Shown: in pieces, positions 1 to 64,000 of the stretch
Layout of the letters: each line of letters begins with the position of its first letter
Position numbering within the stretch: position 1 is the stretch's first letter
Assembly: GCF_004349065.1 (NCBI RefSeq)
Contig: NZ_SMKZ01000012.1
Location: 1-64,000 of the forward strand
DNA length: 64,000 bases
Direction of reading: 5' to 3'
Origin: Jiangella asiatica
GTDB lineage: Bacteria; Actinomycetota; Actinomycetes; Jiangellales; Jiangellaceae
The notes under the pieces: model-generated
What the model was told of the DNA's origin: nothing
What the model saw: only the letters and a program-made list of their open reading frames with translations
Databases searched by the model: none
Position numbers and translations under genes: made by a program

Positions 1-747
1 GGGGTGGACCAGGAGGGGGAGCTGGGCGGCCAGAAAGGCCTCGCAGTGCCGGGCCAGCTCGTCGTAGGCCTTGTCGCCGACCAGCGCGCGCAGCTCCGGC
101 TCGTTCGTCACGTAGACCGGCTCGGGGGCGACGTGCGCCTCCGTCGCAGTAGTGCAGTACCAGTCCATGTCGTGCCCGCCGGCGCCCCACCCGGCGCGCT
201 CGTACTCGCCGATGGTGATCTCCAGGTAGGTGCTGCCGTCCGGCCGTTCGGCCTCGCGGTAGGCCCTGCGGATCGGCAGCTGCCAGCACACGTCCGGCTT
301 CGTCTCCAACGGATGCTGCCCGACCTTCACGGCGTACGCGTGCAGCGCGCAGCCCGTCCCGCCGGCGAACCCCGGCCGGTTGAGGAAGACGCAGGCCCCG
401 TCGACGATGCGCGTCTTGCGCTCGCCTTCGTCGTCGGTCGCGACGACGCCGCCGCGCAGGCCCTCTTCGCGCAGCTGCCAGACGTCCGGGCCCAGCTGCA
501 GCGCGGCGGCGCGCACGCGCTTCTCGTCGTCGCCGTCGGAGAAGTGGGCGCCGTGGGTGCAGCAGCCGTCGTCGGGCCGCTCGGCGTAGATGCCCGGGCA
601 GCCGCGTCCGAAGATGCACGTCCACCGCGAGGTCAGCCAGGTCAGGTCGCAGCGCAGCACCTGGCCGTCGTCGGCGGGATCGGTGAACTCCACCCAGGCC
701 CGCGCGCTCTGTGTCCGCAGCTCCATCTCACCGAGAGTACGAGGCAT
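1..747 (-). CDS. Cys-rich conserved actinobacterial protein (3' end outside window)
   Basis: An open frame of 249 codons runs leftward from an ATG at 747 to the window edge without a stop, so the C-terminus is missing. The protein starts [20 protein letters not shown]. It carries a cysteine/histidine cluster ([11 protein letters not shown], then GCCTHG) near residues 38-62 and more Cys residues later (GACVF, GCALH, CW, YC). The spacing suggests a metal-binding or YkgJ-like chelating protein, but no catalytic motif is recognised. It is divergent from the phosphatase gene at 779, with only about 30 nt between the two starts. The function is unknown. Confidence 0.75.
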
Positions 748-778
748 GTGCCCGTCGGACACGGGTATCGTCGAGTCC

Positions 779-1738
779 GTGCGCATGGGTGTGCTCGACG
801 TGGGTTCCAACACCGTTCACCTGCTGCTGGTCGACGCTCACCGCGGCGCCCGGCCGCTGCCGGCGTACAAGGAGAAGACCGACCTGCGCCTGGTCGAGCT
901 GCTCGACAAGTCCGGCTCCATCGGCAAGGACGGCGCACAGCGGCTGGTCGAGTCCTGCCGGCGCGCGGTGGAGGTCGCCGAGGACAAGGGCGCCACGTCC
1001 ATGCTGGCCTTCGCCACCTCCGCGCTGCGTGAGGCCGTCAACGGCACCGCCGTCCTCGACCAGGTCCGCGAGAAGGCAGGGGTCGACCTGCAGATCCTCT
1101 CCGGTGAGGACGAGGCCCGGCTCACCTTCCTGGCGGTGCGGCGCTGGTACGGCTGGTCCAGCGGCCGGCTGCTCAGCTTCGACATCGGCGGCGGCTCACT
1201 CGAGATGGCCGCCGGCATCGACGAGGACCCCGACGTCGCGGTGTCGCTGTCGCTGGGCGCTGCCCGGCTCACCGGCGACTGGTTCAGCGCCGACCCGCCG
1301 CCGAAGGAAGAGGTCCGGGCGGTGCGCCGGCACGTGCGTGCCGAGATCGCATCCGTCGTCGGCAGCGTGAACCGCTACGGCGTCCCCGACCAGGCGGTCG
1401 CGTCCAGCAAGACGTTCCGCTCGCTGGCCCGGGTGGCCGGCGCCGCGCCGTCGGGCGAGGGACCGTACGTCCGGCGCACCCTGAGCAGAGACGACCTCCA
1501 GGACCTGGTCAAGAAGCTGGGCTCGATGTCGGCAGCGGAGCGCGCCAAACTACCCGGCGTCTCTGCCAGCCGGGCCGGGCAGCTGCTGGCCGGTGCCATC
1601 GTCGCCGACGCGGCCATGGACCTGTTCGAGGTCCGCTCCGTCGCCATCTGCCCGTGGGCGCTGCGCGAAGGGATCATCCTGCGCCGGCTGGACCAGATCG
1701 AAGGGGCCGGTTTCGGCGAATCGGACGATTCGGGTTAG
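779..1738 (+). CDS. Ppx/GppA family exopolyphosphatase
   Basis: This 319-residue protein belongs to the ASKHA-fold exopolyphosphatase/guanosine pentaphosphate phosphatase family, which acts on polyphosphate or pppGpp in the cytoplasm. The N-terminal phosphate loop [18 protein letters not shown] lies at about residues 4-21 and the second loop [13 protein letters not shown] at about 139-151. The GTG at 779 gives VRMGVLDV, matching the usual short N-terminus of actinobacterial homologues; ATG 785 is the alternative. The length fits the short actinobacterial form without an HD domain. The neighbours, a VanY-like peptidase and a sugar-phosphate isomerase on the same strand, resemble Streptomyces layouts. 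Whether the substrate is polyP or pppGpp cannot be decided from sequence. Confidence 0.88.
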
Positions 1739-1791
1739 AGTCGTCTGGCCGTTACCGGCCCGTGACCTCGACCCCCGGAGGACCGCCGCTC

Positions 1792-2610
1792 GTGCCCCAT
1801 GCTCGACACGCCGTACGTCGACACGGCACGACGTCAAGGCACAAGCGGCGCCACGCACCGCGCCTTCTGCGGTTCGTGCTGCCGGTCGCCGGGGCCGGTG
1901 CGGCCGCCGGTGCCGCCGTCGGGGTCATCACCATGTCCGCCGACCCGGCCGGCACGACCGCCGCGATCGCTCCGGTCTCGCCGGTGCCGTTCGAGGTCGG
2001 TGGGCTGCGTGAGGACGCCGCCGACGACGCCGCGCGGTCCGACGAGCGCGACACGCCGTCTCCGCGGGCCGGCGCCGGCCCGACGGTGACACCGTCGCCC
2101 ACCCCGACTCCTACGCCCACGCCGACTCCCACCCCGACGCCCGCGCCGACTTCTACCGGCTTCCCGCCGATCGAGGGCTGTGACGCCACCCCCGCCGATG
2201 ACGACGTCCCCAACGGCGAGCTGAGCGACGCGCACCTGTGCCCCATCGGCGAGGAACACCAGCTGCAGCCCGAGGCGGCCGCGGCGTTCGTGGCGCTGGA
2301 TGCCTACTACCGCGCCGAGACTGGCGAGAGCCTGGTCGCCTGCGTCACCGACTCCTACCGCAGCTACGACGAGCAGGTCGACGTCGCCGACCGCAAGCCC
2401 GGCCTGGCCGCGGTCCCCGGCACGAGCAACCACGGCTGGGGCCTCGCTGTCGACATCGGCTGCGGTGCCAACACCTTCGAGGGTCAGCTCTACGGCTGGC
2501 TCGACGCCCACGCCGAGGACTTCGGCTGGCACAACCCGGGCTGGGCCCAGCCCGGCGGTTCCAACCCCGAGTCGTGGCACTGGGAGTACGACAGCAGCTT
2601 GCTGCCTTAG
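1792..2610 (+). CDS. Membrane-anchored VanY-like D,D-carboxypeptidase (M15B)
   Basis: The GTG at 1792 was chosen because GGAGGA at 1777-1782 lies 9 nt upstream. The 272-residue product has a basic N-terminus, one hydrophobic segment (about residues 25-48), a disordered linker with a (TP)n run near residues 100-125, and a C-terminal M15B peptidase domain. Metal-site motifs are visible: SYRSYDEQ, GTSNHGWGLAVDIG (His and Asp ligands) and ESWHWEY (third His). The family trims the terminal D-Ala of peptidoglycan stems outside the membrane. The TP-rich linker probably spans the wall-proximal space. It lies 53 nt downstream of the Ppx/GppA gene. Confidence 0.87.
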   Translation: MPHARHAVRRHGTTSRHKRRHAPRLLRFVLPVAGAGAAAGAAVGVITMSADPAGTTAAIAPVSPVPFEVGGLREDAADDAARSDERDTPSPRAGAGPTVTPSPTPTPTPTPTPTPTPAPTSTGFPPIEGCDATPADDDVPNGELSDAHLCPIGEEHQLQPEAAAAFVALDAYYRAETGESLVACVTDSYRSYDEQVDVADRKPGLAAVPGTSNHGWGLAVDIGCGANTFEGQLYGWLDAHAEDFGWHNPGWAQPGGSNPESWHWEYDSSLLP

Positions 2611-2685
2611 GCGGGCGCGCGATGGCGCGATCTCGTGCGGTGAGCGCGGCCCCGGGCCGCGGCCGGGCGCCTTACCCTTGGGAGC

Positions 2686-3576
2686 GTGTCCGAACTGCGG
2701 CAGAGTGCTTCCGGGGTGCTGCGCGTCCCCGAGGCACCGGTGGGGCTCTCCACGGCGTCGGTATACCCGCAGGGGGTCGCGTCGGCCTTCGAGATGGCCG
2801 CGTCGCTGGGCTACGACGGCGTCGAGCTCATGGTCTGGACCGACCCGATCAGCCAGGACGTCGACCAGGTCGAGGAACTGACGCAGCGTTACGGGCTGCC
2901 GGTGCTGTCGGTGCACGCGCCGTGCCTGCTCATCACCCAGCGGGTGTGGTCGCCGGACCCGACGGTGCGGCTCACTCGGTCGCTGGAGGCGGCGCGGCGC
3001 CTGGGCGCGTCCACCGTCGTCGTCCACCCGCCGTTCCGCTGGCAGCGTGAGTATGCGCGCGGGTTCGTCGAACTGGTGGCTCGGCTGGAGGACGAGTTCG
3101 GCATCGACGTCGCGGTCGAGAACATGTACCCGTGGCGCGCGGCCGGCCGCGAGGTGGCCGCCTACGCGCCGGACTGGGACCCCACCGACGAGGAGTACCG
3201 CAACATCACGCTCGACCTGTCGCACGCCGCGGTGGCGGGCATGGACGCCCTGCGGATGGCCGAGGCGCTGGGCGACCGGCTCAGCCACGTGCACATGACC
3301 GACGGCACCGGCTCCGCACGCGACGAGCACCTGATCCCGGGCCGGGGCAAGCAGCCGTGCTCGGCGCTGCTGGAGCGACTGGCCCGCATCGAGTGGTCGG
3401 GGACGGTCATCCTCGAGGTGACGACACGGCGGGCGCGAACCACCGCCGAGCGCGAGGCCGATCTCGCCGAAGCGCTTGCGTTCACCAGGCTCAACCTGGC
3501 CGCCTCCGTGCAGACGGCGTTCGCCGTCGGCCCTGATGGGACGGCGCAGCTGGTCGCCCGCGGCCCGGCGGCCTGA
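2686..3576 (+). CDS. Sugar-phosphate isomerase/epimerase-like TIM barrel
   Basis: The 296-residue protein belongs to the AP-endonuclease family 2 / xylose-isomerase-like TIM-barrel superfamily. Characteristic pieces are [11 protein letters not shown] at the N-terminus, [51 protein letters not shown] and LIPGRG, which hold the His, Glu and Asp metal ligands expected of this fold. The GTG start at 2686 follows GGGAGC. The exact substrate is unknown. Homologues lie near Ppx/GppA and proC genes in actinomycetes, as here, but the reason for that linkage is not established. Confidence 0.83.
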
Positions 3577-3720
3577 CGGCTCGAGATCCACCGCGGGCGC
3601 TCGAACGCGCCGAAAACGTGATCGCCTCCGGCGCGGGGACGGCCGTCGCCGAGCAGCACGGGGGGAGATTGCCGCAGGAGAATGCGGTTCGGGCAACCTC
3701 TGCCCCGTGCTCTCAGCTGT

Positions 3721-3754
3721 CAGCCAAGGGCACCGATGACGGTGCCGACGGCTG
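3721..3754 (-). terminator. Hairpin terminator of the secreted repeat-protein gene
   Basis: The stem is CAGCC (3721-3725) with GGCTG (3750-3754), then a 3x3 internal loop, then GGCACC (3729-3734) with GGTGCC (3741-3746), loop GATGAC. It begins 3 nt past the stop of the leftward gene ending at 3757. There is no U-tract, which is common for actinobacterial terminators. The rest of 3577-3720 shows no gene. Confidence 0.55.
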
Positions 3755-3756
3755 GG

Positions 3757-4257
3757 TCAGTTGCTCTGCGGCAGAACCTGGGTGCCCTCCGGCAGCATGC
3801 CCAGCAGGTCCAGCAGCTCCTGCTCGGTGAGCTCGTCGGGGGTGACACCCTCCGGCAGCAGCTCGGTCAGCTTCTCCTGCATCTCGGCCGGGATCTCCTC
3901 CGAGCCGTTGCAGGCCTCGTACTCGCCGCTCTGGTTGCCCAGCAGGATGTTGAACGGACCCTGCCAGAACCAGGGCAGGATGCACGCGTTGTCGGCGATG
4001 CTGCTGCCCTCGGCGTCCTCAGCGGCACCGTTGCAGGCCGAGTACGACCCGTCCTGGTTCTCGACCAGGAAGTTGATCGGACCCTGCCAGAACCAGGGAA
4101 GGACACAGGCGTTGTTCAGGATGTCGACCTCGGGCAGTGCTTCGGTGCCCGGGACGTCGACGCGGTCGGACTCGGCTGCCGAAGCCGAAGCTCCGAACCC
4201 GACGCAGGCGGCGAACGCCACACCTGCGACGAGAGCGCCGCGCAGTACGTTCTTCAC
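3757..4257 (-). CDS. Small secreted protein with two Trp-rich Cys-paired repeats
   Basis: The 166-residue protein starts at a GTG (4257) preceded by AAGGAG at 4264-4269. It has a Sec signal peptide ending near ASASAAES (residues 1-28). Two repeats of about 30 residues follow: NNACVLPWFWQGPINF...ACNG (about 47-77) and DNACILPWFWQGPFNI...ACNG (about 88-118). Each has a Cys at both ends and an invariant PWFWQGP core. The acidic C-terminus (EEIPAEMQEKL...LLGMLPEG) is predicted to be helical. The paired cysteines per repeat recall chaplins, but the motif differs, so it is not called one. A structural or surface role is only a guess. A hairpin terminator follows directly. Confidence 0.75.
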   Translation of the reverse strand: MKNVLRGALVAGVAFAACVGFGASASAAESDRVDVPGTEALPEVDILNNACVLPWFWQGPINFLVENQDGSYSACNGAAEDAEGSSIADNACILPWFWQGPFNILLGNQSGEYEACNGSEEIPAEMQEKLTELLPEGVTPDELTEQELLDLLGMLPEGTQVLPQSN

Positions 4258-4720
4258 AACAATACTCCTTGACTGATCAAACTGTGTTGCGGGCGGATGG
4301 TGCCTTGATGCGCATCAGGCTGAAAGCTTTGACGCGCGGGACGGCTATGTCAAGCGTGTTGTCGGAGAGTCACCTGATTGGTGTGACACGTCCGGCAGGG
4401 CGGTTCCAGCTGATCGCGTCGGTTCGGCTCTGAGCTGGGCTTTCAGACAGGTCGCGCCCGGTGTCGACCCATTTGGCAGAAGTCCTGAACAATGTCGGTA
4501 CGGTGTATGAAATGTGCGCAGGCGACGGAATTCGCGGCTCAACTCACCGGGAATGTGGGACATCTGCGCCGATATGGCCGCGACGTCGGCATGGGTGCGT
4601 TGGCGTAGGATGGACGGAATCGTGGAGGACGAGAATTCGCCCGGTGCGGCGGTTGACGAGACGGTGTCCGCGGCGGCAGATTCACCGAATGGTGAATTGC
4701 CGGTTGGGCGGGACGCCGTG
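4258..4720. other. Intergenic region between secreted protein and TetR regulator
   Basis: This 463-nt stretch is less GC-rich than its surroundings. It holds the Shine-Dalgarno sequence of the leftward gene and a perfect leftward TTGACA at 4348-4353, but without a convincing -10. On the rightward strand an in-frame extension of the TetR gene could begin at ATG 4610 or GTG 4622; its third-position GC is lower than in the body of the gene. No other coding sequence is supported. Confidence 0.4.
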
Positions 4721-5344
4721 ATGGGACGAACCCAGGCTCGGGGCCGCTCGGGCCGACGCCGCGGTGCGCCAGACACCCGCGGCGAGATCCTGGCTGCCGC
4801 GCGCGCCGAGTTCGGCGAGCGCGGGTACGACGGTGCCACTATGCGCGGCATCGCCCGGGCCGCCGCCGTCGATCCGGCGCTCGTGCACCACTACTTCGGC
4901 ACCAAGGAGAAGCTGTTCCTGGCCGCCATGGAGATCCCGTTCGACCCGGTCATCATCAGTGAGCGGATCGCCGACACGACCAGCACTATGGGCATCGGCG
5001 AGCGCGCCATCCGCACGTTCCTCGGTGTCTGGGGCGACCCGGTCGGCCGGGCACCCATCCTCGCGATGCTGCGCTCGGCGATGCGGCACGAGGCCGCCGC
5101 GACGCTGCTGCGCCAGTTCATCACCCGCGTCGTCCTCGGCCGCGTCCTGGTGGCGTTCGAGAGCATGCCCGACGGTGCGCTGCGGGCCGAGGCGATGGTG
5201 TCGCACCTGGTCGGCCTGGCCATCGTCCGCTACGTGGTGAAGCTCGAGCCGATCGCCTCCGTGTCCGACGAGGAGCTCATCGCCCTGGTCGCCCCGGTGC
5301 TGCAGCGGTACTTCGACGGCGGACTTCCGCCGTCGCCGGGCTGA
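4721..5344 (+). CDS. TetR family repressor of the adjacent ABC exporter
   Basis: The product of about 207 residues has a classic N-terminal TetR helix-turn-helix: TRGEILAAARAEFGERGYDG, then MRGIARAAAVDPALVHHYF and GTKEKLFLAAME. The C-terminal ligand and dimer domain ends in LQRYFDGG, similar to the actinobacterial class next to ABC-2 exporters. ATG 4721 was chosen because the upstream extension (ATG 4610) has weaker codon bias and little homology-like character; the RBS is poor at both. The ABC exporter begins 96 nt downstream, and a palindrome overlapping that promoter is the likely operator. The inducing ligand is unknown. Confidence 0.85.
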   Translation: MGRTQARGRSGRRRGAPDTRGEILAAARAEFGERGYDGATMRGIARAAAVDPALVHHYFGTKEKLFLAAMEIPFDPVIISERIADTTSTMGIGERAIRTFLGVWGDPVGRAPILAMLRSAMRHEAAATLLRQFITRVVLGRVLVAFESMPDGALRAEAMVSHLVGLAIVRYVVKLEPIASVSDEELIALVAPVLQRYFDGGLPPSPG

Positions 5345-5403
5345 CCGTCGGCGGAGCCCGCGACCCGGTCGCGGGCGTGACGTCATTCACATCCACCCCT
5401 GGG

Positions 5404-5448
5404 TTGACGTGGCTACCGCGCGAGCGCAATATTCATCACATGATGAAT
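5404..5448 (+). promoter_or_regulatory. Leaderless promoter with overlapping TetR-type operator
   Basis: TTGACG at 5404-5409, a 17-nt spacer and CAATAT at 5427-5432 predict initiation at about 5440, the A of the ABC ATPase ATG. An 18-bp palindrome, ATTCATCA-CA-TGATGAAT (5431-5448), has perfect 8-bp arms and covers the -10, the start site and the start codon. No Shine-Dalgarno sequence precedes the ATG. Binding of the upstream TetR protein here would block transcription directly. Binding by this regulator is inferred from position and symmetry. Confidence 0.72.
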
Positions 5449-6216
5449 TACGTCCCGGAGCACACGGTCGACCCCACCGGCCACGGTGTGCCGGCGATCC
5501 GGATCCGAGGGCTGCGCGTCGTTCGCGGCCCGCTGACCGTGCTGGACGACTTCGACCTCGACATCCGTCGCGGCACCCTGACCGGGCTGCTCGGCCCCTC
5601 CGGGTCGGGCAAGTCGACGCTGATGCGCGCGATCGTGGGCGTGCAGCAGGTGGCGGGCGGGACCGTCGAGGTCCTGGGCGAGCCGGCCGGCTCCAAGCCG
5701 CTGCGCGACCGGGTCGCCTACGTCACGCAGGCGCCCAGCGTCTACGCCGACCTCACCGTCCGGCAGAACCTGCGCTACTACGCCCGGGTGCTCGGCGCGC
5801 CGCTCAGTGACGTCGACCGCGCCATCGAGCAGGTGGAGCTCGCCACCCACGCCGATCACCTGGTCGGCCGGCTCTCCGGTGGCCAGCACTCACGGGTGTC
5901 GCTGGCCACCGCGCTGCTCGGCGAGCCGGAGGTGCTGGTGCTCGACGAGCCGACCGTCGGCCTCGACCCGGTGCTGCGGGTCCAGCTGTGGGAGCTGTTC
6001 AACCGGCTCGCCGCCGACGGTGCCACGCTGCTGGTGTCCAGTCACGTGATGGACGAGGCCGAGCGGTGCGAACGGCTGATCCTGCTGCGCGAAGGCATGC
6101 TGCTGGCCGACGACACCCTGGCCGGCCTGCTCGCCCGGACCGGTGCGGCCGACGCCGAGGGCGCGTTCCTGGAACTGATCGAGAAAGCGGAGAAGAAGGA
6201 GGCGGGCGACCGATGA
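5440..6216 (+). CDS. ABC-2 type exporter ATP-binding subunit
   Basis: The 258-residue ATPase has Walker A GPSGSGKST (about residues 48-56), Q-loop VTQAPSVY, signature LSGGQHSR, Walker B VLVLDEP and the H-loop SSHVMDE. The domain order and length are those of drug or lipid ABC-2 exporters (DrrA/CcmA-like). ATG 5440, immediately followed by ATG 5443, is favoured because the predicted transcript begins there. The stop overlaps the permease start by 4 nt (ATGA), so the two are translationally coupled. The likely role is export of a hydrophobic compound sensed by the upstream TetR protein. Confidence 0.9.
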   Translation: MMNYVPEHTVDPTGHGVPAIRIRGLRVVRGPLTVLDDFDLDIRRGTLTGLLGPSGSGKSTLMRAIVGVQQVAGGTVEVLGEPAGSKPLRDRVAYVTQAPSVYADLTVRQNLRYYARVLGAPLSDVDRAIEQVELATHADHLVGRLSGGQHSRVSLATALLGEPEVLVLDEPTVGLDPVLRVQLWELFNRLAADGATLLVSSHVMDEAERCERLILLREGMLLADDTLAGLLARTGAADAEGAFLELIEKAEKKEAGDR

Positions 6217-6941
6217 CGCCGCGCATCACCCTGGCCACCGCCACCCGCGTCGTGCAGCAGCTGCGTCACGATCCGCGCACCATCGCGCTGATGCTGGTAG
6301 TCCCGAGCCTGCTCATGGCGCTGCTCTGGTGGGTCTACGACGGCGGCCCGCTGTTCGACCAGATCGGCCCCGCGCTGCTGGCGATCTTCCCGTTCCTCGT
6401 CATGTTCCTGGTGACGTCGATCGCGACGCTGCGCGAGCGGACGTCCGGAACCCTGGAGCGCCTGCTGTCCATGCCGACCGGGAAGCTGGACTTCCTCCTC
6501 GGCTACGCGCTGGCGTTCGGCGTCGTCGCACTGGTGCAGGCGCTGATCACGTCGACCGTGGCCGTCGCGCTGCTGGACATGCAGGCGGCCGGGCCGACCT
6601 GGGTGCTGATCGCCGTCGCGGTGTTCGACGCGCTGCTGGGCGTCGCGCTGGGGCTGTTCGTCAGTGCGTTCGCGTCGACGGAGTTCCAGGTGGTCCAGTT
6701 CATGCCGGCGCTGATCCTGCCGCAGTTCCTGCTGTGTGGCCTGCTGGTGCCGCGCGACCAGCTGCCCGACGTGCTCGAAGCGATCTCGAACGTCCTGCCG
6801 CTCTCGTATGCGGTCGATGCGATGACCGAGGTGAGGGCGAACGCCGACCCGGCCGTCTGGGCCGAGATCAGCGTGGTGCTGGCCTTCTCCGTCGCACTGC
6901 TCGCCCTCGGCGCCGCGACGCTGCGTCGTCGTACGCCCTGA
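6213..6941 (+). CDS. ABC-2 type exporter permease subunit
   Basis: The 242-residue membrane protein has about six hydrophobic segments and the ABC-2 layout: an N-terminal helix near LMLVVPSLLMALLWW, then the amphipathic stretch RERTSGTLERLLSMP typical of this family, and a late segment with LPQFLLCGLLVPRDQLP. It forms the membrane channel partner of the ATPase encoded just upstream, with which it overlaps by 4 nt. It is short but complete for the family. The substrate is not predictable. Confidence 0.88.
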   Translation: MTPRITLATATRVVQQLRHDPRTIALMLVVPSLLMALLWWVYDGGPLFDQIGPALLAIFPFLVMFLVTSIATLRERTSGTLERLLSMPTGKLDFLLGYALAFGVVALVQALITSTVAVALLDMQAAGPTWVLIAVAVFDALLGVALGLFVSAFASTEFQVVQFMPALILPQFLLCGLLVPRDQLPDVLEAISNVLPLSYAVDAMTEVRANADPAVWAEISVVLAFSVALLALGAATLRRRTP

Positions 6942-7038
6942 GGAGCCCGGCGCCGGCGATCGGTGCCGTACCCTGGCGGAGTCCGTGCATAGCGCAGCCG
7001 TCGGCCATGAGCGACGGACGTGAGGAGAGGGCACCGAC

Positions 7039-7980
7039 TTGGCAGGATCGATGGTGCGGTCGGCGTTGCTGGGTGCGTCGCGCAGCGACCGGCTGCGGCT
7101 CGCGGTGGAGCGGTTCCCGCTGACCCGCAACCTGGTCGCTCAGTACGTCGCCGGCACCGACCAGGCCGACGCCGTCCGGGTGGCCGGCGAACTGGTGGAC
7201 GAGGGCCTGACGGTCACCATCGACCACCTCGGCGAGGACACCTTCGACCGCGCCCAGGCGGTCACGGTCGCGCAGGCCTACGTGTCGCTGCTGGAGGCGC
7301 TGCAGAAGGCGGAGCTCGGCGTCGAGGCCGAGGTGTCGGTGAAGCTGTCCGCCGTCGGCCAGGCGCTCAGCGGCGACGGGGAAGCCATCGCGCTGGAGAA
7401 CGCTCGGCAGATCTGCCAGGCCGCGGCCGAGGCGGGCACCACGGTCACCCTCGACATGGAGGACCACACCACCACCGACTCCACCCTCGCCATCCTGCGC
7501 GAGCTGCGCCAGGACTTCCCGAACACGGGCGCGGTGGTGCAGGCGTACCTCAAACGCACCGAGGCCGACTGCCGCGACCTGGCGTACGAGGGCTCCCGCG
7601 TGCGCCTGTGCAAGGGCGCCTACGACGAGCCGGCCAGTGTCGCCTACCAGGACCGCGGCGAGATCGACCGGTCCTTCGTGCGGTGCATGAAGGTGCTGTT
7701 CGGCGCAGACGGCTACCCGATGATCGCAACGCACGACCCCCGACTGGTCGAGATCGCCGGCTCTCTGGCCGCCCGGCACCGGCGTGAGCAGGGCAGTTAC
7801 GAGTACCAGATGCTGTTCGGCATCCGGCCGCGCGAGCAGCGCCGGCTGGTCCGGGCCGGTGAGCGGGTCCGCGTCTATGTCCCGTACGGCCAGGAGTGGT
7901 ACGGGTACCTCATCCGTCGGCTGGCCGAGAAGCCGGCCAACCTGGCCTTCTTCCTTCGATCGGTGGCGAGCAAGAAATGA
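7039..7980 (+). CDS. Proline dehydrogenase (monofunctional)
   Basis: This 313-residue FAD-linked enzyme oxidises proline to pyrroline-5-carboxylate. It shows the family beta-barrel motifs: VSVKLSAVG, LDMEDHTTTDSTLAI, VQAYLKRTEAD, RLCKGAYDEP, MIATHDPRL and YEYQMLFGIRP. TTG 7039 was chosen because GAGGAGAGG (7022-7030) lies 8 nt upstream; ATG 7051 is the alternative. Its last codon overlaps the proC start by 4 nt. Coupling a proline-degrading enzyme to a P5C reductase is unusual on metabolic grounds, because together they could form a proline/P5C cycle, but the pairing is known in actinomycetes. Confidence 0.92.
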   Translation: MAGSMVRSALLGASRSDRLRLAVERFPLTRNLVAQYVAGTDQADAVRVAGELVDEGLTVTIDHLGEDTFDRAQAVTVAQAYVSLLEALQKAELGVEAEVSVKLSAVGQALSGDGEAIALENARQICQAAAEAGTTVTLDMEDHTTTDSTLAILRELRQDFPNTGAVVQAYLKRTEADCRDLAYEGSRVRLCKGAYDEPASVAYQDRGEIDRSFVRCMKVLFGADGYPMIATHDPRLVEIAGSLAARHRREQGSYEYQMLFGIRPREQRRLVRAGERVRVYVPYGQEWYGYLIRRLAEKPANLAFFLRSVASKK

Positions 7981-8783
7981 CGGTCGCGATTCTCGGTGTC
8001 GGTGTCATGGGCGAGGCCCTGCTGTCCGGTCTGGTCCAGGCGGGCAGGCAGGTCTCCGAGCTGCTGGTCACCGACCGGCGGCCGGACCGCGCCGCCGAGC
8101 TGACCGAGCGGTACGGCGTCGAGGTGGTCACCAACGCCACCGCCGTGAAGCGCGCCGACACCGTCGTGCTGGTGGTGAAGCCCCAGGACATGGGCTCGCT
8201 GCTGGACGAGGTCGCCGACGCGGCCCGGCCCGGGCAGCTGTTCGTGTCGCTCGCGGCCGGCATCACCACGTCGTTCATCGAGTCGCGCCTCCCCGACGGC
8301 GTCGCCGTCGTGCGGGTCATGCCGAACACGCCGGCGCTGGTCGACGAGGGCATGGCGGCCATCTCCGCCGGTTCGCACTGCGACGAGGCCCACTTGCGCG
8401 AGGCCGAGGAGCTCATCCGTTCCACCGGCAAGGTGCTCCGGGTGCCGGAGAAGCAGCAGGACGCGGTCACCGCGATCTCCGGTTCCGGTCCCGCGTACGT
8501 GTTCTACGTGGTCGAGGCGATGATCGAGGCCGGCGTGCACATGGGGCTGCCGCGGTCCACCGCCACCGAGCTGGTCGTCCAGACACTGGTCGGCTCGGCC
8601 AAGCTGCTGCGCGACACCGGCGAGCACCCGACCGTCCTGCGCGAGCGGGTCACGTCGCCAGGCGGCACGACGGCGGCGGCGCTGCGGCTGCTCGAGGAGG
8701 GCCGGGTCCGCGCCGACTTCCTGGCCGCGATGGAGGCCGCGCGCGACCGCTCCCGGGCGCTGTCGTCGGGCGAACCCGTGTGA
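7977..8783 (+). CDS. proC: Pyrroline-5-carboxylate reductase
   Basis: The 268-residue enzyme reduces P5C to proline with NAD(P)H. It has the Rossmann motif AILGVGVMGEALLSG at the N-terminus, VVLVVKPQDM, VRVMPNTPALV, AISGSGPAYVF and the C-terminal signature LRERVTSPGGTTAAALRLLE. The ATG at 7977 sits inside an ATGA overlap with the proline dehydrogenase gene, fixing the start. It is the last step of proline synthesis, and the coupling suggests joint control of proline and NADPH turnover. Confidence 0.95.
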   Translation: MTVAILGVGVMGEALLSGLVQAGRQVSELLVTDRRPDRAAELTERYGVEVVTNATAVKRADTVVLVVKPQDMGSLLDEVADAARPGQLFVSLAAGITTSFIESRLPDGVAVVRVMPNTPALVDEGMAAISAGSHCDEAHLREAEELIRSTGKVLRVPEKQQDAVTAISGSGPAYVFYVVEAMIEAGVHMGLPRSTATELVVQTLVGSAKLLRDTGEHPTVLRERVTSPGGTTAAALRLLEEGRVRADFLAAMEAARDRSRALSSGEPV

Positions 8784-8790
8784 CCTCAGC

Positions 8791-9972
8791 ATGTCCCACA
8801 CCGTGCACGTCGCCTGGGACGAGTCGCTGATCCGCTATGACTTCGGCCACGGGCACCCGCTGAACCCGGTCCGCGTCGACCTCACGATCCGCCTGGCGCG
8901 CGAGCTGGGTGTGCTCGACGGGCCCGGCGTGCACGTCGCGGTCCCCGAGCCGGCCGACGAGGCGAGCCTGCGGACCGTGCACACGCCCGAGTACATCCAG
9001 GCGGTCCGGGCCGCGGGCGCCGACCCGGACACCGTCGACGTCACGCACGGGCTCGGCACCGCGGACGACCCCTGCTTCGCCGGCATGCACGAGGCCAGCG
9101 CGCTGGTGGCCGGCGGCACCATTGCCGCCGCCCGGGCGGTCTGGTCCGGCGCCGCGGTCCACGGCGTGAACATCGCCGGCGGGCTGCACCACGCGATGCC
9201 GGCCAGCGCGTCCGGGTTCTGCGTCTACAACGACCCCGCGATCGGCATCCAGGCGCTGCTGGATGCCGGCGCGGAGCGGGTGGCCTACGTGGACGTCGAC
9301 GTCCACCACGGCGACGGCGTGCAGGCGATCTTCTACGACGACCCTCGGGTGCTGACCATCAGCCTGCACCAGTCGCCGCGCACGCTGTTCCCCGGCACCG
9401 GCTACCCCGAGGAGACCGGCGGTCCCGGCGCCGAGGGCAGCGCCGCCAACGTCGCCCTGCCGCCGGGCACCGGCGACCGCGGCTGGCTGCGCGCCTTCCA
9501 CGCCGTCGTGCCGCCGCTGCTGCGCTCGTGGCAGCCGCAGATCCTGGTCACCCAGCACGGCTGCGACAGCCACCTGGAGGACCCGCTGGCGCATCTCGCG
9601 CTCACCGTCGACGGGCAGCGCGAGTCGTACCGGGTGCTGCATGAGCTCGCGCACGAACTGTGCGGCGGCCGCTGGGTCGCCACCGGAGGTGGCGGGTACG
9701 CGCTGATCGAGGTGGTGCCGCGGGCGTGGACCCACCTGCTGGCGATCGCCGCGGAGAGCCCGGTGGACCCGGCGACCCCAACGCCGCAAGGCTGGCGCGA
9801 CCACATCATGGCCCGCTACTCCCGGCGGGCGCCGGCGCGGATGACCGACGGCGCGGACCCGTCGTTCGCCGACTGGTCCGACGGGTACGACCCCGCCGAC
9901 TGGCTGGACAAGGCCGTCGTCGCAACCCGCACCGCCGTCTTCCCCCTGCATGGCATCGACCCGTCCTTCTGA
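8791..9972 (+). CDS. AcuC-like class I/II deacetylase
   Basis: The 393-residue protein belongs to the arginase/histone-deacetylase fold family. Hallmarks are AGGLHHAMPASASGFCVYND (the tandem His pair and metal-adjacent Cys/Asn), VDVDVHHGDGVQ with the Asp and His zinc ligands, ISLHQSPRTLFPGTG and TQHGCDSHLEDPLAHL carrying another Asp ligand. AcuC proteins deacetylate acetyl-CoA synthetase or other acyl-lysine proteins. The gene begins 7 nt after proC and is probably cotranscribed. The C-terminal extension of about 60 residues (DHIMARYSRR...) is usual for actinobacterial AcuC. Substrate identity is inference. Confidence 0.88.
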   Translation: MSHTVHVAWDESLIRYDFGHGHPLNPVRVDLTIRLARELGVLDGPGVHVAVPEPADEASLRTVHTPEYIQAVRAAGADPDTVDVTHGLGTADDPCFAGMHEASALVAGGTIAAARAVWSGAAVHGVNIAGGLHHAMPASASGFCVYNDPAIGIQALLDAGAERVAYVDVDVHHGDGVQAIFYDDPRVLTISLHQSPRTLFPGTGYPEETGGPGAEGSAANVALPPGTGDRGWLRAFHAVVPPLLRSWQPQILVTQHGCDSHLEDPLAHLALTVDGQRESYRVLHELAHELCGGRWVATGGGGYALIEVVPRAWTHLLAIAAESPVDPATPTPQGWRDHIMARYSRRAPARMTDGADPSFADWSDGYDPADWLDKAVVATRTAVFPLHGIDPSF

Positions 9973-10055
9973 ACCCCGCTGGGGATCGAGAACACCGTCC
10001 GCACCAGATCGACTGTGCTCGCGAGACGGGATGGGCGAGTCGCGACGTGGAACCA

Positions 10056-10146
10056 GCCGTTCGTTGGGTGGGGGCCGGGCAGGGTTCGGTCGGGCATCCG
10101 CGAGGAACGAGCGGCGGGCGGGCCCGGCCCCCACCCAACGAACGGC
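10056..10146. repeat. Perfect 25-bp inverted repeat with 41-nt loop
   Basis: Positions 10056-10080 and 10122-10146 are exact reverse complements (25/25); the arm begins GCCGTTCGTTGGGTGGGGG. Weaker pairing may continue outward. It lies 83 nt past the AcuC-like gene and could serve as its terminator, but the arm length and large loop suit a mobile palindromic element better. The remaining intergenic sequence (9973-10055 and 10147-10336) shows no gene. Confidence 0.85.
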
Positions 10147-10336
10147 GGACCTCCACCATAAGAACGGGCCCCATGCCGGACGAGAGGTCACAAGATCGGA
10201 TCAATCGGGACGGCCGAGGGGTTCACTTCTCGATCCCCCTTTCCCATCCGTCACATCCGCCACTACCATCAAGCCAACAGCGATGCCGACCACGCGCGCC
10301 CGACCGATGGCGACGCCGGCACGTCGTGGAGGGGCG

Positions 10337-10555
10337 ATGACGACGAACGGACCGGAAGCACCACTGGGTGAAGTGCGCTTCCTCACCGTCGCCGAGGTGG
10401 CGACGGCTATGAGAGTGTCGAAGATGACCGTGTATCGCCTGGTCCACGCCGGTACGCTGCCCGCGGTCCAGGTGGGCCGGTCGTTCCGCATCCCGGAGAG
10501 CGCCGTGCACGACTACCTGCGCGAGTCCTACGTCCGCGGTATGCAGGCGGGCTGA
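10337..10555 (+). CDS. Excisionase/MerR-type HTH DNA-binding protein
   Basis: This 72-residue protein is almost entirely one winged-helix unit of the excisionase/BldC-like kind: VRFLTVAEVATAMRVSKMTV, then YRLVHAGTLPAVQVGRSFRI and PESAVHDYLRESYV. ATG 10337 follows GGAGGGG at 10328. In streptomycetes a close homologue lies beside the bS22 gene, the same order as here. The location argues for a housekeeping or developmental regulator, not a phage excisionase. Targets are unknown. Confidence 0.85.
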   Translation: MTTNGPEAPLGEVRFLTVAEVATAMRVSKMTVYRLVHAGTLPAVQVGRSFRIPESAVHDYLRESYVRGMQAG

Positions 10556-10708
10556 ACATCACGATTGGACGACGCCCCGGACCTGCCGGGTACGCTTACG
10601 TTCATGCGCGCGCCGGCGGTGCGCGCGGCAGGTGCCAGTCCGCGGGCCACGTCAACCGGCCGGCGAGTGGACGAACGACCGACCGTATCTGACGAGTGAG
10701 GGTGCCCA

Positions 10709-10810
10709 GTGGGCTCTGTGATCAAGAAGCGCCGCAAGCGGATGGCGAAGAAGAAGCACCGCAAGCTCCTGCGCCGCACGCGCGTGCAGCGTCGCCGCAT
10801 GGGCAAGTAA
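10709..10810 (+). CDS. Small ribosomal protein bS22 (AURKAIP1/COX24 domain)
   Basis: The 33-residue reading frame starts at GTG 10709 behind GAGGG and ends at TAA 10810. The product (V/M)[18 protein letters not shown], continuing [14 protein letters not shown], is nearly all Lys and Arg. It closely matches, from memory, the actinobacterial 30S protein bS22 first seen in mycobacterial ribosome structures and related to mitochondrial mS38. It binds 16S rRNA near the decoding centre. Such tiny genes are often missed. Confidence 0.9.
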
Positions 10811-10869
10811 GAGCAACACGCGGGTTTCTCGCCCGCATCGGGGGAACGCGCGGCGGAGAGCGGGGCACG

Positions 10870-11904
10870 GTGTCCAGGGTTGTCATGGTCGTCGGTGTCG
10901 CCCGGTATCTGGGCGGCCGGCTGGCTCAGCAGCTCTCCGCCGATCCCGCGGTCCAGCGCGTCATCGGCGTCGACGTCGTCGAGCCGACCGAGAACATCGG
11001 TGCCGCCGAGTTCGTGCGCGCCGACATCCGCACGTCCGACATCGGCCGCGCCATCCAGCGGACGGCGCCGGACACCGTCGTGCACATGAACATCCTGGCC
11101 ACCCGCTCCGATGCCGGCGGCCGGGCGCCGCAGAAAGAGATCAACGTCATCGGCACCATGCAGCTGCTGGCGGCGTGCCAGCGGTCGGAGTCGGTGCGCA
11201 AGGTCGTGGTGAAGTCGTCGACGACGGTGTACGGCGCCGGGCCGCACGCGCCGGCGCTGTTCTCCGAGGACATGGTGCCCGGCATGGTGGCGCGCGGCGG
11301 CTACGAGAAGGACGCCGGGGAGGTCGAGGCCTACGTCCGCGGGTACTCCCGCCGTCGCCCCGATGTCGGTGTCACGATTCTGCGCTTCGCCAACGTGCTC
11401 GGCCCGACCATCCGGACCGCGCTGTCGGAGTACTTCGTGCTGCCGGTCGTGCCGGTCGTGCTGGGCCGCGACCCGCGCTTCCAGCTCGTGCACGAGCAGG
11501 ACTGCCTGGACGCGCTGCGGCTGGCCACGGTCGAGGACCGGCCGGGCATCTTCAACGTCGCCGGTGACGGCTTCCTAGTGCTCAGCCAGGCGCTGCGGCG
11601 CGCCGGCCGGCCCGCGCTGCCGCTGCCGACGCTGGGCACGCCCCTCATCGGTGGTGTGCTGCGCCGCACCCGGGTCGCCGACATGGACGCAGCCATGGTG
11701 AGGTTCCTCACCCACGGCCGCGGCGTCGACACCACCCGGATGCGCACGGCGCTGGGCTTCGATCCCGCCTACAGCACCCGCGCGACCTTCGACGCGTTCG
11801 CCGCCGCCCGCAGCCGGGGCGGGCTGCTCGAGCGCGACCGCGTCCGCGCCGTCGAGCAGACGCTGCGCGGTGTCCTCACCGGGGAGACTGGCCATGGCCG
11901 ATGA
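10870..11904 (+). CDS. NAD-dependent epimerase/dehydratase (extended SDR)
   Basis: The 344-residue protein has a Rossmann fold but an unusual glycine motif, VVGVARYLGGRLAQQL, instead of GxxGxxG. It also has VRADIRTSDI, an interior VVHMNILATRS, SSTTVYGAG (catalytic Ser region) and RFANVLGPTIRT. GTG 10870 with GGAGAG 9 nt upstream is preferred; longer frames run into the bS22 gene. The stop lies 11 nt inside the following acyltransferase gene, so the two are coupled. Relatives are annotated only as NAD-dependent epimerases; the substrate is unknown. Confidence 0.83.
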   Translation: MSRVVMVVGVARYLGGRLAQQLSADPAVQRVIGVDVVEPTENIGAAEFVRADIRTSDIGRAIQRTAPDTVVHMNILATRSDAGGRAPQKEINVIGTMQLLAACQRSESVRKVVVKSSTTVYGAGPHAPALFSEDMVPGMVARGGYEKDAGEVEAYVRGYSRRRPDVGVTILRFANVLGPTIRTALSEYFVLPVVPVVLGRDPRFQLVHEQDCLDALRLATVEDRPGIFNVAGDGFLVLSQALRRAGRPALPLPTLGTPLIGGVLRRTRVADMDAAMVRFLTHGRGVDTTRMRTALGFDPAYSTRATFDAFAAARSRGGLLERDRVRAVEQTLRGVLTGETGHGR

Positions 11905-12811
11905 TCCCCAGACCACCGGGGCGCTGGACCGCGTCGCCGTCACGCTCGGCCGGGCGCTGCGCGATCGCCTCGGCGTCGACGGCGCCCAGCTCGACCGGCT
12001 GGTCGAGTTCCTCGGCCGTCGGCTGACCGGCGACTTCGAGGTCGACGCGTTCGGGTTCGACCCCGAGCTCACCGAGACGGTCCTGCTACCGGTGCTGCGC
12101 CCGCTGTACCGGCGCTGGTTCCGGGTCGAGGTCCGCGGCATCGAGAACATCCCCGACACCGGCCCCGCTCTGGTGGCCGCCAACCACTCCGGCACCATCC
12201 CGGTCGACTCCTTGATGACGCAGCTGGCGGTGCACGACGAGCACCCGCGCCACCGTCACCTGCGCACGCTCGGTGCCACCCTGGTCTTCCAGCTGCCGGT
12301 CGTCTCCGACCTCGCCCGCAAGGGCGGCTCCACGCTGGCCTGCAACGAGGACGTCGAGGCGCTGCTGGACACCGGCGAGCTGGTCGGGGTCTGGCCGGAG
12401 GGGTTCAAGGGCGTCGGCAAGCCGTTCTCGGAGCGGTACAAGCTGCAGCGCTTCGGCCGTGGCGGGTTCGTCTCCGCGGCCCTGCGCAGCGGGACACCGA
12501 TCGTCCCGTGCTCGATCGTGGGTGCCGAGGAGATCTACCCGCTGATCGGCAACGCCGACTACCTGGCCCGGCTGCTCGGCCTGCCCTATTTCCCGATCAC
12601 GCCGACGTTCCCCTGGCTCGGCCCGCTCGGCCTGGTGCCGCTGCCGTCGAAGTGGTTGATCGAGTTCGGCGAGCCGATCCGCACCGACCAGTACCCGCCC
12701 GGCACCGCCGACGATCCCATGGTGGTCTTCGAGCTGACCGACCAGGTCCGCGACACCATCCAGCGCACGCTCGTCGAGCTGCGCGAGCTGCGCGGTCCCG
12801 CCTTCGGGTGA
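11894..12811 (+). CDS. PlsC-like lysophospholipid acyltransferase
   Basis: The 305-residue membrane-associated enzyme has the acyltransferase block NHSGTIPVDSLM (catalytic His and Asp), then ARKGGSTLACNEDVEALL, VWPEGFKGVGKPFSERYKLQ with the EG motif, and GTPIVPCSIVGAEEIYP. The spacing is that of the actinobacterial subgroup next to NAD-dependent epimerases. It probably transfers acyl chains to a lysophospholipid or related glycerol acceptor. The ATG overlaps the epimerase gene by 11 nt. The HAD gene converges on it from the right, 13 nt away. Confidence 0.86.
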   Translation: MADDPQTTGALDRVAVTLGRALRDRLGVDGAQLDRLVEFLGRRLTGDFEVDAFGFDPELTETVLLPVLRPLYRRWFRVEVRGIENIPDTGPALVAANHSGTIPVDSLMTQLAVHDEHPRHRHLRTLGATLVFQLPVVSDLARKGGSTLACNEDVEALLDTGELVGVWPEGFKGVGKPFSERYKLQRFGRGGFVSAALRSGTPIVPCSIVGAEEIYPLIGNADYLARLLGLPYFPITPTFPWLGPLGLVPLPSKWLIEFGEPIRTDQYPPGTADDPMVVFELTDQVRDTIQRTLVELRELRGPAFG

Positions 12812-12824
12812 CCCCGCGGCTGGC

Positions 12825-13694
12825 TCAGCGGCGCTTGCGAGCCGCCGCGATGCCGACGGCAGCGCCGGCGACGGCTCCGGTGCCGGCCGCAATGCCAAGC
12901 GTCGTGTTGCGCCGCCGACCGCGGTAGTCGCGGATGCGCCAGCCGTGCTTGCGCGCGTGCCGGCGCAGCTTGCGATCCGGGTTGACCGCGCACGGGAACC
13001 CGACCAGCGACAGCATCGGGATGTCGTTGGCCGAGTCGCTGTATGCCGAGCAGCGCGCCAGGTCCAGGCCCTCCCGGGTCGCCAGCGAGCGCACCGCGGC
13101 GGCCTTGTCCTCCCCGTGCAGGAGGTCGCCGACCAACCGGCCGGTGTAGTGGCCGTCGACGTGCTCGGCGACGGTGCCCAGCGCGCCGGTCAGCCCGAGC
13201 CGCCGCGCGATGATGGTCGCCACCTCGACCGGCGCCGCGGTGACCAGCCAGACCCGCTGGCCCTGGTCGATGTGCAGCTGGGCGATCGCCTGGGTGCCGG
13301 GCCAGATCTTGTCGGCCATTCGCTCCTCGAAAATCTCCTCGCCCACCTCGGACAGCTCGTCCACCGACCGGCCGGCGATGAACGTCAGCGCCGCCGCCCG
13401 TGCCTCGTGGATGTGGTCGGGGTCCTCGCTGCCCAGCATGAACTGCAGCTGCTGGCTGCCGAAACGCAGGATGTCGCTGGTGCGCAGCAGGTCGCGGGCG
13501 TGCATGCCGCGGGCGAGGTAGAACAGCGACGCGCCGCGCAGCAGGGTGTTGTCGAGGTCGAAGAAGGCCGCTGCGCGGGTGTCGGACGGTAGCTCGATGC
13601 CGGCGATGGCCTCGGCCGTGCTGGCGGCGGCGTCGGCGGCGGCGCCCGTCTCCGCGGCACCGGTCCGGTTCCTGCGGCTGCGCAACCACGCCAT
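12825..13694 (-). CDS. HAD-IB family hydrolase
   Basis: This SerB-like phosphatase of about 289 residues has HAD motif I FFDLDNTLLRGASLFYL, motif II VWLVTAAP, a Lys region GEDKAAAVRSLA and motif III YSDSANDIPML. The C-terminus is strongly basic (RRHARKHGWRIRDYRGRRR) and then hydrophobic (IAAGTGAVAGAAVGIAAA), suggesting membrane attachment. The start is placed at ATG 13694 (MAWLRSRRN); no clear RBS is visible. HAD-IB proteins near PlsC genes often act on phosphorylated lipid intermediates, so a lipid phosphatase role is plausible. Confidence 0.83.
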   Translation of the reverse strand: MAWLRSRRNRTGAAETGAAADAAASTAEAIAGIELPSDTRAAAFFDLDNTLLRGASLFYLARGMHARDLLRTSDILRFGSQQLQFMLGSEDPDHIHEARAAALTFIAGRSVDELSEVGEEIFEERMADKIWPGTQAIAQLHIDQGQRVWLVTAAPVEVATIIARRLGLTGALGTVAEHVDGHYTGRLVGDLLHGEDKAAAVRSLATREGLDLARCSAYSDSANDIPMLSLVGFPCAVNPDRKLRRHARKHGWRIRDYRGRRRNTTLGIAAGTGAVAGAAVGIAAARKRR

Positions 13695-13828
13695 GGTCGC
13701 CAAGACTAACGGCGCCGCGCCCTGTCCCGGTCGCACTGCCGGTGGGGGCGTACGGTGACTTTGCACTGGCCGCGCATACGCGCCGGTGCGTACCTGCGGT
13801 CAGTGCAAGAGGCGTCGGAAGGATCGCC

Positions 13829-14086
13829 ATGAGCGAAGCGGTTCGCGTGCGGCTGCTTGGCCGGCCCGGCTGCCACCTGTGCGATGACGCGCGATCCGTC
13901 ATCGAGGAGGTCTGCGCGGAGCTCGGCGTCGGCTGGGAGGAACGCAGCATCGCCGGCGATCCGGAGCTGGAGCGGCGCTACGGCGAGCAGATCCCCGTGA
14001 CCTTCGTCGACGGCGCCCAGCACGACTTCTGGCGGGTGGACGCCGACCGCCTGCGCCGTGCGCTCACCGCCCCCAGCGCTCCGTGA
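13829..14086 (+). CDS. Glutaredoxin-like protein (DUF836)
   Basis: The 85-residue thioredoxin-fold protein has the redox pair CHLC in LLGRPGCHLCDDARSVIEE and the cis-Pro region GEQIPVTFVDG. The size and motif are those of the DUF836 glutaredoxin-like family in actinobacteria. ATG 13829 follows GGAAGGAT. It lies just upstream of the rex-heme cluster, separated by a palindrome and the Rex promoter, and is a typical neighbour of rex in actinomycetes. The partner is unknown. Confidence 0.87.
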   Translation: MSEAVRVRLLGRPGCHLCDDARSVIEEVCAELGVGWEERSIAGDPELERRYGEQIPVTFVDGAQHDFWRVDADRLRRALTAPSAP

Positions 14087-14136
14087 TCATCAACTGTTTC
14101 GTGCGCCATGACCCACGGGATGGTTGATGATCATGG
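14081..14136. repeat. Intergenic inverted repeat after the glutaredoxin-like gene
   Basis: TGATCATCAAC (14084-14094) and GTTGATGATCA (14123-14133) are perfect complements. One wobble and two more pairs extend the stem to 14 bp. The left arm overlaps the glutaredoxin stop codon. It could terminate that transcript before the Rex-controlled promoter. Its size and GATCA-containing arms recall the longer palindromes at 18997 and 51142, though the sequence is not the same. Confidence 0.75.
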
Positions 14137-14184
14137 AGGAGAGTGGCGATGCCTATATAGAGCATGTGGGCCGGAACAGCAACT

Positions 14185-14214
14185 TTGTGCATCCGTTCAC
14201 AAGTGGCCTAGTGT
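14185..14214 (+). promoter_or_regulatory. Rex operator and rex-hemACD promoter
   Basis: TTGTGCATCCGTTCACAA (14185-14202) fits the Rex consensus TTGTGnnnnnnnnCACAA, with one weak base in the left half. TAGTGT (14209-14214) is a likely -10, with initiation near 14221, so the site occupies the -35 region. Rex autoregulates rex-hemACD in Streptomyces coelicolor in the same way. The leader downstream can form a hairpin at 14240-14256. Confidence 0.82.
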
Positions 14215-14298
14215 AGGGCGCATCGTACGTTCTGCCGGTGCGGGTTCGACACCCGCCCCCCGAATGTCGCCATCCGCGCCGGCCTACCGGGGAGTGTC

Positions 14299-15033
14299 GT
14301 GACCCGAAACAGCCGCCCGTCGCCCGCACCGACACCAGCCGCGGCACCGCCGCGCGGTGTGCCGGAGGCAACGGTCGCGCGGCTCCCGCTCTATCTGAGG
14401 GCGCTCACCAACCTGGCCGAGCGCGGCGTCGCCACCGTCTCGTCGGAGGAACTGGCCGTCTCCGCGGGCGTCAACTCGGCGAAGCTGCGCAAAGACCTGT
14501 CGTACCTCGGCTCCTACGGCACCCGGGGCGTCGGCTACGAGGTCGACTTCCTGCGCCACCAGATCTCCCGCGAGATCGGGCTGACCCAGGACTGGGCCGT
14601 GGTCATCGTCGGTATCGGTAACCTCGGGCACGCCCTGGCCAACTACGGCGGTTTCGCCTCCCGCGGCTTCCGCATCGCAGCACTCGTCGACGCCGACCCG
14701 AACCGGGTCGGCGAGCTGGTGGCCGGCCTCAAGGTCCGCCACGCCGACGAGCTGGAGCAGGTGGTCGAGGAGCTCGGCATCGCGATCGGTGTGGTGGCAA
14801 CCCCGGCCCGCGCCGCCCAGCCGGTCTGCGACCGCTTGGTCGCCGCCGGCGTCACCAGCATCCTCAACTTCGCACCGGCCATCGTGCAGGTGCCCGAGGG
14901 TGTCGACCTCCGCAAGGTCGACCTCTCCACGGAACTGCAGATCCTCGCCTACCACGAGCAGCGCAAGAACGGCGCCGCGCTGGCCCTCACCGCCGAGCAG
15001 GCCGCCGAGCTCGCCGAGGCGGTGAACGGATGA
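14299..15033 (+). CDS. rex: Redox-sensing repressor Rex
   Basis: The 244-residue protein has an N-terminal winged helix (VARLPLYLRAL...VSSEELAVSAGVNSAKLRKDL) with the signature LSYLGSYGTRGVGYEV, followed by a Rossmann NAD(H)-binding domain (VVIVGIGNLGHALANYGGF). Rex releases DNA when NADH rises, so it de-represses respiratory and heme genes under low oxygen. GTG 14299 follows GGGGAG. It overlaps hemA by 4 nt and has its own operator upstream. Confidence 0.96.
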   Translation: MTRNSRPSPAPTPAAAPPRGVPEATVARLPLYLRALTNLAERGVATVSSEELAVSAGVNSAKLRKDLSYLGSYGTRGVGYEVDFLRHQISREIGLTQDWAVVIVGIGNLGHALANYGGFASRGFRIAALVDADPNRVGELVAGLKVRHADELEQVVEELGIAIGVVATPARAAQPVCDRLVAAGVTSILNFAPAIVQVPEGVDLRKVDLSTELQILAYHEQRKNGAALALTAEQAAELAEAVNG

Positions 15034-16412
15034 GCGTCCTGGCCATCGGCGTGTCCCACCGCAGCGCGCCGGTCGAGGTGCTGGAGAGCGTCGCGCTGGA
15101 CCGCCCGGGCGTGACGAAGCTCCTCGACGACATCCCGTCCTCGGACGAGATCGCCGAGGCCGTCGTCATCGCCACCTGCAACCGGCTCGAGCTCTACGCC
15201 GACACCGCCACGTTCCACGGCGGCATCGAGGAAGCCAGCTCGCTGCTCTCGCTGCACACCGGTGCCCCGATCGAGCTGTTGACGCCCTACCTCTACGTGC
15301 ACTACGGCGACCGCGCGGTCTCGCACCTGTTCCACGTGGTCAGTGGCCTGGACTCCATGGTCGTCGGCGAGGCGCAGATCCTCGGCCAGATCCGTGACGC
15401 ATTCCGGCTGGCGCAGACCTCCGGTGCCACCGGGCGGGTGTTGTCGGAGCTCTTCCAGAGCGCGCTGCGGGTCGGTAAGCGGGCACACGCCGAGACCGGA
15501 ATCGATGCCGCCGGCCGCTCCCTGGTCACGCTCGGCCTGGCCCGGGTGCTGCCTGAGGTGGCGGCCGAGGGCTGGTCGGCCGGCCAGGTCGGCGGTTCGT
15601 CGTGGCGCGAGCTGGTGCGTGGTTCCAGCGCGCTGGTCATCGGCGCCGGTTCCATGGCGTCGCTGGCCGCGACCACGCTGCACAGCGAGGGCGCTGAGGT
15701 CGTCGTCGCCAACCGCACGCTGAGCAAGGGCGCCCGGCTGGCCGACGCCGTCGAGGGCCGGTCGGTGCCCATGAGCGAGGTCGCGGCGGCGCTCGACGAC
15801 GTCGACCTCGTGCTGTCGTGCACCGGTGCTGCCGGCGTGGTGCTGCCGTACGACACCGTCGCGGCCGCGGTGAGCCGCCGCCGCGGCCGGCCGCTGGCCA
15901 TCGTCGACCTCGCGCTGCCGCGCGACGTGGACGCCGGCGTGGCCGACCTGCCCGGCGTGGTCTTCGCCGACCTCTCCCGGCTCAGCACCGCCTCCGACGA
16001 CGACGTCTCCGACGCCCGCTCGATGGCCGGCGACGTCGCCGCTGTGCGGGCGATCGTCACCGACGAGGTGGCCGCGTTCGCCACCGCCCGCCGGGCCGCC
16101 CAGGTCGCGCCCACCGTCGTCGCGCTGCGGTCCATGGCCGACGACGTCGTCGACGCCGAGCTGACCCGGATGGCCGGCCGGCTCCCCGACCTCGACGAGC
16201 GCACCCGCGCGGAGGTCGCCCGGACTGTCCGGCGCGTGGTCGACAAGCTCCTGCACGCCCCGACCGTGCGGGTCAAGGAGCTTGCCGCGCAGCCCGACGG
16301 CGCCTCGTACGAGGTGGCGCTGCGCGAGCTGTTCGCGCTGGACCGCCGCTCTATCGACGCCGTGGCCAAGCCGGACCCCGTCGCCGACGCCGAGCGGACG
16401 GAGTCGTCATGA
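15030..16412 (+). CDS. hemA: Glutamyl-tRNA reductase
   Basis: The 460-residue enzyme performs the first committed step of C5-pathway heme synthesis, reducing Glu-tRNA to glutamate-1-semialdehyde. Visible motifs: IGVSHRSAPVEVLE, VVIATCNRLELYAD with the catalytic Cys, GLDSMVVGEAQILGQIRDAF, VIGAGSMASLAATTL for NADPH, and a C-terminal dimerisation region. It overlaps rex upstream and hemC downstream by 4 nt each, so the operon is tightly coupled and Rex-controlled. hemL, whose product takes the next step, lies about 8 kb away. Confidence 0.97.
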   Translation: MSVLAIGVSHRSAPVEVLESVALDRPGVTKLLDDIPSSDEIAEAVVIATCNRLELYADTATFHGGIEEASSLLSLHTGAPIELLTPYLYVHYGDRAVSHLFHVVSGLDSMVVGEAQILGQIRDAFRLAQTSGATGRVLSELFQSALRVGKRAHAETGIDAAGRSLVTLGLARVLPEVAAEGWSAGQVGGSSWRELVRGSSALVIGAGSMASLAATTLHSEGAEVVVANRTLSKGARLADAVEGRSVPMSEVAAALDDVDLVLSCTGAAGVVLPYDTVAAAVSRRRGRPLAIVDLALPRDVDAGVADLPGVVFADLSRLSTASDDDVSDARSMAGDVAAVRAIVTDEVAAFATARRAAQVAPTVVALRSMADDVVDAELTRMAGRLPDLDERTRAEVARTVRRVVDKLLHAPTVRVKELAAQPDGASYEVALRELFALDRRSIDAVAKPDPVADAERTESS

Positions 16413-17350
16413 CCGGCCGCACCACGACCCTGCGGCTGGGCACCCGCGCCAGCGCGCTCGCGCTGGTCCAGGCCCGGTCGATCGCCGACGCGCTGCGCGA
16501 GCGCGGCCATGACGTCGAGCTGGTCGAGATCACGACCAAGGGCGACGTGTCGCGGGCGCCGCTGGACCGCATCGGCGGCACCGGCGTGTTCGTCACCGCG
16601 CTGCGCGACGCCCTGCTCGACCGCCGTGTCGACCTCGCCGTGCACTCGCTCAAGGATCTGCCCACCGCCCCGGCCGACGGGCTCGTCGTCGCCGCCGTGC
16701 CCGAGCGCGAGGACCCGCGCGACGCACTGTGCGCCCGCGACGGGCTCAAGCTCTCCGACCTGCCCGACGGCGCCCAGGTGGGCACCGGGTCACCGCGCCG
16801 GGAGGCACAGCTGCGGGCGCTGGGACTGGGCCTGACCGTCGTCGGCCTGCGCGGCAACGTCGACACGCGGCTGGGAAAGGTGGCCGACGGCACGCTCGAC
16901 GCGGTCGTGCTGGCCCGCGCCGGGCTGTCCCGGTTGGGCCGGCTCGATGCGGTCTCCGAGGTGCTCGACCCCATGCAGATGCTGCCGGCACCGGGCCAGG
17001 GCGCACTGGCTGTCGAGTGCCGCGCCGACGACGACGAGCTGGTCGGCGCGCTGGCCACGCTCGACGATGCCGCCTCCCGGGCGGCGGTCACCGCGGAACG
17101 ATCCCTCCTCGCCGTGCTCGAGGCCGGTTGTACCGCTCCGGTAGGAGCGTACGCCGAGGCGGCAGAGGGTGAAGATGGCCTCGAGCTCTACATCCGGGCC
17201 GTCGTGGCATCTCGCGACGGAACGATGAGTATCCGCAAGTCAGCCACCGGATCCGTCGAGGGGGCCGAACGGCTCGGGCGCGAGCTCGCGCACGAGCTGC
17301 TCGACGACGGCGCCGAGGCAGTCATCGACGCCCGTGATCCGGCGTCGTAG
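16409..17350 (+). CDS. hemC: Porphobilinogen deaminase (hydroxymethylbilane synthase)
   Basis: The 313-residue enzyme joins four porphobilinogens. It begins TLRLGTRASALALVQA and contains ITTKGDVSRAPLDRIGGTGVF, VHSLKDLP, TGSPRREAQL, GNVDTRLGK and the dipyrromethane cofactor Cys in LEAGCTAPVGAYAE. ATG 16409 lies in an ATGA overlap with hemA; much longer upstream frames are shadows of hemA. The next gene, hemD, follows after 14 nt with its own GGAGGAG. Confidence 0.97.
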   Translation: MTGRTTTLRLGTRASALALVQARSIADALRERGHDVELVEITTKGDVSRAPLDRIGGTGVFVTALRDALLDRRVDLAVHSLKDLPTAPADGLVVAAVPEREDPRDALCARDGLKLSDLPDGAQVGTGSPRREAQLRALGLGLTVVGLRGNVDTRLGKVADGTLDAVVLARAGLSRLGRLDAVSEVLDPMQMLPAPGQGALAVECRADDDELVGALATLDDAASRAAVTAERSLLAVLEAGCTAPVGAYAEAAEGEDGLELYIRAVVASRDGTMSIRKSATGSVEGAERLGRELAHELLDDGAEAVIDARDPAS

Positions 17351-17364
17351 GAGGAGATAGTCAC

Positions 17365-18975
17365 GTGACCACTCCGAGACGTGCGCAGCAGCGCACCGAA
17401 GAAGGTGGCGTCGCGTTCGTCGGCGCCGGTCCCGGTGACCCGGGGCTGCTCACCCTCCGGGCGGTCGAGGTGCTCGGTGGAGCCGATGTCGTCGTCATCG
17501 ACGAGCCGGCCCACCGCGCGATGCTCGCACACGCGCCCGGCATCATCGAGGTCGTCGACGTCAGCGCCGACGACGAAGGCGTCACCCTGACCGCGGCGGC
17601 GCGCGGGCGCCGTCTCGTGCAGGCCGCCAAGGGGGGCCGACGGGTGGTGAGGCTGCTCAGCGGCGACCCGTTCACTCACGCCACCGGTGCCGACGAGGCG
17701 CTGGCCTGCGCCAAGGCCGGCATCCCGTTCGAGCTCGTCGCCGGTGTCGCCACGGCCACATCGGTCGCCGCACACGCCGGAATCCCGCTGGTCACCGGCC
17801 GCCGGCGCAGCGTCGAGATTCTCGACGTCGGCGGCAAGGTCGACCTGCGGTCCTGCGCGGCCGACACCATTCTGCTGACCGGGGTCACCGAGCAGCTCGG
17901 CTACGTGGCCGAGGCGCTGGTCGAGGCCGGACGGGTGCCGTCCACACCAGTCGCCGTCGTCACGTCGGGCAGCACCGTCGAGCAGCACACCGTGGTGTCC
18001 ACGCTGGGGAGCGTCGCCGCCGACACCCGCGCGGCCAAGGTGGCCGGGCCGTTCGTCGTCGTGGTGGGCGACACCATCGAGCACCGCGACACCCTGTCCT
18101 GGTTCGAGACCAAGGCGCTGTTCGGCTGGCGGGTCCTGGTGCCGCGGACGAAGGAGCAGGCCGGCGTGCTGTCCGCGGCGCTGCGCCGCTCCGGTGCGGT
18201 GCCGGAGGAGGTACCCACCATCTCCGTGGAGCCGCCGCGCAACCCGCAGCAGATCGACAAGGCCGTGCGCGGCATGGTCGAGGGCCGCTACGAGTGGATC
18301 GCGTTCACGTCGGTCAACGCGCTGCGCGCGGTCAAGGAGAAGCTGACCGCGTACGGGCTGGACGCTCGGGCGCTGTCCGGGCTGAAGGTGGCCGCGGTCG
18401 GCGAGAAGACCGCCGAGGCGCTGCGGGCCTGGGGCATCGAGCCCGATCTGGTCCCGTCGGGGGAGCAGTCCGCGATCGGTCTGCTCGCCGACTGGCCGCC
18501 GTACGACGAAGTCCTCGACCCGATCAACCGGGTGTTCCTGCCCCGCGCCGACATCGCCACCGAGACGTTGGCGGCCGGCCTGGCGGAGATGGGCTGGGAG
18601 GTCGACGACGTGACGGCGTACCGGACGGTGCGCGCCGCCCCGCCGCCGGCCGAGACCCGCGACGCCATCAAGACCGGCAAGTTCGACGCGGTCGCGTTCA
18701 CGTCCTCCTCGACGGTGCGCAACCTCGTCGGCATCGCCGGCAAGCCGCACGCCTCCACCGTCGTCGCCTGCATCGGTCCGCAGACGGCGAAGACGGCCGA
18801 GGAGCACGGCCTGCGGGTCGACGTGCTGGCGCCGGAGCCGACGATCGAGGCGCTGGCCGACGCGCTGGCGCAGTTCGGGATGGCGCGGCGGCAGGCGCTG
18901 GTGGAGGCCGGGGAACCGGTCCTCAAGCCGTCGCAGCGACGTCGCGCGTCTGCCCGTCGTAAGAGCGCCCAGTAG
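17365..18975 (+). CDS. hemD: Fused uroporphyrinogen-III methyltransferase/synthase
   Basis: The 536-residue fusion has an N-terminal SUMT/CobA-like domain (FVGAGPGDPGLLTLRAVEVL, VVRLLSGDPFTH, PLVTGRR) and a C-terminal uroporphyrinogen-III synthase domain (WRVLVPRTKEQAGVLSAALR, IAFTSVNALRAV, VAAVGEKTAEAL, DAVAFTSSSTVRNLVG). The fusion is usual in actinomycetes. The methyltransferase part looks divergent: the usual YDRLV after the first strand is DEPAHRAML, so methyltransferase activity is uncertain. GTG 17365 has GGAGGAGA upstream. It ends the rex-hemACD run, just before palindromic repeat A. Confidence 0.93.
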   Translation: MTTPRRAQQRTEEGGVAFVGAGPGDPGLLTLRAVEVLGGADVVVIDEPAHRAMLAHAPGIIEVVDVSADDEGVTLTAAARGRRLVQAAKGGRRVVRLLSGDPFTHATGADEALACAKAGIPFELVAGVATATSVAAHAGIPLVTGRRRSVEILDVGGKVDLRSCAADTILLTGVTEQLGYVAEALVEAGRVPSTPVAVVTSGSTVEQHTVVSTLGSVAADTRAAKVAGPFVVVVGDTIEHRDTLSWFETKALFGWRVLVPRTKEQAGVLSAALRRSGAVPEEVPTISVEPPRNPQQIDKAVRGMVEGRYEWIAFTSVNALRAVKEKLTAYGLDARALSGLKVAAVGEKTAEALRAWGIEPDLVPSGEQSAIGLLADWPPYDEVLDPINRVFLPRADIATETLAAGLAEMGWEVDDVTAYRTVRAAPPPAETRDAIKTGKFDAVAFTSSSTVRNLVGIAGKPHASTVVACIGPQTAKTAEEHGLRVDVLAPEPTIEALADALAQFGMARRQALVEAGEPVLKPSQRRRASARRKSAQ

Positions 18976-18996
18976 TAGCTGAATCTCGCGGTTCGG

Positions 18997-19090
18997 CCGA
19001 AATGATCACGTTCAGAATGATTGTGTGAGCGCGACGGGTCTTGCGGGCCTGGTGCGACACGAGGTTTCGTGGTGAACGTGATCATTTCGG
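18997..19090. repeat. Palindromic intergenic repeat, copy A
   Basis: Arms 18997-19014 and 19073-19090 are perfect 18-bp complements (CCGAAATGATCACGTTCA). The 40 nt at 19050-19089 match the reverse complement of 29857-29896 at 39 of 40 positions and 51194-51233 at about 36 of 40, so this is a dispersed family. It sits between hemD and hemB, 23 nt before the hemB ATG, where it could attenuate read-through. Confidence 0.9.
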
Positions 19091-19113
19091 GGTCAGGAAA
19101 GGAACGCAGCACC

Positions 19114-20097
19114 ATGGGATACCCGGACGTCAGGCCGCGGCGGTTGCGCCGCACCTCGGCGATGCGGCGGCTGGTCGCCGAGACTTCGCTGGAACCTCGG
19201 CACCTGGTGCTGCCGATGTTCGTCCGCGAGGGCGCCACGCAGCCGCGTCCCATCCCGTCGATGCCCGGCGTCGTGCAACACACCATGGAGTCGCTGCGCA
19301 AGGCAGCGCTCGATGCCGTCGAGGCGGGCGTCGGCGGGCTCATGCTGTTCGCCATCCCAGCGCGGAAGGACGCGGTGGGCTCTGGCGGCGTCGACCCGAA
19401 GGGTCCGCTCAATGCCGCCATCCGCGAGGTGATCGCCGAGGTCGGCGACTCCACCGTCGTCATGGCCGACCTCTGCCTGGACGAGTTCACCGATCACGGG
19501 CACTGCGGTGTCCTGGCGCCCGACGGTTCTGTCGACAACGACGCCACGCTCGAGGTGTACGGGCGCATGGCCGTCGCCCAGGCAGAGGCCGGCGTCCACG
19601 TCGTCGGGACGAGCGGCATGATGGACGGCCAGGTCGGCGCGGCGCGGCAGGCACTGGACGCCGGCGGCCACACCGACGTCGCGATCCTCGCCTACGCCGT
19701 CAAGTACGCCTCGGCCTTCTTCGGCCCGTTTCGCGACGCCGTCGAGTCCTCGCTCACCGGCGACCGCAAGACCTACCAGCAGGACTTCGCGAACGCCTAC
19801 GAGGCGCTGCGCGAGACCGCCCTCGACGTCGAGGAGGGCGCGGACATGGTGATGGTGAAGCCGGCCATGTCGTATCTCGACGTGGTAGCCCGGGTGCGCG
19901 ACATGGTGGACGTGCCCGTGGCCGCGTACCAGATCTCCGGCGAGTACGCGATGATCCAGGCCGCCGCCGAGCGCGGGTGGATCGACCTCGACCGGGCCGT
20001 GCTGGAGTCGTTGACGTCGATCCGCCGGGCCGGTGCCGACATCGTCCTCACCTACTGGGCCGTCGACGTCGCCCAGCGGCTGCGGGCGGCACGCTGA
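19114..20097 (+). CDS. hemB: Delta-aminolevulinic acid dehydratase (porphobilinogen synthase)
   Basis: The 327-residue TIM-barrel enzyme condenses two ALA molecules. Motifs: [50 protein letters not shown] (metal-site region), [13 protein letters not shown] with the first active-site Lys, and [12 protein letters not shown] with the Schiff-base Lys. ATG 19114 follows GGAAAGGA; an upstream in-frame start would lie inside repeat A. It continues the heme pathway after hemACD but may have separate read-through because of the palindrome. Confidence 0.96.
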
Positions 20098-20167
20098 CGC
20101 TCGCCCGGCTGTCGGCGGCGGCGGCGGGTAAGGTCGCCGTCGACGTAGTTCGAGGGAGCACAGTTTC

Positions 20168-21697
20168 ATGCACCAACAACGGGAGCAATGGGGTACCCGC
20201 GCCGGGTTCCTGATGGCGGCCATCGGCTCGGCGGTCGGGCTGGGCAACATCTGGCGGTTCCCCTATGTGGCCTACGACAACGGCGGCGGCGCGTTCCTGC
20301 TGCCGTACCTGGTGGCGCTGCTGACCGCCGGCATACCGCTGCTGGTGCTCGAGTACGCCGTCGGGCACCGCTACCACGGCTCGCCGCCGCTGGCGTTCCG
20401 CCGGCTGCACCGGCGCGCCACCACGCTGGGTTGGTGGCAGGTCGCCATCTGCTTCGTGATCGCCGCCTACTACGCGGTCATCATCGCCTGGGCGGTCCGC
20501 TACATCGGGTTCTCCATCGGCCAGGACTGGGGCGACGACCCCGAGGCCTTCCTGCTCGGCGACTTCCTGCAGGTGGGTGACCCGGGCTGGGTGACGTCGT
20601 ACGTCTCGGGCGTGCTGTGGCCGCTTGTCGCGGTGTGGACGTTCGTGCTGGTGGTGCTGGCGCTGGGAGTCCGGCGCGGCATCGAGCGGGCTAACCGGGT
20701 GTTCATCCCGCTCCTGGTGGTGCTGTTCCTCGTGCTGGTCGTGCGCGCGCTCTTCCTCGACGGCGCCGGTCAGGGACTGAACGCCCTGTTCTCGCCCGAC
20801 TGGGACGCCATTACCGACGGCGGCGTGTGGGTGGCCGCGTACGGGCAGATCTTCTTCTCGCTGTCGGTCGGATTCGGCATCATGATCACCTACGCCTCGC
20901 ACCTGCACGGCCGCTCCGACCTGACCGGCTCGGCCCTGGTGGCCGGCTTCGCCAACAGCTCGTTCGAGATCCTCGCCGGTATCGGCGTCTTCGCCACGCT
21001 GGGCTTCATGGCGGCGGCCAACGGGGTCGCCGTCGACGACGTGGCCGAGGCCGGCATCGGCCTGGCCTTCATCGCGTTCCCGCAGATCATCTCGACGCTG
21101 ACCAGCGGTGCCGGGCTGTTCGGCGTCCTCTTCTTCGCCTCACTCGTGATCGCTGGCATCACGTCGCTCATCAGCATCGTCCAGGTGATGGTCTCGGCGG
21201 TGCAGGACCGTACCGGGATGCGCCGGGTGCCGGCGGTGCTCACCGTCGGCGGGTCCGTCGCGCTGGTGTCCGTCCTGTTGTTCCCCACGGCGCAAGGGCT
21301 GCACTACCTGGACGTCGCCGACCACTTCATCAACCAGTACGGCATCGTGCTCGCCGCCCTGGTGGTCGTGGTGGTCGTCGCCTGGGTGCTGCGCCGGTTG
21401 CCGATGCTGCAGGCGCACGCCAACCTCACCTCGACCGTGCGGCTGGGCGCGTGGTGGCAGGTCGCGCTCGGTCTGGTCACGCCGGTGATTCTGGCCTGGA
21501 TGCTCTGGGACAGCCTGCGCCAGGAGTTCGAGGAGAACTACGCCGGCTACTCCGGTGAGTTCCTGGTCAGCGTCGGCGGGGGCGTGGCCCTCGGCGCGAT
21601 CGCTGTCGGCGTCTTGTTGTCGCTGTTCCCATGGCGTGGCCGCGACGAGTTCCTGCCGGTCGAGCTCGACTCCGTCGGCGGGAGGGAACGCGCATGA
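20168..21697 (+). CDS. NSS (SLC6-like) sodium-dependent amino acid symporter, MetP type
   Basis: The 509-residue integral membrane protein has about 12 hydrophobic segments. It opens with the neurotransmitter:sodium symporter hallmark GTRAGFLMAAIGSAVGLGNI plus WRFPYVAYDNGGGAF, which carries sodium and substrate ligands in TM1. Further motifs are FFSLSVGFGIMITYAS and ANSSFEILAGIGVF. The very small membrane gene that overlaps it downstream is the typical partner of MetP-type methionine/alanine importers. ATG 20168 follows GAGGGAG. Substrate specificity is inferred from that pairing only. Confidence 0.9.
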   Translation: MHQQREQWGTRAGFLMAAIGSAVGLGNIWRFPYVAYDNGGGAFLLPYLVALLTAGIPLLVLEYAVGHRYHGSPPLAFRRLHRRATTLGWWQVAICFVIAAYYAVIIAWAVRYIGFSIGQDWGDDPEAFLLGDFLQVGDPGWVTSYVSGVLWPLVAVWTFVLVVLALGVRRGIERANRVFIPLLVVLFLVLVVRALFLDGAGQGLNALFSPDWDAITDGGVWVAAYGQIFFSLSVGFGIMITYASHLHGRSDLTGSALVAGFANSSFEILAGIGVFATLGFMAAANGVAVDDVAEAGIGLAFIAFPQIISTLTSGAGLFGVLFFASLVIAGITSLISIVQVMVSAVQDRTGMRRVPAVLTVGGSVALVSVLLFPTAQGLHYLDVADHFINQYGIVLAALVVVVVVAWVLRRLPMLQAHANLTSTVRLGAWWQVALGLVTPVILAWMLWDSLRQEFEENYAGYSGEFLVSVGGGVALGAIAVGVLLSLFPWRGRDEFLPVELDSVGGRERA

Positions 21698-21813
21698 GCA
21701 CCGGAGCCGTTCTGATGTTGATCGTCGCCATCCTCATCGTGTGGGGAGGGCTCGTCGCGAGCATCGTGCATCTGCGTCGTCATCCCGACCTCGGACCGCC
21801 CGACCGTGACTGA
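21694..21813 (+). CDS. MetS-type small subunit of NSS importer
   Basis: The 39-residue protein has a single transmembrane helix, MSTGAVLMLIVAILIVWGGL then VASIVHLRRHPD. It fits the methionine/alanine import family small subunit (MetS), which is needed with MetP for uptake in Corynebacterium glutamicum. It overlaps the transporter stop by 4 nt, and GGAGGG precedes it, so the two are translated together. Confidence 0.88.
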   Translation: MSTGAVLMLIVAILIVWGGLVASIVHLRRHPDLGPPDRD

Positions 21814-21846
21814 AGCCGGACATTACATCTGGATTCGTCCGCTTAC

Positions 21847-21882
21847 TTGACTGGTTCCAGAAAAGGGCCGAGGATCGTCTCG
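21847..21882 (+). promoter_or_regulatory. Leaderless furA-katA promoter
   Basis: TTGACT (21847-21852), a 17-nt spacer and GAGGAT (21870-21875) place initiation at about 21882, the GTG of furA. No Shine-Dalgarno is seen. A leaderless, FurA-autoregulated furA transcript is known from mycobacteria. The AT-richer stretch around the -35 is the expected FurA site, but the exact box is not assigned. Confidence 0.55.
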
Positions 21883-22340
21883 TGCCCACCGACGAGCAGC
21901 TCCGCGACGACGCCGCCGCCCGGCTGCGCGCCGCCGGTCTGCGGGTCACGGCCCCCCGGGTTGGTGTCCTGGTGGCGCTGGAGCGGGAGTCACACGCCGA
22001 CGCCGACACCGTCGCCCGCCACGTCCGGACATCGCTGGGCGCGGTGTCCACGCAGGCCGTCTACGACGTCCTGCACGCGCTGACCGAGGCGCAGCTGCTG
22101 CGGCGCATCGAGCCGGCCGGATCCACGGCGCGGTACGAGACCCGGGTCGGCGACAACCACCACCACATGATCTGCCGGGGCTGCGGCGTCATCGTCGACG
22201 TCGACTGCTCCGGAGCGGCGCCGTGCCTGGTACCCGCACACGCTCACGGCTTCGACGTCGACGAGGCCGAGGTGACGTTCTGGGGTCGCTGCCCGGCGTG
22301 CCAGAACGACGACGACACTCGTGACAAGGAGAACGGATGA
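21882..22340 (+). CDS. furA: FurA family peroxide-responsive repressor
   Basis: The 152-residue Fur protein has an N-terminal winged helix ([44 protein letters not shown]) and a dimerisation/metal domain with [20 protein letters not shown] and a second CxxC in [10 protein letters not shown]. The HHH and paired CxxC motifs supply regulatory and structural metal sites. It overlaps the catalase start by 4 nt, the classic furA-kat arrangement, in which oxidation of the bound metal lifts repression. Confidence 0.92.
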
Positions 22341-23785
22341 GTCCCACCCCGCACACGACCAGCAACTCCGGCGCCCCGGTCGAAAGCGACGCGCACTCGC
22401 TGACCGTCGGCCCCAACGGTCCGATCGTCCTGCACGACCACTACCTCGTCGAGAAGCTGGCCCAGTTCAACCGCGAGCGGGTGCCGGAGCGGGTGGTGCA
22501 CGCCAAGGGCGGCGGCGCGTTCGGCGTGCTGGAGGTAACCGAGGACGTCAGCCAGTTCACTCGGGCCGCGCTGTTCCAGCCGGGCGCCCGCACCGAGGCG
22601 CTGGCGCGGTTCTCGACCGTTGCCGGTGAGCAGGGCAGCCCCGACACCTGGCGCGACCCGCGTGGTTTCGCGCTGAAGTTCTACACCACCGAGGGCAACT
22701 ACGACCTCGTCGGCAACAACACCCCGGTGTTCTTCCTGCGCGACACGATCAAGTTCCCCGACTTCATCCGTTCGCAGAAGCGGCTGCCGGGCTCCAACCT
22801 GCGCGACAACGACATGCAGTGGGACTTCTGGACGCTGTCGCCGGAGAGCGCGCACCAGGTCACCTGGCTCATGGGCGACCGCGGCCTGCCGCGCACCTGG
22901 CGCAACATGGACGGCTTCGGCTCGCACACCTACCAGTGGATCAACGCCGCCGGCGAACGCTTCTGGGTCAAGTACCACTTCCGCACCGACCAGGGGCACG
23001 AGTTCCTGACCCAGGCCGACGCCGACCGCATGGCCGGTGAGGACGCCGACCACCACATCCGCGACCTCTACGAGGCCATCAACCGCGGCGAGCACCCGTC
23101 GTGGACGGTGCACGTGCAGGTCATGCCGTACGCCGACGCCGCGGACTACCGGTTCAACCCGTTCGACCTGACCAAGGTGTGGCCGAAGGGCGACTACCCG
23201 CTGATCAAGGTCGGCACGTTGCGACTGGACCGCAACCCGGAGAACTACTTCGCGCAGATCGAGCAGGCCGCGTTCGAGCCGAGCAGTTTCGTGCCCGGTA
23301 TCGCCGCCAGCCCGGACAAGATGCTGCTGGGCCGCATCTTCTCCTACGCCGACGCGCACCGGTACCGCATCGGCACCAACTACGCCCAGCTGCCGGTCAA
23401 CGCGCCCAAGGCCGAGGTGAACTCGTACTCCAAGGACGGCTCCATGCGGTACTCGTGGGCGTCGCCGGAGCGTCCGGTGTACGCGCCGAACAGCCACGGC
23501 GGCCCGGCGGCCGATCCGTCCCTGGTGGGAGACGCCGGCTGGGAGTCCGACGGTGAGCTGGTTCGCGCGGCGGCCACGCCGCACGCCGAGGACGACGACT
23601 TCGGTCAGGCCGGCACCCTGGTCCGCGAGGTGCTCGACGACGCTGCCCGCGACCGGCTGGTGGGCAACATCGCCGGTCACGTGAGCAAGGTCACCACCGA
23701 CGAGCTGCGCCAGCGCGTCTACGCCTACTGGTGCAGCGTCGACGAGACCCTCGGCAAGCGCGTCGAAGAGGCCGTCGGCCGCTGA
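22337..23785 (+). CDS. katA: Monofunctional heme catalase
   Basis: The 482-residue clade-3-sized catalase dismutates hydrogen peroxide. It contains the distal His in [20 protein letters not shown], the distal Asn region [16 protein letters not shown], and the proximal heme Tyr in [20 protein letters not shown]. It has no signal peptide, so it is cytoplasmic. It lies between hemB and hemL, so its heme supply genes are physically adjacent. Regulation by FurA and termination at the hairpin at 23791 are likely. Confidence 0.96.
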
Positions 23786-23790
23786 CGTGA

Positions 23791-23829
23791 CCGCCCGGTC
23801 CCGCTCGGCGCGGAGCGGGACGGGGGCGG
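23791..23829 (+). terminator. furA-katA terminator hairpin
   Basis: GTCCCGCTC (23798-23806) and GAGCGGGAC (23813-23821) pair perfectly around GGCGCG. An outer stem CCGCCC (23791-23796) with GGGCGG (23824-23829) extends it. It begins 5 nt after the catalase stop. Confidence 0.75.
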
Positions 23830-23854
23830 CGTTCTGACTGATCGTGCAGCTTGC

Positions 23855-23866
23855 GAGAATGGCCTG
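23855..23866 (+). promoter_or_regulatory. Leaderless hemL promoter (-10 element)
   Basis: GAGAAT (23855-23860) lies 6 nt before the hemL GTG, and no Shine-Dalgarno is present. The block TTGCGAGAAT is shared exactly with the region before the DUF3027 gene (53456-53465), which also has a start about 7 nt after it. The -35 is not clear. Confidence 0.45.
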
Positions 23867-25189
23867 GTGACCTACGACGACGTGCCGCGCAGTGCGGAGC
23901 TGTTCGACCGTGCGCGGGCCGTGACGCCCGGCGGGGTCAACTCACCGGTGCGGGCGTTCCAGGCCGTTGGCGGGACGCCCCGCTTCATCGAAAGCGCCAG
24001 CGGCGCCTATCTCTACGACGTCGACGGGCGCGAGTACGTCGACCTGGTCGGCTCGTGGGGGCCGATGATCCTCGGACACGCGCATCCGGCCATCGTCGAG
24101 GCGATCCGCGCCCAGGTCGGTCGCGGCACCTCGTACGGCACGCCAACCCGGCCAGAGGTGGAGCTGGCCGAGGAGATCGTCGCGCGCACCAGCGTCGAGC
24201 AGGTGCGGCTGGTCTCCAGCGGCACCGAGGCCACCATGAGCGCCATCCGGCTGGCCCGCGGCGCCACCGGTCGGGAGAAGGTGGTGAAGTTCGCCGGCCA
24301 CTACCACGGGCACGTCGATACGCTGCTGGCCGCGGCGGGCAGCGGCGTGGCCACGTTCGCGCTGCCCGACACCCCCGGCGTCACCGGCGCCTCTGCCGGT
24401 GACACCATCGTGCTCCCGTACAACGACACCGCGGCGGTGAAGGCGGCGTTCGCCGAGCACGGCGACCAGATCGCCTGCGTCATCGCGGAGGCCGCCGCTG
24501 GCAACATGGGCGCCGTCGCGCCAGGCGACGGTTTCAACGTTTTCCTGCTCGACACCGCCCATGAGCACGGCGCGCTGCTCGTGCTCGACGAGGTCATGAC
24601 CGGCTTCCGCGTGTCGCGCTCGGGCTGGCACGGCCTCGACGGCGTCACCCCGGACATCACCACCTTCGGCAAGGTGATGGGCGGCGGCTTCCCGGCCGCC
24701 GCGTTCGGCGGCCGGGCGGACATCATGGGACTGCTGGCGCCGGCCGGCCCGGTCTACCAGGCCGGCACGCTTTCGGGTAACCCGGTGGCGACGACGGCGG
24801 GCCTGGCCACGCTGCGGCTGGCCGACGACGCCGTCTACGCCCATTTGGACTCCACCGCGAAGGCCGTGGGCGACCTCGTCGGCGAGGCACTGTCCGCGGC
24901 CGGGGTTCCGCACGTCGTCCAGTACGCCGGCAACCTGTTCAGCGTGTTCTTCGTCGATGACACCGGTCCCGTCACCGACTTCACGTCCGCCAAGCGCACC
25001 GACACCAGGCGGTTCGGCGCGTTCTTCAACTCCCTGCTGGCCGCCGGGGTCTACCTGCCGCCGTCGGCGTTCGAGGCGTGGTTCGTCAGCGCCGCGCACG
25101 ACGGCCGGGCGCTGGACCGCATCGCGCAGGCCCTGCCGGCGGCAGCCGCTGCGGCCGCTGCCGCCGGTGGCGCAGGGGTGGTGTCGTGA
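23867..25189 (+). CDS. hemL: Glutamate-1-semialdehyde 2,1-aminomutase
   Basis: The 440-residue PLP enzyme converts glutamate-1-semialdehyde to 5-aminolevulinate. Motifs: [56 protein letters not shown] and the PLP Lys in [18 protein letters not shown]. It completes the set hemA-hemL-hemB-hemC-hemD within 11 kb. It overlaps the next gene by 4 nt (GTGA), heading the run that continues into cytochrome c maturation genes. Confidence 0.96.
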
Positions 25190-25833
25190 CGGAGACGACG
25201 AAGGTGCACCTGCTGCGGCACGGCGAGGTGCACAACCCGACGAAGGTGCTCTACGGCCGGCTCGCCGGGTACCACCTGTCCGAGCTGGGTCAGGCGATGG
25301 CGCAGCGGGTGGCCGACGCCGTCGCCGACCGCGACGTCGTGCTGCTGGCCAGCTCGCCGCTGGAGCGTGCCCGTGAGACCGCGGCACCGATCGCGGCCGC
25401 CCTGGGCCTGGAGGTTCGGCTCGACGACCGGCTGCTCGAAGCTCTCAACGTGTTCGAAGGGCTGACCTTCGGCGTCGGCGACGGCTCGTTGCGGCACCCG
25501 CGGCACTGGCGCAACCTGCGCAACCCGTTCCGCCCTTCCTGGGGCGAGCCGTATCGCGAGATCGCCGTCCGGATGCTGGCGGCCATGGACGACGCCCGCC
25601 GCGCGTCCGCCGGCCACGAGGCGCTGCTGGTGTCGCATCAGCTGCCGATCTGGACGGTGCGTGGCGCCATCGAGGGGCGCCGGCTCTGGCACGATCCGCG
25701 CCGCCGCGAATGCGCGCTGGCCAGCCTGACAACCGTCACGTACGAGGGCGACACCGTCGTGTCCGTGGCCTACACCGAGCCCGCCGGCGACCTCCTGCCG
25801 CGGGCCGGCAAACCGTTTTCGGCGGGTGCCTGA
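25186..25833 (+). CDS. Histidine phosphatase family protein (GpmB-like)
   Basis: The 215-residue protein has the phosphohistidine motif [19 protein letters not shown] at the N-terminus, [14 protein letters not shown] with the second Arg, and [13 protein letters not shown] with the second catalytic His. It overlaps hemL by 4 nt and resA by 1 nt, so it belongs to the hemL-ccs operon. The same position is seen in other actinomycetes, but no role in heme or cytochrome assembly is known. The substrate is unknown. Confidence 0.88.
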
Positions 25834-26438
25834 TGCGCCGGCTCGCGCGCGCCGCGACGTCCGTCGTCGCCGTCGTCGCCGTCTTGATGGTCGCCGCCTG
25901 CAGCGACGGGCAGGTCGAGCGCAGCGACAACGCCAACCAGGCCGGCTACATCGCCGGCGACGGCACCATCGGCATCTACGAGCCCTCCGAGCGCGAACCC
26001 GCGCCGGAGTTCGGCGGTGAGCTGCTCGACGGTGGCGAGTTCAGCCTGGCCGAGGCCGCCGGCGACGTCGTCGTGCTCAACATCTGGGGCTCGTGGTGCC
26101 CGCCGTGCCGCAAGGAGGCACCCGACCTGCAAGCCGTGTACGAGACGGTGGCCGGCGACGGCGTGCAGTTCGTCGGCGTCAACATTCGCGACAACAGCAA
26201 GCGGGCGGCCACCGCGTTCGAGGACGAGTTCGGCATCACGTACCCGAGTGTCTACGATCCCAAGGCCGACGCGCTGCTGGCCTTCCGCGACACCGTCCCG
26301 CCCAGCGCCATCCCAAGCACACTGGTGATCGACCGCGAGGGCCGCATCGCCGCCCGCATCCTGGGCGGCATCGGCGAGGCGTCGCTTCGCGACATCGTCA
26401 CCGAGATCGCGGCGGAGGGGCCCGCTGAGAGTTCGTGA
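25833..26438 (+). CDS. Thiol:disulfide oxidoreductase, ResA/TlpA-like lipoprotein
   Basis: The 201-residue protein starts with a lipoprotein signal (VVAVLMVAACSDG, lipid Cys near residue 23), placing it outside the membrane. The thioredoxin domain has WGSWCPPCRKEAP with the reactive CxxC, and cis-Pro in SAIPSTLVIDREG. In system II cytochrome c maturation ResA reduces the apocytochrome heme-binding cysteines, with electrons delivered by CcdA, the next gene (4-nt overlap). Confidence 0.92.
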   Translation: MRRLARAATSVVAVVAVLMVAACSDGQVERSDNANQAGYIAGDGTIGIYEPSEREPAPEFGGELLDGGEFSLAEAAGDVVVLNIWGSWCPPCRKEAPDLQAVYETVAGDGVQFVGVNIRDNSKRAATAFEDEFGITYPSVYDPKADALLAFRDTVPPSAIPSTLVIDREGRIAARILGGIGEASLRDIVTEIAAEGPAESS

Positions 26439-27178
26439 ACACCTTCGGCGACACAGTTCTGACCGGTTCGCTGGCGCTGGCCATCCCGGTCGCAGCGCTG
26501 GCCGGGCTGGTGTCGTTCCTGTCGCCGTGCGTGCTGCCGCTGGTGCCGGGGTATCTCGGCTACGTGACCGGGCTGTCCGGTGCGGAGCTGGCGGCCGGGC
26601 GCCGGGGCCGGGTCCTGCTCGGCGTCTGCCTGTTCATCCTGGGCTTCACCGTTGTGTTCGTATCGTATGGCCTGCTCTTCGGTGGCCTGGGCAGCCTGCT
26701 GCTGGAGCACGGCGACGTCATCACGCGGGTCCTGGGCGTGGTCACCATCGTGCTGGGGTTGCTGTTCGCCGGCTGGCTGCCGGGCCTCTCGCGCGACTGG
26801 CGCACCGACGTCCGGCCGGCGGTCGGGCTGGCCGGTGCGCCGCTGCTGGGCGCGGTCTTCGGCATCGGCTGGACACCGTGCATGGGCCCGACCCTCTCCG
26901 CGGTGCAGTTCCTCGCGTTCGACGAGGCCAGCGCCGGTCGAGGCGCGTTGCTGTCGTTCGCCTACTGTGTGGGGCTGGGGCTGCCGTTCCTGGCTGCCGC
27001 GGTCGCCTACCAGCGGGCCGCCCGGTGGTTCGGGTGGGTGCGCCGGCATCAGCGGGCCGTGATGCGCGCCGGCGGCGTCATGCTGATCGTGCTGGGGGTG
27101 CTGCTGGTGACCGGGGCGTGGAACGAGCTGATGGGCTCTATGCAGGGTTGGGTCCGCGGCTTCGACGTGGCGGTGTAG
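26435..27178 (+). CDS. ccdA: CcdA-type cytochrome c biogenesis membrane protein
   Basis: The 247-residue membrane protein has six predicted helices and the family motifs LVSFLSPCVLPLVPGYLGYV in TM1 and FGIGWTPCMGPTLSAV in TM4; these two Cys residues carry reducing equivalents across the membrane. It passes electrons from cytoplasmic thioredoxin to ResA. GTG 26435 overlaps resA by 4 nt. It is followed 13 nt later by resB. Confidence 0.94.
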   Translation: MNTFGDTVLTGSLALAIPVAALAGLVSFLSPCVLPLVPGYLGYVTGLSGAELAAGRRGRVLLGVCLFILGFTVVFVSYGLLFGGLGSLLLEHGDVITRVLGVVTIVLGLLFAGWLPGLSRDWRTDVRPAVGLAGAPLLGAVFGIGWTPCMGPTLSAVQFLAFDEASAGRGALLSFAYCVGLGLPFLAAAVAYQRAARWFGWVRRHQRAVMRAGGVMLIVLGVLLVTGAWNELMGSMQGWVRGFDVAV

Positions 27179-27191
27179 GGGTGTGGGGTCG

Positions 27192-28802
27192 ATGACGACG
27201 CAGACCGACCAGCGGCCGCCGGTGGACAAGCGGCCGCCGCCGCTGAGCGGGCTGGAGCTGGCCCGTTGGGTGTGGCGGCAGCTGACGTCCATGCGGGTCG
27301 CGCTGATCCTGCTGTTCCTGCTCGCGGTCGCGGCGATCCCCGGCTCGGTGATCCCGCAGACCGATGTCAACCCGCTCCAGGTCCGCGACTTCCGCGCCCG
27401 CAATCCAACGCTCTCGGAGTGGTACGACCGTCTCGGGATGTTCGACGTCTTCTCCGCGCCCTGGTTCGCCGCCATCTACCTGGCGCTGATGGTGTCGCTG
27501 ATCGGCTGCATCCTGCCGCGCAGCTGGCAGCACTGGAAGGCGATCCGGGCCCAGCCGCCCAAGGCGCCGCGCCGGCTGTCGCGGATGCCCGCCTACCGCC
27601 AGGTCGAGGTCGACGCGGCGCCGGACGAGGTGCTCGCGGTGGCCCGGGCCGAGCTGCGGTCGCGGCGATACCGGCTGCGCCGGGCCGGCACGGAGGGTGA
27701 GGCGGACTCCGTCGCCGGCGAGGTCGGGCACCTGCGTGAGACCGGCAACCTGATCTTTCACCTGTCCGTCGTCGTGGTGCTGCTGGCGGTGGCCCTGGGC
27801 GGGCTGTTCAGCTACCGGGCGACGGTGCTGGTGACGGAGGGCTCGGGATTCAGCAACCAGGTGATCCAGTTCGACAGCTTCTCGGCCGGGGCGCTGTTCG
27901 ACACCACCGACCTGCCGCCGTTCTCCATGGACGTCGAGTCGTTCCAGATGGAGTTCGTCGACTCCGGCGCGCAGCTGGGCCAGGCCGACAACTACGAAGC
28001 GTCGGTGACGGTGGTGCCCGAGCCCGGCGCGGAGCCGGAGTCGCACACCATCCGGGTCAACGAGCCGTTGGACATCGACGGCACGTCCGTCCACATCCTC
28101 AACCCCGGCTACGCGCCCGCGTTCACCATCCGCTCGCCGGACCAGACGGTGCTCGCGGAGGGCCCGGTGCCGTTCCTGCCCGAGGATGGCAACTTCACCT
28201 CCAGCGGCGTGGTCAAGGTGGAGGTGCCGCCGGAGCTGGGCGAGGACATCGGCCTGCAGGGGTACTTCCTGCCCACGGCGGAGGTCGACCAGAACGGCCC
28301 GCGCTCGGTCTTCCCCGGCGCCCGCAACCCCGCGGTGTACCTGACCGCCTACCACGGCGACCTCGGGCTCGACGACGGCCAGCCGCAGTCGGTGTACCGG
28401 CTCGACACCTCCGCGATGGAGCAGTACGTGCGGGCCGACGGCGAGCCGTTCCGGGCCGAGCTGACCGTCGGCGAGACCATCCAGCTGCCCGACGGCAACT
28501 ACATCACCTTCGACGGCTACGTGACCTGGGTCAACCTGCAGATCGGGCGCAACTCCGGACGCGAGATCGCCCTCATCGGCGCGGTCACCGCGGTGATCGG
28601 GTTGATGGGTTCGCTGTACGTGCGCCGGCGGCGGGCCTGGGTGCGTGCGAGCGTCGGAGCCGAGGGGCGTACCGTGGTCGAGGTCGCGGGGCTGCACCGC
28701 ACCGAGGGCTCGGGCGCCGATCGCCTCACCGACGAGATCGGTGCCGTCACCGATGGGCTGCTGCTGCGCCTGAACGGCGCGGAAGGGGAGAGGGAGAGCT
28801 GA
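27192..28802 (+). CDS. resB: ResB/Ccs1 cytochrome c synthetase subunit
   Basis: The 536-residue protein has three N-terminal membrane segments (MRVALILLFLLAVAAIPGSV; FAAIYLALMVSLIGCILPRS; LIFHLSVVVVLLAVALGGLF), a large extracytoplasmic domain (about residues 215-455), and a final helix (IALIGAVTAVIGLMGSLYV). This is the ResB layout. With CcsA/CcsB it exports heme and attaches it to apocytochrome c. ATG 27192 is chosen over GTG 27183 because GGGG lies at a suitable distance. The stop overlaps ccsB by 1 nt. Confidence 0.92.
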   Translation: MTTQTDQRPPVDKRPPPLSGLELARWVWRQLTSMRVALILLFLLAVAAIPGSVIPQTDVNPLQVRDFRARNPTLSEWYDRLGMFDVFSAPWFAAIYLALMVSLIGCILPRSWQHWKAIRAQPPKAPRRLSRMPAYRQVEVDAAPDEVLAVARAELRSRRYRLRRAGTEGEADSVAGEVGHLRETGNLIFHLSVVVVLLAVALGGLFSYRATVLVTEGSGFSNQVIQFDSFSAGALFDTTDLPPFSMDVESFQMEFVDSGAQLGQADNYEASVTVVPEPGAEPESHTIRVNEPLDIDGTSVHILNPGYAPAFTIRSPDQTVLAEGPVPFLPEDGNFTSSGVVKVEVPPELGEDIGLQGYFLPTAEVDQNGPRSVFPGARNPAVYLTAYHGDLGLDDGQPQSVYRLDTSAMEQYVRADGEPFRAELTVGETIQLPDGNYITFDGYVTWVNLQIGRNSGREIALIGAVTAVIGLMGSLYVRRRRAWVRASVGAEGRTVVEVAGLHRTEGSGADRLTDEIGAVTDGLLLRLNGAEGERES

Positions 28803-29812
28803 TGGACCTCGACGCCGTCGCCGAGTGGAGCCGCTACGTCGTCTCTCTCTCGGTCTTCGTGTACCTGGGCGCCTGGCTGGCGTTCTGTGCCGAGGCCGGG
28901 TTGCGCAGCCGCATCCGTCGCCTGCTCGAGGCTACGGCCGCGGTGGACACGCCGGCGACGGAGCTCGTGGGCGTGAGCGCTGGCGCCGGCTCGGGCTCCG
29001 CTGGTGGCGGGGTGTCCGACGACGCCGACCCGGCGGCTGGCGCCCCCGAGAGCCTGCTCGAGCGCGCCGAGCGAACCGGGCGGAACGGCCGGTCGCTGCT
29101 GGTCCTCGCCACGGTGGTGCTGGCCGCCGGCGTCACCATGCGCGGCATCGGCACCAGCCGGGCGCCGTGGGGCAACATGTACGAGTTCTCCATCACCGGA
29201 GCGCTCGTCGCGTCGCTCGTCTTCCTCGTGCTGGCCCGCACCGTCGTCGGCCGTGCCGTGGCCGTCTGGGCCGTCCTGCTGATCTTCGTCACCCTCGGCC
29301 TGGCCGTCACCCTGCTCTATGTGCCGCCGGGGCCGCTGGTGCCGGCGCTGCGCTCGTACTGGCTCGTCGTGCATGTGGGCGCCGCCGTCGTCGCGTTCGG
29401 CCTGTTCACCGTCTCCGCCGTCGTCAGCGGCCTGCAGATCGTGTCCGAGCGGGCCGCGGCCCAGGGCCGGACGACGGGGTTCGGCGCGGCGCTGCCCGAG
29501 TCGTCCACCCTGGACCGGCTGAGCTACCGCCTCACCGCCGTCGCGTTCCCGATCTGGACGTTCGGGCCGCTCATCCTCGGCGCCGTCTGGGCCGAGGTCT
29601 CATGGGGCCGGTACTGGGGCTGGGACCCCAAGGAGGTGTGGGCGCTGATCACCTGGCTCGCCTACGCCGCCTACCTGCACGCGCGAGCCACCGCGGGCTG
29701 GAAGGGCTCCAAGGCCTCGATCGTCTCCCTGGTGGGCTACGCCACCGTGCTGTTCAGCTACTTCGGCGTGAACATCTTCTTCAACGGCTTGCACTCCTAC
29801 GGCGGCCTGTAG
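28802..29812 (+). CDS. ccsB: CcsB/CcsA heme-handling cytochrome c synthetase subunit
   Basis: The 336-residue membrane protein has about eight helices and the signature EVSWGRYWGWDPKEVWAL, the Trp-rich WWD-type heme loop, with histidines in LRSYWLVVHVGAA and LHARATAG as probable heme ligands. A low-complexity loop (SAGAGSGSAGGG) separates TM1 from the core. It ends the resA-ccdA-resB-ccsB run. The end of the operon is marked by a hairpin and palindromic repeat B. Confidence 0.94.
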   Translation: MDLDAVAEWSRYVVSLSVFVYLGAWLAFCAEAGLRSRIRRLLEATAAVDTPATELVGVSAGAGSGSAGGGVSDDADPAAGAPESLLERAERTGRNGRSLLVLATVVLAAGVTMRGIGTSRAPWGNMYEFSITGALVASLVFLVLARTVVGRAVAVWAVLLIFVTLGLAVTLLYVPPGPLVPALRSYWLVVHVGAAVVAFGLFTVSAVVSGLQIVSERAAAQGRTTGFGAALPESSTLDRLSYRLTAVAFPIWTFGPLILGAVWAEVSWGRYWGWDPKEVWALITWLAYAAYLHARATAGWKGSKASIVSLVGYATVLFSYFGVNIFFNGLHSYGGL

Positions 29813-29830
29813 ACCGGAAGCGGTCACGTC

Positions 29831-29848
29831 CGCCCCGATCCGGGGGCG
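29831..29848 (+). terminator. Hairpin after ccsB
   Basis: CGCCCC (29831-29836) pairs with GGGGCG (29843-29848) around GATCCG, 18 nt after the ccsB stop and just before repeat B. It is a short GC-only stem, so moderate support. Confidence 0.45.
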
Positions 29849-29856
29849 CGAGACCT

Positions 29857-29900
29857 CGAAATGATCACGTTCACCACGAAATCTCGTGTCGCACCATGCT
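29857..29900 (-). repeat. Palindromic intergenic repeat, copy B (half element)
   Basis: The reverse complement of 29857-29896 matches 19050-19089 at 39 of 40 positions. The match continues to about 29903 against copy C and then stops. The second inverted arm is missing, so this copy is truncated or a single-arm form. The region from here to 30063 shows no gene. Confidence 0.88.
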
Positions 29901-30063
29901 TGTGAGCATCGTGGTGCGCGCATAGGCCTCGTGATGCCCGTGGGCCATCGACGGGCCGGTTCACACTGGCTCAGAGGCGCTCATTGCAAAGGCGCCCGCG
30001 ACGTCGTGCTGGGCCGGCCGGGGGGCGCACCGGCGGGGCGCCGGGATGACGGGCAATGGCTGG

Positions 30064-30516
30064 TCAGCGGGAGTCGTCCTCGTCGTCGCCGCCGTGGCGG
30101 GACTCGTCTTCCCGCTTGCGCAGCTCGGCCTCGGCGTCCTTGCGCTCCTGCTCGCTCGTGGGCTCGTCCCCGGGCTTGTCGTCGCGGCGGATCTGCTGCT
30201 CACGGCGGCGGAGGTCGGCCTCCCACTCGCCGAGCATCTTCTCGTGGCGGGTGTCGATGTCGCGTAGCTGCCGCAGGAACTCGGGGTCGTCGTCGGGGGC
30301 GACGGGCCGTGGCGCTGGGGCGGCGGGTCGGCGCGACTCGCGGACCTTGCCGATGGTCAGCCACAGAATGGGCCCGATGAGCGGGACGAGAACGATGATG
30401 GCCAGCCAGATCACACGGTTCAGCGACCGGAATCGCGCGGAGTCGGTCTGCAGGCAATCGATCAGCGCATAGACCAGCAGCGCGATCGCCACCACGATTG
30501 GTAGTACCCGACCCAC
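30064..30516 (-). CDS. PLDc_N-domain membrane protein with charged coiled-coil tail
   Basis: The 150-residue protein begins with a short Phospholipase_D-nuclease N-terminal (PLDc_N) domain of two helices: VLPIVVAIALLVYALIDCLQ and VIWLAIIVLVPLIGPILWL, ending in the typical W-x-x-x-G. The rest (about residues 75-150) is very charged and probably a coiled coil (RDIDTRHEKMLGEWEADLRR). GTG 30516 follows GGGGAGG. The function of stand-alone PLDc_N proteins is unknown; membrane sensing or scaffolding is a guess. Confidence 0.82.
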   Translation of the reverse strand: MGRVLPIVVAIALLVYALIDCLQTDSARFRSLNRVIWLAIIVLVPLIGPILWLTIGKVRESRRPAAPAPRPVAPDDDPEFLRQLRDIDTRHEKMLGEWEADLRRREQQIRRDDKPGDEPTSEQERKDAEAELRKREDESRHGGDDEDDSR

Positions 30517-30669
30517 CGTGAAGACCTCCCCAGCCTATGTCCGTTCCTGCCACCAGACTAGGTGAGCCGCCGGTCGAACCGCACCCCGGAGGCCCCGCCG
30601 TTCCTCGGAGACCATCGCGCCGCGCCCCCGGCTGGGGTGCGCGGCGCGGTACGGGTCGTGAGAACGCGA

Positions 30670-30789
30670 TCAGGTGAAGAACCGGCGGCGCGGGCGCGCA
30701 CCGGCTCGGGCGGCGGACACCCGGCGCGCCTGCTCCGCCTCGCGGCGAAGGTCATCCAGGCGGGCCTTGGCGAGTTCCAAGCTGTACAA
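30670..30789 (-). CDS. Small basic coiled-coil protein
   Basis: The 39-residue frame starts at TTG 30789, 5 nt after a perfect GAAGGAG (30795-30801), and stops at 30670. The product MYSLELAKARLDDLRREAEQ, then ARRVSAARAGARPRRRFFT, is a single amphipathic helix with a basic tail. Similar short MYSLELAKAR-type proteins, recalled but not searched, are common in actinomycetes. It is divergent from the Lrp gene. Role unknown. Confidence 0.65.
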   Translation of the reverse strand: MYSLELAKARLDDLRREAEQARRVSAARAGARPRRRFFT

Positions 30790-30944
30790 CTGTGCTCCTT
30801 CAGGCAAAATCATAAGAGTATCTAAGGCAAACTTGCTTTTGCCCCTAGGATTCTAAATTACGAAGACGTAACAGATCAATCTCGGTACGGGTGATGCTCA
30901 CCACGTTGCCGACCCGCTGACGAGCACTGCGAGGATGGAGCGTC
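30790..30944. promoter_or_regulatory. AT-rich divergent promoter region with palindrome
   Basis: This region is markedly AT-rich. It contains GGCAAA-CTTGCT-TTTGCC (about 30825-30842), flanked by CTA and TAG. The left half TAAGGCAAA resembles an iron-box half site, but the match to a full DtxR/IdeR box is incomplete. It could be bound by the Lrp protein encoded at 30945 or by a metal regulator; dps lies further downstream. Confidence 0.4.
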
Positions 30945-31415
30945 ATGGACACCGTCGATGCGCGTTTGGTGGCGGCGTTGCGGGCCAATGGCCGCGCCTC
31001 ATACGCCGAGTTGGGGCGGCTGGTCGGGCTGTCGGGGCCGAGCATCCAGGAGAGGGTCCGGCGGTTGGAGGAGCGCGGCGTCATCACCGGCTACCGCGCC
31101 ACCGTCAATCCCACCGCGCTCGGGCTGGGTCTGACCGCCCTGATCGGCCTCGTGTTGTCGGACTCGGCGGGTCACGACGAGGTGGGTGCGCGGCTCGAGG
31201 ACGTCCCCGAGGTCGAGGACTGCTGGTTCATCGCCGGTGACGAGGCGTACATGCTCAAGGTCCGAGTGGGCGACGTCGAAGGTCTGGAGCGGCTGCTGAA
31301 CCGGTTGGTGCGCGTCGAGGGCGTCGCGCGCACCCGGACCACGCTGATCATCTCTGCCCGCTTCGAGGACCGGCAGGTCGAAGCGAGCGACGAGGAGCTG
31401 GTCGGCAGCCGCTGA
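30945..31415 (+). CDS. Lrp/AsnC family transcriptional regulator
   Basis: The 156-residue protein has an N-terminal helix-turn-helix (VDARLVAALRANGRASYAEL, GLSGPSIQERVRRLEERGVI) and a C-terminal RAM/AsnC ligand domain (EVEDCWFIAGDEAYMLKVRV, LIISARFEDRQV). ATG 30945 follows GGAG. The ligand is probably an amino acid. It is transcribed away from the small basic protein and toward dps, 90 nt further on. Confidence 0.92.
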   Translation: MDTVDARLVAALRANGRASYAELGRLVGLSGPSIQERVRRLEERGVITGYRATVNPTALGLGLTALIGLVLSDSAGHDEVGARLEDVPEVEDCWFIAGDEAYMLKVRVGDVEGLERLLNRLVRVEGVARTRTTLIISARFEDRQVEASDEELVGSR

Positions 31416-31505
31416 CGGGGTGCGTCCAGCCCGGGATTGTGGGTAACGGATCGCGTGTTGGTACCTGACGGGTACGAGCGAGCACAACCACGCAAGGGAG
31501 GGGTC

Positions 31506-31976
31506 ATGCCCACGATCAACAGTCCGTTGACGGACGATGCCTACAAGGTCGTGACCGAGGCGCTGCGCGACGCGCTGATCGACCTCATCGACCTGTCGCT
31601 GCTGGGAAAGCAGGCGCACTGGAACGTCGTCGGGCCGCGGTTCCGCACAATCCACTTCCAGCTCGACGAGGTCGTCGACGCGGCACGCAAGCACGCCGAC
31701 ATCGTCGCCGAGCGCTCGGCCACCGTCGGCAGCCCCGCAGACGGCCGGGCCGAGACGATCGCGCGCGACACCCAGATCACCCGCCTCGACGCGGGTTGGA
31801 TCCGCGACGACGACGTCGTGGCGGCGTTCACCGGGCTGTACGAAGGTCTCATCGCGCGGATGCGCCAGCGCGCGCAGGACGTCGAGCAGGCCGACCCGGT
31901 CAGCAACAACATCCTGCTCGACGTCGTCGAGGAGCTGGAGAAGCAGTACTGGATGTGGCAGGCCGAGCGGTCCTGA
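31506..31976 (+). CDS. Dps family ferritin-like DNA-protection protein
   Basis: The 156-residue four-helix protein has the Dps signature GKQAHWNVVGPRFRTIHFQL then DEVVDAARKHADIVAER, whose His, Asp and Glu form the intersubunit ferroxidase site. It stores iron and consumes peroxide as a dodecamer. ATG 31506 follows AAGGGAGGGG. The upstream GGGTAC at 31470-31475 looks like a SigB -10, but no -35 at proper spacing is present. Confidence 0.9.
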   Translation: MPTINSPLTDDAYKVVTEALRDALIDLIDLSLLGKQAHWNVVGPRFRTIHFQLDEVVDAARKHADIVAERSATVGSPADGRAETIARDTQITRLDAGWIRDDDVVAAFTGLYEGLIARMRQRAQDVEQADPVSNNILLDVVEELEKQYWMWQAERS

Positions 31977-32040
31977 CCGACGAGCATGGGCGATGATGCT
32001 CCCGTCCCGAGTCGCTGTGGAACGGAAAACGGTGAGCATC

Positions 32041-33030
32041 ATGCCCGACGCCTCCGGCCTGGTCACGATCGACGACGTACGTGCGGCGGCCGGCCGGTTG
32101 GACGGCGTCGCGGTGCGCACACCGCTGGTGCCGGCGGCCTGGGCCGGCGGTGAGCTGTGGCTGAAGCCGGAGGGCCTGCAGACCACCGGCGCCTTCAAGC
32201 TGCGCGGCGCGTTCAACGCCGTCGCCCTGCTGGACGACGACGAGCGAGCCCGCGGAGTCGTCACCCACTCCAGCGGCAACCACGCGCAGGCATTGGCCTG
32301 GGCGGCGGCGGCACAGGGCATCCCGGCCACCGTCGTCATGCCGGACGCGGCGGCACCGTTGAAGGTGGCGGCTACCAGGGCACTCGGCGCCGACGTCATC
32401 ATGGTGCCGTCGGCGGAGCGGGACAGCCGGGTCGAGCAGCTGCGAACCGAACGCGGTCTCACGTTCATCTCACCGTTCGACCACCCCGGGGTGATCGCCG
32501 GCGGCGGAACGGTCGGGCTGGAGATCGCCGCGGACCTGCCGGACGTCGACACCGTCCTCGTCCCGGTCGGCGGCGGCGGGCTCATCTCGGGCATCGCCGT
32601 CGCGATGGCCGCGGCGGCTCCGAGCGCCCGCGTCGTCGCCGTCGAGCCAGAGCTTGCCGCCGACCTCGCCGAGAGCCTGGCCCGCGGCGAGCGGGTTCGC
32701 TGGGACCCCGAGCGCACCTACCGCACCATCGCCGACGGCGTCCGGCTCCCAGTGGTCGGGGAGCTGACGTGGCGGCACATCCAGGCCCATGTGGACGAGG
32801 TGGTGACGGTGCCCGAGGACGCGATCCTGGCCGCCATGGCGGCGATCGCCACCCGCGGCCGGATCGTCGCCGAACCAACCGGCGCGCTGACCACCGCGGC
32901 GTTCCTGACCGACCCGGGCCGATTCGGCCGGAGCGTGGCCGTCGTCTCCGGCGGCAACGCCGACCCGACGCTGCTGGCGAAGGTCCTCATGGACGCCGCA
33001 GGCTGGACCCCTCGTCCAGCCAGCCGGTGA
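32041..33030 (+). CDS. PLP-dependent threonine/serine dehydratase-like enzyme
   Basis: The 329-residue fold-type II enzyme has the PLP lysine in TTGAFKLRGAFNAV, the phosphate loop SSGNHAQALAWAA, the second glycine loop LVPVGGGGLISG and SGGNADP near the end. It is of serine/threonine dehydratase or serine racemase size without a regulatory ACT domain. ATG 32041 is preferred to GTG 32032. The last residues after MDAAG (WTPRPASR) are antisense to a rhodanese remnant, so the natural C-terminus has probably been replaced by a deletion event. Confidence 0.86.
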   Translation: MPDASGLVTIDDVRAAAGRLDGVAVRTPLVPAAWAGGELWLKPEGLQTTGAFKLRGAFNAVALLDDDERARGVVTHSSGNHAQALAWAAAAQGIPATVVMPDAAAPLKVAATRALGADVIMVPSAERDSRVEQLRTERGLTFISPFDHPGVIAGGGTVGLEIAADLPDVDTVLVPVGGGGLISGIAVAMAAAAPSARVVAVEPELAADLAESLARGERVRWDPERTYRTIADGVRLPVVGELTWRHIQAHVDEVVTVPEDAILAAMAAIATRGRIVAEPTGALTTAAFLTDPGRFGRSVAVVSGGNADPTLLAKVLMDAAGWTPRPASR

Positions 33031-33091
33031 CGCCGCCGATCATCTTCTTGACCGGCCGGCCGAGCCGGGCCAGGCGCAGGGCGGCCTTCAC
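32987..33091 (-). pseudogene. Rhodanese-domain C-terminal fragment
   Basis: The leftward frame reads VKAALRLARLGRPVKKMIGG, then VTGWLDEGSSLRRP and stop (TGA 32987-32989). This resembles the end of rhodanese-like proteins (helix, then V/I-GG-x-x-x-W). There is no room for an N-terminus or active-site Cys, as homology stops at about 33091, where an opposite-strand Lrp remnant begins. Assignment is from pattern recognition only. Confidence 0.5.
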
Positions 33092-33216
33092 ACCTGGAGG
33101 AGATCGCCGGCAGGCTGGCCGCGCTCGGCAGCGTCACCACCTCCGTCATCTACTCCTCGCCGCTGATCTCCTTCGTCCTCTCCGGCACCACGGACAGCGG
33201 CGTCACGGGCAGCTGA
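33091..33216 (+). pseudogene. Lrp/AsnC regulator C-terminal fragment
   Basis: A 41-codon frame reads HLEEIAGRLAALGSVTTSVI then YSSPLISFVL... and ends at TGA 33214-33216. The first 25 residues look like the C-terminal end of Lrp/AsnC regulators of the SVVYSSPL type. No N-terminal HTH precedes it; the sequence upstream belongs to the oppositely oriented rhodanese fragment. Confidence 0.5.
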
Positions 33217-35923
33217 TCCGGCGCAGGGTGAGGTCCAGCTCGGTGACCCGTCCGGGCGCCACCCGAGCCGACACCGTCCGTGGAACCCAGACGTCGCTGC
33301 CGGCGAAGACCCGTAGCGGGTTCTGCCCCACCGGCAGCCACAGGGTGTACGAGCCGTCGGCGCCGGTGCGCAGGTCGTGGGTCTCGTCGCGGGCCTCGAT
33401 CCACACGTCCGTGCCGCTCAGCGGGACGGTGGACCCGTCGCAGGCCACCCCGGAGACGGTGCCGGACACCGCACCCCAGGTGCGCGGCGCCACTGTGTCC
33501 AGGACCAGGTCGACCTCGCGCTGGTCGTACGGGGTGTCGTCGCCGCGCACCAGGAGCGTGCCGTTGTAGGCGCCGGGCTCGTCGCCGGACACCGTCAACG
33601 TCACCTCCATGCTCTCGCCGGGCGCCAGCGTCGTCGCCGGTGCCGCCGTCTCCAACCAGGCCGCGTCACGGTCGCTGGCGCAGTCGGTGTAGCCGGGCAG
33701 CGTCTCGACGAACGGGCTCTCGGCGTAGCCGGCGAACCCGCCGCCGACCCGGGTGAAGCCGCAGGTGCTGCCGCCGCGAGCCAGGTTGTTCGCGGTGGCC
33801 GGCAGCTCGCTCCACGCGTCGGTGACCGGGTCGTAGGCGAAGCCGGCGGTGACGGAGTCGTGGTAGCGCCCGCCGTTGACGCCGCCGGAGACCAGCAGCT
33901 TGCCGTCGGCGACGGTGTGCCCGGCGGCGGCGAGGTCGAGCGGCAGCGGCGCCACCGGCGTCCAGGTGTCCATCTTCGGGTCGTACTCGTACGCGGAGGT
34001 CATGGTGGGGACGCGGATCAGGAAGCCGCCCGCGCAGTACGCCTTCGCCTCGATCGCGCCGCACATGGGCTCCGCGATAGGCTCGGGGTAGTCGGCGACC
34101 TGGTCCCACTTTCGGGTCGCGGGGTCGTACCGGAATACGTCGTCGGTGCCGCAGTCCTCGTCTTCGCTGCTGAGGCAGCCGCCGACCACGTAGAGCTTGC
34201 CGTCCAGGACGAAGCTGCCCCCGCCGGTGACCGGGATCGGGGCGCCCGGCTCGGTGGTCCAGGTGCCGGCGGCCGGGTCGTAGACGTCGGTGCCCTCAGA
34301 GATGCCGCTCTCGTAGATGCCGGGCTCGCGGCCGCCGGTGACGTAGAACTTGCCGTCGATGAACTCGCCGACCGGAGCGGACCGTCCGGTGGGCATCGCG
34401 GGCAGTGTCGCCCAGCTGCCGACGGCGGGGTCGTACACCCACCCGCGGGTGATGCCGATATCGAACCCGCTGCGTCCGCCGACGGAGTAGATCTTGCCGT
34501 CGTGCATGCCGGCGACGTTCTCGACGATGTCCACCGGATAGTCGGGCAGCGCCTGCCAGGCGGTCGCCGCGACCTCGGCGGCGGTACCTGGAGTGGCGGC
34601 GGTCTGCTCGCCGCGCGTGTGGTCCTCGGTGCGCGGGACGAATGACCCCGGCCGCTCGGCGAGCGTGACGCCGGTGGGCTCGGTGCCGTCGTTGGTGACC
34701 GTGACGGTCGCGGTGGCCGGCTCGCCCAGCTCCGCGTCGAGGTCGAGCGACGTGACGCTCGTGGTCAGCATGCCGGCGCCGAGCTCGACGTCCGCCGTCG
34801 CGGTCGTGCCGGTGACGACGTCGGCGGTGATCGGCGCCTCGCGGTACTGCAGCCGCGACGCGGTGAGCTCGCGGGAGCCGGTGCCGGGGACGAACAGCCA
34901 GTAGAAGCCGTCGTCCGCGCTGGTGGTCGAGGCGGTGCCGTCCGCGGCTCCGACGCTCGCGCCGGCGACCGGCTCGCCGGTGTTGCCGTCGGTGACGTGG
35001 CCGGTGACCATCCCGCCGTCGATCGGGGCGCAGCTGCGGTCACCGACATAGACGTCGTCGAGCTGCCACCAGTTGGCGGCGGTGTACGGCCCTTCGTGGT
35101 AGCGGAACCGGACCTGGACCTCGTCCTGCCCGGCCGCCTGCGGGATCGGCACGACCTCCGCGCCAGGACCACGTACGGGCTCTACCTGGTGCCACACGGT
35201 CTCCCAGGTGGCGCCGCCGTCGAGAGACAGGTCGACGTCCGCGATGCCGGCGGCGCCGCTGTCGTAGACGAAGGTGTCGAAGTCGCTGGCGAAGCCGATC
35301 TCCGGTGCGGCAAGGTCGGTGAGATCCATCACCGGCGTCACCAGGGAGGTGTCCTGCCGGTTCGGGTAGCTGTAGAAGTAGCTGTCGACGATGGCGAACC
35401 CGGCCCGTCCGCCGGTGAGGTTGCCGCGCTCGCCCGGGTCGTCGAACCGCCAGACCTGCTCGTCGCCGATGCCGTCGACGACGCTCCAGCCGTCCGGCAG
35501 ACCGTCGTCGAAGCTCGCCGCCACCCCGGCGGACTCCAGCTGGTAGCCGGGGGCGAAGCAGCGTGCCGGATCGATCGCGAGGACCACGTCCGCGGTGGCG
35601 CCGGCCTCGACCTGCGTCGTAACCGGCTCGTAGCCCGGGTACCGGCTGGTCACCGTCACCGTGTGGGTACCCGGCGGGAGGTCGAGCTGGTACTCGCCGG
35701 TCGCCGGGTCGGTGAGCGTGGTGGCGTCTGGCTGGCCCTCGACACTGACCTGGGCCCACAGCGGCCAACCCTGCCCGGAGCCGTCGCGGACGGTCCCGGT
35801 GACGGCGGCCGTAGCCTCCTCCGCGGCGGCGGTGGACCCCGTCACCAGGGCGGCGCCGGCCACGCCGGCGGCCGCGATCATGGCCAGGGCCCGGCGGGCG
35901 CGGGTCGTGCGAGGGTGCCTCAT
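33203..35923 (-). CDS. Secreted Kelch-repeat protein, protease-less paralogue of the subtilase
   Basis: This protein of about 906 residues starts at ATG 35923 behind GGGAGC, with a twin-Arg-containing signal region (RRALAMIAAAGVAGAALVTG). Order: carboxypeptidase-regulatory-like domain (about 40-120), jelly-roll region (about 125-330) with GWSVVDGIGDEQVWRF, a second regulatory-like domain, an immunoglobulin-like stretch (about 420-470), five Kelch-type blades (HDGKIYSVGG, IDGKFYVTGG, LDGKLYVVGG, IEAKAYCAGG, ADGKLLVSGG; about 505-770), an NEW3-like domain, and a C-terminal regulatory-like domain. It matches the C-terminal two thirds of the upstream subtilase but has no S8 domain. It lies 32 nt after that gene and is probably cotranscribed. 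Confidence 0.85.
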   Translation of the reverse strand: MRHPRTTRARRALAMIAAAGVAGAALVTGSTAAAEEATAAVTGTVRDGSGQGWPLWAQVSVEGQPDATTLTDPATGEYQLDLPPGTHTVTVTSRYPGYEPVTTQVEAGATADVVLAIDPARCFAPGYQLESAGVAASFDDGLPDGWSVVDGIGDEQVWRFDDPGERGNLTGGRAGFAIVDSYFYSYPNRQDTSLVTPVMDLTDLAAPEIGFASDFDTFVYDSGAAGIADVDLSLDGGATWETVWHQVEPVRGPGAEVVPIPQAAGQDEVQVRFRYHEGPYTAANWWQLDDVYVGDRSCAPIDGGMVTGHVTDGNTGEPVAGASVGAADGTASTTSADDGFYWLFVPGTGSRELTASRLQYREAPITADVVTGTTATADVELGAGMLTTSVTSLDLDAELGEPATATVTVTNDGTEPTGVTLAERPGSFVPRTEDHTRGEQTAATPGTAAEVAATAWQALPDYPVDIVENVAGMHDGKIYSVGGRSGFDIGITRGWVYDPAVGSWATLPAMPTGRSAPVGEFIDGKFYVTGGREPGIYESGISEGTDVYDPAAGTWTTEPGAPIPVTGGGSFVLDGKLYVVGGCLSSEDEDCGTDDVFRYDPATRKWDQVADYPEPIAEPMCGAIEAKAYCAGGFLIRVPTMTSAYEYDPKMDTWTPVAPLPLDLAAAGHTVADGKLLVSGGVNGGRYHDSVTAGFAYDPVTDAWSELPATANNLARGGSTCGFTRVGGGFAGYAESPFVETLPGYTDCASDRDAAWLETAAPATTLAPGESMEVTLTVSGDEPGAYNGTLLVRGDDTPYDQREVDLVLDTVAPRTWGAVSGTVSGVACDGSTVPLSGTDVWIEARDETHDLRTGADGSYTLWLPVGQNPLRVFAGSDVWVPRTVSARVAPGRVTELDLTLRRISCP

Positions 35924-35955
35924 CAGCGCTGCTCCCTGTCGGTGGCGCCGGGCGG

Positions 35956-38900
35956 TCATCGGCCGCACCCGGACTGGCGGAGGGTGATGTCCTTGATGGC
36001 CGGCTTGCCCGGGCGCACCCGGGTGGTCGCCGTGATCGGCTGCCACCCGCTCTTGACCACGATCAGCTCGATCGGGTTGGCGGAGCGGTCGAACCACGTG
36101 CCGTACTCGCCCTCGCGGTCGGTGAGCAGCGTGCGCGGTCCGGTGGCGGTCTCCAGCTGGACCACCGCACCTGGCAGTGGCGCCACCGTTCCGTCGCAGG
36201 CCTGCCCGCTGACCGTGCCGCCCAGCTGCCCCCAGGTGTCCGGCGGGGCGATCGTCAAGTGGACGGGGACCCCGGCGGCGTCGTACGGGGTGTCGTCGCG
36301 GGCCACCAGGGCGGCGGTGAGCTCGCCGGGCTGCTCCACCGCGGACGCGTCCAGGGTCACCGTCACCTCGGCCGTCTCACCGGGCTGCAGGGTCACCGTC
36401 GCCGGGTCGGTCGACAGCCAGCCGACCGCGTCGGTCGAGCCGCAATTCGCCCAGCCCGGCAGCAGCGCCGTCGCCGCCGTCAGCGCGCTGCCGGCGTTGC
36501 CGCCGACGGTGTGCAGGCCGCAAGCGCTGCCGGCCCGGTAGAGCGGGAGGGGCGCGTTCGGGATGGACGACCAGGTGTCGGTCGCAGGGTCGTAGGCGAA
36601 GCCCTCGTTGGTGATGACCCTGTCGCCCTCGGTGACGCCGCCGGAGATGAGGAGCCTGCCGTCGGCGGCCGTCGCGGCCGACCCCCACAGCGGCATCGGC
36701 AGGTCGGCGACGCGCTCCCAGGTGTCGGTGGCCGGGTCGTAGGCGTAGGCGGAGGAGAGGTCGTTGGCCTCCAGGCCGCGCACGCCGCCGGCGCAGTAGA
36801 GCTTGTCGCCGATGCCGCCGCACGACAGCAGCGCCGCCTCCTCCGGATAGTCGGCCACCTGCTCCCAGCGGCCCGCCGCCGGGTCCAGCCGGAGCACCGT
36901 CTGGTCGCCGCATTCGCCGCCTGGACAGCCGCCGACGACGTAGAGCTTGCCGTCGTGGACCGCGGAGCCGGCGCTGGTCATCGCCTGGGGCATGGTCGGA
37001 CCGGTCGACCAGGTGTCGGTGTTCGGGTCGTAGACGTCGACGTCCACCCGCTGTGCGCCGGTGGTGCTCCAGCCGCCGGCCGCGTAGAACCTGCCGCCGA
37101 CGAAGCCGCCGTACGGGCGCTGCCGGGGGCGCGGCATGGCGGCGAGCGGCTCCCATTCGCCGGCCGCGTCGCTGTACACGTAGGACTGTGCGGTGGCGCC
37201 GCCGCCGTTGCTGCCACCGAAGGAGTACAGCCGGCCGTCGTGGTACCCGACGGCGCTGTCGTAGACGGCGGACGGGTAGCTGGTCAGCAACGCCCACGGT
37301 GCGATCGGCTCACCGGCCGGCGGCGTCGCCTGCTGGGCCGTCCCGGTGGCGACACCGGGCTCCAGGTCGGGCCCGGTGCTGAAGTTGCCGCTGATCCGCT
37401 GCGTCGGCGCGCCGGCGCCCTGGGCGACCGGGGCCGCGGTGCCGGGACGCTCGGTGAGGTCGACGGTGGCCGGTGCGCTGCCCTCGTTGGCGACGGTGAT
37501 GGTCGCGGTCGTGCTGGAGCCCAGTTCGGCGGTGGCGTCGACGCCACCGCCGTCGTCGAGGGTGACCAGGCCCGCCGGCAGGTCGAGGCGTACCGGCGTG
37601 ACGCTGTCGGCGGTCACCGCCACGGTGGCCATCTCATCCGCATAGCGGGCTCGGCTACCCGTGAGCTGCCGCTCCCCAGCCGCCGCGAAGCTCCAGAAGA
37701 ACCCGTCGTCGAGGCCCGCGTCGTCGGGGGTGGCGACGGCGGTGAGCTCGGCCGGCGGAGCCAGGTCGCCGGTCACCGTCGCACCGACGATCGGTGCCGC
37801 GGTGTTGGCGTCGTGGACGTGTCCGAGCACGATGCCACCGTCGACGGTGTCGCAGTTGCGCTGGCCGACCACGACGTCGTCGACCTGCCACCGGCCGCTG
37901 AACGCGGAGTCGAACGTGAAGCGCAGCCGCGCGTCGGGCCTACCGGCCGCCGCCGGGATCGGGACCTGCAGCTCGTCGGTGATCCCGACGAGGCCGCTGT
38001 ACTCCCAGACCGTCTCCCAGGTGGTGCCCCCGTCGACGGACAGGTCGATGCCGACGCTGGCGGCCGAGGAGTAGTTGGTCTTCAACCACAGCGCCGGGGT
38101 GTCGACGCCGGTGAGGTCGATGACCGGGGAGACCAGGTCGGTGTCCTGCCGGCCGTCCTGGGGATACCAGACGCTGAAGACCGAGGCGTAGTTGCCTTCG
38201 CCGCCGGTGCGGTTGCGGTCGTCGCCGTGCGGGAACTGCCAGACCTGGCCGTTGCCGACGTGGTCGACGACGCTCCAGCCGGGCGGCGCGGCGTTCGGGT
38301 CGAACGTCTCGGTGTAGACGGTGTCGCGGTCGCGCTGCGCGTACCCCGGGGCGGTGCAGGCGTACTGGTCCGCGGTGAGAGCGACGTCGTGGGTGGTGTC
38401 CCCGGTCAGTTCGACCTGGGTGGTCTCAGCGACGTGGCCCGGGTACTCGGCGGCGACGGTCACCTCGTAGGCGTCGCCTGCGGGCAGCTCGATCTCGTAG
38501 CTGCCGTCCACCGGGTCGGTGTAGTACGTGCCGTCGGGGACGCCGTCGACGGTGATCGTGGCGTAGAGCGGCCAGCCGTGGTCCGAGCCTTCGGTCACGG
38601 TGCCCGTGAGCAGCGCGGTCTCGCGCGGTTCGAGGGCCAGCCCGAGCGTGGTGGTCTCGTCGGTGCGGACGGTGGCGGTGCCGCCGGCGTCGGCGTAGCC
38701 GAAGACCGAGGCCGTGACGTCGAACTCGCCGACCGGCGTCTGCACCGACCAGGTGCCGTCGGGCGCCGTGGTGAGCCTGCGGTCGGACGGGCCGGCGACG
38801 GTGACGGTCGCGCCGGCCAGCGGCTCTCCGGTGGCGGCGTCGGTGACCGTGCCGCGCAGCACGCCGGTGTCACCGCGCGGTGCCGCCTCGATGGCGGCGT

Positions 38901-40353
38901 AGATGTCGAGGTACCCCTCGCCGTACACGTTGTTGTCCGTCGCCGTGCCGCCACAGGTCGTGTCGTCGACGTCGATCGCCTTCTCGTCGAGCAGTGCCCG
39001 GGTGGCCTCGATGTCGCCGGCCACGGCCGGCGCGGCCGACCACAGCAGCGCCACCGCGCCGGACAGGTGCGGCGTCGCCATCGACGTGCCGCTCCAGCTG
39101 GCGTAGCTGTCGCCGGGGACCGACGAGCGCACGGCGACGCCCGGTGCGGAGATGTCCGGCTTGGTCTCGCCCTCGGCGCCGGGGCCGCGGCTGGACTGCG
39201 CGTCGATCACGCCGTTGGCGTCGTGCATGCCGGCGCTGTAGGTCACCGCTGCGTCGCCTGGGTTGTTGGCGCTGCCGCACCACGGGCCGGCGTTGCCGTT
39301 GGCGAAGGCCGGGAAGATGCCGGCGGCGATCCAGGCCTCGATCAGGTCGTCGTACCACCGCTCGGTGGTGGTGCCGCCCCAGGAGTTGTTGACGACGTGC
39401 GGGCGCAGGTCCGGCCGCGGGTTCAGGCCGTTCTGATCGGTCGGTGCCAGCATCCACTCGCCGGCGGCGAGCAGGGCGTAGCCGGAGCAGCCGTCGCCCT
39501 CGCAGCCCTTGGCCGCGATCCACCGTGCGCCGGGCGCGACGCCGATCTGGGCGCCCTCGCCGGTGCCGGTCATGGTGCCGGTGACATGAGTGCCGTGCCC
39601 ATCGTTGTCGCACGGCTGCGGGACACTGCCGGCGCACAGTTGGGTCGGGTCGTACCAGCTGTAGTCGTGGTCGAAGGTGCCGTCGCCGTTGTTGCCGCGG
39701 TACTGGTCGACCAGTGCAGGGTGGTCGAACTGCACACCGGTGTCGACGCTGCCGATGACGATGTTCTCGCCGCGGGTGCCGAAGTCGACCCAGGCGTCGT
39801 CCGCGCGGATGTCCTCGATGCCCCACTCGACCGCGTCCTGCACGCTCAGCGTCATCGCCTCGTGGCGCGGCTCGGGTAGTGCGTACTCCCCGGCCGGGGT
39901 CAGCTCGACCACCTCGGTCCGCCCGGCGAGCTGGCCGGCGAGCTCCTCGGAGCCCTCGAAGACGTAGATCGCGTTGGTGACGTGGAAGGCGTGGTAGTCC
40001 ACGCCGGCGCGGTCGAGCTGCTGGCGGACGGCGCGCTGGCTGCGCTCGGCGGTCGTCGTCAGGGCGTCGAGGACGGCGGCACCGCGCTCGTCCCAGTCCT
40101 CGATGGCGGCCGCGGCCGTGAGGTCGGCCTCGTCGTCGAACGTGACGAGGAAGTCGGCGCCGTCGCCGTCCTCCAGGTCGTCCAGCTCGTCGGCGAGGGT
40201 GGCATCGATCTTCGCTTCCGGTGCTGCGGAGGGGGTCGCCGGGTCGGGGTGACCGGCCTGCGGAGGAACGGCCTGGGCGGTGCCGGCCAAGAGGACTGCG
40301 GCCAGCAGGGCGGGTACGGCGGCCGCGGCCGGACGCCTCGGGGTGTGCCTCAC
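35956..40353 (-). CDS. Secreted multidomain subtilisin-like protease with Kelch repeats
   Basis: This 1465-residue protein has a signal peptide (PALLAAVLLAGTAQA), an I9-like propeptide (about 50-155), and an S8 domain (about 185-490) with Asp in VIGSVDTGVQFDHP, His in DNDGHGTHVTGTM and Ser in WSGTSMATPHLSGA. Two carboxypeptidase-regulatory-like domains follow, then a jelly-roll segment (GWSVVDHVGNGQVWQF), another regulatory-like domain, five Kelch-type blades (HDGRLYSFGG, VGGRFYAAGG, HDGKLYVVGG, IGDKLYCAGG, ADGRLLISGG), and a final regulatory-like domain. GTG 40353 follows GAGGAGC. It is divergent from a TrmB/LuxR-type regulator. It is probably a large extracellular or wall-associated protease. 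Confidence 0.92.
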   Translation of the reverse strand: MRHTPRRPAAAAVPALLAAVLLAGTAQAVPPQAGHPDPATPSAAPEAKIDATLADELDDLEDGDGADFLVTFDDEADLTAAAAIEDWDERGAAVLDALTTTAERSQRAVRQQLDRAGVDYHAFHVTNAIYVFEGSEELAGQLAGRTEVVELTPAGEYALPEPRHEAMTLSVQDAVEWGIEDIRADDAWVDFGTRGENIVIGSVDTGVQFDHPALVDQYRGNNGDGTFDHDYSWYDPTQLCAGSVPQPCDNDGHGTHVTGTMTGTGEGAQIGVAPGARWIAAKGCEGDGCSGYALLAAGEWMLAPTDQNGLNPRPDLRPHVVNNSWGGTTTERWYDDLIEAWIAAGIFPAFANGNAGPWCGSANNPGDAAVTYSAGMHDANGVIDAQSSRGPGAEGETKPDISAPGVAVRSSVPGDSYASWSGTSMATPHLSGAVALLWSAAPAVAGDIEATRALLDEKAIDVDDTTCGGTATDNNVYGEGYLDIYAAIEAAPRGDTGVLRGTVTDAATGEPLAGATVTVAGPSDRRLTTAPDGTWSVQTPVGEFDVTASVFGYADAGGTATVRTDETTTLGLALEPRETALLTGTVTEGSDHGWPLYATITVDGVPDGTYYTDPVDGSYEIELPAGDAYEVTVAAEYPGHVAETTQVELTGDTTHDVALTADQYACTAPGYAQRDRDTVYTETFDPNAAPPGWSVVDHVGNGQVWQFPHGDDRNRTGGEGNYASVFSVWYPQDGRQDTDLVSPVIDLTGVDTPALWLKTNYSSAASVGIDLSVDGGTTWETVWEYSGLVGITDELQVPIPAAAGRPDARLRFTFDSAFSGRWQVDDVVVGQRNCDTVDGGIVLGHVHDANTAAPIVGATVTGDLAPPAELTAVATPDDAGLDDGFFWSFAAAGERQLTGSRARYADEMATVAVTADSVTPVRLDLPAGLVTLDDGGGVDATAELGSSTTATITVANEGSAPATVDLTERPGTAAPVAQGAGAPTQRISGNFSTGPDLEPGVATGTAQQATPPAGEPIAPWALLTSYPSAVYDSAVGYHDGRLYSFGGSNGGGATAQSYVYSDAAGEWEPLAAMPRPRQRPYGGFVGGRFYAAGGWSTTGAQRVDVDVYDPNTDTWSTGPTMPQAMTSAGSAVHDGKLYVVGGCPGGECGDQTVLRLDPAAGRWEQVADYPEEAALLSCGGIGDKLYCAGGVRGLEANDLSSAYAYDPATDTWERVADLPMPLWGSAATAADGRLLISGGVTEGDRVITNEGFAYDPATDTWSSIPNAPLPLYRAGSACGLHTVGGNAGSALTAATALLPGWANCGSTDAVGWLSTDPATVTLQPGETAEVTVTLDASAVEQPGELTAALVARDDTPYDAAGVPVHLTIAPPDTWGQLGGTVSGQACDGTVAPLPGAVVQLETATGPRTLLTDREGEYGTWFDRSANPIELIVVKSGWQPITATTRVRPGKPAIKDITLRQSGCGR

Positions 40354-40472
40354 GCGGAGCTCCTCGGATCACGAGTCGGAAGCCGCGTCATCGGCGGCAC
40401 GAATCAGCACAAGAGGGGTGATGCCGACACGTGTCCGCGAAACTATCGGCGCCGTCGCGGGAACGCACGACC

Positions 40473-40502
40473 TGAGACGTGACGCACTAGAGTCACGTCT
40501 CA
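40473..40502. promoter_or_regulatory. 11-bp inverted repeat overlapping the regulator promoter
   Basis: TGAGACGTGAC (40473-40483) and GTCACGTCTCA (40492-40502) are perfect complements around an 8-nt loop. TAGAGT (40488-40493), a plausible -10, lies in its centre, and the regulator ATG is 3 nt past the right arm. The site could be an autoregulatory operator also controlling the divergent subtilase gene. Confidence 0.65.
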
Positions 40503-40505
40503 GCT

Positions 40506-41501
40506 ATGACATCGCACCCGCCAGATCCCGAACCGGTCAGCCGCCTGTCCGGCATCGGACTGACCCAGGCCGAGGAGACGGTCTACCGCGCGATGCTCGA
40601 CCTGGGCCCGGCCGCCAGCGGCGACCTCGCCCGCAGGGTGGGTTGGGGCGAGCGCGAGGTGCTGGCCGCGGTGCAGTCGCTGGAGGCGGCAGGGCTGGCC
40701 GGGCGTACCGCCACCCGGCCAGCCCGGTTCACCGCGGCGCCACCGGAGGTGGCGTTCGAGCCGCTGCTCATGCACCGGCAGCAAGAGCTGCAGGAGGTCC
40801 GGGCCGAGGTGCACCGCCTCCAGCACAGGTATCGCGAGAACCTGCTGGTGACATCTCCGGCGGACGCGCTCCAGCTGGTCACCGAGCCGGCCGCGATCGT
40901 GCAGCGGTTCGAGCAACTGCAACTGTCGGCGCGCTCGGAGGTCATGGTCTTCGACAAGCCGCCGTACGTGGGCTCCATCGAGGGCAACATCGAGATCGAG
41001 CTGCGCATGCTGGCGGCTGGGGTGCGCTACCGCGGCCTCTACGACCAGCAGGCGCTCGCCGAGCCGGCGAAGGTCCGCGCGCTGAGCGAGCTGATGGAGT
41101 CCGGCGAGCAGGCCCGGGCGATGGCCGAGCTGCCGATGAAGCTCGCCATCGCCGACCGCCAGGTGGCGATGCTGCCGCTGCGGGTCGAGGAGAGCACCGG
41201 CGCGCTGCTGGTGCACGCGTCGTCGCTGCTGGACGCGCTGTGCGCACTGTTCGAGACGCTCTGGAACGCCGCCGCGACGGTGAACCTGGCCCGTCCGGGC
41301 GGGCTCGACGAGATCCTCGGGCCCGACGAGCACCTGCTGCTCGGGCTGATCGCGTCCGGGGTCAAGGACGACGCCATCGGCCGCCAGCTCGGCGTCGGTC
41401 GGCGGACCGTGCAGCGGCGCATCACCGAGCTGCAGCAGCGCCTGGGCACCACCACCCGGGTCGGCCTCGTCGTCGAGGCCGCTCACCGCGGTTGGGTATG
41501 A
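40506..41501 (+). CDS. TrmB-like / LuxR-type transcriptional regulator
   Basis: The 331-residue protein has an N-terminal TrmB-like winged helix (GIGLTQAEETVYRAMLDLGP, EREVLAAVQSLEAAGLAGR), a central sensor region (about 80-240), and a C-terminal LuxR HTH (LGPDEHLLLGLIASGVKDDA, IGRQLGVGRRTVQRRITELQ). This architecture is common in actinomycetes beside secreted proteases. The divergent subtilase gene is the likely target. No RBS is seen before ATG 40506, consistent with a very short leader. Confidence 0.88.
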   Translation: MTSHPPDPEPVSRLSGIGLTQAEETVYRAMLDLGPAASGDLARRVGWGEREVLAAVQSLEAAGLAGRTATRPARFTAAPPEVAFEPLLMHRQQELQEVRAEVHRLQHRYRENLLVTSPADALQLVTEPAAIVQRFEQLQLSARSEVMVFDKPPYVGSIEGNIEIELRMLAAGVRYRGLYDQQALAEPAKVRALSELMESGEQARAMAELPMKLAIADRQVAMLPLRVEESTGALLVHASSLLDALCALFETLWNAAATVNLARPGGLDEILGPDEHLLLGLIASGVKDDAIGRQLGVGRRTVQRRITELQQRLGTTTRVGLVVEAAHRGWV

Positions 41502-41520
41502 GCGCGGCTTCGTCAGCGCG

Positions 41521-43914
41521 TCAGGCGACGTCGACGGGGGCGACCCCGCTGATGCGATGCACCGCGAACGAGCGGACCTCGCCGCTGCGGTGGTCGAACG
41601 CGGACAGCCAGCCGCCCTCGAGCCGGGCAGGGTCGACCAGCCGCTCGGTGGTGGCGCCGTGGTGGTCGACGTAGCCGATCCAGACCGTGGTGCCGCTCTC
41701 CAGGGCACGACGCAGGTCGGCCAGCGTGGCGGCGGCGCCGGTACGGCCCAGCCGGCCGGGTGCGGCGTCGGGCGGACGCTCGGCGCGTGAGCGGTCGCCG
41801 GCCCGCAGCGCTCGGACCGCCGCCCCCAAAAGCGTCTCCTCCGGCACCGACGGCTCGGCGAACCCCGGCCGCGGCACGGTCCGGACCACCGCCCGGCGCG
41901 GCTCGGCGCGCCCGATGACGATGGAGCCGTCGGCCGCCTCCGGCACCGGGCTGAACCCGAGCTGCCGCAGCCGCTCGACCAGCGTGTTGGCCGGCAGCGA
42001 GGACGCCAGCACGGTGGGTGCCAGCCGCCGCAGGCCCAGGCTGGACGCCCGCGGCTCGGCCATGATGGCGGCCAGCACGGCGTGGTCGTCGCAGCGGACG
42101 AACGACTGCGCGCTGCCCACCCGCAGCTGGCCGTGCGTGCGGGCGACATCGTCGACGAGGTACGTGAGCGGCTGCGGCACCGGCGTCCGGGAGATGGCGG
42201 CGAGGAACTCGTGCACGTCGGCCGCGGACCGCCCGGCGTCCAGGGCCCGGCGCAGCGACCCGGCGGTGAACCGGTGCACCGACGCGCCGCCGCGGCTCTC
42301 GACGTCGGAGATCAGGGTCAGCTCGCGCTCGAGGTCAGAGCGCAGCGGTCCGGGTGCGACGGCGGTGAGGTCGGCCTGGAGCAGCACGTGGTCCAGCGGT
42401 TGCGGCAGGCAGGCGCGGATGGCGTCGGCCGCGGCGCCGACGGCCTTGTCGTCGACCCGGCCGGCCAGCAGCGGGCGGACGAAGGAGGCCAGCGCGCCCA
42501 TGCCGGTGACGCCGACCTGTTCGGCCTCGCGCAGCGTCCAGCGGACGAGGTCGTCGCGGAACCGGCCGCCGCGCCGCGGTCGTCGCCACTGGACGGCACC
42601 GAGCACACCGACGAGGTCCGGCGCCGAGCCCGGGGGCAGATCGGCCAGTTCCTCCAGAGCCAGCCGCCGGTACTCCGGCGCGGCCGGGCGCTCGAGGTCG
42701 CGGCCCAGTGGCGCCACCGGACGATCGCGCTCGTCGCGGCTGCCGGCCACGCCCGCGACCCGGGTGGTGGTCAGCCAAGCCCGCGCCAGGACGGCCCAGC
42801 GCCGCGCCGGCTCCTCGCGCCGCCACGCGTCGAACTCCGGCGTCGGCAGCCACACCTCGTCGACGTCGTCGCTGGCAGCCAGCAGACCGGCGGCGAGCGC
42901 GATCTCGGCGATCAGCGCCCCGCCGGCCTCGTCGGTGTCGAGCAGCTCCGGCAGGCGGCGCAGGTCGCGTACGCCCAGCCCGCCGGTGCGCAGCACCGCC
43001 GGCGGCTCGGCCGACCAGGTGTCGAGCAGCAGTTCGACCTTGCGGACCAGGTCGAACGCGCCCGCGCCGGCGGTCCGGTCGACGGTGTCGGGATTGCGCT
43101 CGGTGACCGGCGGCCGCGGCGGCGCCGTGAGGACGTCGGTGTGTACGCCGCCACGCAGGTGCAGCGCGATCTCGCGGGGCAGCACGACCGTGGCGGAGTC
43201 GACCGGCACCAGCAGGCCCAGCGCGAGCAGCTGGTCGATCGGCGTCCGCGCGGACTCTCTGTCGACGTCGCGCAGGGCGTCGTCGATGCGGCCGGTGGGC
43301 GGCCCCGGCGTCAGCGCCGCGAGGGCGGAGCGGGCGTCGTCGGTCAACTGGTCGAGCAGTGCGCTGAGGGTGGTGGGATCGCTCAGGTAGGTGGCGAGCG
43401 CTTCGGCGGCGGCGCCGTGGTCGCCGTTCGACGACAACCCGAGCACACGCATGATGGTGGTCAGCCGGCTCGGCGACAGCGCCAGCAGCGCCTGCCGCGC
43501 CGGCGGTCCCAACCCGGCCGGATGCGGGCCCAGGATCTCGCGCACGATGTGCGGCACCCGAATGTCGTCGTCGGGCCCCCACGCCAGGGCCTGCGCGCGC
43601 AGCGTGCCCAGGGAGACGTCGACGGAGCCCGCCTCGGGCCCGGCCAGCGGCAGCGCCGCGCGCACGCCGTCCACCCCCACCGGCGACGGCAGCACGACGA
43701 GGGCGTCGAGAACCTGCAGTGTGAAACGGTCGAGACGATCGAGCGCCCGCACCGCCGAGGCGCGCGTGGTCGCGCGCGCCGCCAGCTGGCTGACGTCGAC
43801 CGGGACCGGGACAAGCAGGTCGGGCCGGGCGCGCAGCAGCGCGGCCAGCTCGTCGTCTGCCCGGGCACGCAGATCCTCCGCGAGGCTGCGCGCGGGCGTG
43901 TCGTTCCCGGTCAC
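41521..43914 (-). CDS. Helicase-associated / WYL-type large DNA-associated protein
   Basis: The 797-residue protein resembles the actinobacterial family annotated as helicase conserved C-terminal-domain protein. It has an N-terminal winged-helix region (RATTRASAVRALDRLDRFTL), XPB-N-like segments, and the block HVLLQADLTAVAPGPLRSDL, typical of the domain shared with XPB helicases. A C-terminal WYL-like strand set follows (WIGYVDHHGATTERLVDPAR, FAVHRISGVAP). No Walker A or DEAD motif is visible, so it is not an active helicase by itself. In actinomycetes it usually lies near an XPB-type helicase gene; none is present here. Confidence 0.78.
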   Translation of the reverse strand: MTGNDTPARSLAEDLRARADDELAALLRARPDLLVPVPVDVSQLAARATTRASAVRALDRLDRFTLQVLDALVVLPSPVGVDGVRAALPLAGPEAGSVDVSLGTLRAQALAWGPDDDIRVPHIVREILGPHPAGLGPPARQALLALSPSRLTTIMRVLGLSSNGDHGAAAEALATYLSDPTTLSALLDQLTDDARSALAALTPGPPTGRIDDALRDVDRESARTPIDQLLALGLLVPVDSATVVLPREIALHLRGGVHTDVLTAPPRPPVTERNPDTVDRTAGAGAFDLVRKVELLLDTWSAEPPAVLRTGGLGVRDLRRLPELLDTDEAGGALIAEIALAAGLLAASDDVDEVWLPTPEFDAWRREEPARRWAVLARAWLTTTRVAGVAGSRDERDRPVAPLGRDLERPAAPEYRRLALEELADLPPGSAPDLVGVLGAVQWRRPRRGGRFRDDLVRWTLREAEQVGVTGMGALASFVRPLLAGRVDDKAVGAAADAIRACLPQPLDHVLLQADLTAVAPGPLRSDLERELTLISDVESRGGASVHRFTAGSLRRALDAGRSAADVHEFLAAISRTPVPQPLTYLVDDVARTHGQLRVGSAQSFVRCDDHAVLAAIMAEPRASSLGLRRLAPTVLASSLPANTLVERLRQLGFSPVPEAADGSIVIGRAEPRRAVVRTVPRPGFAEPSVPEETLLGAAVRALRAGDRSRAERPPDAAPGRLGRTGAAATLADLRRALESGTTVWIGYVDHHGATTERLVDPARLEGGWLSAFDHRSGEVRSFAVHRISGVAPVDVA

Positions 43915-43972
43915 CCGCTCTACGGTACGGCGTTCATCAGGCGTGACGCGACCTGCGGCCGCTCGTCGGCGC

Positions 43973-44113
43973 TCAGAGCTGGCGCAGCCGTTCCAGGAGC
44001 TCGGCGCTGCGCTCGGCCGCCTCGGCCCGCGCCTCGCTGTCCGCCGCTCGCAGCTCCTCCGTGATGTCGGGGTCTACCGGAATCTCGAGTGGTTTGCGTC
44101 GCTCGACCGTCAC
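43973..44113 (-). CDS. Small charged helical protein
   Basis: The 46-residue frame starts at GTG 44113 and ends at TGA 43973. The product VTVERRKPLEIPVDPDITEE, then LRAADSEARAEAAERSAELL and ERLRQL, is a charged helix. A leftward TAATGT (44126-44121) lies 7 nt before the GTG, with TTGGCC 18 nt further upstream, predicting a leaderless transcript. High third-position GC supports coding. Function unknown. Confidence 0.6.
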   Translation of the reverse strand: MTVERRKPLEIPVDPDITEELRAADSEARAEAAERSAELLERLRQL

Positions 44114-44158
44114 ATGCGCGACATTACCGGGCACCGCCGTCGCCGGCCAAGGTGCGGT

Positions 44159-44758
44159 TCACCGATGCGGACGCCCCGTCAGGATGAGTACGACATCCTC
44201 CAGGTAGGCGTGCCGTTCGTCGGGATCGGCCGGCAGGACGCCTGGCGTGGAATGCGCGAGCTCGCCGTGTCCTAGGTACGCGCTGTACGCGAGCAGCGCG
44301 CGACGGCGCGCGTCGTCCGGCGGGAATCCCATCCGCTGGAAGAGGGAGACGATCAGGTCGATGCGTGCGGCGGTGACCCGGGCGAGTACGGACGACACTC
44401 GCGGCTCGCCGGCCGTGGCGAGCAACGCCGGGCCGACGGCGTCGCGTTCGGTCATGCCGATCACTCGGGCGATCAAACGACGCAGGAGCGTGACGGGGTC
44501 GTCGGAAAGATCCGCGATCTCGCCGATCACGTCGGTGGTGGTCCGCTCCTCCCAGCGGGCCAGGGCGGCGTCCAGCAGGGCCTCACGGTTGGCGAAGTGC
44601 CAGTAGAAGCTGCCTTTCGTGGTTCGGAGGCGGGCGGCGATCGGTTCGATCGCGACCGCGGCAACGCCACGTTCGGCGATGGCGGCCAGCGCAGCGTCGG
44701 TCCAGTCGTCCTTGGTGAGCCGTCGCTGAGGGCTTGCGTCGCTGCCGACCATTGCCAT
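44159..44758 (-). CDS. TetR family regulator, divergent from flavoprotein
   Basis: The 199-residue protein has a TetR HTH (TDAALAAIAERGVAAVAIEP, RLRTTKGSFYWHFANREAL) and a C-terminal helical ligand domain ending ILTGRPHR. The ATG is 44758 or 44752; the former is inside a palindrome. It is divergently transcribed from the FAD-dependent oxidoreductase gene, which is the presumed target, in the standard TetR-neighbour arrangement. The ligand is probably a substrate of that enzyme. Confidence 0.87.
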   Translation of the reverse strand: MAMVGSDASPQRRLTKDDWTDAALAAIAERGVAAVAIEPIAARLRTTKGSFYWHFANREALLDAALARWEERTTTDVIGEIADLSDDPVTLLRRLIARVIGMTERDAVGPALLATAGEPRVSSVLARVTAARIDLIVSLFQRMGFPPDDARRRALLAYSAYLGHGELAHSTPGVLPADPDERHAYLEDVVLILTGRPHR

Positions 44759-44794
44759 ACGGTACCGTACGGATACCATACGGCTACGTATGGT
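44755..44794. promoter_or_regulatory. Divergent TetR operator region with two palindromes
   Basis: TACGGTACCGTA (44758-44769) is a perfect 12-bp palindrome, and ACCATACG-GCTA-CGTATGGT (44775-44794) has perfect 8-bp arms. CCATACGG occurs at 44755 and 44776, 21 nt apart (two helical turns). The region covers both divergent promoters; TATGGT at 44789-44794 is a possible rightward -10. Confidence 0.75.
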
Positions 44795-44814
44795 GGGTCT
44801 CCGAGGGGGTCGTC

Positions 44815-46032
44815 GTGCCCTACGACGTGATCGTGGTCGGCGCGCGGGTGGCAGGTTCCACCACCGCGATGCTGCTGGCCCGGGCCGGGCTGCGGGTACT
44901 CGCGGTCGACCGGGCGGCATTCCCCAGTGACACCGTCTCCTCGCACCAGGTGCAGGTGCCTGCGGTCGCGCGCCTGGCCCGTTGGGGTCTGCTCGGTCGG
45001 CTCCGCTCCGCCGGGACACCCCCGACCCGGGCGGTGCGGTTCGACGCCGGGCGGATCGTCCTGGCAGGCGCCTTCCCCGCATCCGGAGGCGTCGACGCCA
45101 TGTTCAGTCCACGGCGCACGCTGCTGGACACCGTCCTCGCCGATGCGGCCCGCTCCGCCGGGGCCGAGATCCGCGAACGGTTCCGCGTTGAGCGACTGGT
45201 GTGGCGAGACGGCCGCGTCGCAGGAGTACGCGGACGGTGCGGCAGGGGCCCCGAGGTGACCGAGACGAGTCAGCTGGTCGTCGGGGCGGACGGGAAGCGC
45301 TCGCTTGTCGCTGCCGCCGTGGGTGCTGTCGCCTACCGGGAGCAATCCGTGCGCACGTTCGCCAGCTACGGCTACTGGTCCGGTGTCCCTCTGGATGGCG
45401 GCGAGCTCTACCACCGTCCCGGGTGTGCCGCCGCGGCGTTCCCCACCAACGACGACCTCACCATGGTGTACGTCGCAAGCCCGCTGAGCGAGTTCGCCGC
45501 CGCCCGGCGCGACCTCGATGGTCATCACCTGCGGCAACTCGACGGCTGCGGCGACCTCGGCGCGCGGGTGCGCGCCGGTGTCCGCGCCGAGCGGTTGCGC
45601 ACGACGCCGGATCAGCCCAACGTCCTGCGCACCTCGTTCGGTCCCGGCTGGGCGCTGGTCGGCGACGCCGGCGCCGTCATGGACTCGGTGTCCGCTCAGG
45701 GGATCGCGCACGCCCTGGCCGACGCGGAGTCGTTGGCCCACGCGGTCGTCGCCGGACTCAGTGGGTCTCTGCCGCTCGCGGCCGCACTCGCCGAGCGGCA
45801 CCGGTTGCGCGACCGTACCGTGCGGCCGATGTTCGACCTCACCCTCCGGCTCGCCGAGCTACGGTCCCGCCGCGTCGATCACCTGATGTTCGCGGCGCTC
45901 GCGGATCGGCCCGCCGATGCCGAGCGGTTCTTCGGCGCGCTGTCCGGCACCGTGCCGGCCGACCGGTTCTTCACGCCGCGCACCGTCTTGCCCTTGATCG
46001 GCGCGGCGGGCTGGCGCCGGCTGATCGGCTGA
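44815..46032 (+). CDS. FAD-dependent oxidoreductase (geranylgeranyl reductase/monooxygenase-like)
   Basis: The 405-residue flavoprotein has the N-terminal dinucleotide fold YDVIVVGARVAGSTTAMLLA, the mid-chain LVVGADGKRSLVAAAVG and the FAD-ribose motif WALVGDAGAVMDSVSAQGIA, as in p-hydroxybenzoate hydroxylase-type enzymes. GTG 44815 follows GAGGGGG. It lacks membrane segments. The divergent TetR gene suggests inducible oxidation of a small, perhaps xenobiotic, substrate. Its 3' end abuts a decayed protease fragment. Confidence 0.85.
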   Translation: MPYDVIVVGARVAGSTTAMLLARAGLRVLAVDRAAFPSDTVSSHQVQVPAVARLARWGLLGRLRSAGTPPTRAVRFDAGRIVLAGAFPASGGVDAMFSPRRTLLDTVLADAARSAGAEIRERFRVERLVWRDGRVAGVRGRCGRGPEVTETSQLVVGADGKRSLVAAAVGAVAYREQSVRTFASYGYWSGVPLDGGELYHRPGCAAAAFPTNDDLTMVYVASPLSEFAAARRDLDGHHLRQLDGCGDLGARVRAGVRAERLRTTPDQPNVLRTSFGPGWALVGDAGAVMDSVSAQGIAHALADAESLAHAVVAGLSGSLPLAAALAERHRLRDRTVRPMFDLTLRLAELRSRRVDHLMFAALADRPADAERFFGALSGTVPADRFFTPRTVLPLIGAAGWRRLIG

Positions 46033-46039
46033 CCACCGG

Positions 46040-46470
46040 GCGGAGCGGGCGCGGCGATCCCGTGCCCGCCGTACGGCTCGATGATCGTCGTGTCCCGGGC
46101 ATAGACGAGACCGTCAGGCTCGGAGTCCGGGGTCACCGCGCCGAAACCATCGTCGAATCGCGCCGGCCAATGCGTCGGCCAGCTCAGCAGCGTCCCGGTC
46201 GCCCACGTGCAGGACCCGCAGTCTCGGCAGCGGGCTGGTCACACGATCGGGACGCTCCAGGCCGGCCGCGGCGAAGGACGACAGCACCACGTCGAGGTCG
46301 GCGGCGCGGCACAGCAGCTCGCCGTGCTTGTCATGGACTCGACCCAGTCGCCGGCGCCTCGGATCGAACCTCTCCGGCCCGTCCCGGGCTCGGTCCTGAC
46401 GGCGATCGGTTCGGACGGCTGCGTGATGGGAGCTCCAGACGGTCCGGGGGCCAGTACGTACCGCAAGCAC
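46040..46470 (-). pseudogene. Decayed S8 protease paralogue (prodomain and His-box fragments)
   Basis: Two leftward fragments in different frames match the neighbouring S8 protease. DKHGELLCRAADLDVVLSSF (about 46250-46330) parallels YRQGQLICDERDLDDVLAAF. GLVYARDTTIIEPYGGHGIA (about 46050-46115) parallels DVFVPGTDQIRPYGGHGTA around the catalytic His. The segment with the catalytic Asp, and everything after the His box including Ser, is missing. It is a broken tandem copy with an internal deletion and frame change. Confidence 0.7.
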
Positions 46471-46517
46471 CGGCCGCCGGACCGCTGATCAAGGGAGCCG
46501 GTCGAGGCCCGGCCGCG

Positions 46518-47741
46518 TCAGATGATCAACCGCGGGCCGGTCTGCGGCAGCGCCCCGATGGCTGCTTCCTGCAGCACGATGTGTCGTGCCACCGGTGCGT
46601 CGACGCCGCGCTCGACCATCCGGCGGGCGATCAGGCCGGCGACCACCGGGGTGGCGAACGACGTGCCGGACCAGATGGCGTGTCCGTTCGTGAACCGCGT
46701 CGACGTCTTGTCGACATAGGTGTAGCTGCCGTTCGGGAACGGGACCACGGTGCTCTCGCCCGACGTGTAGGTGTCGACCCAGTATCCGAAGTTCGACCAC
46801 GACGTGCGGGAGTCGCCATTGCGCGTCAGCGAGCCGACGGCGGTCGTCCAGCTATAGGCCGCCGGCCAGAACGGCACGTCGGTACCGTGGTTGCCGGCCG
46901 CGGCGACGATCACGGTCTTCGGGTGCCGGCTCAGGACGCGGCGGTAGAACATGTCGAACGCCTTGGGCGTGTTGCCGGGGCGGGCATAGAGGCCGGCCTG
47001 GACGCTGATGACCTCGACGCCGGCATGCACGACCTTCTCCAGGTCCTCGACGATGGCCAGCTCGTCGACGGCACCGCCGATCAGGCAGTCGCGCACCTCG
47101 ACACTCACCGACTGGGCACCGGAGACCGCGAGCAGCCGGGCGGTCGCCGCCGTGCCGTGGCCGCCGTAGGGGCGGATCTGGTCGGTGCCCGGTACGAACA
47201 CGTCGTCGTCGACCTCGTACTTCTTCACCGCGGCGAAGCGTTCGAAGCCGGAGTCCTTCGCCACCTCGGGGAGGAAGCCAGTGTCGACGACGGCGACGCG
47301 CGCTTCGCCCTGTCCGACGGGTTCACCGAGCTCCGGGATCGGCCCGTAGAGCGGAATGGGCTCGGTGGCCGGACACATGGCCATATGGCCCTGCGCATCC
47401 AGCACATGGTTGGGAGCGACGATCCGCTCGTCACCCAGCTCTCCGGCCAGCTTCGCGGCTACCTCGTAGGCGTCGGTGCCGGGGAGGTGTATGACGACCA
47501 GGCCCACGGGTCCCTCCGAGACCTCGGGCCGGTCGAGCCGCAGCTTGTCGAAGGCGGCGAGGACGTCGTCGAGGTCGCGCTCGTCGCAGATCAACTGGCC
47601 CTGCCGGTACAGAAACTCGATCTCGGTCTCGTCGCGGTTCCACCTGGCGGCGAGTTCGAACCCCCGATTCTTCGTGCGACGGGCGCTGTTGTCGCGCAGC
47701 CGGTCGAACTCCTCGTGAAGCCTGTCACGATCGCGTTCCAT
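46518..47741 (-). CDS. Cytoplasmic S8 (subtilisin-like) protease, partner of TPR-CHAT protein
   Basis: The 407-residue protein has no signal peptide. An N-terminal domain of about 145 residues (MERDRDRLHEEFDRLRD, IEFLYRQGQLICDERDLDDV) precedes the S8 domain with Asp153 (ARVAVVDTGF), His195 (PYGGHGTAATA), oxyanion Asn in AAAGNHG and Ser361 (SGTSFATPVVAG). ATG 47741 was chosen because AGGGGG lies 5-10 nt upstream; ATG 47756 is the alternative. It is divergent, with about 50 nt between the starts, from a TPR-CHAT protease. The intracellular location and pairing suggest regulated proteolysis of an internal substrate, not nutrition. Confidence 0.85.
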   Translation of the reverse strand: MERDRDRLHEEFDRLRDNSARRTKNRGFELAARWNRDETEIEFLYRQGQLICDERDLDDVLAAFDKLRLDRPEVSEGPVGLVVIHLPGTDAYEVAAKLAGELGDERIVAPNHVLDAQGHMAMCPATEPIPLYGPIPELGEPVGQGEARVAVVDTGFLPEVAKDSGFERFAAVKKYEVDDDVFVPGTDQIRPYGGHGTAATARLLAVSGAQSVSVEVRDCLIGGAVDELAIVEDLEKVVHAGVEVISVQAGLYARPGNTPKAFDMFYRRVLSRHPKTVIVAAAGNHGTDVPFWPAAYSWTTAVGSLTRNGDSRTSWSNFGYWVDTYTSGESTVVPFPNGSYTYVDKTSTRFTNGHAIWSGTSFATPVVAGLIARRMVERGVDAPVARHIVLQEAAIGALPQTGPRLII

Positions 47742-47792
47742 GATTCCCCCTGTCATGATCCTGGCAAATGGCTACATGTTTAGCATCGGCAC

Positions 47793-50396
47793 GTGGGCAT
47801 CGGAAGTACGGCGAACATATCGGCCGCGGCCGATTTGCCCACGTTGGCCATGTCGAGCCCCGCCGAGGCGGTTCGCCGGGCCGAGCGTGTGCTCGCAGAC
47901 GGCGCGGATGTCGTCGACCGGACGTACGCCCTCCAGGCCATCGCGATCGTGGAACGCGAACGCGGCGAGCTGCGGCGTGCCATTCGGACCATTCGTCGGG
48001 CAGTCGCTCTCTGCCGGAGCCACGGTCTCGATGAGCGGGCGTCAGACCTCGAAGCAAGTTTGGGCACGATCCTGGCCCTTGCGGGCCGGCGCCGTCCGGC
48101 CATGGCGTCCTTCGAGAATGCGCTGAGCACGGCGGACGACCTCGATCGGGCTCGCATCCTCGTTCGACGCGCCGCCGCTCACTTCTTCTTCGGCGGTCTC
48201 GAGGAGGCCAAGAAGGACAGCCGCGACGCCGTGTCCATCCTCGCCAGGCGCGGCGACTCCGTATGGGAGGCTCGCGCCCGCATCAACCTCGGCTACACGC
48301 TCTCCGGGCTGGGCGAGTACCGCGAGGCCGACGAGGCGCTGGCAGCGGCGCAGGGCCTCGCCGAGGCTGGCGGACAGGACTACCTCGCGACGATCGTCGT
48401 CCACAACCGTGGCGACTGCGCACATCGCCTGGGCGACTTGCCACGTGCCTTGCGACTGCTCTACGACGCACGGCGGAGGTATGAGGAGCTCGGCGTGGTG
48501 CCGCCGGAGGTGGTGCGGGACCTGGCCGTCGTGCAGTTGGCGGCCGGGTTGACCGAGGATGCGGCCCGGACGGCCGACGAGATGGTGGCGCGGCTGGAGA
48601 GCACCCGCGACGCCGCCTTGCGGAGGGCCGACGGGTTCATCGCCGCGGCCATCGTGCACCTGGCCGCGGGCAACCACGAGCGCGCCATCGACCTGGCCCG
48701 CAAGGCAGCGCGATCCAGCGCCCGGCAGGGCCACCGCGACGCCGCGCGGCACGCGCGCGTCGTCGTCCTCCGGGCGCAGGCCGCGACCGGCCACGTCACC
48801 AAGCGGCATGCCCGCTCCGCCGCCGCGCTGGCGGCGGAGCTGACCGACCGGTACTCGTCGGAGCGGCTGGACGCGCTGGTACTGGCCGGGCGGATGGCAC
48901 GCTCCGCGGGCCTGCCGGAGCTGGCCGCGGAGAACCTGCGGGTGGCGGCCGCTGCCCGGCACCGCGGCTCGGCGCTGCGCCGGGCGTCGGCCTGGTACGC
49001 ACAGGCGCTGCTGGCCGAGCAGCGCGGCGACCGGCGCGGCATGCTGCACGCGTGCGCCCGCGGGCTGGACGTCCTCGATGCGCACGCGGTGTCGTTGGGC
49101 GCCACTGAGCTGCGCGCCCGTGCGACCGTCCACGGCACCGACCTGGCGATCCTGGCGACCCGGCGGGTGGCGGTCGACGGGTCCGCGCGTGAGCTGCTGC
49201 GGTGGACCGAGCGGTGGCGCGGCAGCCTGCACTCGCTGCCCTGGCCCGATGCCCGCTCCGACGGGGAGCTCGCGGCCGAGCTGGGCCGGCTGCGCTCGGT
49301 GGACAGTGTGCTCGGCACGGGCGGCGACACCGAGGCCGAGCGACGCCGGGTGGAGGAGCGCATCCGCCGGCACGTGCACGGCCGCGCCGGCGACAGCACC
49401 GGCCGCCGGCGCCGGTTCGACGTCGGCGACCTGCTCGACGCGTTGGGTGACCGGACGCTGGTGAGCATCGTCGGCCTCAAGGAGGAGCGGTTCCACATCG
49501 TCGTGGCCAGGCACGGCCGGTTGCGGCACCTCGTGGCGGGCGAGGTCGCCGGCGCGCTGGAGGAGGTCGAGTACGCCCGGTTCGCGTTGCGCGGCGCCGC
49601 GCTGGCAGGCGACGCCGTCGCCGGTGCCATGCTGGCCGCGGCCGAGCCGGGGCTGGCCAGGCTGCAGGAGACCATGCTCGGCCCGGTGGCCGCCGAGCTG
49701 GGTGACGGGCCGGTGGTGCTGGTGCCGCCGTCGACCATGCAGGCGATCCCGTGGGGCGCGCTGCCGGCGTTGCGGGAGCGGGACGTCACCGTGGCGCCGT
49801 CGGCGGCGGCGTGGCTGCGGGCACGCACCAGCAACCCGCCCGGACGGCGACGGGTCGCGCTGATAGCCGGCGCCGACCTCGCGTCGTCGGGCGCCGAGGT
49901 CGGGGTGCTTGCGGGCGTGTACCCGGACGCGACGGTGCTGTCCGGCGACGCCGCCACCGCCGAGGCCGCGCTGGCCGCTCTGGACGGCGCCTGGCTCGCG
50001 CACGTCGGTGCGCACGGCCGGTACCGCGGCGACAACCCGATGTTCTCGGCGTTGGAGTTGGCCGACGGGCCACTCACCGTCTTCGACCTGGAGCGGCTGG
50101 CCGCGCCGCCGTACCGGCTGCTGCTGACCGCGTGCGAGTCCGGCGTCGGCTCGCCGACCGGCGCGGACGAGCTGCTGGGCCTGACGACGTCGCTGTCGGC
50201 CCTGGGCACCGCGGGTCTGCTGGCCAGCGTCGTCCCGGTCAGCGATGCCGGCAGCGTCGACCTCAGCCTCACCGTGCACGAGCGGCTGCGCGCCGGCCAC
50301 GACCTCAGCACCGCGCTGCTCGCGGCGCGTCGGGCCGCCGCGGACCCGCGAGGCCGGGCCACCGCGTGGGCATTCCTGGCTCTCGGCGCGGCGTGA
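47793..50396 (+). CDS. TPR-CHAT caspase-like protease
   Basis: The 867-residue protein has an N-terminal array of TPR-like helical repeats (about 20-480; e.g. RARINLGYTLSGLGEYREAD, VVHNRGDCAHRLGDLPRAL) and a C-terminal CHAT domain (about 560-867). The probable catalytic dyad is His741 in LAHVGAHGRYRG and Cys781 in LLLTACESGVGSP, followed by GLTTSLSALGTAGLLASVVPVSD, typical of CHAT. GTG 47793 is 7 nt after TAGCAT (47781-47786) and has no RBS, so the mRNA is probably leaderless. CHAT proteases are caspase relatives used in bacterial conflict and cell-death pathways. The divergent S8 gene suggests a two-protease system. Confidence 0.87.
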   Translation: MGIGSTANISAAADLPTLAMSSPAEAVRRAERVLADGADVVDRTYALQAIAIVERERGELRRAIRTIRRAVALCRSHGLDERASDLEASLGTILALAGRRRPAMASFENALSTADDLDRARILVRRAAAHFFFGGLEEAKKDSRDAVSILARRGDSVWEARARINLGYTLSGLGEYREADEALAAAQGLAEAGGQDYLATIVVHNRGDCAHRLGDLPRALRLLYDARRRYEELGVVPPEVVRDLAVVQLAAGLTEDAARTADEMVARLESTRDAALRRADGFIAAAIVHLAAGNHERAIDLARKAARSSARQGHRDAARHARVVVLRAQAATGHVTKRHARSAAALAAELTDRYSSERLDALVLAGRMARSAGLPELAAENLRVAAAARHRGSALRRASAWYAQALLAEQRGDRRGMLHACARGLDVLDAHAVSLGATELRARATVHGTDLAILATRRVAVDGSARELLRWTERWRGSLHSLPWPDARSDGELAAELGRLRSVDSVLGTGGDTEAERRRVEERIRRHVHGRAGDSTGRRRRFDVGDLLDALGDRTLVSIVGLKEERFHIVVARHGRLRHLVAGEVAGALEEVEYARFALRGAALAGDAVAGAMLAAAEPGLARLQETMLGPVAAELGDGPVVLVPPSTMQAIPWGALPALRERDVTVAPSAAAWLRARTSNPPGRRRVALIAGADLASSGAEVGVLAGVYPDATVLSGDAATAEAALAALDGAWLAHVGAHGRYRGDNPMFSALELADGPLTVFDLERLAAPPYRLLLTACESGVGSPTGADELLGLTTSLSALGTAGLLASVVPVSDAGSVDLSLTVHERLRAGHDLSTALLAARRAAADPRGRATAWAFLALGAA

Positions 50397-50473
50397 CCGT
50401 GCGTACGGTTCGATGTCACCGAGAGTGATCCGGGTTACACGAATGTCATCAAACCACGCGTAAGGTGGCCGCC

Positions 50474-51088
50474 GTGGGCCTCGTCATCGGTTTCGATCTC
50501 GATCTGACGCTGGTCGACTCCGCGGACGGCATCGTGGTGTCCATGACGGAGGCGGCTCGGCGCGTCGGCGCCACCATCGACCCACATCAGCTGCGCCCAC
50601 TGATCGGCCTGCCGCTGGACGTTACGCTGCGCACCTTCCTCGACGAGCAGCGCGCCGAAGAGGCCAAGCAGATCTACCGGGCCATCTATCCCGAGCTGGG
50701 CATCCCGGCGACGAAGCCGCTGCCCGGCGCCGCCGAGGCCATCGACGCCATCCACCACCATCGCGGCCAGGCCATCGTCGTCAGCGCCAAGATCGAGTCG
50801 GCGGTGCGGGCCGTACTCGCGCACGTCGGCCTGCCGGTCGACGACGTCATCGGCGAGCGGTTCGCCGAGACGAAGGGCACGGCGTTGCGCGAGCGCGGCG
50901 CGGACGTGTACGTCGGCGACCACCCGGGAGACATGATCGGCGCCAGGTCCGTCGGCGTCTACGCGATCGGGGTCACCACCGGCACGCACGACCCGGTCGC
51001 GCTGCGCGAGGCCGGTGCCGACGTCGTCTTCGCCGACTTGCTCGACTTCCCGTACTGGCTGGACGACTTCGTCGGCAACCCGACCTGA
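50474..51088 (+). CDS. HAD superfamily phosphatase (phosphoglycolate phosphatase-like)
   Basis: The protein of about 204 residues has motif I VIGFDLDLTLVDSADG, motif II IVVSAKI, a Lys in ETKGTAL and motif III VYVGDHPGDMIGA. GTG 50474 is preferred to GTG 50465 because a -10-like TAAGGT (50461-50466) overlaps the latter and sits 7 nt before 50474, implying a leaderless transcript. It is followed by repeat C. The substrate is unknown. Confidence 0.85.
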   Translation: MGLVIGFDLDLTLVDSADGIVVSMTEAARRVGATIDPHQLRPLIGLPLDVTLRTFLDEQRAEEAKQIYRAIYPELGIPATKPLPGAAEAIDAIHHHRGQAIVVSAKIESAVRAVLAHVGLPVDDVIGERFAETKGTALRERGADVYVGDHPGDMIGARSVGVYAIGVTTGTHDPVALREAGADVVFADLLDFPYWLDDFVGNPT

Positions 51089-51141
51089 CGGCTGCGCGTC
51101 CGGGGGCGGTATGGAGGCTCACCGCACCCCGGCGAGCGACC

Positions 51142-51233
51142 CGAAATGATCACGTTCAGCAGGATTGCCCGTGCGCTACCAGGGTTGCAAGCATGGTGTG
51201 ACACGAGATCTCGTGCTGAACGTGATCATTCCG
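51142..51233. repeat. Palindromic intergenic repeat, copy C
   Basis: Arms 51142-51161 and 51214-51233 pair at 19 of 20 positions. The right 40 nt (51194-51233) match copies A and B at about 36 of 40. The right arm contains the stop codon of the truncated HipA-like frame, so the element borders a gene break. Confidence 0.9.
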
Positions 51234-51429
51234 AAGCCAGGGGCCCGATCTCCGCGACCAGCGTCTTGGGGCCCTGCCCGGCGCCGCTGAGCTTCGTTAC
51301 GTAGGTGCCGAGGTCGTCGGCCTCGACCAGACCGGGCAGTGAGCCGCCCTCGCGCAGCGGCTCGACGTACCGGACCGCGCGAACCTGAGGTAGCGCGGCA
51401 ACCGGCGCCACGACCGGAAGGCCGACCAT
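51226..51429 (-). pseudogene. Truncated HipA-like kinase gene (N-terminal fragment)
   Basis: The leftward 67-codon frame begins at ATG 51429 and contains VRAVRYVEPLREGGSLPGLV, then EADDLGTYVTKLSGAGQGPK and TLVAEI. This is the N-terminus of a HipA-like kinase family (usually about 250 residues, recalled as lying near cold-shock genes). After TLVAEI the sequence changes to GPLASE and stops inside palindromic repeat C. The kinase core and catalytic residues are absent. Confidence 0.7.
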
Positions 51430-51505
51430 GGAACCGACCGTACGACATCGGATTGATCGCCCCCGGAGAGGCCCGCGGGGCGGCGTCCGCCGTACTCTTG
51501 TGACG

Positions 51506-51524
51506 TCTCCCGGTCAACGGGAGA
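51506..51524 (+). promoter_or_regulatory. 5'-leader hairpin upstream of cold-shock gene
   Basis: TCTCCCG (51506-51512) and CGGGAGA (51518-51524) form a perfect 7-bp hairpin with loop GTCAA. A possible -10, TACTCT (51493-51498), would start the mRNA near 51505, so the hairpin would lie at the very 5' end of the transcript. Confidence 0.45.
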
Positions 51525-51560
51525 AATGTCCGAGTACCCCCGACACGAACGAGGTCCGCC

Positions 51561-51944
51561 GTGCCAACGGGCAAGGTCAAGTTTTTCGACACCGAGAAGG
51601 GCTTCGGCTTCCTCTCGAAGGACGAGGGCGGCGACGTCTTCGTCCACTCGTCCGCGCTTCCTGCCGGTGTGACCGCCCTCAAGCCCGGTCAGCGGGTGGA
51701 GTTCGGTGTGGCGGAGGGCCGGCGGGGCGAGCAGGCGCTCTCGGTGCGGGTACTCGACCCCCTGCCGTCGGTCTCGGCGGCCACCCGCAAGAAGCCCGAC
51801 GACATGGTCACCATCGTCGAGGACCTCATCAAGCTGCTGGACGGCCTGTCCAACACCTACCGTCGCGGCCGGCACCCGGACCAGAAGACCTCGCGGAAGG
51901 TGGCGACGGTGCTGCGCGGGGTCGCCGACGACCTCGAGCTCTGA
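51561..51944 (+). CDS. Cold-shock domain protein with C-terminal extension
   Basis: The 127-residue protein has an N-terminal cold-shock domain (residues 1-67) with the RNA-binding motifs GKVKFFDTEKGFGFLS and DVFVHSSAL. A C-terminal helical extension of about 55 residues (KKPDDMVTIVEDLIKLLDGL, DQKTSRKVATVLRGVADDLE) is typical of the longer actinobacterial form. GTG 51561 has a GAGG upstream. It stops directly against the converging MFS gene. Confidence 0.93.
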   Translation: MPTGKVKFFDTEKGFGFLSKDEGGDVFVHSSALPAGVTALKPGQRVEFGVAEGRRGEQALSVRVLDPLPSVSAATRKKPDDMVTIVEDLIKLLDGLSNTYRRGRHPDQKTSRKVATVLRGVADDLEL

Positions 51945-53375
51945 TCACTCGTCGGGACGGGCCGGTGGCGGAGCCGGCGTCGGCTGGTGTGCTCGGGGAC
52001 GCACGCGCAGCGCGAACACCAGCCCGACCGCCATGACGATGGTCGCGACCGTCATCCCCACCCACGGGACCAGCGGCAGCACGATACCGACGCCGCCGCC
52101 GACCACCCAGCCGAGCTGAAGCAGCGTCTCGGACCGGGCGAAGGCGTTCGAACGGTTCTGCTCCGGCACGTCGCGTTGGACGATCGCGTCGAGCGAGAGC
52201 CGGCCCAGCTGCTGGGCGAACCCCGCCGCCAGGCCCACCAGCACCACCGTCAGAAGGCTCCAGTAGACGGCGGTGACGGCTGCGCTGGCCGCGGCGAACC
52301 CCACCAGCACGAGCACCGTCCGGTCCGGGCTGCGCGCCTGGACGAGTGCGCCGACGGAGGACCCGGCGGTGCTACCCAGCCAGGCCGCCGCGGCCACGAT
52401 GCCCAGCAGGAGAAGGTCGGACAGCCCGGCCACCGGCTCCTCGCGCAGCACGAACGCCATGAACATCGTCAGGAACCCCGACATCCAGCGCAGCGCGGCG
52501 TTGGCACGCAGCGCCCGCACGACGGCCGGGCCGACGCGGAACTTCCCGGACCCGTCGCCGCCGTCGGACAGTGACGCCGACTCCTCGCCGGCGGACAGGT
52601 CCACCCGTTTGGGCAGCAGGATGGCCAGCACCGTCGTGCCGACATAGGCGAAGAACGCGGCACGCAGCGGCCAGTCGTCACCGATCTGGGTCAGCAGGAC
52701 GCCGACCGGCGCGCCCACGAGCGTCCCGAACGTGGCGGCGAGCTGGAGCCGGGAGTTGGCGGCCACCAGGGTCCAGCCCTCCGGCGGCAGCAGCCGTGGC
52801 ACGGCCGCGGCCCGGGTGACGGCGTACGCCTTCTGCCCGACCAGCACGCCGAGCGCCGCCGGGTAGAGCCAGACGCCGTCGTCCATGACGGCGTCGGCGG
52901 CCACCCACGCCAGGAAGCCACGCCCGGCCGCGGTGAACCCGATGGCCCAGCGCCGGCCGTGGCTGAACCGGTCGAGGAACGGCCCCAGGACCGGGGCGAC
53001 GACGGCGAACGGCGCCATCGTCAACGCCAGGTACAGCGCAACGTTGCCGCGCGCCTCGGTCGTGGAGACGGAGAAGAACAGCGTGCCGGCCAGGGCCACG
53101 GTGACGAGGGCGTCGGCGAACGCGCTGGCCGCGTTGAGCTCGATCAGCCGGGAGAGCCCGGTCTGACCGGCGCCTTTGGCCTCGGCGGCGCGGTGCAGCC
53201 GGTTGGCGCTGACCTTGGCCGCGCGGGACGTGCCGGACGCGGCCGTGCGGGCGGCCCGTGCCGACGCACCGGCGGCGCGGCGGAACCGCTGCGAGCGGTT
53301 CGGCTGCGCGGGCTCGCCGGTGCCGCCCTCGTCGGGTGGGCCGGGCGGGCCGTGCAGCGGATCGGTCGGTGGCAC
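51945..53375 (-). CDS. MFS transporter
   Basis: The protein of about 476 residues has a disordered, charged N-terminus (about 85 residues), then about 12 hydrophobic segments. The MFS-type loop FLDRFSHGRRWAIGFTAAGR lies between TM2 and TM3, and the final helices (VPWVGMTVATIVMAVGLVFAL) end in a Pro-rich tail. GTG 53375 is proposed because TTGGAT lies 6 nt upstream with no RBS; ATG 53393 is possible. Position between CspA and DUF3027 is conserved in actinomycetes. The substrate is unknown. Confidence 0.83.
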   Translation of the reverse strand: MPPTDPLHGPPGPPDEGGTGEPAQPNRSQRFRRAAGASARAARTAASGTSRAAKVSANRLHRAAEAKGAGQTGLSRLIELNAASAFADALVTVALAGTLFFSVSTTEARGNVALYLALTMAPFAVVAPVLGPFLDRFSHGRRWAIGFTAAGRGFLAWVAADAVMDDGVWLYPAALGVLVGQKAYAVTRAAAVPRLLPPEGWTLVAANSRLQLAATFGTLVGAPVGVLLTQIGDDWPLRAAFFAYVGTTVLAILLPKRVDLSAGEESASLSDGGDGSGKFRVGPAVVRALRANAALRWMSGFLTMFMAFVLREEPVAGLSDLLLLGIVAAAAWLGSTAGSSVGALVQARSPDRTVLVLVGFAAASAAVTAVYWSLLTVVLVGLAAGFAQQLGRLSLDAIVQRDVPEQNRSNAFARSETLLQLGWVVGGGVGIVLPLVPWVGMTVATIVMAVGLVFALRVRPRAHQPTPAPPPARPDE

Positions 53376-53459
53376 ACACCCATCCAACCTCATGCGGCCC
53401 ATCCGGCAGGCAGCTGACCCGCCAGAGGACGCGGAGTGTCGATCATGGCCGGAGTTTGC

Positions 53460-53472
53460 GAGAATCAGGTTT
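53460..53472 (+). promoter_or_regulatory. Leaderless DUF3027 promoter (-10 element)
   Basis: GAGAAT (53460-53465) is 7 nt before GTG 53473, and no RBS is present. TTGCGAGAAT is identical to the block before hemL, suggesting one sigma-factor class. Confidence 0.45.
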
Positions 53473-54246
53473 GTGACCCCCGCATCGGCCCGTCCCCGGG
53501 CAGCCAAGGCCGACACCGTCCTCGTCAAGGCCGTCGACGACGCGCGCGCCGCCGCCGTCGCCATCGGCAGCGTCGACGCCGTCGGCGACCACCTCGGTCA
53601 GGACACCGAGGGCGACCGGGTCGTCACGCACTACTTCGGCTGCCTGCTGCCCGGCTACGTCGGCTGGCGCTGGGCGGTTACCGTCACCCGTGCGTCGCGG
53701 TCCAAGGCGGTCACGGTCAGCGAGTGCGTTCTGCTGCCCGGCGCCGAGGCCGTCCTGGCGCCGGCCTGGGTGCCGTGGGAGGAGCGGGTCAAGCCCGACG
53801 ATCTCGGCCCCGGCGACCTCCTGCCGGTCTCCGACGACGACTACCGCGTCGAGCCGGGCTACGTCACCCCCAGCGATCAGGACACCCTCGAGGTCGTCCG
53901 CGACCTCGGCCTCGGCCGCGAGTGGGTGCTGTCCCGCGAGGGCCGCGACGACGCCGCGCAGCGCTGGTCCGACGGCGACACCGGCCCGAACACCGAGATC
54001 GCGAAGGCGGCGCCGGGGCACTGCGGCAGCTGCGGCTTCGCCGTCCCGCTGGCCGGCTCGCTCGGCGGCGGCTTCGGGGTGTGCACCAACGAACGCACTC
54101 CGTTCGACGGCCGGGTCGTCGCGCACGCCCACGGCTGCGGCGGCCACACCGACGTCCGGCTGCCAGCGCCGTCCGAGGACGCTCCGGAGCCGGTCGTCGA
54201 CACCCTGAGCTATGAGCTGGTCCCGCTGGAGCTCGACCAGCCCTGA
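53473..54246 (+). CDS. DUF3027 domain protein
   Basis: The 257-residue protein fits the actinobacterial DUF3027 family: an N-terminal half with VGDHLGQDTEGDRVVTHYFG and YVGWRWAVTVTRASRSK, PAWVPWEERVKPDDLGPGDL, and a C-terminal Cys/His cluster (GHCGSCGF, GVCTNE, HAHGCGGHTD) that probably binds a metal. It is next to CspA, MFS and a GHKL ATPase gene 8 nt downstream. No function is known for the family. Coupling to the ATPase gene suggests a joint role. Confidence 0.85.
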   Translation: MTPASARPRAAKADTVLVKAVDDARAAAVAIGSVDAVGDHLGQDTEGDRVVTHYFGCLLPGYVGWRWAVTVTRASRSKAVTVSECVLLPGAEAVLAPAWVPWEERVKPDDLGPGDLLPVSDDDYRVEPGYVTPSDQDTLEVVRDLGLGREWVLSREGRDDAAQRWSDGDTGPNTEIAKAAPGHCGSCGFAVPLAGSLGGGFGVCTNERTPFDGRVVAHAHGCGGHTDVRLPAPSEDAPEPVVDTLSYELVPLELDQP

Positions 54247-54254
54247 TCCTTCCT

Positions 54255-57209
54255 GTGGACGTCTTCGGCACCGCCGCCCTGCGTGAGCGGGTGCTCGCCG
54301 CCTGGGCGGCATCGCCGGCTCGGTTCCGTGAGGACGCCAACGCCGAGGAGGAGCTGGCCCGCGGCGCATACCGCGACCGCGTGGTCGTCGAGCTGGCCCA
54401 GAACGCCGCCGACGCCGGCCGCCGCGCCGGCGACCCCGCGCGGCTGCTGCTCCGGCTGGACGGCCGCACCCTGGTCGCGGCCAACACCGGCGCGCCGCTC
54501 GACGCGGCGGGCGTCGAGGGTCTGTCCACCCTGCGCGCGTCCACCAAGCGCGACGAGGAGTCCGTCGGCCGGTTCGGGGTCGGCTTCGCCGCCGTCCTGG
54601 CGGTCACCGACGAGCCGCGGGTGCACACCGCCGGCGGCGACGGCATCCGCTGGTCCCGCCACGACGCCCGCGCGGCCGCCGCGGCGGTGCCAGGCCTCGC
54701 CGGCGAGCTCGACCGCCGCGGCCACGCGGTCCCCGTGCTGCGGTTGCCTTTCGCCGCCGCCGCACCGGTGCCGGCCGGCTACGACACCGCGGTCGTGCTG
54801 CCGCTCCGCGACGACGACGCCGTCGCTCTCGTCCGGCGGCTGCTCGACGAGATCGACGACGCTCTCCTGCTGACGCTGCCGGCGCTGGCCGAGGTGACGG
54901 TCGAGGTCGACGGCCACGGGCTGACGCTCGCCGCGGGTCGGCCGGTGACCCTCGCCGGCGGGCTGCAGGAGCGGCGCATCGGGGACCGGACCTGGCGGTT
55001 GAGCACCCGCTCCGGGTCCGCCGCCGACGAGCTGCTGGCGGACCGGCCGTTCGAGGAGCGGTCCAGGCCGGTGTGGTCGGTCACGGTCGCCGTACCGGTC
55101 GGGCCGGGCGGCACCCCCGGCCCGCTGCCGTCGTCGGTCCCGGGGGTCCTGCACGCACCGACGCCGACCGACGACCGCACCGACCTGCCGGTGCTGGTCA
55201 TCGCGAGCCTGCCGCTGGACTCCTCCCGCCGCCGGGTGGCGCCCGGCCCGCTGACCGACCACCTGGTCGAGCAGGTCGCGCAGGCCTACGCCGCACTGGT
55301 GGCCGGGCTTGCACTGGCCGCCGGTGCCACAGTGCTCGACCTGGTGCCCGGGCCGCTCGGCGTGGACGCCGTCGACGCCCAGGTGCACCGGGCGGCCCGG
55401 ACGGCGCTGGCCGCGACGCCGTTCGTCCCGGCCGCCGGTGGTGACCTGCTCCGGCCCACCGAGGTCGTCCTGGTCGACGGACTCGGCTGGTCGGCGTCGG
55501 GCGGCGCCGCGGCCCTGGCGGGCGTCGTCACCGGACTGCCCGAACGTGACTGGTGGCGCGACGACGTGCTGCCCGGCCTGGGTGCCACCGTCGTGCCGCT
55601 CGCCGACCTGGTGGACGAACTGGCCGGGCTCGAGCTGGACCCGCCCGGCTGGCGGGCGCTCTACGACGTGCTGGACGGCTCGGACCCGGAGGCGATGGGT
55701 GCGTTGCCGGTGCCGCTGGCCGATGGGCGCCTGGTCCGCGGCCCGCGCGGAGTGCTGCTGCCCGGTGACGTCGACCCCGAGCTGCTGGCGCCGTTCCGAC
55801 TGCGGGTGGTGGCGCCGGACGCCGTCCACCCGCTGCTGGGCCGGCTGGGTGCGGCGGAGGCGACCGCGGCATCGGTGCTGCGCGATCCTCTGGTGGCGGG
55901 CGCCGTGACCGACCTGGCCGACAGCGACGACGACCCCGAGGCGGTGGCCGGCGCGGTGCTGCGGCTGATCGCCGAGACCAGGCTGACCTGGCGCGACGAG
56001 CCGTGGCTGGCCGAGCTGCCGCTGCCGGACGCCACCGGCGCGGTCGGACCGGCCCGCGAGCTGCTGCTGCCCGGGTCCGCGGTGCTGTCCGCGCTCGACG
56101 CGGACCCGGACGAGTTCACCGTCGCCCCCGAGGTGGTGGCGCGGTTCGGGCCGGGCACGCTGCGGGCGGTCGGGGTGCGCGACGGGTTCGCCGTCGTCCG
56201 TGACGCCGACGTGCCGCTCGATCCGGACACCGAGCACGACCTCGACGACGAGCAGGGCTGGGTCGACGCGACGCTCAGGTTGGTCAGGGCGCGGCCCGCG
56301 GAGGCGTTCATCGGCGAGTTCGTCGCCGTCGCCGACCTCGACCTCGTCCGCGACGACGCCTGGCCCGACGTCCTGGGCTGGCTGGCCGGCGACGCCGAGG
56401 CGCGGGCGGCCGTGGTGGAACCAGCGCTGCTCACGCTGCCCGACGGATCGCGGCGGGCGGTCGCGTCGTATCCGGCGTGGTGGCTGCGCACCCACGCGGT
56501 GCTCGACGGCCGGCCGCTTGGGCGGTCCAGCCTGCCGGGTGCCGACCGGGTCGTGCGAGCCCTGCTGCCGGTGGCCGACGTGCCGGTCGACGACGCGTTC
56601 GCCGCCGCCGTCGGCCTCGTGCGCACGCTCGCCGACGCCGATGCGGACGCCCTGCTGGACCGGCTGGCCGACGACGACGTCGCGCTCGGCGCCCCGGACC
56701 TGACGGCCGTGTACGCGGAGCTGGCCGGCCGCGATCCGTCCACGGTGCGGCCGCCGCAGCGGCTCCGGGTGCTGGACGGCTCCGGCAGCCGGGTGGTGCC
56801 TGCCGGCGAGGCCGTTGTCTGCGACGGGCCGCACTGGCTGCAGCTCGGCCTGACCGGTGTGGTCCCGGGGCCGGTGCCGCTTGCCGACGTCCTCGACACC
56901 GACCTCGCCGCCGACGTCATCGACGCCGACCTGTCCGCGGGCGGGCGGCGACAGCCGGTGCCGGACGCGGCCGCGGCGGTGCTCGGCCGGGTGCCCGGGA
57001 CCTACGTCGAGCACGACGACCTGCGGGTCGGCGGCGTCGAGGTCGACTGGTGGGTCGACGGCGACGACGTCCACGCCGCGACGACGGACGGGCTCGCCCG
57101 CGGACTGGCCTGGGTGACCGGGCGCTGGGACCGGCGCTGGCTGTTGGTCGAGGCGCTCAGCGAGCCCGAGGCGCTGCCCCGCCTGCTGGTCGAGGATGCC
57201 TTCGAGTAG
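54255..57209 (+). CDS. Sacsin-like GHKL-fold ATPase domain protein
   Basis: The 984-residue protein starts with an Hsp90/sacsin-type ATP-binding domain: DRVVVELAQNAADAGRRAGD (N-box, Asn and following Asp), RLDGRTLVAANTGAPL and the G-box VGRFGVGFAAVLAVTDE. The rest is Ala, Leu, Asp and Val rich without recognised domains. Family members annotated as sacsin N-terminal ATP-binding-like occur in actinomycetes near DUF3027. GTG 54255 begins 8 nt after DUF3027. It could be a chaperone or a defence-type GHKL ATPase; neither is shown. Confidence 0.82.
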   Translation: MDVFGTAALRERVLAAWAASPARFREDANAEEELARGAYRDRVVVELAQNAADAGRRAGDPARLLLRLDGRTLVAANTGAPLDAAGVEGLSTLRASTKRDEESVGRFGVGFAAVLAVTDEPRVHTAGGDGIRWSRHDARAAAAAVPGLAGELDRRGHAVPVLRLPFAAAAPVPAGYDTAVVLPLRDDDAVALVRRLLDEIDDALLLTLPALAEVTVEVDGHGLTLAAGRPVTLAGGLQERRIGDRTWRLSTRSGSAADELLADRPFEERSRPVWSVTVAVPVGPGGTPGPLPSSVPGVLHAPTPTDDRTDLPVLVIASLPLDSSRRRVAPGPLTDHLVEQVAQAYAALVAGLALAAGATVLDLVPGPLGVDAVDAQVHRAARTALAATPFVPAAGGDLLRPTEVVLVDGLGWSASGGAAALAGVVTGLPERDWWRDDVLPGLGATVVPLADLVDELAGLELDPPGWRALYDVLDGSDPEAMGALPVPLADGRLVRGPRGVLLPGDVDPELLAPFRLRVVAPDAVHPLLGRLGAAEATAASVLRDPLVAGAVTDLADSDDDPEAVAGAVLRLIAETRLTWRDEPWLAELPLPDATGAVGPARELLLPGSAVLSALDADPDEFTVAPEVVARFGPGTLRAVGVRDGFAVVRDADVPLDPDTEHDLDDEQGWVDATLRLVRARPAEAFIGEFVAVADLDLVRDDAWPDVLGWLAGDAEARAAVVEPALLTLPDGSRRAVASYPAWWLRTHAVLDGRPLGRSSLPGADRVVRALLPVADVPVDDAFAAAVGLVRTLADADADALLDRLADDDVALGAPDLTAVYAELAGRDPSTVRPPQRLRVLDGSGSRVVPAGEAVVCDGPHWLQLGLTGVVPGPVPLADVLDTDLAADVIDADLSAGGRRQPVPDAAAAVLGRVPGTYVEHDDLRVGGVEVDWWVDGDDVHAATTDGLARGLAWVTGRWDRRWLLVEALSEPEALPRLLVEDAFE

Positions 57210-57231
57210 CGAGCGCTGGTCGGCGCACCGG

Positions 57232-58653
57232 TCAGAAGCGCCGGCCGCCGCCGGAGCGCCGGGACGACCGCCGGCTCGAACCGCCGCCGAAGCTGCTGCG
57301 CCGGCGCCGGCTCCTGCCGCCACCGAAGCCACCGCCGAACCCGCCGCGGCCGTCGTCGTCGCCCGAACCGGACTGCGACATCGCGGAGCTGATGCCGCGC
57401 CCCAGTGAACGGCTGAAGCGGCCCAGCCGGGCCCGTGGCCGCCGTGACTCCCAGCGGCTCCAGAGGTCGCCGCGGGCGCGGCCGTGATCGTCGTGCGGGA
57501 ACCGCCAGTAGTTGTCGTCGCTGGTCCAGTAGCCCTCGATGTAGGCGACGAGGTCCTCGCCACCCTCCCAGTAGTTGCGCTCGCCGGCCGTGCGGGCGAT
57601 CGGGGCCTGCGCGGTGTCGAGCCGTCCGGCGCACTCGTCGCAGACCGGGACCTCGCGCTCGGCGCCGTCGGTGGGTGACCACTGGCGCTGCTGGGTGCTC
57701 GGGCCGTGCCGCGGGTCGAAGAAGCACGGTGGCGTCGGCTCCGGGATCGGTTTGCCCTGCCGCAGCGCGACCAGGCACGCCAGCTTGTAACGGGCCGACC
57801 CGAGCATCGACGTGACCGCCTGCACGTCGTCGTCACCGGCGACGGCGTCGAGCCGGTGCCGGGCCTTCTCGACCGTGTCGAGGACCTCGCGGCTGAGCTT
57901 CGACTGCTCGATGTCGGCGGTCGTCGGCAGCTCGGACACCCGCTGCGACAGCTCGATGACCTCGTCGTTCAGCATCGGGCGGACGACGTCGAGGTGGCGC
58001 TGCTCCTCGGCCTTGCGCCGACGGCGGTTGGACAGTGTCGTGCCGCCCCACCAGAGCCCGAGGACGCCGGCCGCGCCACCCGTCCACGGTGCGACGTCGA
58101 CGTAGAGCGGCCGGTCGATCTCGGAGGCACGCTCGATGAACCGCTCGATCATCGGGCCGTAGGACGGTGCGCAGCAGTCGACGGCTTGGTCGACGGCGTC
58201 GCCAACGTAGTACGTCGGGCCCTCCTCGCTGTGCTGTACCGCGTTGAAGCTGCGTCCGTCGTGCGAGGAGTCGGCGACCGTCATGACGGCGTACACGCCG
58301 TCGACGCCGACGCGGTCGTACAGCTGGGACGCCAGCTCCTCCCCCTCCCAGAGCAGGTCGGCGCTCACGAACTCGTCCTCGCCGCGCGGGTCGAGCTTGC
58401 CCGCCGGGACGACGGCGATGCGCATGTCGACCGGAGCGTCGGCGGCGGCCGCGTCGAGCTCGCTCTCCCACTCCGGGTCGAGCTCGTCGGCGACGTCCGG
58501 GTCGACCCAGACACCCGGCTCGGCCAGCTCGAGCGCGACCTCGTCGAAGTAGCGCTCGACGTCGGCCTCGTCGGCGACGGAGGACGGAGCGGCGACGAGG
58601 ACTGCGGCCGTCGCCGCTGTCGCGGCGGCCGCGAGGCGGTGCGCGGACCTCAT
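57232..58653 (-). CDS. Secreted/membrane protein with TPM-like domain and zinc-knuckle tail (paralogue 1)
   Basis: The 473-residue protein has a signal peptide (RLAAAATAATAAVLVAAPSS), an extracytoplasmic region resembling TPM (about 35-185), one membrane segment (GGAAGVLGLWWGGTTL), and a helical cytoplasmic part (EVIELSQRVSELPTTADIEQ). A Cys pair region follows (PCFFDPRHGPS, REVPVCDECAGRL), then a Gly/Ser/Arg-rich tail (GGFGGGFGGGRSRRRR). The next gene encodes a shorter paralogue with the same CFFD-RHG and REVP-C-x-x-C parts. The two overlap by 4 nt. Function unknown. Confidence 0.75.
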   Translation of the reverse strand: MRSAHRLAAAATAATAAVLVAAPSSVADEADVERYFDEVALELAEPGVWVDPDVADELDPEWESELDAAAADAPVDMRIAVVPAGKLDPRGEDEFVSADLLWEGEELASQLYDRVGVDGVYAVMTVADSSHDGRSFNAVQHSEEGPTYYVGDAVDQAVDCCAPSYGPMIERFIERASEIDRPLYVDVAPWTGGAAGVLGLWWGGTTLSNRRRRKAEEQRHLDVVRPMLNDEVIELSQRVSELPTTADIEQSKLSREVLDTVEKARHRLDAVAGDDDVQAVTSMLGSARYKLACLVALRQGKPIPEPTPPCFFDPRHGPSTQQRQWSPTDGAEREVPVCDECAGRLDTAQAPIARTAGERNYWEGGEDLVAYIEGYWTSDDNYWRFPHDDHGRARGDLWSRWESRRPRARLGRFSRSLGRGISSAMSQSGSGDDDGRGGFGGGFGGGRSRRRRSSFGGGSSRRSSRRSGGGRRF

Positions 58654-59729
58654 CGGTGTGTCTCGGTCAAGCGGTCGCGGCAGGCGGCGCAGATCGGGAC
58701 TTCACGGGCGCGGCCGCCGGCCGGCGTGTACATCCAGTCGGTCACCGACACTCCATGGCGCTGGTCGAAGAAGCAGTCAGCGCGTCGCGCCGGCGGCGGC
58801 TGACCGGCCAGGCGCGCTCGTCCGCACGCCAAACGCCACCGACCGTACTCGACCGTGGCTCGAACCGCACGCAGCACGGTGTCGTCGGGTGCGTCGTCGA
58901 CCGCCGAACCGGCCTCGGCGTAGGCGTCCATGGCCGACTGGACGTCGGCCGCGACGGTGGGGTCGTCGACGGCGAGGTCGGCGGCGTCGAGCTCCTCGCC
59001 GAAGCGGGTGACGTCCTCGCGGGCCAGCTGCTGACGCTCGGCCAGCGAGTCGGTCTCGTCGTCGAGGACCTCGAAGGACGGCCGATACGGCGCCGGCCCC
59101 GCGGCGCCGCCCGCTCCCTGACGCCGTCGCCGGCGCCACCAGAGGAGTGCGCCGGCCAGCACCGCGAGGACGGCGACCACGACGAGCACGGGAACCACCC
59201 AGCCGCCGGAACCGTCCTCAGCGGGCGCACCGGGCAGGCCGAGCTCGGTGAGGACGTCGTCGAGGACGGCGACCTGGTGCGAACGGGTGTACCGGTCGAG
59301 CGCGGCGTCGAGCGCCGGCCCGACGGGTGCGTCGATGCCGACCGCCATGCCGTAGGTGGCCGCGCCGCCGAAGACCACCAGGTAGGCGCCGTCCGGTGCG
59401 CCGGCATCGGCGAGTGCGTCGAGGAACGCGCGGCCGCGTTCGTCGTTGGAGCCGCCCGGCATGTCCGACAGCGCCACCGCCGGCACGACCGCGATGTACG
59501 TGGGCGGATCCTGCCCCTCGACCCGCGCCGTGAGTCGCTGGGCGTCGTCGTCGGAGACGATGGAACGCTGCCCCGGGTCGACGAAGACCGGCGCGGACTC
59601 CCAGCCGGCCAGTACGTCGGCGACGTGGCCGTCGGCGGGCGCGGGACCGGAGAGCTCGACGGCGGCCGGGGCTGCGGCCAGGCCCGTCCCGGCCAGCGCG
59701 AGTAGCGCCGCCGTGAGAGTCAGCCGCAT
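58650..59729 (-). CDS. Secreted/membrane protein with TPM-like domain and zinc-knuckle tail (paralogue 2)
   Basis: The 359-residue protein has a signal peptide (LTAALLALAGTGLAAAPAAV), an extracytoplasmic TPM-like region (about 30-165), one helix (VVPVLVVVAVLAVLAGALLWW), a charged helical part (ERQQLAREDVTRFGEELDAA) and a C-terminal pair CFFDQRHGVS and REVPICAACRDRL. It is the first of the two tandem paralogues in transcription order and lacks the Gly/Arg tail. It overlaps the dienelactone-hydrolase-like gene by 10 nt. Confidence 0.75.
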   Translation of the reverse strand: MRLTLTAALLALAGTGLAAAPAAVELSGPAPADGHVADVLAGWESAPVFVDPGQRSIVSDDDAQRLTARVEGQDPPTYIAVVPAVALSDMPGGSNDERGRAFLDALADAGAPDGAYLVVFGGAATYGMAVGIDAPVGPALDAALDRYTRSHQVAVLDDVLTELGLPGAPAEDGSGGWVVPVLVVVAVLAVLAGALLWWRRRRRQGAGGAAGPAPYRPSFEVLDDETDSLAERQQLAREDVTRFGEELDAADLAVDDPTVAADVQSAMDAYAEAGSAVDDAPDDTVLRAVRATVEYGRWRLACGRARLAGQPPPARRADCFFDQRHGVSVTDWMYTPAGGRAREVPICAACRDRLTETHR

Positions 59730-60310
59730 GCGGCGAGAAACCTCTGGGCACGGCCGTTCATGGTGCCGGCCGCCTCCCGATGGTGCTCACGCGGTAGCGA
59801 GGAGTCGGCGAACAGGTGTGTGGTGACCCCCGGATACGAGAAGTACTGGTAGGCGGCGCCGGCCGCGCTGACGGTCTCGGCGAACTCGTCGTTCAGGTCG
59901 TTCTCGCGGAACGGATCGTGCTCGCCCTCGTGCACCTGCGCCGGCACCGACGACGGCCACAGCTCGGCCCCGACGGCGCGCAGCGGCACCGAGCCGTGGA
60001 ACAGCAGCGCACCGAGGGCACCGGGCCGTGACGCTGCGAGCTGGATGGCGGGCAGCACGCCGTTGGAGTACCCGGCGTACACGACGCGGGACGGCAGCCC
60101 GGCGACCGCCTCGCCGGCGCGTCGCAGCAGCTCGGGCTGGCCGCCGTACCCATCGAACCAGGCGAACGCGTCGTCGTAGTCGTCGAACACCGCACCACCG
60201 TAGAGGTCGGGGACGTGGACGACGTGGCCGGCCTGCCGCCACTGCGTGGCCGTCTCCAGCACGCCGGGACGCAACCCCAGCACGGAGTGGAACAGCACGA
60301 TCTCGGTCAT
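59720..60310 (-). CDS. Dienelactone hydrolase family protein
   Basis: The 196-residue alpha/beta hydrolase has the nucleophile elbow VYAGYSNGVLPAIQLAAS (GYSNG, a Ser where classical DLH has Cys), an Asp region in GEHDPFRENDLNDEF and the final His in PGVTTHLFADSSLP. ATG 60310 starts the conserved MTEIVLFHSVLG; the longer frame adds unrelated residues. It heads a leftward run with the two TPM-like genes. The substrate is unknown. Confidence 0.85.
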   Translation of the reverse strand: MTEIVLFHSVLGLRPGVLETATQWRQAGHVVHVPDLYGGAVFDDYDDAFAWFDGYGGQPELLRRAGEAVAGLPSRVVYAGYSNGVLPAIQLAASRPGALGALLFHGSVPLRAVGAELWPSSVPAQVHEGEHDPFRENDLNDEFAETVSAAGAAYQYFSYPGVTTHLFADSSLPREHHREAAGTMNGRAQRFLAACG

Positions 60311-60366
60311 GGTCTGGGTTGTATCAGCCGGCACCGACAACACCCGCTCGCTCCGTGATCACGGCG

Positions 60367-61818
60367 TCAGCTGACACCGAGCAGGTCCTCGATCGGGGCG
60401 ATGGCGAAGTAGACCACGAACATCGCGGCGACCACCCACAGCAGCGGATGCACCTGGCGGGCCTTGCCGCGGGCGAGCTTGATGATGACGTAGGCGAGAA
60501 AGCCGGCGCCGATGCCGGTGCTGATCGAGTACGTGAACGGCATCAGCGCGACGGTGAGGAACGCCGGGATCGCGAACTCCAGGTCATCCCAGGAGATCTC
60601 GCGCACCTGCGACATCATCAGGAACCCCACGAGCACCAGCGCCGGGGCGGCCGCCTCGTTCGGCACCATCGCGACCAGCGGCGCCAGGAACGTCGCCAGC
60701 AGGAAGCAGACCCCGGTGACGACGCTGGCCAGGCCGGTGCGGGCGCCCTCGCCGACGCCCGATGCGGACTCGATGTACGACGTGTTGCTCGAGACGGACG
60801 CGGCACCGCCGGCCGCGGCCGCCACCGAGTCGACGACGAGGATCCGCGCCGTGCGCGGCGGGTTGCCGTCCTCGTCGAGCAGGTCGCCCTCGGCACCGAC
60901 GGCGACCATGGTGCCCATCGTGTCGAAGAAGTCGGCCAGCATCAGCGTGAACACGAACAACACGACGCTGACGACGCCGACGGCCTCCCACGACCCCAGC
61001 AGGCTGAACTCACCCAGCAGCCCGAAGTCCGGCAGATCCACGACCTGGTCCGGAACCTGCGGCGCGTTGAGGTTCCAGCCGTTCGGGTTCTCCGCCGACG
61101 TGCCGAGGTCAGCGACGGACTCGACGATCACCGCGAGCACGGCGGTCGCGACGATGGTCCACAGGATCGCGCCGCGGATCTTCAACGCGTAGAGCACGAT
61201 GACCGCGATCAGGCCGGCGCAGAACACCGCGACCGGCAGCGTCGTCAGCGAGCCGCCCGCACCCAGGCCGATCGGCGGCGACGGGTTGCCGGTCGAGCGG
61301 ACGAACCCGGCGTTGACGAACCCGACCAGCGCGATGAACAGGCCGATCCCCACGCTGATCGCGGTCTTGAGCTGCCGCGGGACCGCCGCGAAGACGGCCT
61401 GACGGAACCCCGTCAGCACCAGGACGAGGATGACCAGGCCCTCCATCACGACCAGGCCCATCGCGTCGGCCCACGACATCTGGCTGGCCAGCCCGAAGGC
61501 GACGAACGCGTTGAGGCCGAGGCCGGTGGCCAGCGCCAGCGGGTAGTTGGCGAACGCGCCCATCGCGATCGTGAGCACGCCCGCGACGAGCGCCGTCGTC
61601 GCCGCGACGGCCGCGAGGTCCGGCTCCGCGCCACCGCCGAGGAAGACGCCGTCGACGTCCGGCACGGTGCCGATGATCAGCGGGTTCAGCACGATGATGT
61701 ACGCCATCGTGAAGAAGGTGACCAGGCCACCTCTGACCTCACGGCCGACGGTCGAACCACGTTCGGTGATCCTGAAGTACCGGTCCAGGGCCGTCGTCTC
61801 GGTGGGGGACGAGGTCAT
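60367..61818 (-). CDS. NCS2 family purine permease (AzgA type)
   Basis: The 483-residue transporter has 12-14 predicted helices and the AzgA hallmarks ITERGSTVGREVRGGLVTFF then TMAYIIVLNPLI, GLGLNAFVAFGL and VSSNTSYIESASGVGEGART, containing the substrate and proton site. It likely imports hypoxanthine, guanine or adenine. ATG 61818 is fixed by GGAGGAGC just upstream; a far longer open frame reading to 62958 is an antisense shadow. It is divergent from the DUF2530 gene, a common arrangement in actinomycetes. Confidence 0.92.
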   Translation of the reverse strand: MTSSPTETTALDRYFRITERGSTVGREVRGGLVTFFTMAYIIVLNPLIIGTVPDVDGVFLGGGAEPDLAAVAATTALVAGVLTIAMGAFANYPLALATGLGLNAFVAFGLASQMSWADAMGLVVMEGLVILVLVLTGFRQAVFAAVPRQLKTAISVGIGLFIALVGFVNAGFVRSTGNPSPPIGLGAGGSLTTLPVAVFCAGLIAVIVLYALKIRGAILWTIVATAVLAVIVESVADLGTSAENPNGWNLNAPQVPDQVVDLPDFGLLGEFSLLGSWEAVGVVSVVLFVFTLMLADFFDTMGTMVAVGAEGDLLDEDGNPPRTARILVVDSVAAAAGGAASVSSNTSYIESASGVGEGARTGLASVVTGVCFLLATFLAPLVAMVPNEAAAPALVLVGFLMMSQVREISWDDLEFAIPAFLTVALMPFTYSISTGIGAGFLAYVIIKLARGKARQVHPLLWVVAAMFVVYFAIAPIEDLLGVS

Positions 61819-61920
61819 GCGCTCCTCCGGTGCGTGAGGGGGTGTCGCGGCGGGGGTTTCGCGGGTGAGGATGCCAGAAGATCGCTGGGAACGTGAGGCA
61901 GCTGACGATCGAACGGCTCG

Positions 61921-61940
61921 CCCCGCCGGCCCGGGCGGGG
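61921..61940. promoter_or_regulatory. Hairpin in divergent AzgA/DUF2530 region
   Basis: CCCCGCC (61921-61927) and GGCGGGG (61934-61940) are perfect complements around GGCCCG. TAGCCT (61942-61947) follows and is 7 nt before the DUF2530 ATG, suggesting a leaderless promoter with an overlapping symmetric site. Confidence 0.45.
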
Positions 61941-61954
61941 CTAGCCTGGGTGAC

Positions 61955-63070
61955 ATGGGGAGACGGCGACGGCGTTCCAACGACGCGCCAGAGGTCGAGG
62001 CGGACGACGTCCAGCCGCTCGACGTCGACGGTGTTCGCACCGTCGCTGTCCTGACCATTCTCTGGGCGGTCGCCTTCGTCCTGCTCGCGCTGCGCATGGA
62101 TTCCCTGGAGGCCGAGAGCCGCGGCTGGTGGCTGTGGACCTGCCTGGCCGGCGTCGGCCTGGGGCTGCTCGGCCTGGAGTACACGCGCAAGCGGCGTGAC
62201 GCCATCGAGGAGGCGCGCGAAGAGGCTCTGCTGAACGCTGAGCCGGCTGGCGCCGAGGACGGTGACGTGCCGGTCGAGGCGCCCGAGGAACGGCCGGCGT
62301 CCATCCCCGCCGAAGCAGCCGGCCCTGCCATGCCGCCGGAGGCCGACGACACCGGCCGGTCCCGTTCGCGCCGGCGCTCCCGGCCCGACGCCGTGACGCG
62401 CCCCATCGACACCGACGGGAACCTGCCCCCGATCCGCGACGCCGGGCCTGGGCCCGCGGGGACCAGGGTCGACGCCCCACCGGTCCGGGACGCTGGACCT
62501 GGACCTGGACCTGGGCCTGGACCTGGGCCTGGGCCTGCTGTGACGCGAGCCGACCTCCCGCGTCTGCCGGGTGAAGGACCGGCAGCCGCGCCGGGCGAGC
62601 AGCCGACCAGCCGACCCGGTCCGCTACGGCCGCCCGTCGAGCGGGCGACCGGGCCGAACCGGGTCGCGCCGGCCGATCCCGCGTCGAGCGGGGAGCGGTC
62701 CACCGCCCCGGGCCGCACTCGTGGTGCTGAGCGCGCGACCGGGCCGAACCGGGTCGCGCCGGCCGATCCCGCGTCGAGCGGGGAGCGGTCCACCGCCCCG
62801 GGCCGCACTCGTGGTGCTGAGCGCCCGTCCCGGCAGAATCGGCGCACGCAGCCCTCCGAGCTCTTCGGCGACCTGGGAGCGGACTCCGCCTCGTCGAGGT
62901 CGCCGGGTCGCCAGCCAGCGCCCGCGTCCGACGACGAGCCGCTGCTCGACACGACCATGGGTGGTCGCCGGGCGCGCGACTACGACACCGCCGACGAGGT
63001 CGAAGAGGTAACCGAGGGTGGCGGCACGCAGTACCGCGGCCGCCGAGCCCGGCGCTCCGACACTGCCTGA
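61955..63070 (+). CDS. DUF2530 membrane protein with long repetitive C-terminal extension
   Basis: The product is about 371 residues. The first 90 residues are DUF2530: helix VAVLTILWAVAFVLLALRM and the signature WWLWTCLAGVGLGLLGLEYT. Typical family members end soon after; here a disordered, Pro/Arg/Ala-rich extension of about 280 residues follows. It contains (PG)n from a hexamer array and two near-identical 30-residue repeats (ERATGPNRVAPADPASSGER). The ATG at 61955 is 7 nt after TAGCCT with no RBS. It is associated with AzgA, MarR and MFS genes. Function unknown. Confidence 0.82.
   Translation: MGRRRRRSNDAPEVEADDVQPLDVDGVRTVAVLTILWAVAFVLLALRMDSLEAESRGWWLWTCLAGVGLGLLGLEYTRKRRDAIEEAREEALLNAEPAGAEDGDVPVEAPEERPASIPAEAAGPAMPPEADDTGRSRSRRRSRPDAVTRPIDTDGNLPPIRDAGPGPAGTRVDAPPVRDAGPGPGPGPGPGPGPAVTRADLPRLPGEGPAAAPGEQPTSRPGPLRPPVERATGPNRVAPADPASSGERSTAPGRTRGAERATGPNRVAPADPASSGERSTAPGRTRGAERPSRQNRRTQPSELFGDLGADSASSRSPGRQPAPASDDEPLLDTTMGGRRARDYDTADEVEEVTEGGGTQYRGRRARRSDTA
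62495..62536 (+). repeat. Hexanucleotide tandem array (Pro-Gly)
   Basis: Seven hexamers of GGACCT or GGGCCT run in frame and encode repeated Pro-Gly. This is a likely site of repeat-number variation. Confidence 0.9.
62641..62820 (+). repeat. Two tandem 90-bp in-frame repeats
   Basis: Positions 62641-62730 and 62731-62820 are identical except for one base (G62644 versus C62734). Each encodes the same 30 residues. The near identity points to a recent duplication within the DUF2530 protein extension. Confidence 0.93.
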
Positions 63071-63077
63071 CATCGCC

Positions 63078-63184
63078 GTGACACCACGAGGATCTCTCGT
63101 GGGTCACCATGCGCGTAGCTGCTGTGGCATCACGAGGCCTTCTGGTGCGTCACGAGGCTTGCAGGCCTGGTGACGCACCAGAAG
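63078..63184. repeat. Double palindromic intergenic repeat, copy D
   Basis: Two hairpins: 63078-63107 (GTGAC-A-CCACGAG with CTCGTGG-GTCAC, one bulge) and 63139-63184 (CTTCTGGTGCGTCAC with GTGACGCACCAGAAG, 15/15). Short blocks such as CACGAGGATCT and CTTGCAGGCCTGGTG resemble parts of copies A and C, so it may be a diverged relative. It begins 8 nt after the DUF2530 stop. Confidence 0.75.
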
Positions 63185-63262
63185 TACTGGCCATGGTCAC
63201 CGCTTCCACCCGAGGCCAGGAGCGTCGGCTACGTATACGCCTGGCATTTAGCAAGGGTAATG

Positions 63263-63278
63263 AGTTAAACTAAGCAAA
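63263..63278 (+). promoter_or_regulatory. Leaderless MarR promoter and candidate operator
   Basis: AGTT-A-AACT (63263-63271) is a short palindrome overlapping TAAACT (63266-63271), a -10 that places initiation at about 63279, the MarR GTG. The region 63240-63278 is AT-rich and has no RBS. Confidence 0.5.
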
Positions 63279-63758
63279 GTGTCAACCTCGAAGATCTCAT
63301 CCACCTCGTCGCCGGCCCGGTCCGGGTCGGCGCAGCCTCGCACCCAGGCCGGCCTCGCCAGCTCCCTCCGCATCGCCATCGGCCGGTTGAGCCGGCGCAT
63401 CCGCAACGAGCGCGAGGACGACTCGCTGACCCTCAACCAGCTGTCCGCGCTGGGCGTGCTGGTGCGCAAGGGCCCCATGCCGGTCGGCGAGCTCGCCGCC
63501 TGCGAGCGGGTGCGTCCGCCGTCCATGACCCGCACCGTCAGCGGGCTCGAGGAGCTCGGCCTCGTGGTCCGCGAGCCCGAGCCGGGCGATCGCAGGATCG
63601 CCGTCGTCCGTATCACCGAAGCCGGGCTCGCGCGTACCGCGGCCGATCGCAAGCGCCGCGACGCCTGGATGAACCATCGGCTGCGCGAGCTCTCGCCGGA
63701 CGAGCGGGAGCGGCTGCGCGCCGCCCTGCCCGTGCTCGAGAAGTTGGCCGGACTGTGA
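63279..63758 (+). CDS. MarR family transcriptional regulator
   Basis: The 159-residue protein has a MarR winged helix: LTLNQLSALGVLVRKGPMPV, GELAACERVRPPSMTRTVSG, LEELGLVVREPEPGDRRIAV (wing with the DxR motif). An N-terminal Ser-rich stretch of about 25 residues precedes it. It overlaps the MFS gene by 4 nt and is presumably its repressor. Confidence 0.92.
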   Translation: MSTSKISSTSSPARSGSAQPRTQAGLASSLRIAIGRLSRRIRNEREDDSLTLNQLSALGVLVRKGPMPVGELAACERVRPPSMTRTVSGLEELGLVVREPEPGDRRIAVVRITEAGLARTAADRKRRDAWMNHRLRELSPDERERLRAALPVLEKLAGL

Positions 63759-64000
63759 GCCCTACCTTCAGCTCCCTCCGACACCGTGATTATCGTTTGT
63801 ACTGGTCAGGCATGTTCCTGTCCAATGTCGGCACCTGGATGCAGCGCATCGCGCAGGACTGGCTGGTGCTGGTCGTGCTCGGTGGTGGCGCGCAGGCGGT
63901 CGGCATCACGACGGGGCTGCAGTTCCTACCGTTCCTGCTGGTAGCGCCGTTCGGTGGACTCCTCGCCGACCGGTTCTCCAAGCGCAAGCTGCTGATCTTC
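63755..64000 (+). CDS. MFS transporter, N-terminal part (runs off window)
   Basis: 82 codons are visible, starting SPTFSSLRHRDYRLYWSGMF, then LSNVGTWMQRIAQDWLVLVV and FGGLLADRFSKRKLLIF, which is the N-terminus and the TM2-3 loop of an MFS drug exporter. GTG 63755 overlaps the MarR stop by 4 nt, the usual MarR-efflux pairing. Confidence 0.88.
   Translation, partial: MSPTFSSLRHRDYRLYWSGMFLSNVGTWMQRIAQDWLVLVVLGGGAQAVGITTGLQFLPFLLVAPFGGLLADRFSKRKLLIF

What the first reader, a model, noticed from the sequence alone, without database searches (positions are those of the whole stretch)
46518..50396. Divergent cytoplasmic S8 protease and TPR-CHAT caspase-like protease: candidate two-protease signalling or defence module
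Seen: an S8 protease without signal peptide (Asp153, His195, Ser361) with an uncharacterised 145-residue N-terminal domain, and a TPR-CHAT protein with His741/Cys781, starts about 50 nt apart. Known: CHAT proteases with TPRs act in conflict and cell-death pathways (e.g. TPR-CHAT with gRAMP, and gasdermin-linked proteases). Inference: one protease activates the other or they share an intracellular substrate. No gasdermin-like or effector gene is visible beside them.
Basis: partly seen in the sequence, partly recalled or inferred. Interest (0 to 1): 0.82.

Follow-up and report, generated by a model that had tools for sequence, protein, structure and literature searches.

The report
Protease half of a sigma-factor switch
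Two protein-cutting enzymes, a subtilisin-like and a caspase-like one, sit back to back in this soil bacterium; across actinobacteria they almost always come with one type of sigma factor (ECF54, a gene switch) and a small partner protein, so they most likely form a signalling pathway that turns genes on by cutting a protein, rather than an isolated toxin or defence pair.

Summary
In detail: a catalytically intact S8 protease (46518-47741, -) and a TPR-CHAT protease (47793-50396, +), starts 51 nt apart, in a Jiangella genome. The S8 'uncharacterised N-domain' is a subtilisin-type prodomain plus an N-terminal helix (AlphaFold model matches unprocessed pro-subtilisin, Z 29.9). All 80 loci found with the CHAT protein alone carry this S8 divergently beside it. 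In other actinobacterial lineages the pair also adjoins an ECF sigma factor and a ~150-residue helix+Ig-like protein ('f3'). That gene set matches the published description of group ECF54 (subtilase, CHAT, carboxypeptidase-type neighbours; PMC8999054), never tested experimentally as far as I found. In Jiangellaceae the set is split: sigma+f3 lie elsewhere in the genome, yet all parts still co-occur (f3 with CHAT in 396 Actinomycetota genomes, p = 2e-35). A promoter-like motif GTATCA-N16-CTCT precedes the S8 operon in linked genomes and ECF54 in split ones. Best reading: proteolytic control of a sigma factor, like type III-E CRISPR Csx29, which cuts the sigma inhibitor Csx30. Inferred, not shown: f3 as inhibitor, which protease cuts what, and the signal. 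No support for defence: chromosomal, in all congeners sampled, no PADLOC system.

The parts
46518..47741 (-). Cytoplasmic S8 (subtilisin-family) protease, 407 aa, catalytic D153, H195, N284, S361
   Evidence: Pfam PF00082 4e-16; triad invariant in 45 relatives; AF2 model pLDDT 92
47397..47621 (-). Residues 41-115 of S8: subtilisin prodomain (beta-alpha-beta-beta-alpha-beta, I9-like fold); residues 2-22 form an extra N-terminal helix
   Evidence: AF2 secondary structure; alignment to unautoprocessed pro-subtilisin E, Z 29.9, model residues 47-407
47358..47375 (-). Residues 123-128 (CPATEP): conserved motif in the linker between prodomain and catalytic domain; candidate processing/inhibitory segment
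   Evidence: C123, P124, E127, P128 invariant or nearly so; residues 121-123 are the only stretch with pLDDT <50; role is inference
46521..47348 (-). Residues 132-407: mature-subtilisin-like catalytic domain
   Evidence: aligns to mature subtilisins from residue 132, Z about 28
47793..50396 (+). TPR-CHAT caspase-like protease, 867 aa; N-terminal TPRs, CHAT domain residues about 621-865 (49653-50387), H741 (50013-50015), C781 (50133-50135)
   Evidence: Pfam; catalytic pair invariant; profile matches Csx29/TPR-CHAT structures
47781..47786 (+). TAGCAT, -10-like element 6 nt before the CHAT GTG: leaderless start
   Evidence: sequence; TANNNT-N5..9-RTG in 80/87 S8-CHAT intergenic regions, 4 in shuffles
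47745..47751 (-). Shine-Dalgarno (AGGGGGA on the - strand) of the S8 gene
   Evidence: sequence; conserved in the genus
46044..46371 (-). Decayed relic of a second, tandem S8 gene (intact in several congeners); residues ~33-90 and ~169-202 remain, catalytic Ser region lost
   Evidence: tblastn/blastn against the intact copies of G003, G001, G008; prodomain hit

Best explanation
The pair is the protease half of an ECF54-type sigma-factor pathway whose other half (ECF54 sigma gene followed by the small gene f3) has moved to another place in the Jiangella chromosome. Proposed working: f3 holds the sigma factor inactive (inferred from it always lying directly behind the sigma gene and from the Csx30 parallel). 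The TPR region of CHAT senses a cytoplasmic cue and activates the CHAT protease (inferred). S8 is kept inactive by its own prodomain until the prodomain/linker is cut, by CHAT or by itself (the prodomain fold is predicted; inhibition and the identity of the cutter are inferred). The proteases then cut f3 (one or both; inferred), freeing ECF54, which transcribes its own operon and a few other genes from GTATCA-N16-CTCT promoters (motif shown; recognition by ECF54 inferred).
For: Pair coupling: 80/80 CHAT-seeded loci; 92 divergent, 3 codirectional, 2 convergent pairs, so linkage survives rearrangement. Sigma and f3 adjacent to the pair in 84 of 100 loci examined and in further orders. f3 directly behind the ECF gene, same strand, in 85 of 86 cases. 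Split loci keep both halves: Jiangellaceae, G140, G215, G171. Phyletic co-occurrence of f3 and CHAT in 396 genomes: 33 both, 9 and 4 single, 350 neither; 21 genera both. Motif on the S8-directed strand in 64/87 intergenic regions, 0 on the CHAT-directed strand, shuffles mean 0.145; upstream of ECF54 in split genomes; the extended pattern GTATCW-N16-CTCTGTA has one site per Jiangella genome, 0 for the reversed control, upstream of ECF54. ECF54 proteolysis proposal: PMC8999054. TPR-CHAT cutting an ECF-sigma inhibitor is demonstrated for Csx29/Csx30 (PMC10028731).
Against: No direct evidence that f3 binds sigma or is cut; f3 has no detectable similarity to solved proteins, so none to Csx30 or anti-sigma structures in that set. 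The review describes ECF54 as lacking an anti-sigma factor. In Jiangella the protease pair lacks the motif and is unlinked from sigma, so the link there rests on co-occurrence, and the 12 Jiangella genomes are not independent. The motif lies about 414-480 nt (about 700 in G003) before ECF54 in Jiangellaceae but about 50-65 nt before S8 or ECF54 in other lineages. ECF54 assignment is by gene context, not by comparison with the reference ECF54 sequences. Nine genomes have f3 without a strong CHAT hit. Two divergent relatives (L088, L264) have an S8 with a hydrophobic N-terminal segment, so not every version need be cytoplasmic.
Confidence: 0.6

Rival explanations
1. Same pathway, different substrate: no f3 inhibition. 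CHAT and S8 act directly on the sigma factor (cutting an inhibitory part or degrading it), and f3 is a scaffold or adaptor.
For: The review proposes proteolytic control of ECF54 without an anti-sigma factor (PMC8999054); f3 has an Ig/FN3-like beta-sandwich, a fold often used for binding; no f3 hit to known anti-sigma proteins.
Against: ECF54 proteins have plain sigma2-sigma4 architecture of about 190-200 aa with no conserved extension to remove; the strict sigma-then-f3 gene order is typical of sigma/anti-sigma pairs.
Confidence: 0.25
2. The two proteases form a cell-death or anti-phage module, with self-cleavage cascades and an unlinked toxic effector.
For: TPR-CHAT proteases act in type III-E CRISPR (PMC10028731); caspase-nuclease and nuclease-protease pairs defend against phage (PMC12799240).
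Against: Present in 11/11 sampled congeners in a conserved chromosomal setting; no related CHAT in viral contigs and only two weak partial plasmid hits; no recognisable defence system in PADLOC; the conserved partners are a sigma factor and f3, not a nuclease or gasdermin.
Confidence: 0.07
3. In Jiangella the split pair no longer works with ECF54 and has been turned to another use; co-occurrence reflects shared ancestry.
For: Pair and sigma are unlinked and the pair lacks the motif in all Jiangellaceae.
Against: Splits occurred in several other lineages too (G140, G215, G171) with all parts kept; genera-level co-occurrence p = 9e-22; catalytic residues invariant.
Confidence: 0.08

Closest known systems
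ECF54 group of ECF sigma factors (PMC8999054, citing Huang 2015 and Casas-Pastor 2021)
   Same: Genetic context of subtilase + CHAT + carboxypeptidase(-regulatory)-type protein + ECF sigma factor in Actinobacteria; proteolytic control already proposed
   Different: In the window's family the sigma and the small protein are not beside the proteases; here I add the S8 prodomain, the strict sigma-f3 order, co-occurrence statistics and a candidate promoter motif. The two primary papers were not held, so I could not check whether they list the motif or f3.
Type III-E CRISPR Craspase/CASP: Csx29 (TPR-CHAT), Csx30, CASP-sigma (PMC10028731)
   Same: TPR-CHAT protease together with an ECF sigma factor and a soluble third protein; CHAT catalytic region aligns
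   Different: No Cas7-11/crRNA seen beside it, no Csx30 homology detected, and an additional S8 protease
Pro-subtilisin / Tk-subtilisin (S8A, I9 prodomain)
   Same: Prodomain + catalytic domain fold over 300 aligned residues (Z 29.9)
   Different: No signal peptide, an extra N-terminal helix, a conserved CPxxEP linker; not a secreted degradative enzyme
Canu caspase-nuclease and trypsin-nuclease defence pairs (PMC12799240)
   Same: Bacterial caspase-family protease activating a partner
   Different: Partner here is a sigma-factor set and an S8 protease; no nuclease

Membership tests
ECF54 sigma-factor module | ECF sigma factor (sigma2 + sigma4) | tested here: met
   TIGR02937 5e-19 to 2e-17, Sigma70_r2; Jiangella homologue G000:C85:43740-44279 E 1e-59 to the module's own profile
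ECF54 sigma-factor module | Subtilase, CHAT and carboxypeptidase-type proteins in the context | tested here: met
   Met in linked genomes; f3 of L083 matches CarboxypepD_reg weakly, below Pfam's cutoff; in Jiangella met only genome-wide, because the set is split
ECF54 sigma-factor module | Sequence clustering with reference ECF54 proteins (e.g. Geodermatophilus SFT86700.1) | not tested
   Reference sequences and primary papers not held
Craspase/CASP system | TPR-CHAT protease | tested here: met
   CHAT profile matches Csx29 chains 8d9f/7x8a at about 4e-5 with catalytic H and C aligned
Craspase/CASP system | Csx30-type sigma inhibitor | tested here: inconclusive
   f3 profile has no match to solved protein sequences up to E 1; functional analogy only
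Craspase/CASP system | Cas7-11/crRNA partner | not tested
   No Cas7-11 search was run; the conserved neighbours found by clustering and named by profile (sigma, f3, S8, LuxR-type regulator) are not Cas proteins
Subtilisin family S8 | D/H/S triad, oxyanion Asn, subtilase fold | tested here: met
Subtilisin family S8 | I9-type prodomain | tested here: met
   predicted beta-alpha-beta-beta-alpha-beta, aligned with pro-subtilisin E and Tk prodomains; no Pfam I9 hit, so assigned by fold only
Known anti-phage defence systems (PADLOC) | Match to a defence-system model | tested here: not met
   S8 only a weak generic subtilase hit, CHAT none; neighbours, sigma and f3 match no system, only generic domain models such as cold shock
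Anti-sigma factor (f3) | Binds and inhibits its sigma factor | not testable with these tools
   Only gene order (85/86 directly downstream of ECF) and fold available

The most novel reading that the evidence does not exclude
The ECF54 set is a CRISPR-free counterpart of the Craspase pathway: a TPR-CHAT caspase-like protease and a prodomain-bearing cytoplasmic subtilisin act in sequence to cut a soluble, previously unrecognised sigma inhibitor (f3), a wholly cytoplasmic two-protease sigma-activation cascade, from which the CRISPR version may have been drawn.
Probability: 0.4. Interest if true: 0.78.

Novelty: new variant of a known kind. Interest (0 to 1): 0.58.

Why it matters
Most regulated-proteolysis routes to ECF sigma factors start at the membrane. 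A widely conserved, soluble caspase + subtilisin pair tied to one sigma group would be a bacterial protease cascade acting on transcription, would give a non-CRISPR comparison for Csx29/Csx30, and makes testable predictions (f3 as substrate and inhibitor; GTATCA-N16-CTCT as the ECF54 promoter). It also shows that a gene pair that looks effector-less in one genome can be explained by comparing linked and split versions elsewhere.

Tried and rejected
Gasdermin/toxin/nuclease partner next to the pair: none found; Jiangella neighbours are an FAD monooxygenase, a TetR regulator, a HAD hydrolase, a cold-shock protein and an MFS transporter. Mobile or viral origin: none of the viral-contig candidates encodes a CHAT relative; plasmid hits for CHAT are two weak partial ones and for S8 generic subtilases. 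An ECF54-type promoter in the Jiangella S8-CHAT intergenic region: not found. An RNA family upstream of ECF54: no Rfam match. f3 as a Csx30 homologue or known anti-sigma: no sequence match; fold search gave only weak Ig/FN3-like hits. Genome-wide the strict motif is too rare and its reversed control too similar in count to list a regulon from it alone. Literature: no experimental study of an ECF54 system was found.
Full report
OBSERVATION. The S8 gene's conserved start is the ATG at 47741, which has a good Shine-Dalgarno and is the start kept in the genus; with it the quoted residues are exact. Catalytic residues of both proteases are invariant across relatives. The CHAT start (GTG, 47793) lies 6 nt after a TAGCAT element, i.e. 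a leaderless start, and this arrangement (TANNNT-N5..9-RTG) is seen in 80 of 87 divergent intergenic regions against 4 in shuffled ones.

THE S8 N-DOMAIN. An AlphaFold model from 45 relatives (pLDDT 92) gives a helix (2-22) followed by beta41-53, alpha54-66, beta73-76, beta81-85, alpha91-102, beta108-115 and then the subtilase domain. The best structural matches are unautoprocessed pro-subtilisin E (Z 29.9, rmsd 3.6, 303 residues, model 47-407) and pro-Tk-subtilisin; mature subtilisins align from residue 132. So the 'uncharacterised' domain is a prodomain. The linker carries a conserved CPxxEP motif. That it is a processing or blocking site is inference.

CO-OCCURRENCE. A collection scan seeded with CHAT only gave 80 loci (Jiangella, Phytoactinopolyspora, Kribbella, Streptomyces, Nonomuraea, Actinoplanes, Thermomonospora and others). 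All 80 have the S8 beside CHAT, in two cases (L110, L153) cut off by the contig end. Conversely the S8 prodomain profile hit 13 other genomes in a 396-genome phylum sample; the 11 clear hits all have CHAT adjacent, the two weakest do not. Pairs are mostly divergent (92) but also codirectional (3) or convergent (2), so it is not passive synteny.

THE MISSING PARTNERS. Neighbour clustering over 46 representative loci showed two further recurring families: an ECF sigma factor and a ~150-residue protein, f3. They adjoin the pair in 84 of 100 loci; the exceptions are Jiangellaceae, truncated contigs and a few distant loci. f3 directly follows the sigma gene in 85 of 86 cases. In the window's genome sigma and f3 are at G000:C85:43740-44279 and 43246-43695, and likewise apart in the Jiangellaceae genomes that carry the set. 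Other lineages split independently (G140, G215, G171). In the 396-genome sample f3 and CHAT coincide in 33 genomes, are single in 9 and 4, absent in 350 (p 1.7e-35; genera 21/6/3/207, p 9.5e-22). Genomes are related, so these p-values overstate independence, but repeated splits argue the same way.

KNOWN OR NOT. A review states that group ECF54 is proposed to be controlled by proteolysis because carboxypeptidase, subtilase and CHAT proteins lie in its context (PMC8999054). This matches the set found here, including the weak carboxypeptidase-regulatory match of f3. The primary papers were not held, and no experimental work was found.

PROMOTER MOTIF. A dyad GTATCA-N16-CTCT was noticed in S8-CHAT intergenic regions: 64/87 on the strand towards S8, none towards CHAT, shuffles mean 0.145 (that count allowed spacers of 14-18, and the motif was chosen after looking at these regions, so it is not an independent test). 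The independent test is its position elsewhere: upstream of ECF54 in split genomes (exact in L240, L241, L244, L245, L257, L266; one mismatch in L238, L239, L242, L243, L253), in front of ECF54 in Kribbella and of f3 in L079, and in front of a LuxR-type ATPase regulator gene beside CHAT in Streptomyces and Thermomonospora. The extended form GTATCW-N16-CTCTGTA occurs exactly once in each of 12 Jiangella genomes, never reversed; in the window's genome the site is on another contig end (C113:21584) that is homologous to the region just before ECF54 in congeners. I infer ECF54 autoregulation.

MECHANISM. Shown: intact proteases, prodomain fold (predicted), co-occurrence, sigma-f3 order, motif. Inferred: TPR sensing, prodomain inhibition and its removal, f3 as inhibitor and substrate. 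The nearest demonstrated precedent is Csx29 (TPR-CHAT) cutting Csx30, an inhibitor of an ECF sigma factor (PMC10028731); the CHAT domains align including the catalytic residues, but f3 shows no sequence relation to solved proteins. The f3 model (pLDDT 84) has two N-terminal helices, a low-confidence loop near 61-70 and an Ig/FN3-like sandwich; the loop is a candidate cut site.

VERDICT.

Noticed in passing
window 46044-46371 (-): Relic of a second tandem S8 gene; intact copies (about 407-413 aa, triad present) follow the first S8 in several congeners (G001, G003, G007, G008), interrupted or partial in G005 and G011.
   Followed up: yes
L107, L135, L156, L100: gene beside CHAT (e.g. L135:10697-12508): A LuxR/GerE-type ATPase (AAA_16) regulator next to CHAT has the same GTATCA-N16-CTCT motif right before its start; likely another member of the ECF54 regulon.
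   Followed up: partly
L083:8798 (+) and 16321 (+): Two further motif copies close to the module, in front of or at the start of response-regulator-like genes.
   Followed up: partly
region before ECF54 in Jiangellaceae (L238-L244; window genome contigs C113/C85): Conserved long inverted repeat (GTGACGGG..CGTG / CACG..CCCGTCAC) between the motif and ECF54, with no Rfam match; in the window's genome G-rich repeats there coincide with a contig break.
   Followed up: partly
L088:11375-12631 and L264: Divergent versions in which the S8 beside CHAT and ECF has a hydrophobic, signal-peptide-like N-terminus.
   Followed up: partly
L149, L261, L265: Duplicated sets (e.g. S8-ECF-f3 twice in Nonomuraea; two S8-CHAT-f3 groups in G151 and G405).
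   Followed up: no
L237:14615-15748: A DUF3071 protein gene (probably SepH, from memory) lies upstream of the split ECF54-f3 operon in Jiangellaceae.
   Followed up: no
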